Positions 1-39,129 of a stretch of 39,129 nucleotides of DNA are shown here, piece after piece. The notes beneath the pieces were generated by a model. It was not told the DNA's origin. It was given only the letters and a program-made list of their open reading frames with translations, and searched no databases. Both the position numbers and the translations under genes were made by a program. How positions within the stretch are numbered: position 1 is the first letter of the stretch; every line of letters begins with the position of its first letter. This DNA is from a virus: positions 1-39,129 of IMG/VR virus record IMGVR_UViG_3300032516_000071, one strand, 5' to 3'.

Positions 1-77
1 TGAAGGGAATGAAGTCAGTACCAGCACCGGAAGATGCCGGATATTACCCTGCTTGGGACGAGGCGTATAAAACATGA
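1..77 (+). CDS. 3' end of a small hypothetical gene (split by the window edge)
   Basis: An open frame enters from the left edge and ends at TGA 75-77, just before the AGGAGGT ribosome binding site of the next gene. Visible residues include KSVPAPEDAGYYPAWDEAY. If the window is circular, the frame joins the ORF that leaves the right edge at 39048-39129, giving a protein of about 52 residues that starts MKRGEIIEFKNVGLMSRGL. The product has no family I recognise. The alternative is an independent short ORF starting at ATG 9. Confidence 0.5.
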   Translation, partial: KGMKSVPAPEDAGYYPAWDEAYKT

Positions 78-86
78 GGAGGTCGA

Positions 87-356
87 ATGGACAGAACAAA
101 GCATAACGCAGCTATTATCACTATCTCCAAAGAAGCGCTACTTGGCTACTTGCAGTTTGAAGGCGGAAAAGTTCACAGTATTAAGTTAGATGATGAGCGT
201 TGGGCTGATAACATTGAAATCGTGGTTGAACATCCTGACCTACCTGAAGTTTTCAATGGGTCCACGCTAATTAAAATAACTCCTGCATATCGGTTTTGGA
301 AACGAGGTAGATTTATTAAAATGCTTAGGGTTGACCCACCAAAGATAAAAACATGA
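87..356 (+). CDS. Hypothetical 89-residue protein upstream of terminase
   Basis: The start is an ATG preceded by a strong GAGGAGGTCGA site, and the gene overlaps the start of the terminase gene (ATGA at 353-356), so the two are probably translationally coupled. The 89-residue product is a compact mixed alpha/beta protein with many charged residues and a basic C-terminal third (FWKRGRFIKMLRVDPPK). I recognise no domain. The position directly before terL is where a DNA-packaging accessory protein would sit, but the sequence itself does not show that role. It does not resemble the small-terminase candidate at 37685. Confidence 0.8.
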   Translation: MDRTKHNAAIITISKEALLGYLQFEGGKVHSIKLDDERWADNIEIVVEHPDLPEVFNGSTLIKITPAYRFWKRGRFIKMLRVDPPKIKT

Positions 357-1792
357 CGACAGACATAGCACCATCACCCGAAATCAGTGATAAAATCCGC
401 TCTAAGGCTAGGGTCTACCCCGATTGGTGGATTGAAACTGTCCTCGGCGGTAAACTCTGGCCAATGCAGATTGCCATTGCTCAGTCGTGCTTCTACTACC
501 CCCGGACTACAGTGAGAAGCTGCGAGGCTATCGGTAAAAGTTATGTTGCGGCTAGAATCGCTCTTGCCTTTTTGTATAACTACCCCCCGGCAACGGTTAT
601 CACTACAGCACCAACTAACCGGCAGGTCGAAGATGTGCTCTGGCGTGAGATTAGACTGGCCTTCTCTCAGGCCAAGTTCCCCCTTGAGGGAAGTCTTACC
701 CGGAAAGCCCTTGAGTTGTCAGGTGACCATTTTGCCGTAGGATTCGCTACAGATGAACCTGAACGGATGCTGGGATACCACAATGTCAATGTTCTGGTCA
801 TCGGCGACGACGCCGCGGGACTCTCTAATGACATCTTTGGGGCTATCGAGAACCCCCTCTCGACCGGGAATACCCATGAACTACTACTTTCTAACCCTAC
901 ACAGTCTGTAGGAGCCTTCAGGGATACTTTTAACTCACCACTCTACAGGAAATACCATATCTCTGCGTTTGATACACCGAACTTGACTACCTTCGGGATT
1001 ACACAAGAAGATATCGAAACCGGGGAATGGCAGAAAAAGTGGAATGGACAGGAATTGCCCTTCCCACAACTGATGAGCCCAGCTAAAGTCGCAGAACGAT
1101 TCACAAACTGGGGCAAGGGGTCTTTCCTCTATACTGTTTTTATCCTCGGTGACTTTCCGGAGGCCGGCGTCAATAACCTCTGCCGCCTTTCCGATATTGA
1201 ATCGTCTATGGCAAGGGAACTCGAACACTCAAGTTATGATAAGGCGCTCAGGATTGCTGCCCTCGATGTGGCTAGATACGGAGACGACGAGTGCTGCTTC
1301 GCAGTCAGACAAGGTAATAAAGTCCTCGATACTATTACATGGGGACACCAGGACTCTAACTATACCATCGGCAGAACGGCCAGACTCATCAAGGAATATA
1401 AACCAGTCCGAACTTATGTCGATGTGGTCGGACTCGGCGCCGGAATATACGATGTGCTGAAAAAGGAAATCGGGGAAGAGTTTAAGGTCATGGAATTTGA
1501 CTCCGGCAAGCCGGCTATGGATACGGAACGATACCTCAACCGGAGAGCGGAAGGATTTTGGGACTTCAATGAGAAACTCAAGGATGGCGAACTCTCTCTA
1601 CCCAAAAATGATAAGATAAAGGCACAGCTTTCCGATATACGATATACTTACAATGTCAGGGGACTGCTCCAGATAGAAAGTAAAGAGGACGCAAAGGCCA
1701 GAGGAAGCAAGTCTCCAGATGTGGCCGATGCCGTTATGATGACCTTCAATCGCAAGAAGGGCGGCACCGGACCGCAGGTGGCTCGCTACTAA
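353..1792 (+). CDS. terL: Phage terminase, large subunit
   Basis: The motor that cuts concatemeric DNA and pumps it into the prohead through the portal. The 479-residue length is normal for the family. The N-terminal ATPase has a Walker A-like loop CEAIGKS (residues 57-63) and a Walker B-like strand NVLVIGDDA (146-154), where DD stands in place of the usual DE. The C-terminal RNase H-like nuclease shows acidic positions in IAALDVARYGDDE (301-313), YVDVVGLGAG (355-364) and SPDVADAVMM (454-463). The portal gene follows after 10 bp, the standard packaging order. A 31-bp stretch at 1490-1520 reappears at the start of the giant gene at 3775. Confidence 0.93.
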   Translation: MTTDIAPSPEISDKIRSKARVYPDWWIETVLGGKLWPMQIAIAQSCFYYPRTTVRSCEAIGKSYVAARIALAFLYNYPPATVITTAPTNRQVEDVLWREIRLAFSQAKFPLEGSLTRKALELSGDHFAVGFATDEPERMLGYHNVNVLVIGDDAAGLSNDIFGAIENPLSTGNTHELLLSNPTQSVGAFRDTFNSPLYRKYHISAFDTPNLTTFGITQEDIETGEWQKKWNGQELPFPQLMSPAKVAERFTNWGKGSFLYTVFILGDFPEAGVNNLCRLSDIESSMARELEHSSYDKALRIAALDVARYGDDECCFAVRQGNKVLDTITWGHQDSNYTIGRTARLIKEYKPVRTYVDVVGLGAGIYDVLKKEIGEEFKVMEFDSGKPAMDTERYLNRRAEGFWDFNEKLKDGELSLPKNDKIKAQLSDIRYTYNVRGLLQIESKEDAKARGSKSPDVADAVMMTFNRKKGGTGPQVARY

Positions 1793-1802
1793 GGAGTGAA
1801 CT

Positions 1803-3581
1803 ATGGCTAAGTATGACAAAAATTACCAGTTAGTCATCGATAAGAAACAGGAAGTCGAGGGTAGCGGACTCCTCAAACGCATGGATGACGACCGCAAACT
1901 GGCTATCCTTGACCCTTACAAGATGATGAACCTTGACGGACAACAGACTCCGGATGTCATCAATGTCACCATGAATGAGGCTGAGGTATTCCTGGAGAAA
2001 TGCAAGTCTATTATGAACGGCGCCAATATGCAGCGTATCGTCTTTGGCAAGGGACTGTCCGATAAAGAGACTACTACCATTGAGGACTTCTATCGGGATA
2101 TTCACTACATGAATGACCTGATGGTGGCCAATGTGCATTTCGTTTCACTGTATGGCTTCTTACTTGAGCAAATACTTATTAGAGGCTCAATGGTTGCCAG
2201 ATGCTTAATGAGAGAAGACGGCGACAAGTTCCTACCGGATATCTCGCCAATCGATACTCGATATTTCTTCTACGAGAATGACTCGACCGGCATGATATGG
2301 GGAGCGGCGGAAGTCTACCGGACTAAGCCACAAATCGAAAGAGACTATGGCATTGTCATCCGGGGCAAAGGAGCAATATGCACAGACTTTTGGGATGATA
2401 TTGTAAATGAGATTTACATTGCAGGCTTGCTCTATAAGGGCGGTTCTCAGACAAATGATGCGGCCAGGTATGCGGAGAGACCGAGAGAGCATGGCCTGGG
2501 ATATCCCCCATTCGTCTATGAGCAGTCCGGGGCCGGTCTGCAAAGCCTTATGGATGTGGGTGGGCTGAAGTATAAGGGGGAAAGTATCTTTGCCTCTAAC
2601 AGGGGTCTTATCCCGGAACTGCATAGGGCGGCCTCAATCTTTCAAACACTTACTGCAATGAGTTTCGAGGGCTCTTACGAATACGAAAGTGACGAGGGCT
2701 CAGAAGCGACGGCTCCCAAAGGGGCTGTCGGTGGTATGAGGAAGACTGTATCAGTCGATAAGGGTGGTGGCTTCCGGCTCATCCCTATCAATGACGTTAA
2801 GAACGCTACCCGTCTATTCTACAATATGCTCGTCGCAGCACTACAACGCGGTAGTCTGTCTAACATCGACTACGGGAATCTCTCCTTCCCACTATCAGCC
2901 GTCGCCATCAAGAACCTTCAGAGTCAACGGGATTCTATCTTCATACCCAGGTTGAACGCAATGGCTCTCTTCTACCGGGCTTCGTCGCAGATGATAAAGA
3001 AGCAGTATGTCCAGGCTGGTTACAAGGTGGCTATCGGTGAAGAGGGATATGAAAGAGAATACTCGGCGGCAGATATCGACAAGAAGTTTTCGACCAAGTA
3101 TGAGTTCCGTGCTACTTCTCCGGAAGTCGATATAGCTAATATGGCTATGGGACAGCAAGCTATGGCCATCGGTGTATCGACACACACAATCTACGAGAAG
3201 ATTCTAAAATTTGATAATCCGACCGGAGAGATAATGAAATCCCGGGCCGAGAAGGGCGAGGCCGGCGATATTGCCCAAACTCTTTATCTGGTAGGTCATC
3301 AGCAGATAGATGACGGCAAGGATATCCTTGCTGAAATGACACTTCAGCAACTAGAAATGGTGCTGAGGCAGAGGGCGATGGGGAATCCTATGGGACTGGC
3401 CCCTCAAAAGGGTGGAGTGGGAGCTGGTTCTTCTATTAAGCCGTTAGTTGACTTGTTTGATAAGCAGGGTGGTGGCCAGCAAGCCCCTGGTGATGAGACA
3501 ATGGAAACACCTGAAGAGAATGACACACGCAGCGAGCGCCGGGAGGCCGTCGTCCGTAGAAACAGAGCGGAGGTTAAATAA
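1803..3581 (+). CDS. Portal protein
   Basis: The dodecameric ring at the head vertex through which DNA enters and leaves, and the docking site for terminase and connector. The product is 592 residues. The call rests on its place directly after terL and on portal-like features: a mid-N-terminal PIDTRYFFYEND motif, helix-rich central sequence (LQSQRDSIFIPRLNAMALFY), and a hydrophilic, Gln/Gly-rich C-terminus ending in Arg/Glu-rich residues. AAGGAGTG precedes the ATG. The larger-than-usual size fits portals of short-tailed phages, although I cannot assign a subfamily. Confidence 0.82.
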   Translation: MAKYDKNYQLVIDKKQEVEGSGLLKRMDDDRKLAILDPYKMMNLDGQQTPDVINVTMNEAEVFLEKCKSIMNGANMQRIVFGKGLSDKETTTIEDFYRDIHYMNDLMVANVHFVSLYGFLLEQILIRGSMVARCLMREDGDKFLPDISPIDTRYFFYENDSTGMIWGAAEVYRTKPQIERDYGIVIRGKGAICTDFWDDIVNEIYIAGLLYKGGSQTNDAARYAERPREHGLGYPPFVYEQSGAGLQSLMDVGGLKYKGESIFASNRGLIPELHRAASIFQTLTAMSFEGSYEYESDEGSEATAPKGAVGGMRKTVSVDKGGGFRLIPINDVKNATRLFYNMLVAALQRGSLSNIDYGNLSFPLSAVAIKNLQSQRDSIFIPRLNAMALFYRASSQMIKKQYVQAGYKVAIGEEGYEREYSAADIDKKFSTKYEFRATSPEVDIANMAMGQQAMAIGVSTHTIYEKILKFDNPTGEIMKSRAEKGEAGDIAQTLYLVGHQQIDDGKDILAEMTLQQLEMVLRQRAMGNPMGLAPQKGGVGAGSSIKPLVDLFDKQGGGQQAPGDETMETPEENDTRSERREAVVRRNRAEVK

Positions 3582-3582
3582 T

Positions 3583-3747
3583 ATGACCAAGCTAAATCAC
3601 GAAGAATTTGACCGCCGGGTAAGAGAGGCCATGACCAGACCGACCAGTAATAATACGAACTTCGCCCCAGGTATACAGCAGATAAGGCAAACAGTAGGAG
3701 CTCGTAAGATGCTCCCGGCTCCACGAAAGCCTTTCAGGACTGTGTAA
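3583..3747 (+). CDS. Hypothetical 54-residue virion-region protein
   Basis: A 54-residue protein starting at ATG 3583, two bases after the portal stop and behind GCGGAGG inside the portal 3' end. A longer in-frame extension to 3448 exists but lies within the portal gene and has no ribosome binding site. The product starts MTKLNHEEFDRRVREAMTR, is basic and hydrophilic, and ends in a Pro/Arg-rich tail (LPAPRKPFRTV). Family unknown. The position between portal and the giant protein suggests a small head or ejection-associated component, which is inference only. Confidence 0.6.
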   Translation: MTKLNHEEFDRRVREAMTRPTSNNTNFAPGIQQIRQTVGARKMLPAPRKPFRTV

Positions 3748-3774
3748 CAGCAACTACCTATGGTAAGGTGATAG

Positions 3775-6700
3775 ATGGAATTTGACTCCGGCCAGCCAGT
3801 AATGGTAACAAATACTAAAAAAATTTATTCCCCTACTCACAAAAGATGGTTTGACGAACCACCTGACGAAACCGTAGAGGAAGAGACTCCTGTTAAGCCT
3901 CTCGTCAATTTCAAGGAACTCTACGAGACTGACAAGGCATGGAGTGATTGGTCTACGCAATACTCTATGACCGGCGAGTTTCCTGATGCACCTGAAGACG
4001 AGGCTTTGATTCCTTATTTTGAACAGTGGAAGGAGACTGTCGAAAAGTTCAAGCTGGAACAACCACCTGTCGAGCCAGTAGAGCCAATAAAGACCGGAGT
4101 TCCCCAGGTAGATGTAACTGATATTGCCAAGCAATACGGGATTATTCCCAGTTACTTCGTTAAACCTGGGCAACTGGCAGATTTAGCACGCCCCCCTGAG
4201 GAAAGGCTCGTTGAGTGGCGTATCCCTTACGAGCAATACCTAACCGCAGAACAGGCGTGGTATTTAGGTTTCTCCAAAACCGATGTGCCAAAGGGTAGTG
4301 TCGTCAAGATGACTCCGATGGCCGAGGGTGAACCGTCTTTCTCTCTGGTTGAAGCACCACAGGTTAAAGTCAAGGCTAATGAGGACTTAGTGAACCGGTT
4401 GCGTTCTGCCTATCCTCTTATGTTTGACCCTGCTCACAGCTACGGATATTCCCCTGATAAGATTCCGGATATGGTTATCGACCAACTGCAAAGACGTATG
4501 ACCGATGACTATAAGGGCTTCATCGATGACCTTTTTACCAGGGTGGGCAAGACTGAGGGCGAGGATATCCTTAGACTCATGGGTGTTACTGAAGAGGGTA
4601 TCTTGCAGACTTTGGACTTCACGGAACAAGAAATACGCCTCAAGACGGCTATCAGTGCTGTATTCCCTGATTTCAAGAGTATCGATGAATTTAATGAATT
4701 GCTCAAGAAAGACCTTCCCCTTTTCATTGAGACTATGCAGACCGGGGGTAGTTCAACTGAGAAACGCCGATTGCTTGAATATATAGGGTTCAAGCCGGAA
4801 AGGATAAACCAGATATTCAGTGTCCAGAGGTTAGTCTTGCCTGTTGATGGAGTTAGGAAGTTGCTAACCATAGATGTTGCTGACCAAAGGGCTTACGATG
4901 ATTTGGGTAAATGGGTTGGCAACTATAATCTGGACACCAAACAATTCACTCCACTGTCTGAGCAAAAGTTACTACAGCCTTCAGTCTATGAAAGATTGGG
5001 TTATACACCACCCCCACCAGTTACCAGTCCTGCCGAAAGACAAGAGCGAGCTAAAGCATTTCAGACGTATCGTAAGGCTGGGGGAAAACTCCTTGCCGAC
5101 CAGTGGGAATTATATGGGATGCCCGCCACGCCAAAGGATGAGCCACGAATACCAACACCGGAAGAACGACAAGCTATTATTGATGAAGAAGTAGTAAAAC
5201 ATACCAATCTGCTTAAAGTTTTTGGTGAGGGTTTGACCAAGTTACCTCAACAAATGGGTGCTTCTATACTATCTGCCATTCAAGGGCAAGGTGGGGCAAG
5301 TGTGGTAGATAAGGATTGGGCTGACCTATTTATAGAAGATGCACGAACAGATTTAGATGCCTTTGCTAAAAAGGTTACAGATAAATATGGTGATACTGGA
5401 CTACCTATAAAAGTCTCTGATATAGCTTACTTACCTCAGAACATGGCTTATTCTTTGACTTCAATGGGCGTAGGTCTTGCAGCTGGTATTCCGATAGGAT
5501 TAGCACCTGTCCCCGGGGCTAGGGCTGCTGCTTGGTTTGCTGGCTCAGCTGCGTCAGGAGCGGTAGCCTATTCAATGACGACTTATCAGATAACGCAAGA
5601 ATACTTGGAATTAAAAAATCAAGAGAGTATTCAAAAGACAGGGAAGGGTATAACTGCTGAAGAAGAAAAGAAATTAAAAGAGGGGTTTGAGGCTAAAGCT
5701 AGAGAATACGGATTATGGGAGGCACTCCCTGAAGCTGTAAGCAACCTTGCCTTCGCTAAGATACTAACTACACCATTGACAAAAGTAGTAGGCAAGTCAA
5801 TAGCTAGTAAGCTATTGGGTAAGTTATTTAGTCTATATGGGGAGGAACTGCTTACAGAAACTATAACCCAAAAAGGGCAATCGGCAATAGAGGTTCAAGC
5901 GGGTTTAAGAGAGGGGAATATAGATTGGGTAGAAGCCTTTAAGGAAGTAGCACCCCAAACATTCCTTCTTACTACTGTGCTTGGAGGGCTAGGACAAACT
6001 GGTATCTCTACAATACGAAGGATTAAAACCTCGCTTACCAATGAAATCGGGGCAGACAATCCGCTTCATAGTGTAATACAGAATAAGCTAGACAATGCTC
6101 AAGGTTCGCTAGGCGGGATAGTTGAAGGGGCTAGTGAATATAAGAATTGGTATGAAAGAGTAGGCTTAACGCCAGAAGCGACAGCCAGAATAAAGGCTAT
6201 GGAAGTCAAGCCAGGGGAGATAGGACTTACTGCTGAAGGCAAGGCTGTACCGCCTAAAGTGGCTGTAACAGCACCTGAAGTAACCGCACCAATACCTACT
6301 ACCCCAGAGGTTAAAGGTGCTAGAACTTATTGGGATACTAACCTTGAAAATAATCCACTTAGAGTAGGGAATAAAGACACTGATGCTGGTGCTTTCTTAG
6401 CAGTCAAGATAGAAAATGCTGGTGATATTCTTAGGGAATATGCTGGCAATAAAGACCAAGCCTATATGAGGGAAAAGTTTGATAAACTCAGTCGTGAACT
6501 TACTAGCCGTGATTGGACAGACCAATTAAGTGTTGGTGAAGTATCACGATTGACAGAGACTAACGCCTTATTAGAGGAGTTACCAATTCCAGATGAAACG
6601 ACCAAAGTTATCAAGGATTTAATTACATCTGTAACTACTAGAAATACAAAAGCAATTAAAGCTAATCTTAATAAATTAGAACCTTTAATATTCCCCAAAC

Positions 6701-9700
6701 TTCCCACCGCCGAAGTTGGTATGCCTGAAGCTGGAAGAAGAATACCTTCAGCAGTCGGTCAGGTAGGTATTACGCAGGAACAGCAAAATGAATATACAAA
6801 ACGAATGACACCATTTCTTAATAAAGCCGATGCCGAGATTAAAAAAGTTAATGATGCTTTTATGACTGGTAAAACTTCACTTGCTGAAAATCAGGCACAG
6901 CGAGATGCCATAAATGCTGAATTGGATAAACAGGCAAATAAAACTAGAACGGAGATGGGATTTCCTGAAGCTATTACCCCTCCAGCAGAAGTAGCACCTT
7001 CGCCATTATTAACTGTTCTTGAAGAAACTACCTTGCCTATGCCTGATAATGTTACCGTCTCAGAGGATAGGGTAGTCCGATCACCTCCACCACCTGAAGT
7101 GCCTCCGCCACATGAACCATCTCCTACTCACCCACCGCAACCAGCACCTATTGAGAATAACAGGCTGGTTATGCCAGACCTTCAACCTGCACAGCAAGTT
7201 GTGGATGTGTATTCCAGACCTGACTTCTGGAGGAATGTCGCTAATTTACCTCTAGTTAAAAAGGCGGTGGGATTATTTAATCCTGCTGCGGTGGCTAATG
7301 ACCCGGCAAGGCAAGCCATAATCCTGCGTGCTACCCTGAAAGATGAGGGGGCACAGAAGGCTCAAGCTGTTATGGCTCACCTGTGGGAAATCGGGACACA
7401 AGATAGGGTATGGGGTAAGACTGATGAAATGGGTTTGTTGAAGAGCGAACCTTTTACTGGCATATCAATAGATGATATTCGCACCAATCCAGCTAAATAC
7501 TCAGCACAGATGACGGCTCAACAAAGGGAATGGATTAAGCGGGCTGACGAAATAGAGAGGGCTAAACTTGATGCTCTCAAACGGAATGAGATTGAGATTA
7601 ACGAACTATCTTTTGAAGATGGTGGAGTATATGCTGGTCGCCGTGTTATGGGAAAATTCAATGACTCTGGCGAATTGATAGAATCAGGGCGTATAGGTAT
7701 TGGAGGGCGTGTCGGGGCTAAAATGCCCTTTGAAAAGACTAGAATCTTCAAAGACGCTTCCGATGGGATAAATGCTGGCTACCGCTATATGAATAGCGAT
7801 GAGGCGCTCTACTACAATACTCTTGGCGCTTACAACAAGATTGCCGATAAGCAGATGGCGGAATGGGTATTGTCTAAGGTTGACTGGCGCACGACTAAAG
7901 CGCCAGAAGCCTTAGTCTTGGAAGCTGAATCGGCTAGGATAAGATTGCGTAAAGCACAGCAATTATTAGGGGCACTCAATAGGGCGGTGCGTGGCGAAAG
8001 GGTGCCAAGCAATACCATAAACTCAATAGCTTCCGTCTATGTTGACCAAGCCGATACTTTGAGAACTCTCATACCTGAATTGCAAAAGCCCTTTCCCGAA
8101 ACGGCGGACACTGTTAGGATTTTGGACGCTGAGGCTAAGACACTTATCTCTCAAGCTAAGCTGGAATACTATCAAGCGGTAAATGAAAGGGCGAGGGCTA
8201 GAGAGGAAGCACAGCGAGTAAAGTATGAAGAAGCGTCTATCGCTCACCCTGCCTTTCAGGGCAAGATATTCACCGGAGAGGAAGCCAAAGAGATTGCGGA
8301 TATACTTACAAAAGGATTACAGCCACAATTTATAGAAGCGCTAGGGGCGGTAAACAAGGTTAATGCTATTGGTAGATTCTTTATGCTGGCTGGCGATGCT
8401 TCTCCAATGGCTATACAACTTCAGTTCCTATCGTTTTACCGACCAGTTGCCTATGCTAAAGCGTGGGGTGGCTTTGTCAGGGCTATGTTTGACCCTGAGT
8501 TTCAATACCGATATTACGCCAACAATAGGGATTTGATTAACAGACATCCTACTCTAATACTTAGCGGTAGAGGGACTGAGTTCACCGAGTTTATGGGCAG
8601 AGGCGGACTAGGTAAAAAGCTAGGCGTTCTGGTTAAACCGCTTGTGTCATTCCAAAAAGCCTTTGAAGGTTGTATCGATGTGGCTGGCATTGAGTTAGCC
8701 AAGTCCCTTGACCATCGTTGTATCAATCCTCAAACCACTATGGAGGTTGACCAGTTTATCAATGAGTTTAGAGGGATGACTTCCAGTGCTAGAATTGGCG
8801 TATCATCTACACAGAGACAGGTGGAGACGGCTGCCTTTCTAGCTCCTAGATATAACAGGGCTATCGCTGGTTACTTATTTGATATTGTTCATGGCGGAGT
8901 CAGAGGTAGTCTAGCCAGAATGTCTCTAGCGCAGGGCTTTGCTGGCATCGCTGCTATGGCGGTGGCAGTCTCTATTGCTCTTGGCGAGGATGATGACGAA
9001 ATCTGGCAGCACTTTGACCCTACCAGTAATAAGTTCTTCACTTGGGATGTTATGGGAGTGAAGATTGGGCCTGGCGGTAAGGTAAGAAGCATTATCAAGG
9101 TTTTTGGGAATATGCTGAGAACTGGGGATGTTGGCAAACCTGCACTTGATTTCTTACGAGGTAATCTTTCACCCGGAGCAAGCACCGCTTTAGACCTTAT
9201 TACTGGCAAGAACTATATTGGCGAGCCTACAAGGGATAATGTGCTGGACTTTACTAAGACCGTTGGGCGCAACTTTATGATGTTGTGGACACAAAACTTT
9301 TTACTGGAAGGTGGCACATTAAAGGAGAAGGCTCTAATTGCTACGGCTGAGTTCTTCGGCTTGCGTGGCTACGATATAAGCGCCAAGAAGGAACTGAAGA
9401 TTAAGGACCTAGAGGAGATGCTAGGGACAGTCATTGGTAAAACTCCGGTATTAAGTAAAAAGAAACCTGACATTTATCAGGGAAACAATATCTACTCCGG
9501 CATTAAGAAACTCTTAGAAACCTCAACCCCCGAAGAAGTATTGGCTGATAAAGGCTATGCTGGTTTGGGGCATATTGTTGTCAAGATGGAGCAATCTGAA
9601 GGCAATACTCTACCTGATATTCGCCTGCAAGACTACAACTTTGATAAGACAAAGGGCGATATTATCAGCGACTATATGAGCCAATGGGCAGAGAGGCAAA

Positions 9701-11757
9701 GAATAATTGATGCTGGTGAGCGGGCTAAATATACTAGAGTCAGGATTGTTGAGGGCAAAGAGGAACGCACCGAGTTCAAGGGGCTGGCAGCCTTAAATGC
9801 TCATAAGCAAGATTACCCCAATGCTGAACGAGGTAATTTAACGAGACGGCAAAGGGAACTTTTACTAGGATATAACGCTGCTACTGATAAGAAGCAGTTT
9901 ATTAAAGACAATCCAGATATAAGTATAAATCCAAAAACCGAATGGCTTAAAGCACATCCGAAAGAAAACGCCGAGTTTGCTATGTTCGGACAAGCCAGTA
10001 TCCTCACCAAAGAAGCCTACAATATATTTAAGGGACTCTTAAAGGAATGGGACTGGCCGGATGCTGCCATACCTGAAATGACTTTACCGCCTGAGACTTC
10101 TATTTCTACTCACTTTGCCTATGAAGAAATGGTCAGCAAGGGGACTCATACCAGCGTTGAGGCGGACCTGCTGTTACTCAAAGACCATTTGGCTGCTATT
10201 GATGCTGCTGAAAAACTTGTTGGTAGAAAACTCACGGATGCGGAGGAGGCTAAAGTCGTAGACTATGCTAAGTGGGCGGATTTGAAATTATCCGATAAGT
10301 CACTGGAATATCTACAGATGAGGGTAGATAACTCCGAACTCTACGCCAAGATGAAAGCCATAAAGGAAGATGATACCCTTGATGACAAGATAAAGGATAA
10401 GGATGGGTTGACAGCAAAAGATAGAGCTTATGCCGAAGTCAGGGCCACCAAGGTAGGCACTGAGACATTTCACGACATAGAACGCAGAGTAGACGCCATG
10501 AATCAAGGGACAAGGACAACTCCGATTGCTCCTGAAATCGTGGATGCCTATGTTGGGCATATGCAGATAGTTGACACAACAAGCGGTTTGAGTGCTGAGG
10601 CAAAACTGAACCGCTACGATAATCCTGCCCTCAATGACTTCTTGATGAATGAGGACTATTGGGGAAAGCAGAAAGCCGAATCTCTGGATGAGGATAAGGC
10701 ATATCTTGATAATTACCTAGTCCCCCGATGGCGGATAGAGGTCAATCCTGATTATAAGAAAAAGGATATTGAATACAAAGCTATCAAGGATCCCAATGAG
10801 GCAGAACAAGATAGATTAAGGGCGGAATGGTTAGCTCAACCTGAGAACGCTCAATATAGGACAGATAAACGCAAGAAGGAAGCCTACGAGTTATCTAATC
10901 CCGATACTGGCGTAAGGTTGCCAGTTGCATTAGTCGATACCTACGTTGCCTTCAATGAGATACCTCAAAAGGGTAAAAGGCAAGAGCGGTTTGTAGTAGA
11001 CAATCCTGCTTTTGCCAAAGCGATGTTCGATATCAACGGCAAGGACATTTACAAAACCAGACCTGAAGATGTGCCTTCGGTGGAATACGACAATATCTAT
11101 GACCAGAATAAACAGAACTTTGACTTGATAGATTCGTTTAAGGACGCTAATGATAAAACGAACTACAAGGATAATACAGTCAAAGACCCTGTAACTGGCA
11201 GGACGGCTAGGGAGCAGGCTGTCTATGACTTACGCTTTGATGGGAGTGGCAAGTATAACGAGTTTGGCTTGGCTGAGATTCGGAGGAACGGCTACGAAAA
11301 GTTTGTCCCGGAGCAGCACATTCAGTCGTATGTCGGTTACTATAAAATCATTGGTGAAGGCAAACCTAAGAACTGGAAACTCAATACCGGCACTGACCTG
11401 TGGTATGACGACGACTGGTATATGTGGGAGCACAAAGACTTCTACCAAGAGGTCTATATGAATCCTAAGTATTGGGACAAGCCTCATGAGAAATGGGACT
11501 TCATTAAAGTTCCCACTAGGGAAGTCTTTAATAAATACTTGGAATATCTGGCTATTGACTCACGGCTCGGTAAAGCCAGAGAAGATTACCGCGCTCATAA
11601 TAAAGACCTTGATGCTTGGGGTGTGATAGCCTTCGATTGGGTTCCTATCAGTGAGAAAAAGAGGAAAGAAGCCTTAACGCCTTATGAGAAATTCATTGAG
11701 GGATGGACTACAAAAGGCGGGGAAATAGAGGAAAAACTGGCTAAATTAAGGGAGTAA
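3775..11757 (+). CDS. Giant 2660-residue polyvalent-type virion protein
   Basis: One uninterrupted 7983-bp frame between portal and scaffold, the slot where some phages encode proteins packaged in the head and ejected with the DNA. Approximate layout: residues 1-470 hydrophilic helical; 556-602 a glycine/alanine-rich hydrophobic stretch (MGVGLAAGIPIGLAPVPGA) that could insert in a membrane; 1102-1126 a Pro-rich linker (PPPPEVPPPHEP); 1540-1830 a conserved-looking helical block (GDASPMAIQLQFLSFYRP; GFAGIAAMAVAVSIALGED) resembling the large polyvalent protein associated domains of phages and conjugative elements; 1830-2660 charged, aromatic-rich helices. I see no protease, nuclease, polymerase or lytic motif with confidence. 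The first codons copy a stretch of terL. The polyvalent assignment is from memory of the family, not a profile match. Confidence 0.72.
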   Translation: MEFDSGQPVMVTNTKKIYSPTHKRWFDEPPDETVEEETPVKPLVNFKELYETDKAWSDWSTQYSMTGEFPDAPEDEALIPYFEQWKETVEKFKLEQPPVEPVEPIKTGVPQVDVTDIAKQYGIIPSYFVKPGQLADLARPPEERLVEWRIPYEQYLTAEQAWYLGFSKTDVPKGSVVKMTPMAEGEPSFSLVEAPQVKVKANEDLVNRLRSAYPLMFDPAHSYGYSPDKIPDMVIDQLQRRMTDDYKGFIDDLFTRVGKTEGEDILRLMGVTEEGILQTLDFTEQEIRLKTAISAVFPDFKSIDEFNELLKKDLPLFIETMQTGGSSTEKRRLLEYIGFKPERINQIFSVQRLVLPVDGVRKLLTIDVADQRAYDDLGKWVGNYNLDTKQFTPLSEQKLLQPSVYERLGYTPPPPVTSPAERQERAKAFQTYRKAGGKLLADQWELYGMPATPKDEPRIPTPEERQAIIDEEVVKHTNLLKVFGEGLTKLPQQMGASILSAIQGQGGASVVDKDWADLFIEDARTDLDAFAKKVTDKYGDTGLPIKVSDIAYLPQNMAYSLTSMGVGLAAGIPIGLAPVPGARAAAWFAGSAASGAVAYSMTTYQITQEYLELKNQESIQKTGKGITAEEEKKLKEGFEAKAREYGLWEALPEAVSNLAFAKILTTPLTKVVGKSIASKLLGKLFSLYGEELLTETITQKGQSAIEVQAGLREGNIDWVEAFKEVAPQTFLLTTVLGGLGQTGISTIRRIKTSLTNEIGADNPLHSVIQNKLDNAQGSLGGIVEGASEYKNWYERVGLTPEATARIKAMEVKPGEIGLTAEGKAVPPKVAVTAPEVTAPIPTTPEVKGARTYWDTNLENNPLRVGNKDTDAGAFLAVKIENAGDILREYAGNKDQAYMREKFDKLSRELTSRDWTDQLSVGEVSRLTETNALLEELPIPDETTKVIKDLITSVTTRNTKAIKANLNKLEPLIFPKLPTAEVGMPEAGRRIPSAVGQVGITQEQQNEYTKRMTPFLNKADAEIKKVNDAFMTGKTSLAENQAQRDAINAELDKQANKTRTEMGFPEAITPPAEVAPSPLLTVLEETTLPMPDNVTVSEDRVVRSPPPPEVPPPHEPSPTHPPQPAPIENNRLVMPDLQPAQQVVDVYSRPDFWRNVANLPLVKKAVGLFNPAAVANDPARQAIILRATLKDEGAQKAQAVMAHLWEIGTQDRVWGKTDEMGLLKSEPFTGISIDDIRTNPAKYSAQMTAQQREWIKRADEIERAKLDALKRNEIEINELSFEDGGVYAGRRVMGKFNDSGELIESGRIGIGGRVGAKMPFEKTRIFKDASDGINAGYRYMNSDEALYYNTLGAYNKIADKQMAEWVLSKVDWRTTKAPEALVLEAESARIRLRKAQQLLGALNRAVRGERVPSNTINSIASVYVDQADTLRTLIPELQKPFPETADTVRILDAEAKTLISQAKLEYYQAVNERARAREEAQRVKYEEASIAHPAFQGKIFTGEEAKEIADILTKGLQPQFIEALGAVNKVNAIGRFFMLAGDASPMAIQLQFLSFYRPVAYAKAWGGFVRAMFDPEFQYRYYANNRDLINRHPTLILSGRGTEFTEFMGRGGLGKKLGVLVKPLVSFQKAFEGCIDVAGIELAKSLDHRCINPQTTMEVDQFINEFRGMTSSARIGVSSTQRQVETAAFLAPRYNRAIAGYLFDIVHGGVRGSLARMSLAQGFAGIAAMAVAVSIALGEDDDEIWQHFDPTSNKFFTWDVMGVKIGPGGKVRSIIKVFGNMLRTGDVGKPALDFLRGNLSPGASTALDLITGKNYIGEPTRDNVLDFTKTVGRNFMMLWTQNFLLEGGTLKEKALIATAEFFGLRGYDISAKKELKIKDLEEMLGTVIGKTPVLSKKKPDIYQGNNIYSGIKKLLETSTPEEVLADKGYAGLGHIVVKMEQSEGNTLPDIRLQDYNFDKTKGDIISDYMSQWAERQRIIDAGERAKYTRVRIVEGKEERTEFKGLAALNAHKQDYPNAERGNLTRRQRELLLGYNAATDKKQFIKDNPDISINPKTEWLKAHPKENAEFAMFGQASILTKEAYNIFKGLLKEWDWPDAAIPEMTLPPETSISTHFAYEEMVSKGTHTSVEADLLLLKDHLAAIDAAEKLVGRKLTDAEEAKVVDYAKWADLKLSDKSLEYLQMRVDNSELYAKMKAIKEDDTLDDKIKDKDGLTAKDRAYAEVRATKVGTETFHDIERRVDAMNQGTRTTPIAPEIVDAYVGHMQIVDTTSGLSAEAKLNRYDNPALNDFLMNEDYWGKQKAESLDEDKAYLDNYLVPRWRIEVNPDYKKKDIEYKAIKDPNEAEQDRLRAEWLAQPENAQYRTDKRKKEAYELSNPDTGVRLPVALVDTYVAFNEIPQKGKRQERFVVDNPAFAKAMFDINGKDIYKTRPEDVPSVEYDNIYDQNKQNFDLIDSFKDANDKTNYKDNTVKDPVTGRTAREQAVYDLRFDGSGKYNEFGLAEIRRNGYEKFVPEQHIQSYVGYYKIIGEGKPKNWKLNTGTDLWYDDDWYMWEHKDFYQEVYMNPKYWDKPHEKWDFIKVPTREVFNKYLEYLAIDSRLGKAREDYRAHNKDLDAWGVIAFDWVPISEKKRKEALTPYEKFIEGWTTKGGEIEEKLAKLRE

Positions 11758-11806
11758 ACTTGCAAGTTGCAAGAAAATATATTACTCTAATAGGGAGGTA
11801 AGCTCA

Positions 11807-12547
11807 ATGGTTATGGACAAAACTGGTAAAGCAAAGGACGGAGGGAAGGCACCCCTTGGACAAAATCTTCAGGAAGGGTCTGACCAAACTTCTACTGCTG
11901 AACAGTTGACTTCATCGATTGAGGAAGGCAAAGCGTATGCTGGTGATGTGGTCAAAAAGTTGGTGCTGGATGCTCTTTCGGCAGATGGCAGAGAACAAAA
12001 AAGCCGGGCTGAGGCAGCCGAAGCAAGTTTGAGGGTGATAACTGATGAACACCAAAACCTGAAGACGCAATTTAATACTGTGTCCAGTCAGGTATCAGAA
12101 CTCCTGAGAGCTAAAATGGATGCTGAAGCTGATGCAGTCAAGGATGACCCGGTAGCATTGGGTTCACTAAGAGTCCGGCAATCTAATACTGCCGAGAGAT
12201 TAAGGCTTGAAGGCTACGATGCTCAGGTCAAATCAAGGGAAACCAAGTTCAATGAAGAAAAGGCTTCCTTTGCCAAGAAAGAGGCTTCTCTAAATATCAA
12301 GTTGTCAGCAATGGCAGCCGGTATCGATGAGAAGACCTTAGCAGACCTTGTGCCTGATGGCAATGCGGAGCGATTGGCTCGAGCTGCTGCTATTCTAAAG
12401 CAGAGCGGCAGTAAGCCAGCCGAAACAGAACCGGGGAAAGCCAAGCCAGCTGGACTAACCAATAAACCTGCTTCCGTTTTGTCTAGTGGTGGGGATTCAA
12501 AGAGCGTCTCAGAGAAGATGCTCGAAAACGCAAAAGGTAAAAAATAA
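11807..12547 (+). CDS. Capsid scaffolding protein
   Basis: Predicted internal scaffold that guides assembly of the prohead shell and leaves before packaging. The product has 246 residues, is very rich in Ala, Glu, Lys and Gln, and is strongly helical with a coiled-coil-like middle (about 60-180). A Gly/Pro/Lys-rich tail ends in VSEKMLENAKGKK, typical of scaffolds whose basic C-terminus touches the coat protein. GGGAGGTAAGCTCA places the start at ATG 11807 rather than ATG 11813. The gene directly precedes the major capsid gene, which supports the assignment. Confidence 0.75.
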   Translation: MVMDKTGKAKDGGKAPLGQNLQEGSDQTSTAEQLTSSIEEGKAYAGDVVKKLVLDALSADGREQKSRAEAAEASLRVITDEHQNLKTQFNTVSSQVSELLRAKMDAEADAVKDDPVALGSLRVRQSNTAERLRLEGYDAQVKSRETKFNEEKASFAKKEASLNIKLSAMAAGIDEKTLADLVPDGNAERLARAAAILKQSGSKPAETEPGKAKPAGLTNKPASVLSSGGDSKSVSEKMLENAKGKK

Positions 12548-12568
12548 AATAAAGGGAGGTAAAGCAAA

Positions 12569-13627
12569 GTGGCTTTATCAGGTGGTTATTACAGTACACT
12601 AGCAGAAGTGCTAAAAGCAACGACTCCCACGCTTATCCCTGGCGTGGTGGACGAGAACTATAAGAGAGGAAACCCAGTTGATATAATCGGGTTTGTCCAG
12701 GCCAATCATACCGGCGAATATATCCGATGGCTTCGTGAATCAGCGAACCTTGAGGGTGCAGTTGCCGATATTGGCCAGGGCGGTTCCACGATATTCAGCG
12801 AGGGTGCTACTTTCGATGCCCAGACAGCCGTTCTCCGTATCTGTTATCTGATGACTAAGCTGGATAAGTTTGACAATGCTATCTGGCAGACTGTCAACGA
12901 TTATGAGCGGATGGCTCTCGAAGGCATGATGAGGGATGTCACTAAGAAGCTCGGCAAGAAGATTATCTACGACGACTATACCTACGATGGCACTGGTCTG
13001 TCGATGGATGGTCTTCATGCTTGGGCTGCGGTAAACTGGGGGCAGGACTGGGATATAGACGAGGGCGAAGGTGCATTGGCACTGGAGCATATGCGTGTTA
13101 TCAGTGATGAACTGAAGCATGGCTTCGACTTCTGGCTGATGCCTTTCTGTCTGGCTCGTCAAATCGACCGGGTATACCGGGAACTTGGTCTGGCCTCACT
13201 AATGGCGACAACGGCTGGTGCTCTTGGCTTGATTCAATACGGCATCAATGAAGCTGGCGGACGGACGCTCATGTTCGACAACAAGCCCATTATCCGCTCT
13301 GACTTCATGCTGGCTGAACAGGTCAACTCAGGTCAGGGGACTACCAGTGCCAGTGCGAGACTGCCTTATGCTTCCGGCACTAAGCAATACTCTGTCTTCG
13401 CAATCAAGCTGGGGGCGACGACTCTAGGGGAGATTGACCCCGGCGTTAAAGTAGCGTTTGGTAAGACCGAAAATGACGGAGAGTTTTTCAACCTCGAATA
13501 CTTCGATAAACTCGAAGGCTATATCGGTAAGGCGATGCGTCTTGCTGCTTATACGAACCTAATCGTTGGCAGTAAGTATGCGGTAGGTCGAATCACCGAC
13601 ATTACCAATGCTGCACCGACAGCTTAA
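12569..13627 (+). CDS. Major capsid protein
   Basis: The 352-residue shell subunit, predicted to have the HK97 fold. Evidence is position (right after the scaffold), length, and composition: a helix with alternating charge (TVNDYERMALEGMMRDVTKK), then beta-rich sequence and a compact C-terminus containing EIDPGVKVAFGK. The start is a GTG at 12569 behind the strong GGGAGGTAAAGCAAA site, fitting a very highly translated gene. A nearly identical site (GGGAGGTAAAGAAAA) leads the next gene, so the two are probably made in similar amounts. I cannot place the exact capsid family. Confidence 0.8.
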   Translation: MALSGGYYSTLAEVLKATTPTLIPGVVDENYKRGNPVDIIGFVQANHTGEYIRWLRESANLEGAVADIGQGGSTIFSEGATFDAQTAVLRICYLMTKLDKFDNAIWQTVNDYERMALEGMMRDVTKKLGKKIIYDDYTYDGTGLSMDGLHAWAAVNWGQDWDIDEGEGALALEHMRVISDELKHGFDFWLMPFCLARQIDRVYRELGLASLMATTAGALGLIQYGINEAGGRTLMFDNKPIIRSDFMLAEQVNSGQGTTSASARLPYASGTKQYSVFAIKLGATTLGEIDPGVKVAFGKTENDGEFFNLEYFDKLEGYIGKAMRLAAYTNLIVGSKYAVGRITDITNAAPTA

Positions 13628-13642
13628 GGGAGGTAAAGAAAA

Positions 13643-14449
13643 TTGAACATACAACAGACTCTACGACTGGAGAATGGTGGAACAATCTGGTTGCCACCTA
13701 GCCCAAATTTTCCCAATACGAACATCCCTGACTTGAGCAAGACGGATAGCGCCCAGCAGTATGACATAGGTTGTGCCTACACTTATAACGGTAAAGCATA
13801 TTACTATGCCTATGTTACTGCTGCTGTTGAGGGTGGTATGGCAGCCTGCAAATCGTATAAGCAAGAGGTTTCATATCAGCTTATCGGCGCTGCGGCTGAC
13901 CAATATGCTACCAGCATTACCATTACTGTCGGTGCGACTGATGGTATCGCTGCTGGTGGTGTTGTTGCGAAAGACTATCTGAAGGGTGGCAGTGTCCAAG
14001 TCTTCACAGGAACGACTACTCAGTTCACTAGAGGCATCATCTCTAATGCCGCTGTCGCTGCTAATGGTGGCACCTGTGTTCTTGAACTAGATGGTGCTAT
14101 CCCGGCTGCCTTAACTACCTCAATGTATGCAGAAGCTACATCATCTCCTTGGTCTGCTGTGCTTGATTCTACCGCAGCGTGGATGCCAAAAGTCGGACTG
14201 GCGACTTGCTACGCTGCCGCCAGTAAGTATGTGTGGCTACAGACATGGGGGCAGTGCTGGGTAACTTCTCAAGCTAACATCGGCACTGCTGGCTACCATC
14301 ATGCCATATTCAAGCACGATGGTTCAATAGAAAAAATTACCACCGTGGACTTGAACCATTCCGACCAGTATGCTGGTTGGACTTTCAGTTGGGGTGCTGG
14401 TGGTGCTCAGGCAGCTCCGTTTGTCTTCCTGATGATTGCTCATCCGTAA
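13643..14449 (+). CDS. Putative head decoration or minor capsid protein
   Basis: A 268-residue protein started by TTG 13643 behind GGGAGGTAAAGAAAA. It is rich in Ala, Gly, Thr, Tyr and Trp and predicted to be mostly beta strand, with no charged coiled coil. Its place directly after the major capsid gene, with the same type of ribosome binding site, suggests an abundant virion protein such as a shell-decorating or head-stabilising protein. Aromatic motifs include YTYNGKAYYYAYV near residue 50 and YVWLQTWGQCWV near 195. Family not recognised. A perfect 10-bp hairpin lies just after the stop. Confidence 0.65.
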   Translation: MNIQQTLRLENGGTIWLPPSPNFPNTNIPDLSKTDSAQQYDIGCAYTYNGKAYYYAYVTAAVEGGMAACKSYKQEVSYQLIGAAADQYATSITITVGATDGIAAGGVVAKDYLKGGSVQVFTGTTTQFTRGIISNAAVAANGGTCVLELDGAIPAALTTSMYAEATSSPWSAVLDSTAAWMPKVGLATCYAAASKYVWLQTWGQCWVTSQANIGTAGYHHAIFKHDGSIEKITTVDLNHSDQYAGWTFSWGAGGAQAAPFVFLMIAHP

Positions 14450-14469
14450 CCAGACAATAGAAGTTCAAA

Positions 14470-14496
14470 GGAGAGGGGGAACAAATCCCCCTCTCC
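14470..14496 (+). other. Perfect intra-operon hairpin after the capsid genes
   Basis: GGAGAGGGGG and CCCCCTCTCC form a perfect 10-bp GC-rich stem with a 7-base loop. There is no T-run after it, so it is not a classical terminator. It may slow decay or partially stop transcription so that the capsid genes upstream are expressed more than the genes downstream. The same 10-bp stem occurs, arms in the other order, at 37995-38021, which suggests a dispersed palindromic repeat. Confidence 0.7.
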
Positions 14497-14511
14497 GCTA
14501 AGGAGAGTGTA

Positions 14512-14955
14512 ATGGTAGAGTTAAAATGGCCAGTAACCAAATGTGAATCCTGTGACTACGACTTCAGGGAAGTGGAGCCGAAGGCAAGTGAGAAATCAAA
14601 TGACGCCAACGGCAAACTGAAATGGTCTGACTTCTGCCCGAAGTGTGGTCATGGCTACTTTGTCGCAGATAGGGTAGAGGCGAAGCCAACCGCCGAAGCT
14701 CAAGCCGTAAGTGATGCCAGACCTGTCCTATCCTATGTAGAGGATGCGACTGTAAAACCATCGACTCCACAGGAGAACCCCGACCCTGAAGGCTTGCTCA
14801 CTCAGACTGCCGTAGCGGTCGAGACAAATCCAAATCCAGAACCAGAAGCCATAAGACCGCCAGGTAAGGGGGAATACTTCTGCACTCAATGTTCCTATAA
14901 TCACCGAGAAACAACTAAAGTAGGTAAAAAACATCTAAAGTATCGGGAGGCGTGA
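14512..14955 (+). CDS. Double zinc-ribbon protein in the head region
   Basis: A 147-residue protein with two Cys clusters. The N-terminal one is CESCDYDF followed by CPKCGHGYF (about residues 9-48), a four-Cys zinc ribbon. The C-terminal CTQCSYNHRE with a basic tail (about 122-147) has two Cys plus a His and could complete a second site. The middle is Glu/Pro-rich and probably disordered. The start follows AAGGAGAGTGTA. Function unknown: zinc ribbons of this kind bind nucleic acid or protein, and its location among head genes suggests an assembly factor or minor virion protein. Confidence 0.7.
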   Translation: MVELKWPVTKCESCDYDFREVEPKASEKSNDANGKLKWSDFCPKCGHGYFVADRVEAKPTAEAQAVSDARPVLSYVEDATVKPSTPQENPDPEGLLTQTAVAVETNPNPEPEAIRPPGKGEYFCTQCSYNHRETTKVGKKHLKYREA

Positions 14956-14956
14956 T

Positions 14957-15136
14957 ATGCCTTTAGCAGTGGATTCAATCAAGAAAGGCGAGTCACTGGA
15001 TTCCGTCCGTCACAAAATCAGCATGACCATCGAATACCTCATCAAGAAAGAGGGCAAAGACCAGAAGGCTGCAGCGGGGCAAGCCTATGGTATGGCTGAG
15101 AAAGCCTGGGGACGGAAAATACCAAGAGGAAATTAA
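14957..15136 (+). CDS. Small conserved-looking 59-residue phage protein
   Basis: Starts at ATG 14957, one base after the zinc-ribbon stop, with GGGAGG inside the preceding gene as ribosome binding site. The product (MPLAVDSIKKGESLDSVRHK to the C-terminal WGRKIPRGN) is short, basic and helical, with a central IEYLIKKEGKDQKAAAGQAY helix. It lies in tight tandem with its neighbours, which supports a real gene. I recognise the general type, small basic proteins among head genes of many phages, but not a named family. Confidence 0.65.
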   Translation: MPLAVDSIKKGESLDSVRHKISMTIEYLIKKEGKDQKAAAGQAYGMAEKAWGRKIPRGN

Positions 15137-15153
15137 CACCGGAGGGAATTACT

Positions 15154-15531
15154 ATGAAATTCGGAGCATGGAAAACAGCAACGATAGACATTGACCGGGC
15201 ATCTGAGTTCACTGGCGATGATGTTGACCAGTTCTCAGATGTCGTAGACCTGGGGGAAGACTACGAGTTTGTCACTGTGCATTGCGATAGTGTAATCACC
15301 AGTGCGACACTCAATCCCTGGGTGCAGAAAGGGGCGGCAATAGACGAAGTACCTGTAATCAAGCATGTTCTTGATGACGATGCGACCGGCTCTTTTGCCC
15401 ACGCCACTACTGCTGCGGTAACTCAAGTATCTGTAACATTCCGCATCGGGGGCTATCAGTTCCTTAGAATAAGGGCTGGGGCGGCTCAGGGAGCGGATGA
15501 GACATTCAGCGTCCGGGGTTTCAATCGATAA
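15154..15531 (+). CDS. Beta-rich minor virion protein (hypothetical)
   Basis: A 125-residue protein behind GGAGGGAATTACT. It is acidic at the N-terminus (SEFTGDDVDQFSDVVDLGED) and then built of alternating hydrophobic and polar residues consistent with a beta sandwich, ending RIRAGAAQGADETFSVRGF. There are no cysteine clusters or signal peptide. The location between head genes and the connector-like gene suggests a head stabilisation, head-tail joining or decoration role, which is inferred from order only. Confidence 0.65.
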   Translation: MKFGAWKTATIDIDRASEFTGDDVDQFSDVVDLGEDYEFVTVHCDSVITSATLNPWVQKGAAIDEVPVIKHVLDDDATGSFAHATTAAVTQVSVTFRIGGYQFLRIRAGAAQGADETFSVRGFNR

Positions 15532-15549
15532 CCTCAAAGGAGTTGAACT

Positions 15550-16389
15550 ATGGCTAGTAAAAAGTCTGAGATAAGGACTTCTGTTCGAGATATTCTACGT
15601 GATGAATTTGTGGAAGGTGTCGATTTGGAGTGGGAAGACGATGAGTTAGACCGGCTTATTGCCTTAACGCTCGGTGAAATCGAACAGAAGATGCCTAATG
15701 AGGTCAAAGTTACGGTTTTTGATGCCCTCAGCACAGTGGCTACGGAACTATCAGCATCGGCTACTTCCTTAGTCGTGGCTTCTGATGACAGTTTCCCGAC
15801 CACTTTCCCTTTCTACATCACGATTGAGGATGAGGTTCTTTCGGTGACTGCGACGCCAGGAGCGGATACCTTTACTGTTAGCCGGGCTCAGAAAGGCTCG
15901 ACGGCTGCTATTCATGTCGTTGGCAAGTCTGTAGGTTTGACCATAGTTACTGCATCAAACTCTAAGGAAATTGACCTCAGTAATATCGGCAATCTTATCA
16001 GGGTATGGCGGTGCGAATACCGGATAGCCAGACCGAGTTATAACCCAAAGCAATTCAGGGAAGTTGAAAGATTTGGTGATACCTTGACAATGCTAATGAA
16101 CATAGTGCCATCTGATAAAGAGGAAGTCCATCTATGGTGCGACAAGAAGCATACCCTCACTGATGCCTCTTCTACTCTCAAGCCAGACCATGAGGTAGTT
16201 TTAACTCAGGGAGTGGCTGCTCGAGCCGCTATGAACCGGGGCAGGGAATTGCTCAATGCCCTGAATGTCGGGGGTGTCAATGTGGGGCCGAGAATGACTG
16301 AGTGGGGAAGAGAACAACTTGGACTGTATAGGGCGGCACTTCGCCATCATGCGGTAAAGCGTCCATCGGAAACCTATCCTAGAGACTAG
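15550..16389 (+). CDS. Connector/adaptor-like protein with an inserted beta domain
   Basis: A 279-residue protein. Residues 1-55 are helical and acidic (VDLEWEDDELDRLIALTLGE), as seen in head-tail adaptors that dock under the portal. Residues 62-135 form a separate beta module (FPTTFPFYITIEDEVLSVT, then TFTVSRAQKGS) that recurs in the next gene. The remainder is mixed and ends in a basic helix (REQLGLYRAALRHHAVKRP). AAGGAGTTGAACT precedes the ATG. Adaptor is the best guess from order and the N-terminal helices, but a tail-attachment protein is equally possible. Confidence 0.6.
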   Translation: MASKKSEIRTSVRDILRDEFVEGVDLEWEDDELDRLIALTLGEIEQKMPNEVKVTVFDALSTVATELSASATSLVVASDDSFPTTFPFYITIEDEVLSVTATPGADTFTVSRAQKGSTAAIHVVGKSVGLTIVTASNSKEIDLSNIGNLIRVWRCEYRIARPSYNPKQFREVERFGDTLTMLMNIVPSDKEEVHLWCDKKHTLTDASSTLKPDHEVVLTQGVAARAAMNRGRELLNALNVGGVNVGPRMTEWGREQLGLYRAALRHHAVKRPSETYPRD

Positions 16390-16400
16390 GGGGATATATT

Positions 16401-19004
16401 ATGGCTACCACTTTCTTAACGATAAAGAATAGGGCATACAGCAAACTCGCTGCTGCCATTACTGATGTTATTACTACTATTACTGTGACTGCCGGTGAAG
16501 GGGCTAGATTCCCATCAACCTATCCGTTCCACATTACTATTGACGATGAGATAATGTCCTGCACCAATCGTTCTACGGATACTCTCACAGTCACCAGGGC
16601 ACAGCAAAACACTACTGGTGCTGCCCATGCCAATAAATCCTATGTGGCTTTGAATATCACGGCTCAGTCAATGACTGACCTGAATACAGCCGTCAACACG
16701 ATTGAGGCTACGATAACTGGTGGCGAAGTGGTGCTGGCTGATGACAAGATGGTGAAGTTCGGCACAAGTAGCGACATAGCCATGCTGCTCAGGAGCACAT
16801 CCTTAAATGCTAACACTGCCTTGACTGGTGTCTTGATAGGCACTCCTGTCACTCAGGCGATTGCTGCCGACTCCTTGATGGTTTCCAATGTTACTGCCTC
16901 TGGTGACATTGCTCTCTATGTCAACAAGGGCGGACACTCTCAAATGATATTCTTTGCCGATGCCTCTGCTGGAGATACGGCACTTATGGCTGCTTCGGGA
17001 GCATCGGTTGACTTCTTTATCGCTGGTTCAAAGGTTCTGGATTATGCCACTGGAGCTTTTGCCTTCCAGCAGAATGTAACTATTTCTAGCACAGGGACTT
17101 TGACTCTTACAACCCCAGTTTTGGGAGTGGCAACGGCTACGAGCATAAATGGTCTAGTGATAACTGCCAGCACAGGGGCAATAACAACTGGAAGCTGGAC
17201 GGCGACCGTGGTTAGTCCTGTCTATGGGGGGACTGGGATTGCCAATAATGTAGCATCTACGCTGACAATTACTGGTGCTTTTGCAACAACCTTGACTGTA
17301 ACTGCTGCGACCGGTGTTACTTTGCCAACTACAGGAACTTTAGTTAGCTCGGTAACTACAGGCAATGGCGTTTCAGCAACCAATACAGCAGGTGCTTTGT
17401 CCTTTACACTAGGCGTCATTACACCGACCTCTGTCAACGGATTAACTTTAGTTGCTGCTGCTACTGGATTCACAATAGCTGGCGGAACGACCTCCAAAAC
17501 CTTGACAGTTCCTTTGGATGCTTCAGTTAGCGGAACTAACACAGGCGATAACACCGTGGCAACTTCAGGCGATTCAGCTACATCCTTTTTCGCATCAGGC
17601 GTATTGGAAGTGGGGATAGGTGGAACTGGGGTCACTTCTAGCACAGGGACAGTTGCCGTTGTTTTATCTAATACACCAACATTGGTTACTCCAATTTTAG
17701 GTGTTGCCTCAGCTACTTCTCTCGCAACTTCCGCAGCAATACCTTTACTGATGACCTATGGGCAGTTGGTCAATATCTCTCTTACTTCTCAGACAGTAGG
17801 GGCTACGACCTTGACCATTCCCGACTTTGCCAGTGTAGTGGATGAGTTTACCTTCAAGACTAAAGCACAAACGATGGCCAATAAGACACTGACCTCACCA
17901 ACTATCAACGGCACGATTGGCACGACTGGATTGACATTACCAGCGATAACATTAGGGGGAGCTGTCTCCGGTGGAAGCCAGGTCTTTACCGCCGTTGGCA
18001 ATATGACTTTCGCGGCTGGAAGTATCATTGCCTCTGGCTCAACCAATGGTAATACTCTGCTGATTGCTGCTAACGATACCACTTTTATTACTCTAACCAC
18101 TGGGGCTACAGATGTTTGCACGATTACCACTCCAGTCCTAGCCTCACTATATCAAGTTAGCGGTGGCGGTCTAATCTCCTTCCCGGCTAGTGTGGGAGCT
18201 GATACAGTCTGCCTTATTGGGGCTACACAGGAACTTGATGGCAAGACTCTTGATTCCTCAGTAGCCAAAGGCACTTGGACAGCCAGTGGAACTTGGACTA
18301 TTCCAGCAGTTACTCTTGGTGGTGCTTTAACTCTTAATGGTCAGGTCTTTAATGCTGGAACTGGAACAGCTCAAATAAATACTGGTAGTAGCGGTAGTGG
18401 TTTAATTATTCAGTCTACGCAAGATTCTGCTGATGGGGCAAGGTTAAAACTTTTAACTATATCTGGTTCTCCCGAAGTGGATGATGTTGTGGGTTATATG
18501 CTTTATCAAGGGAGGGATAGTGGTGGGAATAGTCAGGACTATGGAGAGATTGATTGTGGTATAACTAGTCCTACTTCCGGTACTGAAGATAGTAAGTTTA
18601 TTTGGTATCTGATGAATTTAGGGACTTGGAATAAGGCTATGACTCTTTCAGGTGCTGGTGACCTCTGGATAGATAAAAACTTGTTAATGGATACTGGCTA
18701 TGTCCGATTAAAAGAAATGGCAGCTCCTGGAGCATTGGGAGCAGACCTAGTAGGAATCTATTCTGTAGTTGGTGGAGATACATTGACCGACCTTGCCGCC
18801 GTCTTTCAGGATGGCACAATAGACATCTTCGCTCAGGAAGCGACTGAGCCAGATAGCCCAATTTTCCAGTTCCCTGATGGCACCGAGTTCAAATCGGTTA
18901 TGAGGAAGCCAGACCGAAAGACAGTCCAGTTTGTAGCTCAATTCCCTGATGGCAGGGAGTTCGTTATGAGAGAGATTCAATATCCTAGTCCGAGGTGGAA
19001 TTAA
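16401..19004 (+). CDS. Tail fibre / receptor-binding protein
   Basis: An 867-residue protein. Residues 14-90 repeat the beta module of the upstream neighbour (FPSTYPFHITIDDE and TLTVTRAQQN). Residues about 90-720 are low-charge, Thr/Ser/Ala/Gly-rich, with recurrent VNGLTL/INGLVI, TSTGT/SSTGT and TLTTPVLGVATA-type units, the composition of trimeric beta-helical fibres. The C-terminal part holds two similar FPDGTEFKSV/FPDGREFVMR segments near residues 830-860. Such fibres bind the host surface receptor. The gene abuts the next (TAA then ATG), suggesting that the small protein downstream is a fibre tip or chaperone. Confidence 0.8.
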   Translation: MATTFLTIKNRAYSKLAAAITDVITTITVTAGEGARFPSTYPFHITIDDEIMSCTNRSTDTLTVTRAQQNTTGAAHANKSYVALNITAQSMTDLNTAVNTIEATITGGEVVLADDKMVKFGTSSDIAMLLRSTSLNANTALTGVLIGTPVTQAIAADSLMVSNVTASGDIALYVNKGGHSQMIFFADASAGDTALMAASGASVDFFIAGSKVLDYATGAFAFQQNVTISSTGTLTLTTPVLGVATATSINGLVITASTGAITTGSWTATVVSPVYGGTGIANNVASTLTITGAFATTLTVTAATGVTLPTTGTLVSSVTTGNGVSATNTAGALSFTLGVITPTSVNGLTLVAAATGFTIAGGTTSKTLTVPLDASVSGTNTGDNTVATSGDSATSFFASGVLEVGIGGTGVTSSTGTVAVVLSNTPTLVTPILGVASATSLATSAAIPLLMTYGQLVNISLTSQTVGATTLTIPDFASVVDEFTFKTKAQTMANKTLTSPTINGTIGTTGLTLPAITLGGAVSGGSQVFTAVGNMTFAAGSIIASGSTNGNTLLIAANDTTFITLTTGATDVCTITTPVLASLYQVSGGGLISFPASVGADTVCLIGATQELDGKTLDSSVAKGTWTASGTWTIPAVTLGGALTLNGQVFNAGTGTAQINTGSSGSGLIIQSTQDSADGARLKLLTISGSPEVDDVVGYMLYQGRDSGGNSQDYGEIDCGITSPTSGTEDSKFIWYLMNLGTWNKAMTLSGAGDLWIDKNLLMDTGYVRLKEMAAPGALGADLVGIYSVVGGDTLTDLAAVFQDGTIDIFAQEATEPDSPIFQFPDGTEFKSVMRKPDRKTVQFVAQFPDGREFVMREIQYPSPRWN

Positions 19005-19583
19005 ATGGCAGAGACGCTTTATTCTGTAAAGACTACTCAAGATGCAGCACCAATTACTACAGCTACTGCTGCCCAATTAAACGTATTAGTAGGTGGTGGT
19101 CAAACCAGTCTACATTCTCACGCTGGGGGCGGTGGCGAGAGTGAGAATGTTGTTGTCTTGACTGTTGATAGAACTAATGCCACTACCAGTTTTGCCGATA
19201 TTACGGGTTTGACCTTCACTCCGTTGGCTAACAAAACATATATCATTGAGGCGTGGTTGATATTCCGGTCTGATACTGCAGGCACAGGCATTGGATTTGC
19301 TGGTAATGGTCCTGCATCCCCAGTAGCCTATGTGATGAATGTTCACATTCCAATCGCTCTAACGCTTTATGCTAGCGATAGTATGATGGCATCAAGGGCT
19401 TATGATGTTGGCACGCCTTCAGTCTCGGTAGATACCATTAACTTAAATCTGCTAGCCAAGATTGATTGTGTGCTGGTAAATGGTGCCAACTCAACGCCAT
19501 TTACATTAAGATTTAAGGCAGAAGCTACAGGAACGGTCAAGGTTCTGGCTGGAAGTGTTTGCCGATATAGACAGGTGAACTAA
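19005..19583 (+). CDS. Fibre-associated protein, possible tip or chaperone
   Basis: A 192-residue protein whose ATG directly follows the fibre stop codon. The N-terminus (ITTATAAQLNVLVGGGQTSL, then HSHAGGG) looks like a trimerisation and attachment segment. The remaining 140 residues are beta-rich and read like a jelly-roll module (LTFTPLANKTYIIEAWLIF; LRFKAEATGTVKVLAGSVC). Many phages encode a C-terminal receptor-binding head or attachment adaptor here. I infer a role at the fibre end. It could also be an independent baseplate protein. Confidence 0.65.
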   Translation: MAETLYSVKTTQDAAPITTATAAQLNVLVGGGQTSLHSHAGGGGESENVVVLTVDRTNATTSFADITGLTFTPLANKTYIIEAWLIFRSDTAGTGIGFAGNGPASPVAYVMNVHIPIALTLYASDSMMASRAYDVGTPSVSVDTINLNLLAKIDCVLVNGANSTPFTLRFKAEATGTVKVLAGSVCRYRQVN

Positions 19584-19595
19584 AGGAGGGATATT

Positions 19596-19805
19596 GTGGA
19601 CTTAGAAATTATTGAGGCACATCTGGAAGACCTGAACAGACAGGTCAATCAGACAATAGATTTGGTAAGAGCCTTGAGGAAGGGGGAATTGTTTGGTGAA
19701 CCCCTACCAGATGATATAAAAACAAAACTGGCTATTCAGGCTAAAACCAGATATGATTCCATCAGTGACACCTTTACCGCTTTGACTGCGGTAGTCAATA
19801 AATAG
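19596..19805 (+). CDS. Small helical hypothetical protein
   Basis: A 69-residue protein started by GTG 19596 behind a perfect AAAGGAGGGATATT site. It is acidic and almost wholly helical (MDLEIIEAHLEDLNRQVNQT; later DDIKTKLAIQAKTRYDS), consistent with a short coiled coil. No family recognised. It lies in close tandem in the tail operon, so it is probably a minor structural or assembly component. Confidence 0.65.
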   Translation: MDLEIIEAHLEDLNRQVNQTIDLVRALRKGELFGEPLPDDIKTKLAIQAKTRYDSISDTFTALTAVVNK

Positions 19806-19817
19806 AAGGAGAGTGTA

Positions 19818-20252
19818 ATGGCAAAGATTTATCGTTACAGTAACAAAGGGATTATTGGTAGGAAAAATGAGGCAATCAAGATTCCTATTAGCATCAGTGG
19901 AGATTTGTCAACTGAGACTCGTCATGTCTTCTGGACTATTCTCAATAATCTGCCTTTCAGAACGGCGAATGATTCTATCCAGGGTAATCGTCTTGCCGAT
20001 GCCATTGATGAGGCAGAGGGGAAGGATTACATTGAGATTGGGGAAGGCGTGTATGACTGGCTTCAAGAAAGACTCAAGGAGCAAATAACAGACCAGAACA
20101 CAAGGGAAAGTTTCCTGCTTTGCCCTAGATTATTCAGAGTCAATGGAGAGAAGGTCAGTGAGTTCATCAAGGAAGGATTTGAAAAGCCACGTGAACCCAG
20201 CAAAGAGAAGAAAGGCAAGGGCAAAGCGGATGAGGCGACTCCAGAAGGATAA
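19818..20252 (+). CDS. Hypothetical tail-region protein
   Basis: A 144-residue protein behind AAGGAGAGTGTA. The first 115 residues look globular (TRHVFWTILNNLPFRTANDS; YDWLQERLKEQITD). The end is a Lys/Glu-rich tail (PREPSKEKKGKGKADEATPE) that is probably disordered. The gene overlaps the following tiny ORF. In long-tailed phages an assembly chaperone often sits near here, but with no tape measure in the genome that role is not supported. Function unknown. Confidence 0.7.
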   Translation: MAKIYRYSNKGIIGRKNEAIKIPISISGDLSTETRHVFWTILNNLPFRTANDSIQGNRLADAIDEAEGKDYIEIGEGVYDWLQERLKEQITDQNTRESFLLCPRLFRVNGEKVSEFIKEGFEKPREPSKEKKGKGKADEATPEG

Positions 20253-20331
20253 GCCGCCGGTCATCGCCCTAGTTCCTGAATGGTTACAAAATTACGAGAG
20301 GGAGCAGGACTATGCCAATGGGGAATTGTGA
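20230..20331 (+). CDS. 33-residue hypothetical peptide
   Basis: A short frame from ATG 20230 overlapping 23 bases of the previous gene and ending inside the next one. The product begins MRRLQKDKPPVIALVPEWL and is partly amphipathic. There is only a weak purine-rich ribosome binding site (AAGGGCAAAGCGG). Chained overlaps on both sides are typical of genuine small phage genes, but it is short enough to be chance. A longer upstream extension (to 20143) lies wholly inside the previous gene and is not preferred. Confidence 0.4.
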   Translation: MRRLQKDKPPVIALVPEWLQNYEREQDYANGEL

Positions 20332-20491
20332 GAAGTGTGGGAAGTATCGGAAGCTACAGAAGAACCACCTGGACGGCAATCACAATAACAACGACCCGAA
20401 AAATATCGAGTATTGGTGTGGCGAATGTCACATGAGGTATCACCAATATCCCAAAGGGAAGAACAATGGTGTTTCAATAAGGGGGAATTAA
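20312..20491 (+). CDS. Miniature HNH-type endonuclease-like protein
   Basis: A 59-residue frame with the core signature of HNH nucleases: a first Cys pair CEKCGKY (residues 6-12), then KNHLDGNHNNNDPKNIEYWC (17-36), and a second Cys pair with closing His, CGECHMRYH (36-44). In the family the His before xDGN acts as general base, the central Asn orients the loop and the final His binds metal. Position 19 keeps His while the usual preceding His is Asn. The four Cys would bind zinc. It sits between tail genes, not beside terminase as packaging HNH proteins do, so a homing-type or degenerate nuclease is plausible. GAGCAGGACT is a modest ribosome binding site. Confidence 0.7.
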   Translation: MPMGNCEKCGKYRKLQKNHLDGNHNNNDPKNIEYWCGECHMRYHQYPKGKNNGVSIRGN

Positions 20492-20689
20492 ATGCCACTA
20501 TTTGACCAGATGTATTTTGACCAGAAGTGGAGCGTGTGGGATACTTGGCGCTCTTTTGGTAGAGTGCTGAAAGTCTATGTCATAACTGCTGGCTATAAGA
20601 TGGCTAATGTGATTACTGGCCAGAAGCGTAGCGGAAATGCAGTTACTACCCAGAAACGCAGAGGCGAAGTTATTACCTCAGGAGGGTAA
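20492..20689 (+). CDS. Small basic hypothetical protein
   Basis: A 65-residue protein whose ATG touches the stop of the HNH-like gene, behind AAGGGGGAATTAA. The N-terminus is aromatic (FDQMYFDQKWSVWDTWRSFG). The C-terminus carries three related short units (VITGQKRSG, AVTTQKRRG, VITSGG), a small internal repeat. Basic overall. No family recognised. Likely a minor tail component by context. Confidence 0.6.
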   Translation: MPLFDQMYFDQKWSVWDTWRSFGRVLKVYVITAGYKMANVITGQKRSGNAVTTQKRRGEVITSGG

Positions 20690-20693
20690 GCCT

Positions 20694-21002
20694 ATGGCAA
20701 TACGTGTTCAGACGGAGTTTGTAAGACGTGGGACGATTCGTATTATTTGCTATGTCTATGATGATGACGGAGCCTTAGTCGCTGCGACCAGCGTATCTAT
20801 CAGCATCAAGAACCCTGCTGGCACCGTTGTCGTGGATGAAGCAGCCATGAGTGCTACGGCCACCGGCGTTTATGAGTATTTCTACACCACCACGACCGCC
20901 GTTGTCGAGGGCGACTACCAGGTAGAGGTTGACATCCTAGATACCTCATATCACACCTTCGTTCATGGCCACTTCAATATGGTAGCAGGAATTAACGAGT
21001 AG
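20694..21002 (+). CDS. Ig-like beta-sandwich tail protein
   Basis: A 102-residue protein. ATG 20694 is chosen because GGAGGG lies just before it; a longer in-frame start at 20637 falls inside the previous gene. The sequence reads as a single Ig-like sandwich (RGTIRIICYVYDDDGAL; SVSISIKNPAGTVVVDEAAM; GDYQVEVDILDTSYHTFVHG) similar in style to small baseplate and upper-neck proteins. Ig-like domains in phage tails usually aid weak binding to cell-surface sugars or complete the baseplate. The assignment is by fold impression only. Confidence 0.62.
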   Translation: MAIRVQTEFVRRGTIRIICYVYDDDGALVAATSVSISIKNPAGTVVVDEAAMSATATGVYEYFYTTTTAVVEGDYQVEVDILDTSYHTFVHGHFNMVAGINE

Positions 21003-21012
21003 GGAGTAACGA

Positions 21013-22821
21013 ATGAACACTCTTTCTAATTCACTTCTATTGGCGCAGAGAAGCAAGACGATACTTGCCAAACACCTTCTTATACGTTGTGTCCTCACTT
21101 ACGGCACCACTAAATACGAATACACCAAGACCAAGATAAAGGAGCTCTCCCACTCCGAGCGGCATTTCAGCCACAAGGCTAACCTTCTTCTCGATGACAG
21201 CGATAAAGCCCTTCACGCCCTAGACCTTCATGGCTACAAGGCTGTATTCAGTTATGGTCTGATTACCCGGGCTGGCGAGGAATGGCAGACTACCGCTCCT
21301 ATGTGGGTGGTAAGTCAGCAAAAGCAATCCTATCCAGACAGGTTAGAGTGCCAGCTTAACTTTGAGGGTATCTTCGACCGCATGGCAAAGCACAAGGCAA
21401 CCGATTCCTACACTCCTGAAAGTGGGGATACCAGAACAGTCAAGGACTGGCTGAACGAGATTATATGCCTCACCAATTCTGCCTCTGAAAGCACGAATTT
21501 CCAAGAGGTCTATGACAGCGACCAGGCTATCTACCTTGCTGACAATTACTACGCTGGGCAAAGGCTGACCATATCTTATAGAACGATAACCAAACTCGCT
21601 TTCAAGTTAAAGAAGGTAGGCAATCCCACTGGCGAGATAACCTTCCGTATTATCAATAGGACAACGGACCAGGATGTGGCGACAAAGGTCTGGGGCAATG
21701 CCATCAATCTGACGACTTCCTACGATTGGTGCGAGGTTACTTTTGATACGCCAGTCCAAATCCTGACCAGCGAAGAGTTCAGGATTACTTGCGACTTCCC
21801 TGGGGGCGATGTCTTTAATTGTGTGAGCTTCCTTTACAACTCTACGACTGTCAAGGCAAGCGAGTATATGACGCTCTACGATGGCGCTTGGGTTGATGAG
21901 GCTGGTTATGATGCCGTCTACCGCTACTCTTACTCGGCTACCCCCCTAACGGTCTATGATGACTACCCTGCCTATGGGTTGGTGTTTGACAGTGAAGATG
22001 CCCTGATAAACGCTTTCATCCCTGCCGATGCCTTCAGGATAAATCTCAATGAAAGCAGAACTGATAAGATAAGACAACTTCTGTTCTATACCAACTGCGT
22101 TATCCGTGCTGGCAATGATGGATTACTTCATGTCCTTTCGCCAACAACTTCCGGCACCACTTACGATGCGGAATACAGCCTTGTCTCTGGTAGGGATTAT
22201 CACAACTTCTTCAGCAAGGAATCACGAAACAGTATAGTCTCACCGAACTACATCACCTTCAAGAGCCACCCCTCAATGCCTAACGACTACTCTGGTTGGG
22301 CCAAAGGCGCTAGCGCGGACCTGACCGATATGCTTGAGAAGGAAACGCACTATGTCAGGGCTACGAGTGACGCTGAGTGCGAGGCCTTAGCGGCAGCCTA
22401 TCTTTCCAAACAACAGATGGCTGATGAAAAGGGTTCTGGTATCCTAGCCTTCATGCACTTGGGGCAAGAGGTTTACGACTATGTGAACTTTGCTGATAGC
22501 AGGGCTGGTGATAGCAGGGCTGGCAATGTGGGTTTCCTTACTCGCTACTATAAGCCAGGGCAGTTCAATATGCACATCGGCTTCGGCGGGGCAGCGGCAC
22601 TACTGGGAGAAGCCATGATAGCTGATACGACCTTCCACCCCAGTACCGACCAGCTCTATATTATGATTAAAGAACTGGGAGACTGGCTGAATGAGCATCT
22701 TGATAACGAAATAGCATACCGAGATAAGACTCTCAAGACCTTCCTTGACCTGTATGAAGATGCCTACTTCCGAAAGGCGAGAGTATTGCTGGCACTATTG
22801 ATACCTTCGGAGGCAGCGTAA
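21013..22821 (+). CDS. Large tail/baseplate protein
   Basis: A 602-residue protein. Residues 1-125 resemble the N-terminal hub-type module of distal tail proteins (YGTTKYEYTKTKIKELSHSE; PMWVVSQQKQSYPDRLECQL). Residues about 150-310 form a beta-sandwich carbohydrate-binding-like insert (ITYRT-style strands such as TISYRTITKLAFKLKKVGNP; FRITCDFPGGDVFNCVSFLY). The rest returns to mixed alpha/beta and ends in a helical bundle. Likely part of the baseplate or host-contact structure. Its stop overlaps the next start (TAATG). Confidence 0.68.
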   Translation: MNTLSNSLLLAQRSKTILAKHLLIRCVLTYGTTKYEYTKTKIKELSHSERHFSHKANLLLDDSDKALHALDLHGYKAVFSYGLITRAGEEWQTTAPMWVVSQQKQSYPDRLECQLNFEGIFDRMAKHKATDSYTPESGDTRTVKDWLNEIICLTNSASESTNFQEVYDSDQAIYLADNYYAGQRLTISYRTITKLAFKLKKVGNPTGEITFRIINRTTDQDVATKVWGNAINLTTSYDWCEVTFDTPVQILTSEEFRITCDFPGGDVFNCVSFLYNSTTVKASEYMTLYDGAWVDEAGYDAVYRYSYSATPLTVYDDYPAYGLVFDSEDALINAFIPADAFRINLNESRTDKIRQLLFYTNCVIRAGNDGLLHVLSPTTSGTTYDAEYSLVSGRDYHNFFSKESRNSIVSPNYITFKSHPSMPNDYSGWAKGASADLTDMLEKETHYVRATSDAECEALAAAYLSKQQMADEKGSGILAFMHLGQEVYDYVNFADSRAGDSRAGNVGFLTRYYKPGQFNMHIGFGGAAALLGEAMIADTTFHPSTDQLYIMIKELGDWLNEHLDNEIAYRDKTLKTFLDLYEDAYFRKARVLLALLIPSEAA

Positions 22822-23585
22822 TGACTAAAGGAGCAATAAAGGTTAAGGGCGAACAGTTAAGCATTATGTCCAACGATGATGCTGAGCAACTCATTACCGG
22901 GACCGCCACAGGTGACACTCCTACCACTTGGAATCTCAAGGTCAAGGGGACTTATCTCTATTGGGTAGACAATGATGGCAATGAGCGCAATGTAGAAGGA
23001 ACTTTGACAGGAGATACGAGAATTGCTGGCAGTATTACAGTCCATGGAACTTATCTCTATTATGGCGATTATAATGGCAACGAGAGATATACTTCAGCCG
23101 AGCCAATAATAGTATTTATGTATCCTGTCGGAGTCGGCAGTGAGACTAACATTCCTAATCTAGTCGGAGCTGCTACGCACTGGGAAGCAGTATTAGTAGA
23201 TGATGACGATACCAGCTATGTTGAGACTCCGGCCACTGGTGGAGTTCCAGCCACATATAGGGACCTATATGATATGACTACCGGCCTCAGTGGTGGAGTT
23301 ATCTCCGAAGTGCTTGTCATAGCTAGAGTAAAGAAAGACCAAGCCCCACCCTTAGCTGGCTGTTCTATCAAAACACATGGAGTAGTTTATGATGGAGACT
23401 TAGTGAGCACGGCCATAGGTAGCTATCAAACAATAACTACATCTTGGACAACTAATCCGAATACCGGACTGGCATGGACATGGGACGAGATAAACGCCTT
23501 GGAAGCAGGGATTAGATTACAAGGTAGTAAATTCTACTATGAGAGATGCACTCAACTCTATGTTGAAGTTTCTTGTATTGGATAA
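22821..23585 (+). CDS. Tail-tip protein with an internal repeat
   Basis: A 254-residue protein whose ATG overlaps the previous stop (TAATG) behind CGGAGGCAG. It has an internal duplication: VKGTYLYWVDNDGNERN (residues 42-58) and VHGTYLYYGDYNGNERY (72-88). Residues about 100-254 are a beta-rich globular domain ending in YERCTQLYVEVSC. The order after the baseplate protein suggests a tail-tip or host-recognition role. I do not recognise the family. Confidence 0.65.
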   Translation: MTKGAIKVKGEQLSIMSNDDAEQLITGTATGDTPTTWNLKVKGTYLYWVDNDGNERNVEGTLTGDTRIAGSITVHGTYLYYGDYNGNERYTSAEPIIVFMYPVGVGSETNIPNLVGAATHWEAVLVDDDDTSYVETPATGGVPATYRDLYDMTTGLSGGVISEVLVIARVKKDQAPPLAGCSIKTHGVVYDGDLVSTAIGSYQTITTSWTTNPNTGLAWTWDEINALEAGIRLQGSKFYYERCTQLYVEVSCIG

Positions 23586-23597
23586 AAGGAGTCTGAC

Positions 23598-23822
23598 ATG
23601 GACACTGATGTAATACTGGTTTTGCTTGGTATCATCCTGACTTCAATTATCTCTCAGACTACTGCGGTGTGGGTAAAGTTCATTAGCTTGGAGAAGCGAC
23701 TGGCAGAAATCAGGGTCTATCTTGAAAAGAAGATAGACCAAAACAAATGCCCTTTTGGAAACTGCCCTTTATACGAAAGGGCAAGGAGTGAAGCAGCCAG
23801 CGAAAGAACTATCGGGGAATAG
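23598..23822 (+). CDS. Small single-span membrane protein, holin candidate
   Basis: A 74-residue protein behind AAAGGAGTCTGAC. Residues 5-27 (VILVLLGIILTSIISQTTAV) form one transmembrane segment. The rest is charged and helical (SLEKRLAEIRVYLEKKI), then CPFGNCPLYERARSE. Being the last gene of the late operon, right before the terminator, with one membrane span and a charged tail, it could be a holin or a holin-associated protein. The two Cys are unusual for a holin. No endolysin lies next to it, so the call stays tentative. Confidence 0.55.
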   Translation: MDTDVILVLLGIILTSIISQTTAVWVKFISLEKRLAEIRVYLEKKIDQNKCPFGNCPLYERARSEAASERTIGE

Positions 23823-23897
23823 TGTTCTAGCCCTTCCTAAACCGCACAGAAACGATTTCTAGCCATTCCATATACATTATAAGTATAATTCCTTAAC

Positions 23898-23926
23898 CCG
23901 CCCCGAAAGGGGCGGTTTTTTCTTTT
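23898..23926 (+). terminator. Rho-independent terminator of the late operon
   Basis: CCGCCCC, a GAAA tetraloop and GGGGCGG form a perfect 7-bp GC stem followed at once by TTTTTTCTTTT. Two A residues before the stem would pair with the first T residues. It ends the late operon and isolates the early promoter 25 bp further on. Confidence 0.95.
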
Positions 23927-23950
23927 GTAAAAAATAGTTGGCTAGGGGGC

Positions 23951-23979
23951 TTGACAAGTAGTAGCATTTGTGATACAGT
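23951..23979 (+). promoter_or_regulatory. Early operon promoter
   Basis: A consensus -35 box TTGACA (23951-23956), a 17-bp spacer and -10 box TACAGT (23974-23979). Transcription should start near 23985-23986, which is the A of the regulator's ATG, so the mRNA would be leaderless. The spacer carries the operator listed separately. The same promoter design occurs at 37342-37370 and 38639-38667 on the other strand. Confidence 0.85.
23961..23976. promoter_or_regulatory. Operator inside the early promoter
   Basis: GTAGCATTTGTGATAC is an inverted repeat (GTAgCA and TGATAC around TTTG, one mismatch) lying between -35 and -10 and covering the first bases of -10. A nearly identical box, GTATCATTTGTGATAC, occupies the same place in the ArdC promoter. 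A protein bound here would block RNA polymerase, so this is most simply a repressor site. Confidence 0.78.
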
Positions 23980-23985
23980 AATGGC

Positions 23986-24255
23986 ATGGACTACTTAGAA
24001 CAGGTAAAAAGGATACAGAAAGAGCGTGGTCTGAATGATACACAGGTGGCGGAGCTACTGGGTTATCACAATCGGACTGGCTGGGCGAAGATTAAAGGGG
24101 GACTCGTGCCGGCCAATAGGAGTTTCACCGCCAGGGCTATCGCTGCTTTCCCAGAACTTGTCCTGACACTTGCTGGGACTTCACAGGATGGCAAATCTGG
24201 TGGGTTGAAGAGGTTTCTTGAGGAGTTAGTCCTTAGAGTAAAGAAGGTCATCTGA
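23986..24255 (+). CDS. Cro-like helix-turn-helix regulator
   Basis: An 89-residue protein. Residues 8-50 look like an XRE/Cro helix-turn-helix: RIQKERGLNDTQVAELLGYH with the recognition helix around NRTGWAKIKGG. The C-terminus is basic and helical. It is the first gene of the early operon and has no ribosome binding site; the promoter spacing puts the mRNA start at the ATG, as for phage lambda cI made from its maintenance promoter. Because its promoter contains an operator shared with two other early promoters, I infer that it represses itself and those units. A lysogeny repressor role is possible, but no integrase is present. Confidence 0.75.
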   Translation: MDYLEQVKRIQKERGLNDTQVAELLGYHNRTGWAKIKGGLVPANRSFTARAIAAFPELVLTLAGTSQDGKSGGLKRFLEELVLRVKKVI

Positions 24256-24291
24256 ATCGGCTAAGTCAATAATAAAGGAGGGAGGTAGCTC

Positions 24292-24459
24292 GTGCCAAAA
24301 ACAAGTAAAACAGGGATAGTGGAAGTTAGTTACGATATAGTGGAAGTTAGTTACGATAAGGTTCAACCCTTCCGTGTCTGGTGGAAAGGAAACATTTACT
24401 GGTTTGCCAAGACAATAGAAGAAGCAAGAAGGAAATTAGGCGAAGCCAAAAAGTTGTAA
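24292..24459 (+). CDS. Small protein with a tandem duplication
   Basis: A 55-residue protein from GTG 24292, behind AAAGGAGGGAGGTAGCTC. The start of the protein contains IVEVSYD twice in a row, encoded by a perfect 21-bp tandem duplication. The rest (VQPFRVWWKGNIYWFAKTIE) looks like a small beta-plus-helix fold, and it ends in a basic helix. Function unknown. The duplication may be recent because the two DNA copies are identical. Confidence 0.65.
   Translation: MPKTSKTGIVEVSYDIVEVSYDKVQPFRVWWKGNIYWFAKTIEEARRKLGEAKKL
24316..24357 (+). repeat. Perfect 21-bp tandem duplication
   Basis: Two identical 21-base units, 24316-24336 and 24337-24357, each beginning ATAGTGGAAG and encoding IVEVSYD. The length is a multiple of three, so the frame is kept. 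Confidence 0.95.
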
Positions 24460-24488
24460 AGGGAAATAAAAACGGAAGGAGGTAACAA

Positions 24489-25010
24489 GTGGGAAGTAAA
24501 ACGATAGAGATTAGATACTGCGACAAGTGCGAGAAGGAAATCGTGGGGAGGCTGACACTCCATACCTGCCCGGTATGCGGGAAGGATATCTGCGTTGAGT
24601 GTCAGGAAAAAGAGGACGCCAAGCATAAGCCCAGGGAGAGAAAAGCAAAGGCTGAACCCGAGCCAACGCTAGGGGATATGAGAGTCAGAGGTGGCAGGGT
24701 TGAGCACTATGTTAAGGCAGGGAAAGATATAAAGGTTAGGACTGTTTTGAGTAACGACTTAAAGCAGGAGATTGTTATTAAGAAGGGCGATAACCTTAGT
24801 ATCCATGTGCCGACCGGGATAGACGATGATACCGAATACAAAGTGAACATCGCTGGCTTTGAGACTACAGGGGCAACTTTACGAGTAGCAGTTCTCGCAG
24901 TTCTTGAGGACAAATTCAATGGCAAGATACCAGATTGCCTCAGCGAACAGGAGCGAGAGACCATTAAGGGAATACTGGACGCTGGAAGTATATCTGACCC
25001 AAGAGATTAA
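24489..25010 (+). CDS. Zinc-ribbon protein of the early operon
   Basis: A 173-residue protein from GTG 24489 behind GGAAGGAGGTAACAA. Residues 11-40 carry three Cys pairs (CDKCEKE, CPVCGKD, CVECQEKED), a treble-clef or double zinc-ribbon arrangement. A Lys/Glu/Pro-rich linker follows, then a globular alpha/beta half (KVRTVLSNDLKQEIVIKKGD; ATLRVAVLAVLEDKFNGKIP). It sits upstream of the recombination genes. Likely a nucleic-acid or protein adaptor. No specific function can be given. Confidence 0.7.
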   Translation: MGSKTIEIRYCDKCEKEIVGRLTLHTCPVCGKDICVECQEKEDAKHKPRERKAKAEPEPTLGDMRVRGGRVEHYVKAGKDIKVRTVLSNDLKQEIVIKKGDNLSIHVPTGIDDDTEYKVNIAGFETTGATLRVAVLAVLEDKFNGKIPDCLSEQERETIKGILDAGSISDPRD

Positions 25011-25032
25011 ATAAGAAAGGAGGGAAAACAAT

Positions 25033-25506
25033 ATGCCAAAAGCTAAAGATTTTTCCGCCAGTGCTGTGAACCTATGTAACCCACCTGAAATCGGAGAGAA
25101 GCTGAAAGAGCTACACGATGCTCAATCAAAAGCCGATACCCTTGATGCTGTCCTAAAGGCTATCCCGGAGTATGAGGAGTTACAGGCACAGCAAAGACTT
25201 GTTGGCGACATTACCGCTCAAATCAAGGGCATGATTGACGCCCAGGGAAGTTACCAGGATTTAGACAATGAGAGATACGCCTTGAAGTATTCCCGGGCTA
25301 CAAAGCAATACCATGCTGAACCTTTCATCGAGAACTATCCGAAGTATGCCCCGGCGGTCATTGAGAACTCGGTCAATGTCAAGGCTCTGGAAGGCTTACT
25401 GAAGGGTGGGTTGCTCACTGAGGAAGGGCTGGAAGCGTATGGCGTGCTGACCAAGAAAGTGGACTACGCCTACTATGTCCGTTTAGAGGTAAAAAGATGC
25501 CTATAA
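25033..25506 (+). CDS. Hypothetical recombination-associated protein
   Basis: A 157-residue protein behind AAAGGAGGGAAAACAAT. The N-terminal half is a long helix (EIGEKLKELHDAQSKADTLD; EYEELQAQQRLVGDITAQIK), suggesting a coiled coil. The C-terminal half is compact (YALKYSRATKQYHAEPFIEN). Its place two genes before the RecT-like gene is where some phages carry Gam-type or nuclease partners of the annealing protein, but I see no nuclease motif. Its end overlaps the next start by 10 bases. Confidence 0.65.
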   Translation: MPKAKDFSASAVNLCNPPEIGEKLKELHDAQSKADTLDAVLKAIPEYEELQAQQRLVGDITAQIKGMIDAQGSYQDLDNERYALKYSRATKQYHAEPFIENYPKYAPAVIENSVNVKALEGLLKGGLLTEEGLEAYGVLTKKVDYAYYVRLEVKRCL

Positions 25507-25763
25507 AAAAGTTAGATGTTCCCGCAGTTCTTAAAGTGGGTAGCTACGCTAGTGAGCAAACTATTTTGAGAATAGATACCCCACCTAAATATAGAAGGTA
25601 TGATTACACTGGTCAGAGTATTGCTGAGATATGTGAGAATACAGCCTTCGCTTTAGCGGAGTTTGGAATGAACGAAATAGCAGTCGTCGCTTGGGGTATG
25701 GGGCTTGCCGTTATAGACTGCCTTAGCGCGAAAGGAATAGATGTTACCGAAATAAATATCTAG
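25497..25763 (+). CDS. Hypothetical 88-residue protein
   Basis: Starts at ATG 25497 inside the end of the previous gene, behind AGAGGTAAAAAG, so translation is probably coupled. The product has a beta-type N-terminus (DVPAVLKVGSYASEQTILRI) and two helices (AEICENTAFALAEFGMNEIA; MGLAVIDCLSAKGI). The base composition looks somewhat more AT-rich than its neighbours. No family recognised. Confidence 0.6.
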   Translation: MPIKKLDVPAVLKVGSYASEQTILRIDTPPKYRRYDYTGQSIAEICENTAFALAEFGMNEIAVVAWGMGLAVIDCLSAKGIDVTEINI

Positions 25764-25771
25764 GAGAGAAG

Positions 25772-26932
25772 ATGCCATTTTACGATGCCAACCTGACCGA
25801 AGACCAACTCAAGCGAATGGTAGATGAATACCGATGCAACGAATGTGGGGGTATTCTGACACTGGCTTGGGGTGGAGCTTGGAAGATTAACGGCTATGTG
25901 ATCAGGTGTTCTAACTCAGACCACAGCACGATAGCACCAAAACGAAATGCCGTAAAGAGCGGCAAGTTCGATTATAGAGAATATCTAATGAGGGAGGTAG
26001 AAATGGAAGAAAAAATTGGAAAAGAGGGAATGCAGGCACTAGCTACTATACCACGACAGGGACAACTTACCCAAAGCCAAGCGATGCACATTCTTCAGTT
26101 AGTCTATCCTAAAGCTCCGCAGGATGAGATTATCCGATGTGCTATTCTATGCAAGGACTTCGGGCTACACCCTTTGATGAGGGAGGTTTACTTAATTCCA
26201 TTCAAAGACAAGTCTGGCAAGGAAAACTACGCCACAGTGCTAGGTATTAACGCTACCCGGAAACTGATCCGTGGGAGTTACTCCTACACTGATGACACCC
26301 CTAGATTGATGACTGAGCCAGAGCAGAAACGAGTATTCGGCGAGGTAGATACTGAGAATATCGTAGCCATTACCAAGTTACGCACTAAGGATGGGCTTGA
26401 GGCTCCCGGCTATGGGAAGTGGCCAAAGAACAAAGAACCTTATGGAACGGATAAAGGAAACACTAAGGTGAACATGGCCTTTATCCGGAGCGAACGCAAT
26501 GCCTTTGGGCGGCTATCCCCGGATGCCTTGCCGCTGAATGTTGATATCATCGATGAGGCTTATGCTAACATACCTGATATTGGTAAGGTGAATCTTGGGA
26601 CTGGCGAGATTATCGAGGGTGAGGTCAAAGAGATAGAAGCAGAGAAGCCCAAAACAAAGAAGGGTAAGGCAAAGGAAGAGCCATTGGCTGAATCTTCTGA
26701 CCCTCTTGTCGAACCTGTTTCTGAAGTTGAGCCAGAGAAGGATGAGACTCCGATTACTGATGAGCAAGTGACAAATCTGGTAAAGCTAATGAATGATACC
26801 GGCATCGGATATACTGACTTGGCTGCGTTCTGTAATAAAGAAAAGAAGTGGAATATCCGGGACTTCAAGAAAGAACTCAAGGTGTGGCAATATAATGAGA
26901 TTTTGAAAGCCTTTGAAAAAGGGCTTGCATAG
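25772..26932 (+). CDS. recT: RecT/Bet-like single-strand annealing protein with zinc-finger extension
   Basis: Pairs complementary single strands during phage recombination and replication. Residues 85-285 match the RecT/Bet style: AILCKDFGLHPLMREVYLIP, then FKDKSGKENYATVLGINAT, and the later region around MAFIRSERNAFGRLSPDALP. The first 77 residues form a separate module with C22, C25, C46 and H51, a possible zinc finger, and the last 110 are Glu/Lys/Pro-rich followed by a small helical domain. A second strong ribosome binding site (GAGGGAGGTAGAA) leads an in-frame ATG at 26003 (M78), so a short core-only form may also be made. GAGAGAAG precedes the first ATG. No partner exonuclease is recognised next to it. 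Confidence 0.8.
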   Translation: MPFYDANLTEDQLKRMVDEYRCNECGGILTLAWGGAWKINGYVIRCSNSDHSTIAPKRNAVKSGKFDYREYLMREVEMEEKIGKEGMQALATIPRQGQLTQSQAMHILQLVYPKAPQDEIIRCAILCKDFGLHPLMREVYLIPFKDKSGKENYATVLGINATRKLIRGSYSYTDDTPRLMTEPEQKRVFGEVDTENIVAITKLRTKDGLEAPGYGKWPKNKEPYGTDKGNTKVNMAFIRSERNAFGRLSPDALPLNVDIIDEAYANIPDIGKVNLGTGEIIEGEVKEIEAEKPKTKKGKAKEEPLAESSDPLVEPVSEVEPEKDETPITDEQVTNLVKLMNDTGIGYTDLAAFCNKEKKWNIRDFKKELKVWQYNEILKAFEKGLA

Positions 26933-26954
26933 ATCAGGTTTACCCCCTGACGAA

Positions 26955-26982
26955 CCGAGCCAGAGCGCCAGTTCTGACTCGG
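26955..26982 (+). other. Hairpin in the leader of the next gene
   Basis: CCGAGCCAGA and TCTGACTCGG pair over 10 positions with one mismatch, around an 8-base loop. No T-run follows, so it is probably not a terminator. It stands between the annealing gene and the gene at 27002 and could tune its translation or protect the mRNA end. Confidence 0.55.
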
Positions 26983-27001
26983 TGGTGAAGAGGTAAACGG
27001 A

Positions 27002-27292
27002 ATGGGAAGCATTATTGACTCTAATAGAATAATTGTCTCTCTTAATCATATAATAAAACCCGAATTTGCATCTACCTTTAATAGGCTTGATGATTATTAT
27101 ACTTTTGTGAAAGACGAGTTGAAGCAAAGTATAAATCGGAGAGTATCCCTAAAAGGATATAAACCTATCGGAGAAATAGAATATACCTTTTGGGAGAAAG
27201 ACCCTGATAGTCTGCTTAAAATAAGACAAACTAATGACATTCTGAGAGCAACGCTTCTTTGTGAGGTAAGTTTTAGGAGGCTTAATGGCTAG
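27002..27292 (+). CDS. Hypothetical 96-residue protein
   Basis: Starts at ATG 27002 behind GAAGAGGTAAACGGA and overlaps the next gene by 8 bases. The product is mixed alpha/beta, with an N-terminal beta stretch (DSNRIIVSLNHIIKPEF), a helix (YYTFVKDELKQSINRR) and a C-terminal segment (SFRRLNG). Codon choice is clearly more A/T-rich than in the genes around it, which suggests later acquisition. No family recognised. Its neighbours on the 3' side are replication genes. Confidence 0.6.
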   Translation: MGSIIDSNRIIVSLNHIIKPEFASTFNRLDDYYTFVKDELKQSINRRVSLKGYKPIGEIEYTFWEKDPDSLLKIRQTNDILRATLLCEVSFRRLNG

Positions 27293-27947
27293 ACCAAAGA
27301 AGCAGACAGTCGATTATTTTCCTCACTACTGTAATAACAGTAAGTCTCTCTTCATTGTGCAGAGTCAGCATGGGAACGATGGCTATGCTTTTTGGTTTAA
27401 GTTGTTACAACTCCTGGGTAAGACTGAAGGACACTGTTTTGATTACAACAACTCGGACAATTGGCTGTTTCTGATAACAGAAACTAATGTGCCGGGGGAA
27501 AAGGCTGAGAAGATACTTGAAACCCTTGCCTCGGTAGGCAGTATAGACGCGGAACTATGGGAACGCAAGATTATATGGTCGCAGCACTTCGTTGACAATG
27601 TTGCTGATGTTTACATACGCCGTAAGACCGGTGTGCCACGCCGCCCTGGGGATAGTATGCCGGAGCCGGTCAAGAAAGATATAGTAACTGATGACCTGAA
27701 AGTTGCAGGGATGGTTACGTATTATGAGGACAAGGTTGGGAGAGTGCTTACTCCGGTAGACCTTGAGAAGATGATTGACTACGCCGACAACTACCTGGAC
27801 GGCTGGTTCGAGAAAGCCGTTGACGAGGCTGTTAAGAATAATGCCCGCTCTCCGATGAAATACATAGAGGCTTGCCTAGAGAACTGGCGTAAAGAACATC
27901 CAGTAGTGGAAGTTAGCCCGGATAACCAGGGTGTGAAGAAACTATGA
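27285..27947 (+). CDS. DUF4373/DnaD-like replication initiation protein
   Basis: A 220-residue protein. Residues 8-115 match the DUF4373 style: VDYFPHYCNNSKSLFIVQSQ, then GNDGYAFWFKLLQLLGKTEG, a winged-helix-like N-terminal domain of phage replication initiators. Residues about 145-205 form a DnaD-type helical domain (VTYYEDKVGRVLTPVDLEKM; ARSPMKYIEACLENWRKEHP). In DnaD-DnaC gene pairs such a protein recognises the origin and recruits the helicase loader. The start overlaps the previous gene and the stop overlaps the loader gene (ATGATGG), supporting a coupled pair. Confidence 0.8.
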   Translation: MARPKKQTVDYFPHYCNNSKSLFIVQSQHGNDGYAFWFKLLQLLGKTEGHCFDYNNSDNWLFLITETNVPGEKAEKILETLASVGSIDAELWERKIIWSQHFVDNVADVYIRRKTGVPRRPGDSMPEPVKKDIVTDDLKVAGMVTYYEDKVGRVLTPVDLEKMIDYADNYLDGWFEKAVDEAVKNNARSPMKYIEACLENWRKEHPVVEVSPDNQGVKKL

Positions 27948-28816
27948 TGGAAGAAAAGGCTTTGACCCCAGAAGGTAAAAAGTGGCTACACAATATCTGG
28001 AACTCTAAACGGCTCGAGTCGGAATCAGGAGCCTGTCCCGATTGCGGTAGAAAAGCCATAGAAATTCAGGTATGGGAGTTTGCTGATGGCACAATTAAGA
28101 AGTATAAGAATTGTCCTACTTGTATTGCCAAGCGAGATAAGATGCGTAAGGAGGAGGAAGAAGTAATAAGACTAGCTGAGGTAGCCAAGATGAAACTTCA
28201 ATATCGTAAAACCTGCGGAATCCCAGCCAAATTTATGAACCAAGACTTTAGCACGTTTAAGAAAGGCTGGCAGGATAAAGCCTTTGACTACTGTTGGAAG
28301 TATGCCAACAGTTTCCCCGTTGATAAGAGACCTATCGGCATCCCATCACTCTATATTCAATCAAAATCCTTTGGAACGGGCAAGACCCATTTAAGTTGTG
28401 CCATTGTTCATCGCATTATAGACCGATGGAACGGCGGAGATAGAGGTTGTCCAAGAATAATCTTTGCTAGCGAGCCAGATTTCTTTCGTGCTATACAGAC
28501 TACTTACAGCTTCAACAATGAGGAGCAGAAGATGAGGGAAAGCGAAGATGATATTATCAAACGGCTTACTTACTGTGACCTGTTGATATTGGATGATGTG
28601 GGCAAGGAAGAACGCCGGGACCTACGTTTCCTGCAAAGGACTCTCTTTGCCCTGATAGACGGCAGATACCGCCTTGAAGTTCCAATGGTATTGACGGCTA
28701 ACCTGAACGCTGACCAGTTAAAGACTCATCTTGGGGATGCCGCCTTTGACAGATTCTTTGAAATGATAAAAGGCTCTCAACTTGAAATGGAAGGTAAGAG
28801 TTACAGGAGGCAATAA
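27944..28816 (+). CDS. dnaC: DnaC-like AAA+ helicase loader
   Basis: Predicted to load the host replicative helicase at the phage origin. The 290-residue protein has an N-terminal zinc knuckle (CPDCGRKA near 31 and CPTC near 57), then the AAA+ core: Walker A SKSFGTGKTH (140-149), Walker B DLLILDDVGKE (212-222), sensor-1-like PMVLTANLN (247-255) and a likely arginine finger in AAFDRFFEM (266-274). Order and overlap with the DnaD-like gene fit the usual phage initiator/loader unit. The phage brings no polymerase or helicase, so it must use the host's. Confidence 0.88.
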   Translation: MMEEKALTPEGKKWLHNIWNSKRLESESGACPDCGRKAIEIQVWEFADGTIKKYKNCPTCIAKRDKMRKEEEEVIRLAEVAKMKLQYRKTCGIPAKFMNQDFSTFKKGWQDKAFDYCWKYANSFPVDKRPIGIPSLYIQSKSFGTGKTHLSCAIVHRIIDRWNGGDRGCPRIIFASEPDFFRAIQTTYSFNNEEQKMRESEDDIIKRLTYCDLLILDDVGKEERRDLRFLQRTLFALIDGRYRLEVPMVLTANLNADQLKTHLGDAAFDRFFEMIKGSQLEMEGKSYRRQ

Positions 28817-28884
28817 TGTCTAAAGGAATCAGAGAGACGGCTTTTGCCACTCCGGTTGAGGATTTGATGAGGAGATTTGGCTAG
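28816..28884 (+). CDS. Possible 22-residue peptide
   Basis: A tiny frame whose ATG overlaps the stop of the helicase-loader gene (TAATG), behind CAGGAGGCA. The product is MSKGIRETAFATPVEDLMRR plus two residues. The strong ribosome binding site and overlap argue for translation; the length argues for caution. It may be the remnant of a longer gene. Confidence 0.35.
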   Translation: MSKGIRETAFATPVEDLMRRFG

Positions 28885-28926
28885 ATGATTGACTTAGAAT
28901 AAAGGAGACAACAGAATAGAATAATA

Positions 28927-28987
28927 GCTTGCTGGTGTGTGGTTAAACTATCGGCGGTTCCCACCTAAACTGTCCGAGCCAGCAAGC
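28927..28987 (+). ncRNA. Structured RNA leader before the VRR-NUC gene
   Basis: GCTTGCTGG (28927-28935) and CCAGCAAGC (28979-28987) form a perfect 9-bp closing stem around a 43-base interior. The interior holds two related blocks, TAAACTATCGG and TAAACTGTCCG, and a short second hairpin (GCCT/GGGC) follows before the ribosome binding site GAGGTAATACT. No coding frame crosses it. It could be a small RNA, a riboswitch-like leader or a regulatory hairpin. I do not recognise a known class. Confidence 0.45.
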
Positions 28988-29008
28988 CTGAAGGGCTGAG
29001 GTAATACT

Positions 29009-29401
29009 ATGATAAAAGTTAGCGAATCTGAAGTTAAATATGCGGTCAACGAATACCTAGAGACAATAAAGGCTATGGGTAAACTATGGTTCTGCCGGCT
29101 TAACGCCGGGGACTTCATAGAAGAGCGAGGCGGTAGCCGGCGCCGGATTAAGGGAGCCGGCAAGGGGACGGCTGACTTTATTGTCATCCAGGGGGGTGAG
29201 GTCCAGATGTTTCACGCAATACAGAAGAGTATCCATGCCATTCATCCCATATCCTTCGTGACTTTCATCGAGTGCAAGAGTTCAATCGGCAAAGAAAGCC
29301 CGGAGCAGAAAGAGTTTGAAGAGCTGGTTACCAAACTTAACTGTCGGTATGCGATAGTCAGGTCAGTAGATGACGTGATAGGGGTACTGAATCGTGAGTA
29401 A
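29009..29401 (+). CDS. VRR-NUC domain nuclease
   Basis: A 130-residue stand-alone VRR-NUC protein, a PD-(D/E)XK-type nuclease fold usually acting on branched or nicked DNA in phage replication and repair. Core residues are visible: E8 in the first helix (SESEVKYAVNEYL), GTADFIVIQGGE (about 54-65) with the catalytic Asp, TFIECKSSIGKES (84-96) with the E-x-K pair, and a following helix with Q99 (PEQKEFEELV). The length and motif order are normal. The structured RNA element lies in its leader. Its stop overlaps the next small gene. Confidence 0.85.
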   Translation: MIKVSESEVKYAVNEYLETIKAMGKLWFCRLNAGDFIEERGGSRRRIKGAGKGTADFIVIQGGEVQMFHAIQKSIHAIHPISFVTFIECKSSIGKESPEQKEFEELVTKLNCRYAIVRSVDDVIGVLNRE

Positions 29402-29501
29402 CAAAGGGAAGCCCTGCATCTACGAGCCAAATGTATTCTGTCAAGAGGGGGACTGTAAAGGATGCCAGATATACTTGAAGCGAATAGAGAACTCAAAATA
29501 G
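29394..29501 (+). CDS. 35-residue cysteine-rich mini protein
   Basis: From GTG 29394, overlapping the nuclease stop. The product starts MSNKGKPCIYEPNVFCQEGD and continues CKGCQIYLKR, giving four Cys in C-x8-C-x4-C-x2-C order, enough for one zinc site. It overlaps the next ORF. Small cysteine-knuckle proteins of this type are scattered through this genome. Function unknown. Confidence 0.55.
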   Translation: MSNKGKPCIYEPNVFCQEGDCKGCQIYLKRIENSK

Positions 29502-29590
29502 CAGTAGAATGGGCTGAGGCTAAGAAGAACGCCTTTGAGGGATGGCTTAAAATACTGATGGAAATTTTAAGGTCTTTAACGACATCATAG
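29462..29590 (+). CDS. 42-residue helical peptide
   Basis: Starts at ATG 29462 inside the previous mini gene, behind GTAAAGG. The product, MPDILEANRELKIAVEWAEA and on to a C-terminal LRSLTTS, is a single amphipathic helix. Chained overlaps support it, but the evidence is weak and it may be a by-product of the overlapping frame. Confidence 0.45.
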   Translation: MPDILEANRELKIAVEWAEAKKNAFEGWLKILMEILRSLTTS

Positions 29591-29603
29591 AGGAGATTGG
29601 GGA

Positions 29604-30323
29604 ATGAAGACTAAAATTGAGTGGTGCGATTACACGATAAATCCTGTTAAGGGATTATGCCCGATGGCCTGTCCTTACTGCTATGCCAGACGGATGTATA
29701 AGCGGTTCAAGTGGAATCCAGAGATAAGATATACCGACCCTGGATTTACCATCGCTGAATTACTGGCAGTCAAGAAGCCAAGCAAAATCTTCTGGGGTTC
29801 AACTATGGAACTATTCTGGGGTTGGCCAGAGATATGGATGCGGGATACCTTCACGATAATAAAACAATTCCCGCAACATACTCATATCTTCCTCACCAAA
29901 CGACCGGAGAATCTACCGATAGAGTTCCCTGAGAATTGCTGGGTGGGGGTAAGTGCTACTGATTACCCTTCATTCTCTGAAGCCTGTAACCAACTTTACC
30001 CAGTTGAAGCTAGGGTAAAGTTTATTTCCTTTGAGCCACTATTAGACTTAAACGGCTGGGGAGTTAGTAATATCTATGAGTGGTTTCATAGAGTTCGTAT
30101 TGATTGGGTAATCATCGGGCAACAAACCCCAGTCAAGCAAGCCACGATGCCGAAGATAGAATGGGTGGCGGCGATAGTTGAAGCAGCATCAAAAGCTGGT
30201 ATTCCAATCTTTCTAAAAAACAACCTTGAAAGTTTAATACATCACGAGTGGCAGGATAATGTCTATGCTAAGTTACTAAGAACACGAAGTGGTAAGCTCA
30301 GACAGGAGTTCCCCGATGTCTGA
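29604..30323 (+). CDS. DUF5131 (phage Gp37/Gp68-type) radical-SAM-like protein
   Basis: A 239-residue protein. The N-terminus carries the family signature TKIEWCDYTINPVKGLCPMA followed by CPYCYARRMYKRFKW: three Cys in a C-x3-C-x2-C pattern (C19, C23, C26), the pattern of radical-SAM [4Fe-4S] clusters. Later conserved-looking blocks are IFWGSTMELFWG, HIFLTKRPENLP and VKFISFEPLLDL. The family is common in phages and prophages, and its substrate has not been established as far as I know. Its stop overlaps a mini zinc-ribbon gene. GGAGATTGGGGA precedes the ATG. Confidence 0.85.
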   Translation: MKTKIEWCDYTINPVKGLCPMACPYCYARRMYKRFKWNPEIRYTDPGFTIAELLAVKKPSKIFWGSTMELFWGWPEIWMRDTFTIIKQFPQHTHIFLTKRPENLPIEFPENCWVGVSATDYPSFSEACNQLYPVEARVKFISFEPLLDLNGWGVSNIYEWFHRVRIDWVIIGQQTPVKQATMPKIEWVAAIVEAASKAGIPIFLKNNLESLIHHEWQDNVYAKLLRTRSGKLRQEFPDV

Positions 30324-30456
30324 ACCGATACGACCAGATAGACCTTGCTCATCCTGCCATATTGATAGTTGGTATTGGCCTGGTGATTACTATATGGGAA
30401 AGAAGCTGTGGCTATGTGGAGTATGCCATCCGGCTCCAGGAGTAAAGAATGAGTGA
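30316..30456 (+). CDS. 46-residue zinc-ribbon protein
   Basis: Starts at ATG 30316, overlapping the DUF5131 stop, with CAGGAG just upstream. CSSCHIDSWYWPGDYYMG and, after a basic step, LWLCGVCHP give two C-x2-C(H) knuckles separated by about 18 residues, a compact zinc ribbon like those of primase or helicase accessory proteins. Its tight coupling to the radical-SAM-like gene suggests related function, but this is inference. The stop overlaps the next start. Confidence 0.65.
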   Translation: MSEPIRPDRPCSSCHIDSWYWPGDYYMGKKLWLCGVCHPAPGVKNE

Positions 30457-30781
30457 GATAAAAGCGGAACTCAAGCGGATACTAATTAGACATGAGGGGC
30501 GAAGCCAGGCGATAACTGGCAAGGAACTAGCTGGAATGTTTGGCTACAAGGATGATAGGGCTATACGCCTGGTGATTCGTGAACTCATAACTGAGGGGTT
30601 GCCGGTGGCATCTAGCACTGAAGCCCCGGCCGGCTACTTTATAGTGGGGACTAGGCAAGAAGCTGAGGAATATGCACAGTCAATCAGGAGACGGCTCATT
30701 GAAGACGCCATCAGAAGGCGTGACTTCCGCAGGGCGGCGGACTTATACCTTACGCCTGCTACTCAAGCGAGAATGGTATGA
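30449..30781 (+). CDS. Winged-helix DNA-binding protein
   Basis: A 110-residue protein overlapping its neighbour on each side. Residues 1-75 read as a winged helix: KAELKRILIRHEGRSQAITG, then KELAGMFGYKDDRAIRLVIR as the recognition helix region and a wing (VASSTEAPAGYFIVGT). The rest is a basic helical tail rich in Arg (SIRRRLIEDAIRRRDFRRA). Such small proteins act as transcription or replication regulators. It is a second candidate for the protein that binds the shared early operators. Confidence 0.7.
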   Translation: MSEIKAELKRILIRHEGRSQAITGKELAGMFGYKDDRAIRLVIRELITEGLPVASSTEAPAGYFIVGTRQEAEEYAQSIRRRLIEDAIRRRDFRRAADLYLTPATQARMV

Positions 30782-31044
30782 ACATGATACAGATGGAGTT
30801 CCGCTTCAACTATCACCAGGAAGATGATAGCCTTGAGTTTCAGTTTCAGATGGGCAAGGCTCCGGTAGTCGGTCTTAGACTTCCTACTTTGCCCTTTCTT
30901 GATTTGTGTAATGAAATCGTGAAGGTGTGGCAACCTTTCCTTGATAAAGTGAAACAGCATAGAGCCGAAGGTATCAAAGAAGATATCAAGACTGAGTTTG
31001 ATATTGAGAAGTGGAATAAAATGATGGGAGGCAAAGATGGCTAA
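30778..31044 (+). CDS. Hypothetical 88-residue protein
   Basis: Overlaps the winged-helix gene by 4 bases (ATGA). The product begins with beta strands (MIQMEFRFNYHQEDDSLEFQ) and ends with an amphipathic helix (EDIKTEFDIEKWNKMMGGKD). No family recognised. The start codon has no strong ribosome binding site, so it probably depends on translational coupling. Confidence 0.6.
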   Translation: MNMIQMEFRFNYHQEDDSLEFQFQMGKAPVVGLRLPTLPFLDLCNEIVKVWQPFLDKVKQHRAEGIKEDIKTEFDIEKWNKMMGGKDG

Positions 31045-31243
31045 ACAAAATCCCTGTCCGGTTCCTGGATGTCAACGCAACAAGTCGCTCACTTCCAAGT
31101 TTGGAGTCTGTGCGGTCCACGATTCTCAATTTGCTGGTATCACCTTCTACTTACAGCAAGCTCAGAAGCAGGCACAGCAAGCAACAAGGAAAGGGTTTAG
31201 ACCTGGCGACAGAGTTAGCCCAGGTGGATTGATAATACCATGA
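31037..31243 (+). CDS. Small protein with a zinc-knuckle N-terminus
   Basis: A 68-residue protein overlapping the previous gene, with GGGAGGCAAAG in front. CPVPGCQRNKSLTSKFGVCA followed by VH gives Cys-x4-Cys and a Cys/His pair, a likely zinc site. The rest is a Gln-rich helix (FYLQQAQKQAQQATRKGFRP) and a Gly/Pro end. It overlaps the next gene by 4 bases. Function unknown. Confidence 0.6.
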   Translation: MAKQNPCPVPGCQRNKSLTSKFGVCAVHDSQFAGITFYLQQAQKQAQQATRKGFRPGDRVSPGGLIIP

Positions 31244-31446
31244 TTAACGCTCTCCCGGTGTGGCACTGCCTCTCTTCGGAGGCACAATTAAGACTGGCAA
31301 AGATAGCACTAGCTAACGGCTGGGACTTTGAGATTCCCGACTGTGAGTGGCATCCCTGGCTGCCCGGGGTCAGGCCGGTAGATATTGACGCCGGGGTAGA
31401 CTATGATAAATTCATAAGGCAAGCACCGAGTAGGAGAAGGAATTGA
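31240..31446 (+). CDS. Hypothetical 68-residue protein
   Basis: Starts within the previous stop (ATGA). The product (MINALPVWHCLSSEAQLRLA, then GWDFEIPDCEWHPWLPG) is rich in Trp and Pro and ends in a basic tail (QAPSRRRN). No family recognised. Its arrangement in the chain of overlapping genes from 29394 onward supports it as real. Confidence 0.55.
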   Translation: MINALPVWHCLSSEAQLRLAKIALANGWDFEIPDCEWHPWLPGVRPVDIDAGVDYDKFIRQAPSRRRN

Positions 31447-31471
31447 ACTGGAACGGATTAGGGAAGGTAGA

Positions 31472-31921
31472 ATGAAAGAGCCAGAATGGTATTCACCCCA
31501 TGCCGTAACTCGCTTCACAAAAGAGCAAGTGCGTTGGTTGATTCCTATGCTGCCGATGCTACGGTCCGGGGAGTATCCACCAAAGCCCGGGGATAGTGGC
31601 TATATCAATCAGCCCGGGTCCAGCCAGCCAGCATACAGAGCTGGGGCTAAATGGGAAACACCTGCCGGGATAGCCGCGGAACTTGACCTGAGAATTCAGA
31701 GAGCCGGGGTGGCTGGCTTGATGATGGAGTTCCTCTATGCCTTTGAGCCAGCCGATGAGTTGTTCGTTATCGAGCACATGGCACAGTGCCTTAATCTTGA
31801 AACGAAAGAAGTAGCACAGCGTATCCGTAATGCTCTATACTATGTATCGGGGCAGAATCGTAAGAGTGTATCGTATAGCCAGTATGTCAAAGATGGCCAC
31901 CAATACTTGAGGTTAAGATGA
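31472..31921 (+). CDS. Hypothetical 149-residue helical protein
   Basis: Behind GGGAAGGTAGA. Residues 15-45 form an amphipathic helix followed by a Gly/Pro-rich loop (MLRSGEYPPKPGDSGYINQP). Residues about 70-145 are helical and look helix-turn-helix-like (ECMA-style positions are absent; visible is LNLETKEVAQRIRNALYYVS), as in phage late-transcription regulators of the RinA/ArpU kind, though I cannot confirm the family. It is the last gene before the first copy of the long direct repeat. Confidence 0.6.
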   Translation: MKEPEWYSPHAVTRFTKEQVRWLIPMLPMLRSGEYPPKPGDSGYINQPGSSQPAYRAGAKWETPAGIAAELDLRIQRAGVAGLMMEFLYAFEPADELFVIEHMAQCLNLETKEVAQRIRNALYYVSGQNRKSVSYSQYVKDGHQYLRLR

Positions 31922-31924
31922 GTT

Positions 31925-31980
31925 ATGAACCTATCCCCATAGAAAGGATAAGGGGTTGAAGTGATGGAGTTTAAGGAGAT
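31925..31980 (+). repeat. Long direct repeat, copy 1
   Basis: A 56-base block beginning ATGAACCTATCCCCATAG and ending TTTAAGGAGAT. It matches 32774-32831 with only a 2-base length difference and about one substitution. Here the frame that starts the methyltransferase stump in copy 2 (ATGGAGTTTAAGGAG) runs into a stop after seven codons, and its AAGGAGAT now serves as ribosome binding site for the gene at 31984. Confidence 0.9.
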
Positions 31981-31983
31981 AAT

Positions 31984-32388
31984 ATGAGCGATTGGCTTAC
32001 TGAAGATAAGCTCTATTACATTTACACAGAATATAACCCCTTTTGGATTTACATGGGCTGGTGGTTATATGCGATACCGACAGACACTATGACCGATGAA
32101 AGAGACATGGAGAAGTGGGAGCAAGCTACTTGGTTACATTATGATTGGCGATTAGAAGCATTGTTTGAAGGGCTAAAATTAGATATTCCGCATAGTTACC
32201 GTTATAACTCTTACGACTATTGCCCTCTCTTTATGAGAAAATATCCTGCTGGTTTGGTCTGCCAAGTTAAAGGTGATGGCAGAGAATTTATACCACAACA
32301 ATCAGAATCAATTGGAGACTACCTTCGGATAGTTCGCCAAAGGCAACTAAACCATATCGCCAAAGCTCAAGAGGAAAAGGAGGAATAG
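31984..32388 (+). CDS. Hypothetical aromatic-rich protein between the direct repeats
   Basis: A 134-residue protein whose ribosome binding site (AAGGAGAT) is supplied by repeat copy 1. It is rich in Trp and Tyr (TEYNPFWIYMGWWLYAIPTD; DKLYYIYT) and ends in a charged helix (HIAKAQEEKEE). Despite the aromatic N-terminus there is no clear membrane span. No family recognised. It and the next gene form a two-gene unit bounded by the repeats. Confidence 0.6.
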   Translation: MSDWLTEDKLYYIYTEYNPFWIYMGWWLYAIPTDTMTDERDMEKWEQATWLHYDWRLEALFEGLKLDIPHSYRYNSYDYCPLFMRKYPAGLVCQVKGDGREFIPQQSESIGDYLRIVRQRQLNHIAKAQEEKEE

Positions 32389-32392
32389 AGCT

Positions 32393-32791
32393 ATGCCCAG
32401 AGATGCAAACGGCTTGAAGAAACAAACTTGTAAGACTTGTCGGCGACCACTAGAACCTGTCAGACACCAATGGGCAGCGGGCCCAGTATGCTACGCCTGC
32501 TTTTGGGCAGCCAAGTTTTATTATGAAAACGGCTACAACGAATATGCCGACATACCGAAGGAGTTCGCCGATATGCTCGGTGACTTATTCCGCAAGACAG
32601 GATACCTCTATCCTGATGATTTAATTGAGGCATTTAGAACCAAGCCGTTCCGTAAGGCTAGCGTTATGCTAAGGCGATGGTGGTCTCCTAAATACCATGT
32701 TGAAGATGAACTAGATTTAGCAGAGGGAACCGAGGTATCTCTAAGCAATAATGATGTTCTATCTCAAAGCGTAATGAACCTATCCCCATAG
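32393..32791 (+). CDS. Zinc-ribbon protein with a recombined C-terminus
   Basis: A 132-residue protein behind AAAGGAGGAATAGAGCT. Residues 13-36 carry CKTCRRPLEPVRHQW and CYACFW, a four-Cys zinc ribbon. The middle is helical (DIPKEFADMLGDLFRKTGYL). The final residues MNLSP are encoded by repeat copy 2, so the natural 3' end of the gene was probably replaced when the repeat formed. Function unknown. Confidence 0.62.
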   Translation: MPRDANGLKKQTCKTCRRPLEPVRHQWAAGPVCYACFWAAKFYYENGYNEYADIPKEFADMLGDLFRKTGYLYPDDLIEAFRTKPFRKASVMLRRWWSPKYHVEDELDLAEGTEVSLSNNDVLSQSVMNLSP

Positions 32792-32831
32792 AAAGAATAT
32801 AAGGGGTTGAAGTGATGGAGTTTAAGGAGAT
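32774..32831 (+). repeat. Long direct repeat, copy 2
   Basis: The 58-base partner of 31925-31980. It spans the last codons of the zinc-ribbon gene and the first five codons of the methyltransferase stump. The distance between copies is about 849 bp and they enclose exactly two genes. Confidence 0.9.
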
Positions 32832-32886
32832 GAAGCCACGATTATTAGATTTATTCTGTGGTGCTGGTGGGGCAAGTATCTACTGA
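32815..32886 (+). pseudogene. N-terminal stump of a cytosine-5 DNA methyltransferase
   Basis: MEFKEMKPRLLDLFCGAGGA then three residues and a stop at 32884-32886. LLDLFCGAGGAS is the S-adenosylmethionine-binding motif I of C5 cytosine methyltransferases, enzymes of about 300-400 residues. Everything after motif I is missing: the frame is cut just where the family continues with GY. The catalytic Pro-Cys loop and target-recognition region are not found anywhere in the window. The stump follows the direct repeat and is followed by the hairpin between the convergent operons, pointing to a deletion. Confidence 0.85.
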
Positions 32887-32904
32887 AGGCGATAGAGCAT
32901 AAAT

Positions 32905-32952
32905 AGAGAAGCCGAGTGTGATTGACAGGGAATCAAATCACCCGGCTTCTCT
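32905..32952. terminator. Hairpin between convergent operons, likely bidirectional terminator
   Basis: AGAGAAGCCG (32905-32914) and CGGCTTCTCT (32943-32952) form a perfect 10-bp outer stem. Inner GTG/CAC and GATT/AATC pairs extend it. It lies between the end of the rightward early operon and the end of the leftward ArdC operon, the place for a shared terminator. T-runs are weak on both sides, so efficiency is uncertain. Confidence 0.7.
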
Positions 32953-32988
32953 TACTAGGCTAGAATTCAATCCTGTGCGTTCTCTCAC

Positions 32989-33225
32989 TCACCCGGCCAT
33001 CTTATTATAGCTATATTTGCCCTTGATATTGGCGGCAAAGAATCCACCCTTTGAGCCAGCGTCAAGGAACTCCTGGACCACATCGGTCGGCACATTATGA
33101 TAGGTATACTCGGCTCCAGAGTTGAACCTCACGAACAGGTCGCACTTCATGTCGGAATCGTAAGTCTTATAGCCAATAGCTGCGATGTTAGACGATACCA
33201 CTGATTGCCACTTACCCTCAAACAT
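32989..33225 (-). CDS. KTSC domain protein
   Basis: A 78-residue protein matching the KTSC domain pattern: SSNIAAIGYKTYDSDMKCDL, FVRFNSGAEYTYHNVP, and a C-terminal FFAANIKGKYSYNKM. The family is a small fold related to a C-terminal region of lysyl-tRNA synthetase-like proteins and is common in phages and plasmids. The biochemical role is not established. It is the last gene of the leftward accessory operon. Confidence 0.82.
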   Translation of the reverse strand: MFEGKWQSVVSSNIAAIGYKTYDSDMKCDLFVRFNSGAEYTYHNVPTDVVQEFLDAGSKGGFFAANIKGKYSYNKMAG

Positions 33226-33228
33226 TAT

Positions 33229-33426
33229 TCACCCCCTTTCCGCTCCTGATGCTGATTCTACCCAGAAACTTTTCATATTGTCGGCTATCTCCAAGTCCTC
33301 TGCGTGTTCGTTCCTTACCATCTCCCTGATTTCCTCGGCTGTTTTATACAAGTCAAGGTCATCCGGGTTAGAGGCTATCTCTTCCAGTATTGAAACGAGT
33401 TTATCCATATCAATTCTGATAGTCAT
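33229..33426 (-). CDS. Hypothetical 65-residue acidic protein
   Basis: Starts at 33426 behind GAAAGGAGAAGGCCTAA and ends just before the KTSC gene. The product is acidic and helical (MTIRIDMDKLVSILEEIASN; TAEEIREMVRNEHAEDLEIA). Its start lies inside the gene upstream (33410-33580), with overlapping reading frames, which suggests coupled translation. No family recognised. Small acidic helical proteins in antirestriction operons can be DNA mimics, but nothing specific shows that here. Confidence 0.6.
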   Translation of the reverse strand: MTIRIDMDKLVSILEEIASNPDDLDLYKTAEEIREMVRNEHAEDLEIADNMKSFWVESASGAERG

Positions 33427-33580
33427 TTAGGCCTTCTCCTTTCTTTAGTCCTTCCCATTCTTCATCTAGTTCTTCATAGATGGGCTCGCCCATAAGCCGA
33501 TACCATTCCTTGATGATGGGTATAATCTTCTCCAGTTCAAACCCCGGATAGACTTTTATTTTGGCTGGATGTGCTTTCAT
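33410..33580 (-). CDS. Hypothetical 56-residue protein
   Basis: Reading leftward from ATG 33580, behind AAAAAGGAGGGTGAAAGAA, a strong site. The product starts MKAHPAKIKVYPGFELEKII and continues with KEWYRLMGEPIYEELDEEWE, helical and acidic near the end. It overlaps the start of the next gene in the operon by 17 bases. No family recognised. Confidence 0.62.
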   Translation of the reverse strand: MKAHPAKIKVYPGFELEKIIPIIKEWYRLMGEPIYEELDEEWEGLKKGEGLNDYQN

Positions 33581-33597
33581 TTCTTTCACCCTCCTTT

Positions 33598-33861
33598 TTA
33601 GAATAGTCTTTGCTGTCTGATTACCGGCTCCTCATATACCGGTTGCTCTATTACTAGCTGAGTAGTTTTTTGATGGGCCATGTGGTCGAAGCATGGAAGA
33701 GGAGTAGCCCTGCCTAGCAATTCCCAACCCAGCCGCTGGTAGTAGCTTTCATAGGTGGCTATATCGGTCTGGATTACTAGGCCGTCGGGACCGTCAAAGC
33801 AGCAGTATATCTGCCGGCAGATTGTGTCGAGTTGCTTATACCATTTTCGCATAGTGGTCAA
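33598..33861 (-). CDS. Hypothetical 87-residue protein
   Basis: Overlaps its upstream neighbour by four bases. The product (WYKQLDTICRQIYCCFDGPD; YQRLGWELLGRATPLPCFDH) looks globular with three Cys and two His but no clear zinc pattern, and ends in a hydrophobic-polar tail (LVIEQPVYEEPVIRQQRLF). No family recognised. Part of the leftward accessory operon. Confidence 0.62.
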   Translation of the reverse strand: MTTMRKWYKQLDTICRQIYCCFDGPDGLVIQTDIATYESYYQRLGWELLGRATPLPCFDHMAHQKTTQLVIEQPVYEEPVIRQQRLF

Positions 33862-34262
33862 CCTCTAAGGGTTAGCTTTGGTGCTGTCGGATAATACTGC
33901 CTGACAATATCAGCACATTGACTTTGAGTGGCATGGGCAGCATGGACCGCAGTATAGGCAGCATAGGCCGCAGCATAGACCGCATAGACCGCATCATCGA
34001 CAGCATCGACAGCAGTTCGTAAATCAGATAGAGATATACCTGGGTCGCCGTTAGCCCAAGCCTCGGCCATCTCTATCGCCTTTAGTGGTCTGGTGTCGTC
34101 TTTAGTTACATAGGATAGTGTGCCAACTAGCCAGAGCATCCAGTCGCCCCTCTCACAGACTTGCCAAGCGTCATTGAGTGTCTTATACTTACCTTCTTCT
34201 AACCAAGCTATAGCCTCCTGGCATGCCTTGAGTCCCTTTAGTTCTGTGATGTAACTTTCCAT
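33858..34262 (-). CDS. Imm5-like alanine-repeat protein, paralogue 1
   Basis: A 134-residue protein. The pattern DWMLWLVGT, then RPLKAIEMAEAWANG, followed by an Ala/Tyr repeat tail (DDAVYAVYAAAYAAYTAVHA) and a closing QYYPTAPKL resembles small 'putative immunity protein' (Imm5-like) sequences. A related protein is encoded nearby (34453-34995). The DNA of the repeat is made of short GCN-rich units. These families are known mainly from toxin-immunity loci; a role in this phage is not shown. Behind GAGGAGGAAACA. Confidence 0.6.
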   Translation of the reverse strand: MESYITELKGLKACQEAIAWLEEGKYKTLNDAWQVCERGDWMLWLVGTLSYVTKDDTRPLKAIEMAEAWANGDPGISLSDLRTAVDAVDDAVYAVYAAAYAAYTAVHAAHATQSQCADIVRQYYPTAPKLTLRG

Positions 34263-34284
34263 TGTTTCCTCCTCTTGCCCTAGT

Positions 34285-34410
34285 CTATGACTTGCGGGAA
34301 TAATTATATTTTCTAAGACACTCCGGGCATATTCCGTGAGTTATTGATTTATCTTCCAATGGTGGTTTCTCTCCCATATCTTTCTTGCACCAGGCACAAA
34401 CACGTCTCAT
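34285..34410 (-). CDS. 41-residue zinc-ribbon protein A
   Basis: From ATG 34410, behind GGGAGGTAAGGGTAA. CAWCKKDMGEKPPLED, then HGICPECLRKYNY, two C-x2-C knuckles in a compact zinc ribbon of a kind widespread in phages and signalling proteins. The last codons (RKS) and at least the next 20 bases after the stop are shared with the mini gene at 36271-36450, as part of a mosaic pattern. Function unknown. Confidence 0.65.
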   Translation of the reverse strand: MRRVCAWCKKDMGEKPPLEDKSITHGICPECLRKYNYSRKS

Positions 34411-34452
34411 TTACCCTTACCTCCCTTTCTTGCCCTGGTCTCTTAATGGGAA

Positions 34453-34995
34453 CTAATGGCTAACTATTCCTTTCATCATTTCCAATAATCTCTCTTTTTG
34501 CCATTCTTGTTCAGCAGCCCCAGCAGCATCCCAAGCAGCAGCAAGGGCAGCAAGGGCAGCATCACTAGCAGCAGCCCAAGCAGCAGCCCAAGCAGCAGCC
34601 CCAGCAGCATCCCCAGCAGCATCCCCAGCAGCAGCCCCAGCAGCATCCCAAGCAGCAGCCAATTCGTCTTGAGTGGCTTGTCTATTGGCAAACTTACGAG
34701 CCATTTCTATTGCCCGACGAGGGCGTTTATCATTGGGATATTGTTTCTCATAGAGTGGCAATACCCTTTCGGCGCAGTCACAGGCAAATAGCCTGATTTC
34801 TCTATCTGCAGACTCAGTAACAATCTGGAGACACCATAAGGCATCGTTAAGTCCACAGACCTCAAGGACTTCATCAAGCCCGAACGGAGTATCTTTACCC
34901 CATTTCCTTAATCCCCCCTTGTGTTTGGCAAACTTCTTGTAGCTCTCGATACAAGCCTCTGCCGTTTTTGCTTTCCTGAATGTAGTATGTAACAT
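34453..34995 (-). CDS. Imm5-like alanine-repeat protein, paralogue 2
   Basis: A 180-residue protein. LRKWGKDTPFGLDEVLEVCG, LNDALWCLQIV, ACDCAERVLPLYEKQYPNDK and RPRRAIEMARKFANRQATQD are followed by a long run of WDAAGAAAGDAAG-type units (about residues 112-163) and a helical end (EWQKERLLEMMKG). The shared core with 33858-34262 is RPxxAIEMAxxxAN after a Trp/Leu block. In known proteins of this family the order Cys-Ala-Glu, Pro-Asn-Asp and Arg-Pro is typical. The repeat section probably changes length easily. Starts behind GGAGGTAAGAA. Confidence 0.65.
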   Translation of the reverse strand: MLHTTFRKAKTAEACIESYKKFAKHKGGLRKWGKDTPFGLDEVLEVCGLNDALWCLQIVTESADREIRLFACDCAERVLPLYEKQYPNDKRPRRAIEMARKFANRQATQDELAAAWDAAGAAAGDAAGDAAGAAAWAAAWAAASDAALAALAAAWDAAGAAEQEWQKERLLEMMKGIVSH

Positions 34996-35025
34996 TTCTT
35001 ACCTCCTATTTATTCTCCCTCATAA

Positions 35026-35175
35026 TCATGATGACTTGCGGGCTAGTTCCTGTGCCTCTTTTACTTTCTGGTAACAGTTATCACAAAAATCTCTAAACTT
35101 CTCTACTCCTCTAGTTATAACTGGAACTCTCCAAGCGTGTTTAATATCCTTTTTCTTACAATTCCAGCACTTCAT
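35026..35175 (-). CDS. 49-residue zinc-ribbon protein B
   Basis: Starts at ATG 35175, overlapping the stop of the pentapeptide gene (ATGA), behind AAGGAGATAAACAA. CWNCKKKDIKHAWR and CDNCYQKV form a four-Cys zinc ribbon. The C-terminus KEAQELARKS is identical in sequence, and its coding DNA nearly so, to the end of the mini gene at 36271-36450. The domain in front is different, so two distinct zinc modules share one tail. Confidence 0.68.
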   Translation of the reverse strand: MKCWNCKKKDIKHAWRVPVITRGVEKFRDFCDNCYQKVKEAQELARKSS

Positions 35176-35855
35176 TTGTTTATCTCCTTCCAGTATTCTT
35201 GCCATTCCGCAAAGCCTGCCTCAGCCAGCACCTCAAAGATATGGGGCATGACATCAGAGAACCGCTTTTTAATCGCGTTCCAGCAGAGTCTTTTGATTGT
35301 GATTTGAGCAATGGCACTCCATTCAGTATCTAAAAATACTGACACCGCCTGCCGCCTTACAACTTCCTGAAATATATCATGCAACTCTCGGTAGTTTTTG
35401 CTGCCAATCAGGTCGCTGCAACTCAGGTTGCTGCCAATCAGGTCGCTGTAACGCAGGTCGCTGTAACTCAGGTTGCCGTAACTCAGGTTGCCGTAACTCA
35501 GGTTGCCGTAACGCAGGTTGCTGCAACTCAGGTCGCTGTAACTCAGGTTGCTGTAACGCAGGTCGCTGCAACTCAGGTTGCTGTAACGCAGGTCGCTGCA
35601 ACTCAGGTCGCTGCCACTCAGGTTGCTGCCAATCAGGTCGCTGTAACTCAGGTCGCTGCCACTCAGGTTGCTGTAACTCAGGTCGCTGTAACTCAGGTCG
35701 CTGCCAATCAGGTTGCTGTAACTCAGGTCGCTGTAACTCAGGTCGCTGTAACGCAGGTCGCTGCCACGATTTTTCTCAAGGCACTCCTTTATTGACTTGT
35801 AATCCCCACTAATAATGATTTGAGATGTCCACCTGTTTTTGATTTCGATGTGCAT
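35172..35855 (-). CDS. Pentapeptide-repeat protein
   Basis: A 227-residue protein. Residues 30-153 are about 24 consecutive five-residue units of the type S[D/N]LxY/xG/xC (for example SDLSYSDLSYSNLIGSDL), the pattern of a right-handed quadrilateral beta-helix. Ser replaces the usual Ala at the position two before the central Leu. Some members (Qnr, MfpA) mimic DNA and protect gyrase, others act in stress or toxin roles; the function here is unknown. Residues 155-227 are a helical C-terminal domain (LHDIFQEVVRRQAVSVFLDT). Preceded by TAAGGAGACAAAA. The DNA is a 15-bp tandem repeat. Confidence 0.9.
   Translation of the reverse strand: MHIEIKNRWTSQIIISGDYKSIKECLEKNRGSDLRYSDLSYSDLSYSNLIGSDLSYSDLSYSNLSGSDLSYSDLIGSNLSGSDLSCSDLRYSNLSCSDLRYSNLSYSDLSCSNLRYGNLSYGNLSYGNLSYSDLRYSDLIGSNLSCSDLIGSKNYRELHDIFQEVVRRQAVSVFLDTEWSAIAQITIKRLCWNAIKKRFSDVMPHIFEVLAEAGFAEWQEYWKEINK
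35400..35767 (-). repeat. 15-bp tandem repeat array encoding the pentapeptides
   Basis: About 24 near-identical units such as CTGTAACTCAGGTCG, read on the opposite strand as S-D/N-L-x-x. Variation is limited to a few positions (CTGTAAC, CTGCAAC, CTGCCAA, CTGCCAC and GTCG/GTTG). The unit length preserves the frame, so copies can be gained or lost without a frameshift. Confidence 0.95.
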
Positions 35856-35885
35856 TTTTGTCTCCTTAGTTTATTATGGGGCTAA

Positions 35886-36245
35886 CTAATCCCACCAGAT
35901 TCTAACTAAACCATCAGGCTGTATATCGCCTTCATCAGCGTTTAATGCGACTATCATATGGTGTGGTAGGTCAGTTTTGATATACAGACACACTGAGCCT
36001 TTGCGAGCCACATATACCTCGGCTTCAGGGTCTACTGTGAGAATTGTATCAGTTACATTGATTGGCTCAAAGTCGTTATAGCCTTCACCGGTGGCTTTTA
36101 ATGCCTCACGTAACTTGTCTCCACTAACTGGTATTTCCGCTACCCAGTCAAGATTACGGATATGCTTCGTTTCATCAAAACTCTTGCCGTCATCCTGATT
36201 GTCAGCGTATGCCCTCTTAATCTCTGCTAATAAATCGTATGACAT
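35886..36245 (-). CDS. Hypothetical 119-residue acidic protein
   Basis: Starts at 36245 behind AAGAAGGAGAGAGACT. The product is acidic (MSYDLLAEIKRAYADNQDDG; ILTVDPEAEVYVARKGSVCL) with a beta-rich second half ending DGLVRIWWD. The net negative charge would fit an antirestriction or DNA-mimic role beside ArdC, but I see no known signature, so it stays hypothetical. Confidence 0.62.
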   Translation of the reverse strand: MSYDLLAEIKRAYADNQDDGKSFDETKHIRNLDWVAEIPVSGDKLREALKATGEGYNDFEPINVTDTILTVDPEAEVYVARKGSVCLYIKTDLPHHMIVALNADEGDIQPDGLVRIWWD

Positions 36246-36270
36246 AGTCTCTCTCCTTCTTTGCCCTAGT

Positions 36271-36450
36271 CTATGACTTGCGGGCTAGTTCCTGTGCCTC
36301 TTTTATTTCCTTATTCATTTCAGCTTTTAGAAGTTGCCCTCGCTGGCATTGTGCCTCGGTGTGCTTTGTCTCTGTGTGGTGGTCGTCAAGGCAGCAATAG
36401 CCAATCATATTGACGAAGATACACTGTTTGTCGCACTTAGTTATAATCAT
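36271..36450 (-). CDS. 59-residue cysteine-rich protein C
   Basis: From ATG 36450, behind GGAGGCAAGGCA. Cys at 6, 10, 19, 20 and 35 plus several His (CCLDDHHTETKHTEAQC) suggest a zinc-binding module. The C-terminus KEAQELARKS matches the 49-residue protein at 35026, and the sequence after the stop matches that after 34285. It is the second gene of the operon, just after ardC. Confidence 0.62.
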   Translation of the reverse strand: MIITKCDKQCIFVNMIGYCCLDDHHTETKHTEAQCQRGQLLKAEMNKEIKEAQELARKS

Positions 36451-36462
36451 TGCCTTGCCTCC

Positions 36463-37293
36463 TTATACTACTACCAGCGCCGTTGTAAATTCCGGTGCCG
36501 GTGCCGGTGCTTTCTCAATAGTCCTAACTATTCTTTCCGCCGTCTTGATGATACGGCTTCCGCTATTGCCTAGCTTCTCGCGGTCGCCGTGCCATTGTCC
36601 AATGTAGAACTTGCTACGCTGGTTTTCAATGCCCAGGGTAGCACATACAATATAGCTGACTGCTTCCGCCTCGAGCTCCTGGTTATCCCTTCCGCCACGC
36701 TCTGAGTTATCCTTGTCCAGGTGTTTCAATTCACAATGAGCCAGTTCGTGAAAGTAAGTTGCGATGATGCTGGCCCGGTTACCCCGGTCGCAAAGAGTGA
36801 TTGTCTTCCCATCGGTCGAGCCGTTTTCTATACCATTAGAATAGGTAACCGGGTAGTCAAAGAGTCCGGCTATTTCGCCCAGGTTAAGGGCATCGCCGCC
36901 GGTCACTTTGTCTGAGTGTCCCAGTTCCAGGGGTTCGCCGTCTGTCTGACTTACATCAAAGACTGATACTGCCCGGAACCGTGTAACGATAACCTCTTCA
37001 TCTTCCCCGGTTTCGGTTTCTTTTGTCTTCTTAAAGAACATCGGCGCCAGTATTGATATACCGTGCTCGCCCTTCTTGACATATCGCTTTTTGTCAAGCC
37101 AAGTATGATAGCCGGCACATAGCGAGGCGTCTGGCTTCTGAAAGAATATCAGCAGCATATTGCCAAAACTGTAAGAATGGAAGCCATTACTCCATTGCTT
37201 TGAGAATAGGTCTAGTTTCTCTGTGTCTGTCACCACTTGGTTGGCCAGCTCCCCCATGTGCCGGGTAAGCTCCTGCGTCTTCGTGTTGTCCAT
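36463..37293 (-). CDS. ardC: ArdC-like antirestriction protein
   Basis: A 276-residue protein that is the first gene of the leftward operon. Residues 1-130 resemble the ArdC N-terminal single-strand-DNA-binding domain (FSKQWSNGFHSYSFGNMLLI; YHTWLDKKRYVKKGEHGISI). Residues 165-225 carry a metallopeptidase-like zinc site: HELAH (182-186) and a downstream Glu in NQELEAEAVSYIV (204-216). ArdC-type proteins coat incoming single-stranded DNA and protect it from host restriction after transfer. A GAAGGAGGAAAC site precedes ATG 37293. The promoter at 37342 contains the operator shared with the early operon. Confidence 0.85.
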   Translation of the reverse strand: MDNTKTQELTRHMGELANQVVTDTEKLDLFSKQWSNGFHSYSFGNMLLIFFQKPDASLCAGYHTWLDKKRYVKKGEHGISILAPMFFKKTKETETGEDEEVIVTRFRAVSVFDVSQTDGEPLELGHSDKVTGGDALNLGEIAGLFDYPVTYSNGIENGSTDGKTITLCDRGNRASIIATYFHELAHCELKHLDKDNSERGGRDNQELEAEAVSYIVCATLGIENQRSKFYIGQWHGDREKLGNSGSRIIKTAERIVRTIEKAPAPAPEFTTALVVV

Positions 37294-37341
37294 GTTTCCT
37301 CCTTCTTCTTCTATTCCCAGCTAACTAACTGGTTACTTGAG

Positions 37342-37370
37342 AGTGTATCACAAATGATACTCTTTGTCAA
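37342..37370 (-). promoter_or_regulatory. Promoter of the ArdC operon
   Basis: Reading leftward: TTGACA (37370-37365), a 17-bp spacer and TACACT (37347-37342). The mRNA would start about 42 bases before the ardC ATG. Of the 29 positions from -35 to -10, 25 match the early operon promoter at 23951. Confidence 0.88.
37345..37360. promoter_or_regulatory. Operator inside the ArdC promoter
   Basis: GTATCACAAATGATAC is a perfect inverted repeat of six bases (GTATCA/TGATAC) around a four-base centre. It overlaps the -10 box and the spacer, as does the matching box at 23961-23976. This is the best-formed copy of the presumed repressor site. Confidence 0.85.
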
Positions 37371-37436
37371 TAGGGTAACTAAAATATATTTTCCTACCCA
37401 CCTCTAGCCTCAACCTTGTGGGTATTCTTCCCGGAC

Positions 37437-37466
37437 TTGACAACTTCCCCTATCTGTGCTTATCAT
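37437..37466 (+). promoter_or_regulatory. Rightward promoter before the small-terminase-like gene
   Basis: TTGACA (37437-37442), an 18-bp spacer and TATCAT (37461-37466), divergent from the ArdC promoter about 70 bp away. It lacks the palindromic operator. The leader to 37685 is about 210 bases and can form hairpins (CCCGGGG/CCCCGGG at 37534-37560; CTGGTC/GACCAG at 37577-37595 followed by CTTTTAT), so readthrough may be controlled. Confidence 0.6.
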
Positions 37467-37605
37467 TATATAGGTCGCCTACTATGCCCGCCAGGACATA
37501 ACCGGCGGCTTGTTTCTTACCCCTTCTTCGTAGCCCGGGGTTGACCTCCTCGGCCCCGGGTGTGTCCTTTACCAGACTGGTCTTTAACTGACCAGCTTTT
37601 ATCAT
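37450..37605 (-). CDS. Possible 51-residue basic protein (low confidence)
   Basis: A leftward frame from ATG 37605 (preceded by AAGG at close spacing). The product starts MIKAGQLKTSLVKDTPGAEE and continues with a basic, Gly-rich part (RRRGKKQAAGYVLAGIVGDL). A longer form reaches 37851 but would cover the small-terminase-like gene on the other strand. It also overlaps the rightward promoter. It could be a real small gene or just an open frame in a leader region. Confidence 0.3.
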   Translation of the reverse strand: MIKAGQLKTSLVKDTPGAEEVNPGLRRRGKKQAAGYVLAGIVGDLYNDKHR

Positions 37606-37684
37606 ACCCTTAGCTTGACTTCCTGACGCAATCTCAATTGGTTTGAGACTACGCCCATCTGATTCTAGTTTAGCGAGGCTATTT

Positions 37685-38050
37685 ATGTCTATACCTAAAA
37701 ACCTGGTCAACGCTAATACCCAGCGGTACCTAGACGCCGCCGCTCCTGAGTGCGCTCTTGTCCTTGTTGAACACGGTAAAGGTAAACGCAAGCGCATATC
37801 AGCGTCTAGACAACGTGCCTGCGAGTATATCATTGACCATGCTATAGGCAAGGCAAGGCAGAAGGTTGAACATAGTGGCGGTATTATGACCTACGGTGAT
37901 CTCGCTCGGAGTGCTGAAGGACTAGACAAAAAGCCGAGGCCGATACTTGCGGATGCTCTGGAGATAGCACACGACTACCAGGAGCAGACCCCAGCCCCCT
38001 CTCCTTTAGAGGGAGAGGGGGAGCAACCTAACGCAAGTAATTCTGGTTAG
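37685..38050 (+). CDS. Small-terminase-like protein
   Basis: A 121-residue protein from ATG 37685, behind GCGAGG; a TTG at 37643 would add 14 residues but has no ribosome binding site. The middle, SRQRACEYIIDHAIGKARQK followed by VEHSGG, is like the C-terminal helix plus portal-contact tail of many small terminase subunits (…GKxxQ…). The C-terminal APSPLEGEGEQ is encoded by an inserted palindromic repeat. In a circular map it is separated from terL by about 1.4 kb including a leftward gene, which is unusual. The stop overlaps the convergent gene by 3 bases. Confidence 0.55.
   Translation: MSIPKNLVNANTQRYLDAAAPECALVLVEHGKGKRKRISASRQRACEYIIDHAIGKARQKVEHSGGIMTYGDLARSAEGLDKKPRPILADALEIAHDYQEQTPAPSPLEGEGEQPNASNSG
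37995..38021. repeat. REP-like palindrome inside the small-terminase-like gene
   Basis: CCCCCTCTCC and GGAGAGGGGG, a perfect 10-bp palindrome with a 7-base loop, reading through as PSPLEGEGE. Palindromes with this text are typical dispersed repeats of bacterial chromosomes and often appear as artificial-looking protein tails. The same stem occurs between phage genes at 14470-14496. Confidence 0.7.
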
Positions 38051-38598
38051 GGTTCAGAGTTGATGTCAAGTATCAAGGAGCCAGATGGGTGTCGCCCCTT
38101 GACCTTGATAGTGTCGGGGGTGTGGTGGACGTCTCCGTTCTCGTCCTTGTAATCCACGACAGCGAACTCATCAGGGGAGACTTCCTTCAGCTTGGCTTTA
38201 CGGCCCGATAAAACAATCTCGGCGAAGCTCTCTTTGATATGTTTAGTCTCACGATACGGCTTCTGGCGGTCATACTCAGATTGATACTTATTCCAGTTGG
38301 TGATGTGTAGGCCGTGGTCGTCCGCGGTTATACGCCCCTCTAGAGCGCACTTCAAAAGAGTTGACTTGAGTAAGGGTGCTGGAATGTTTAACCGGTTAGC
38401 AATGAACCCTTGTGGGAACTCATTGCCATCACGGTCGGAGATGTCTCCGGTGTTGCTGCACAATGAGCTAAAGCATAGCAAGTCATACCAGACGCCCCTC
38501 TCCGATGGGGTTAGTTGGTATCGTATGCTCCCGTTTATCGACTCAGTCGGGTAGAGCTTAATCCATCTGCGCCTTGTGGTCCTAAAATCTGTGTCCAT
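38047..38598 (-). CDS. Phage replisome organiser-type DNA-binding protein
   Basis: A 183-residue protein. Residues 8-100 look like the replisome-organiser N-terminal winged helix: RRRWIKLYPTESINGSIRYQ, LTPSERGVWYDLLCFSSLCS, then NEFPQGFIANRLNIPAPLLK and GLHITNWNKYQSEYDRQKPY. The C-terminal part is beta-rich and charged (AKLKEVSPDEFAVVDYKDEN). Such proteins bind the origin and recruit replication factors. It has its own promoter with a shared-type operator and borders the repeat-rich region, so an origin nearby is plausible. GGGAGGTTTTAGGT precedes ATG 38598. Confidence 0.75.
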   Translation of the reverse strand: MDTDFRTTRRRWIKLYPTESINGSIRYQLTPSERGVWYDLLCFSSLCSNTGDISDRDGNEFPQGFIANRLNIPAPLLKSTLLKCALEGRITADDHGLHITNWNKYQSEYDRQKPYRETKHIKESFAEIVLSGRKAKLKEVSPDEFAVVDYKDENGDVHHTPDTIKVKGRHPSGSLILDINSEP

Positions 38599-38634
38599 AC
38601 CTAAAACCTCCCGTTAAGTTACTTACTACATACT

Positions 38635-38657
38635 ACATATGTTACCACATATGTTAC
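38635..38657. repeat. Direct repeat ACATATGTTAC x2 over the promoter
   Basis: Two identical 11-base copies, 38635-38645 and 38647-38657, spaced one base apart (12-base period), each containing the palindrome CATATG. They cover the -10 and spacer. This arrangement fits an operator or the origin binding sites of the adjacent replisome organiser. Confidence 0.85.
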
Positions 38658-38667
38658 AGCTTGTCAA
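38639..38667 (-). promoter_or_regulatory. Promoter of the replisome-organiser gene
   Basis: Reading leftward: TTGACA (38667-38662), 17-bp spacer, TAACAT (38644-38639). The mRNA start would lie about 33 bases before the ATG. The spacer (core GTAACATATGTGG) matches 11 of 17 positions of the ArdC promoter spacer, so it is a third, weaker copy of the shared operator. Direct repeats of ACATATGTTAC (38635-38645, 38647-38657) overlap it. Confidence 0.72.
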
Positions 38668-38879
38668 TACCTTTCGTTAGCACCTTTCAAATAAAGTAGT
38701 GTAACCTAGTGACGCACTTTGGGGGGGAGAGTAGAGGAAGAGTAGAGGAAGAGTAGATAAGAACCCCCCTACCCCCCGGGTTGTTGTCTTTTCTTTTAAG
38801 AACTTGACCAGGACGACGGACTGTTAAACACTTAATGTAATACTATCCCCTATGGTGAGCATGGTAGGAGGGGGGGGGG
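38668..38879. other. Gene-free, repeat-rich region; candidate origin or packaging region
   Basis: No gene of normal size in about 210 bases. It contains three 11-base tandem units AGAGTAGAGGA (38728-38738, 38739-38749, third copy AGAGTAGATAA with two changes at 38750-38760), a run of seven G before them, runs of C after them (ACCCCCC), a T-rich stretch (TTGTTGTCTTTTCTTTT), a TTGACC that has no good -10 partner, and a run of 10 G at about 38870-38879. Strong strand asymmetry and short tandem units are typical of replication origins or packaging sites, but nothing decides between them. Confidence 0.45.
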
Positions 38880-38960
38880 ATGCCCCTAGAATACCAGAGA
38901 CACAAGGTAGGATATACCCCCGAACACAATTTCCCAAATTCCCAGTCTCGGAGCAGGTAA
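38880..38960 (+). CDS. Possible 26-residue peptide
   Basis: A short frame from ATG 38880 directly after GGAGGGGGGGGGG. Product MPLEYQRHKVGYTPEHNFPN plus six residues (SQSRSR), basic and hydrophilic. The spacing from the G-run is flexible as a ribosome binding site. It is followed after one base by the next small gene, which slightly supports it. Confidence 0.32.
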   Translation: MPLEYQRHKVGYTPEHNFPNSQSRSR

Positions 38961-38961
38961 A

Positions 38962-39051
38962 ATGAAGCTAGAAGTAGACAGATATGGGTTAGTAGTGGTG
39001 GGCTTGGTGGTGATACTAGCGATAGTGATATTTGAGGTAGTGACAAGATGA
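38962..39051 (+). CDS. 29-residue single-span membrane peptide
   Basis: Starts at ATG 38962, behind GGAGCAGGTAAA. After six polar residues comes one clear hydrophobic segment, YGLVVVGLVVILAIVIF, then EVVTR. It overlaps the next gene by ATGA. Tiny membrane peptides like this occur in many phages, as lysis helpers, superinfection factors or orphans; nothing distinguishes among them. Confidence 0.5.
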   Translation: MKLEVDRYGLVVVGLVVILAIVIFEVVTR

Positions 39052-39129
39052 AGAGGGGGGAGATAATAGAGTTCAAGAACGTAGGGTTAATGTCGAGGGG
39101 ATTAGCGAGGATACTAGGGGTATTTGAGA
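39048..39129 (+). CDS. 5' end of a small hypothetical gene (split by the window edge)
   Basis: Starts inside the previous stop (ATGA) and leaves the window in frame: MKRGEIIEFKNVGLMSRGLA, then RILGVFE. The last base completes an ATG with the first two bases of the window, and the frame stays open to TGA 75-77. It is basic with a short hydrophobic middle. Together with 1-77 it would make a protein of about 52 residues. Confidence 0.55.
   Translation, partial: MKRGEIIEFKNVGLMSRGLARILGVFE

Follow-up and report, generated by a model that had tools for sequence, protein, structure and literature searches.

What does a tailed phage do with a single protein of 2660 residues that is encoded among its packaging and head genes? 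The window analyzed here, i.e., the whole IMG/VR virus record of 39,129 bp, carries one open reading frame (hereafter the giant) that takes up 20.4% of its length. A preliminary description made from the letters alone had pointed to a frame filling about a fifth of the genome in the portal-scaffold slot, and both points hold: 2660 codons are open, and the frame is flanked by a portal-type and a scaffold-type gene, both assigned by position. We consider it probable that the giant is a large internal protein that is packaged and ejected (a pilot protein) by a tailed phage, which is probably short-tailed and probably infects Dehalococcoidia. The genes of the slot are as follows.

353..1792, + strand: terminase large subunit (TerL; phrog_2, E 8e-26)
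1803..3581, + strand: portal-type protein of 592 aa, named by position, which defines the phage groups sharing the N-terminal domain of the giant
3775..11757, + strand: giant open reading frame, 2660 aa, ATG start, uninterrupted; relatives occupy the same slot
11807..12547, + strand: scaffold-type protein of 246 aa, named by position
12569..13627, + strand: major capsid protein (MCP; phrog_212, E 6e-6), for which relatives were found

The gene order thus runs from TerL via the portal-type gene, the giant and the scaffold-type gene to MCP, and the giant's slot lies within the packaging/head module in every relative that spans it. Location in a virion-structural module is a feature of ejection proteins, and the giant is found between portal-type and scaffold-type genes both here and in the relatives. 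The labels of the 592-aa and 246-aa genes are position-based, as neither product matches a family, and the 592-aa protein has no relatives in annotated phages. Assignment of the latter as a portal by similarity was tried and dropped: its family aligns neither to T7 gp8 nor to the annotated portal of phage ctf1B273.

Elsewhere in the window, an ArdC-type antirestriction gene at 36463-37293 (- strand) shows an ArdcN domain (PF08401, E 6e-11) together with a sub-threshold MPTase-PolyVal match (PF18818, E 9e-5), so that polyvalent-type domains do occur in other parts of this genome. An adaptor-like protein encoded at 15550-16389 (+ strand) contains an inserted domain (residues ~52-139) matching tail-fibre PHROGs, which is present in this phage and its sisters L015 and L016 and absent in the homologues from L018, L021 and L023. 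Three separate stretches of a 227-aa protein encoded at 35172-35855 (- strand) match phrog_7713, annotated in PHROGs as function unknown, and the same protein matches the end of the 990-position phrog_923 (unknown function).

A scan of viral contigs with the whole giant gave no match, and whole-protein scans against Pfam and PHROGs were likewise empty; relatives were seen only by other routes, namely by searching viral contigs first with the TerL, MCP and 592-aa sequences and then with the middle pieces of the giant. The sister phages resemble this phage in TerL (69-82% identity), MCP (61-87%) and the portal-type protein (61-74%). Two of the sister contigs are circular, one of 41.3 kb whose ends overlap by 141 bases and one of 41.5 kb with an overlap of 127 bases, and each sister contig spanning the slot carries a giant open reading frame in it, of 2518 aa in L011 and 3012 aa in L019. 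The searches with middle pieces added four more phages, L021 to L024, which possess different capsid proteins. Since the giant is kept at the protein level in its relatives, with 42-66% identity over 950-1600 residues, a chance frame can be ruled out: the frame at 3775-11757 is a real gene.

Comparison among these relatives divides the giant into the following parts, all encoded on the + strand.

3775..4977, + strand: N-terminal domain, residues 1-401, proposed as a virion/portal-docking head (blastp/hhalign)
4978..6090, + strand: swapped block, residues 402-772, with the Gly-rich hydrophobic segment; 62-66% identical to the giants of L021, L022 and L024
5440..5580, + strand: hydrophobic Gly-rich segment, residues 556-602, first candidate membrane segment (peak 561-579, Kyte-Doolittle 1.57)
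6091..6972, + strand: second variable cassette, residues 773-1066, with the lowest GC3 (0.22-0.27)
6718..6735, + strand: GMPEAG motif, residues 982-987, at the edge of the variable cassette
6973..7179, + strand: Pro-rich linker, residues 1067-1135, 29% Pro
7180..8742, + strand: helical block, residues 1136-1656, within a stretch shared with L023 and L024 and unrelated to the sisters
8743..9654, + strand: core block, residues 1657-1960, common to all relatives and, via the sisters, to the 1582-aa giant of ctf1B273
8920..8991, + strand: hydrophobic helix, residues 1716-1739, second candidate membrane segment (Kyte-Doolittle 1.96)
9655..11754, + strand: C-terminal region, residues 1961-2660, conserved, charged and helical

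The giant agrees with those of its sisters at its two ends, with ~50% identity over residues 27-401 and ~51% over 2380-2660 (about 45-56% at the very end), and more weakly over 1657-2380. Residues 402-1656 do not match the sister giants, including those of sisters with capsids 86% identical to that of this phage, although the sisters match one another in their middle at 52-75%. The same picture was obtained when profiles were compared segment by segment with the sister clade (hhalign with reversed controls): E values were 7e-96 for the N-terminal domain, 4e-7 for the core and 6e-142 for the C-terminal region, and nothing in the middle (402-1656) rose above the reversed-sequence control. Matches to the middle came instead from other phages: the giants of L021 and L022 match residues 385-772 at 62-64% identity (64-66% over ~365 residues in a second comparison), and those of L023 and L024 match residues 1067-2642 at 65-66%, L024 matching 509-772 in addition. 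The L024 giant lacks residues 773-1066 and has an unlike stretch of 374 aa in their place. The phages that gave these matches to the middle have portals ~31% identical or unrelated capsids. Moreover, GC3 is 0.49 in the N-terminal domain, 0.22-0.31 in residues 402-1066 and 0.40-0.51 thereafter, falling from 0.49 to 0.29 at residue ~402 (p 6e-11) and recovering after 1066 (p 1e-12). Because of the mismatch with the sisters, the cross-phage matches and the GC3 shift, the middle looks like a block exchanged through intragenic recombination, residues 773-1066 being an additional cassette, and the replacement is recent-looking.

Nine giants contain the motif GMPEAG a single time each, at the cassette edge, as compared to 0.08 occurrences expected in shuffles of the set; the motif may serve in processing, as a linker or as an anchor for recombination. 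A block common to the relatives was considered as a GNAT domain and rejected, as the alignment showed the downstream GMPEAG linker instead. Self-BLAST of the C-terminal region detected no internal repeats; a hint of degenerate ones comes from profile matches that are offset between relatives.

The N-terminal domain follows a different rule from the rest of the protein, as revealed by comparison of the eight phages for which both the giant and the portal-type gene are available. Among this phage, L019, L005, L002 and L008 (W, B, D, E and G, respectively), whose portals are 62-76% identical, all ten of ten pairs have the N-terminal domain in common (29-65% identity); none of the pairs between these five and L021, L022 or L030 (portals 27-32% identical) does. 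L021 and L022, with portals 67% identical, have an N-terminal domain type of their own in common, and residues 1-401 were found only in phages with portals more than 60% identical. The remainder of the giant disregards the portal grouping: it matches L021 and L022 in spite of portals at 27-32%, and of the available part of the L008 giant only the N-terminal domain matches, with a portal 64% identical. As the N-terminal domain types track the portal families, we infer that this domain attaches to the portal or to an adjacent component of the head.

A protein tied to the portal might also be a MuF-type minor head protein, i.e., portal-associated with a long C-terminal extension or toxin, and not an ejected conduit. 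MuF genes, such as that of gp7 in SPP1, classically follow the portal gene, as the giant gene does here, and the coupling of the N-terminal domain to the portal family would suit such a protein. Yet no MuF domain was matched in Pfam at E values up to 1, the giant is far longer than SPP1 gp7, and its blocks recur in the giants of LASTA and ctf1B273 with other gene orders; we regard a MuF-type protein as very unlikely, and an ejected giant as the better reading.

The preliminary description had listed a hydrophobic Gly-rich segment at 556-602, a Pro-rich hinge at 1102-1126, a hydrophobic helix in the block 1540-1830 and a long charged C-terminal half, and each of these was recovered: the first with its peak at 561-579, the second within the Pro-rich stretch 1067-1135, the third at 1716-1739, and the last as about 34% charged residues over 1961-2660. 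The number of hydrophobic segments by itself is at the level of chance, as a shuffled giant gives on average 1.8 segments of equal strength, and for this reason the argument rests on their correspondence in relatives. Among the relatives compared across the core, a hydrophobic stretch recurs where this giant has 1716-1739, even at an overall identity as low as about 23%, and most of them have at least one hydrophobic stretch early in the middle block, including those of unrelated sequence there. Ejection proteins are mosaic with conserved membrane segments (PMC8954989), and the giant presents two hydrophobic segments at corresponding places as candidate membrane segments. This finding bears on two further explanations. 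If the giant were a structural protein of the head core (portal-core or DNA-spooling) and stayed behind in the virion, the portal-linked N-terminal domain and the conserved charged C-terminal region would be accounted for; the corresponding hydrophobic segments and the effector-like fusions described below for relatives would be hard to explain, and we give this possibility little weight. A tape measure encoded at an unusual position by a long-tailed phage would be similar in length, helix content and hydrophobic segments, and no other gene of the record was recognised as one. However, tail-tube, sheath and tail-completion proteins had no match in the scanned genes of this record, and the giant gene precedes the scaffold and capsid genes. 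Furthermore, a length ruler would not be expected to contain a large Pro-rich linker or to have whole blocks replaced, and the giants of the relatives range in length from about 2190 to 3012 aa. A tape measure is hence the least probable of the explanations weighed here. The phage is probably short-tailed, given that tail-tube and tape-measure genes were not found.

Searches for a recognisable activity in the giant had a uniform outcome. No match was obtained in Pfam (including LPD, and MuF at E up to 1) or PHROGs, and the PDB sequence search with both alignments yielded only insignificant matches (e.g., ferrochelatase, E 0.1). AlphaFold2 models of residues 1-1066 (9 sequences) and 1067-2230 (12 sequences) were of low confidence (mean pLDDT 56 and 51), with an alpha/beta N-terminal domain of moderate confidence and a helical model at residues ~1905-2220 (pLDDT ~80); structure prediction in windows, proposed in the preliminary description, thus gave models, and the fold search with them (Foldseek, VIA) returned generic helical bundles and no fold match. 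Comparison with T7 gp15 and gp16, N4 gp50 and gp51, and P1 DarA, DarB and DdrB (single-sequence targets) gave nothing above reversed controls; the alignment to N4 gp50 reached a probability of 6% over 48 residues, not above background. Residues 1540-1830 had been said to resemble large polyvalent-protein-associated domains (LPD), a likeness that profile searches of the segments did not bear out, as no Pfam LPD matched; a search of twelve records for LPD38 was empty and its positive control was silent too, and ART-PolyVal was absent from eleven records.

Homology was detected to other phage giants. Residues 483-751 correspond to residues 351-598 of the DarB-like giant of Klebsiella phage LASTA (YP_010078816.1; hhalign probability 98%), which also shows tblastn matches with this protein and its relatives (E 2e-5 to 1e-14). 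The 1582-aa giant of ctf1B273 (MW202497, UOF78006.1) matches the core via residues 1442-1670 of the L011 giant (hhalign probability 97%) and is encoded after a 'phage stabilization' gene and before an amidase gene. Additionally, the L022 giant matches gp32 of Cobetia phage Carin1, encoded after nozzle and lysozyme genes. Judged by gene order, the homologous genes of LASTA, ctf1B273 and Carin1 occupy positions of internal virion proteins, and in LASTA and ctf1B273 the homologous blocks belong to giants with differing gene orders. The LASTA protein is 4433 aa long, is encoded after tail and internal virion genes and has one block in common with the giant described here; the ctf1B273 protein shares the homologous core block and the location in a virion module, and differs in being shorter, in its gene order and in the amidase nearby.

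These matches raise the question whether the giant is an injected counter-defence effector of the DarB/polyvalent type, packaged and ejected and acting in the cytosol, its hydrophobic segments being ordinary helices. Besides the LASTA block and a middle block swapped like arms-race cargo, two relatives point in this direction: the L019 giant runs in frame past the usual end into a class I methyltransferase (residues 2850-2944, PF08241, E 5e-23; L019:20300-20972), a fusion known from one contig, and the L021 giant shows a weak GNAT match at residues 1274-1311, just before GMPEAG (PF13508, E 8e-4, below cut-off). A resemblance by eye to ADP-ribosyltransferases was noted in the L024 cassette (residues ~305-440, L024:915-1322); no search backed it, and the assignment was dropped. 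However, scans of the giant itself with Pfam and PHROGs found no enzyme, and these together with PDB sequence and fold searches found no polymerase, lysozyme/lysin, peptidase or LPD domain in this copy. The LASTA match lies in the hydrophobic block and not in a methylase or helicase, the P1 DarB pair of adenine methylase and SF2 helicase is without a match, and P1 DarB does not align. Moreover, what all relatives have in common is not the variable block but the core, including its hydrophobic helix, and the C-terminal region. On balance, a cytosolic effector appears rather unlikely, although clearly less so than a MuF-type, head-retained or tape-measure protein.

A polyvalent protein, by definition, unites several domains of disparate kinds in a single chain (Iyer et al., 2017; PMC5512222). 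Linkage to a portal-terminase packaging module is shared by the giant; two or more domains of disparate activity were found in no part of this copy, the fused methyltransferase and the sub-threshold GNAT belonging to relatives, and a polyvalent signature (LPD, MPTase-PolyVal, ART-PolyVal or similar) was lacking from its Pfam scan. Because such a set of domains was not found in this copy, it would work like a polyvalent protein at most. The multi-function ejected protein of the preliminary description therefore survives in part: the slot, the portal-tracking N-terminal domain, the swappable blocks, the blocks in common with the DarB-like and ctf1B273 giants and the enzyme-like relatives are in line with it, whereas several jobs in one chain were not borne out for this copy, and an ejected mosaic giant is the best and a fairly likely reading.

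With respect to the host, a TerL search of bacterial genomes gave nothing. By contrast with this, an alignment of the C-terminal region searched against 84,980 species genomes yielded three hits, all of them Dehalococcoidia MAGs, and within Dehalococcoidia 4 of 393 genomes had a match. In the first MAG (contig L029), a giant lies beside a scaffold-type gene 58% identical to that of this phage. The second hit is on L030/G012:C13, a contig of 36 kb that carries a portal-type gene together with a giant spanning the contig ends as in a circular genome. In the third (L031/L039, DUEE01000026.1, ~480-13760), a lone giant of 2212 aa is found beside a phage integrase, with no capsid genes next to it, on an 84-kb contig that also carries genes for methionyl-tRNA synthetase, 3-phosphoglycerate dehydrogenase, an RsmI-type methylase and nucleoside diphosphate kinase. 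Because these housekeeping genes and the integrase are on the same contig, this element looks like a provirus remnant in a chromosome. The hosts are probably Dehalococcoidia (Chloroflexota), an assignment that rests on MAG contigs, for which incompleteness and mis-binning are possible. Dehalococcoidia are devoid of peptidoglycan synthesis (PMC4959651; for related Chloroflexi, PMC3971608). In line with this, no PBP transpeptidase was found in the three Dehalococcoidia MAGs, while the family was found in 10 of 14 controls, and searches of this phage and three sisters for Amidase_2, SLT and Phage_lysozyme domains were negative. If the host belongs to Dehalococcoidia, the missing lysin needs no hidden activity in the giant.

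Taking T7 gp16 and the ejected giant N4 gp50 as models, we propose the following sequence of events. The N-terminal ~400 residues would dock the giant on the inner face of its own portal during procapsid assembly, and the giant would be packed with the DNA. On infection, it would exit the head, unfolded or molten, ahead of or with the DNA, whereupon the segments at ~560-580 and ~1716-1739 may become embedded in the single cytoplasmic membrane, where they would build or line a conduit for the DNA, the helical C-terminal region serving as a putative hub on or around the incoming DNA. The middle (~402-1656) would be an exchangeable cargo block swapped by phages, bearing enzyme-like domains in some relatives. 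T7 gp16, the analogue studied in most detail, has two predicted membrane regions with a DNA-binding part between them (PMC8954989), and N4 gp50 is an ejected giant (PMC12633501). The likeness to T7 and P22 gp16 lies in large size, a mostly helical (predicted) structure, two candidate membrane regions far apart and mosaic evolution. The giant differs in having twice the size of T7 gp16, no transglycosylase, no recognised gp14 and gp15 partners, no detectable sequence homology and a portal-scaffold location; the ejection genes of T7 and P22 lie after the tail genes. With N4 gp50 it shares a very long single chain, which makes an ejected giant of a short-tailed phage a working analogy, and it differs in lacking a polymerase domain and homology above background.

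We tentatively suggest, as a possibility distinctly less likely than ejection as such, that in phages of Dehalococcoidia, bacteria without peptidoglycan, one giant mosaic chain replaces the three-protein ejectosome and its muralytic enzyme, with a portal-matched head, a membrane core and a cargo bay swapped between phages without common capsid genes. If true, a single protein would make up the ejection machine for such bacteria. What is known of ejection proteins comes mostly from phages whose hosts have an outer membrane and peptidoglycan, and a family tied to bacteria that lack peptidoglycan synthesis, in phages without a detectable lysin, would offer a natural test of which parts of such proteins are needed for the membrane and which for the wall. 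The lock between N-terminal domain and portal, as opposed to free exchange elsewhere, makes a directly testable prediction on how the giant is loaded and marks the site of the cargo block. Finally, candidate phages and a provirus-like remnant are hereby supplied for Dehalococcoidia, a class that includes important dehalogenating organisms.
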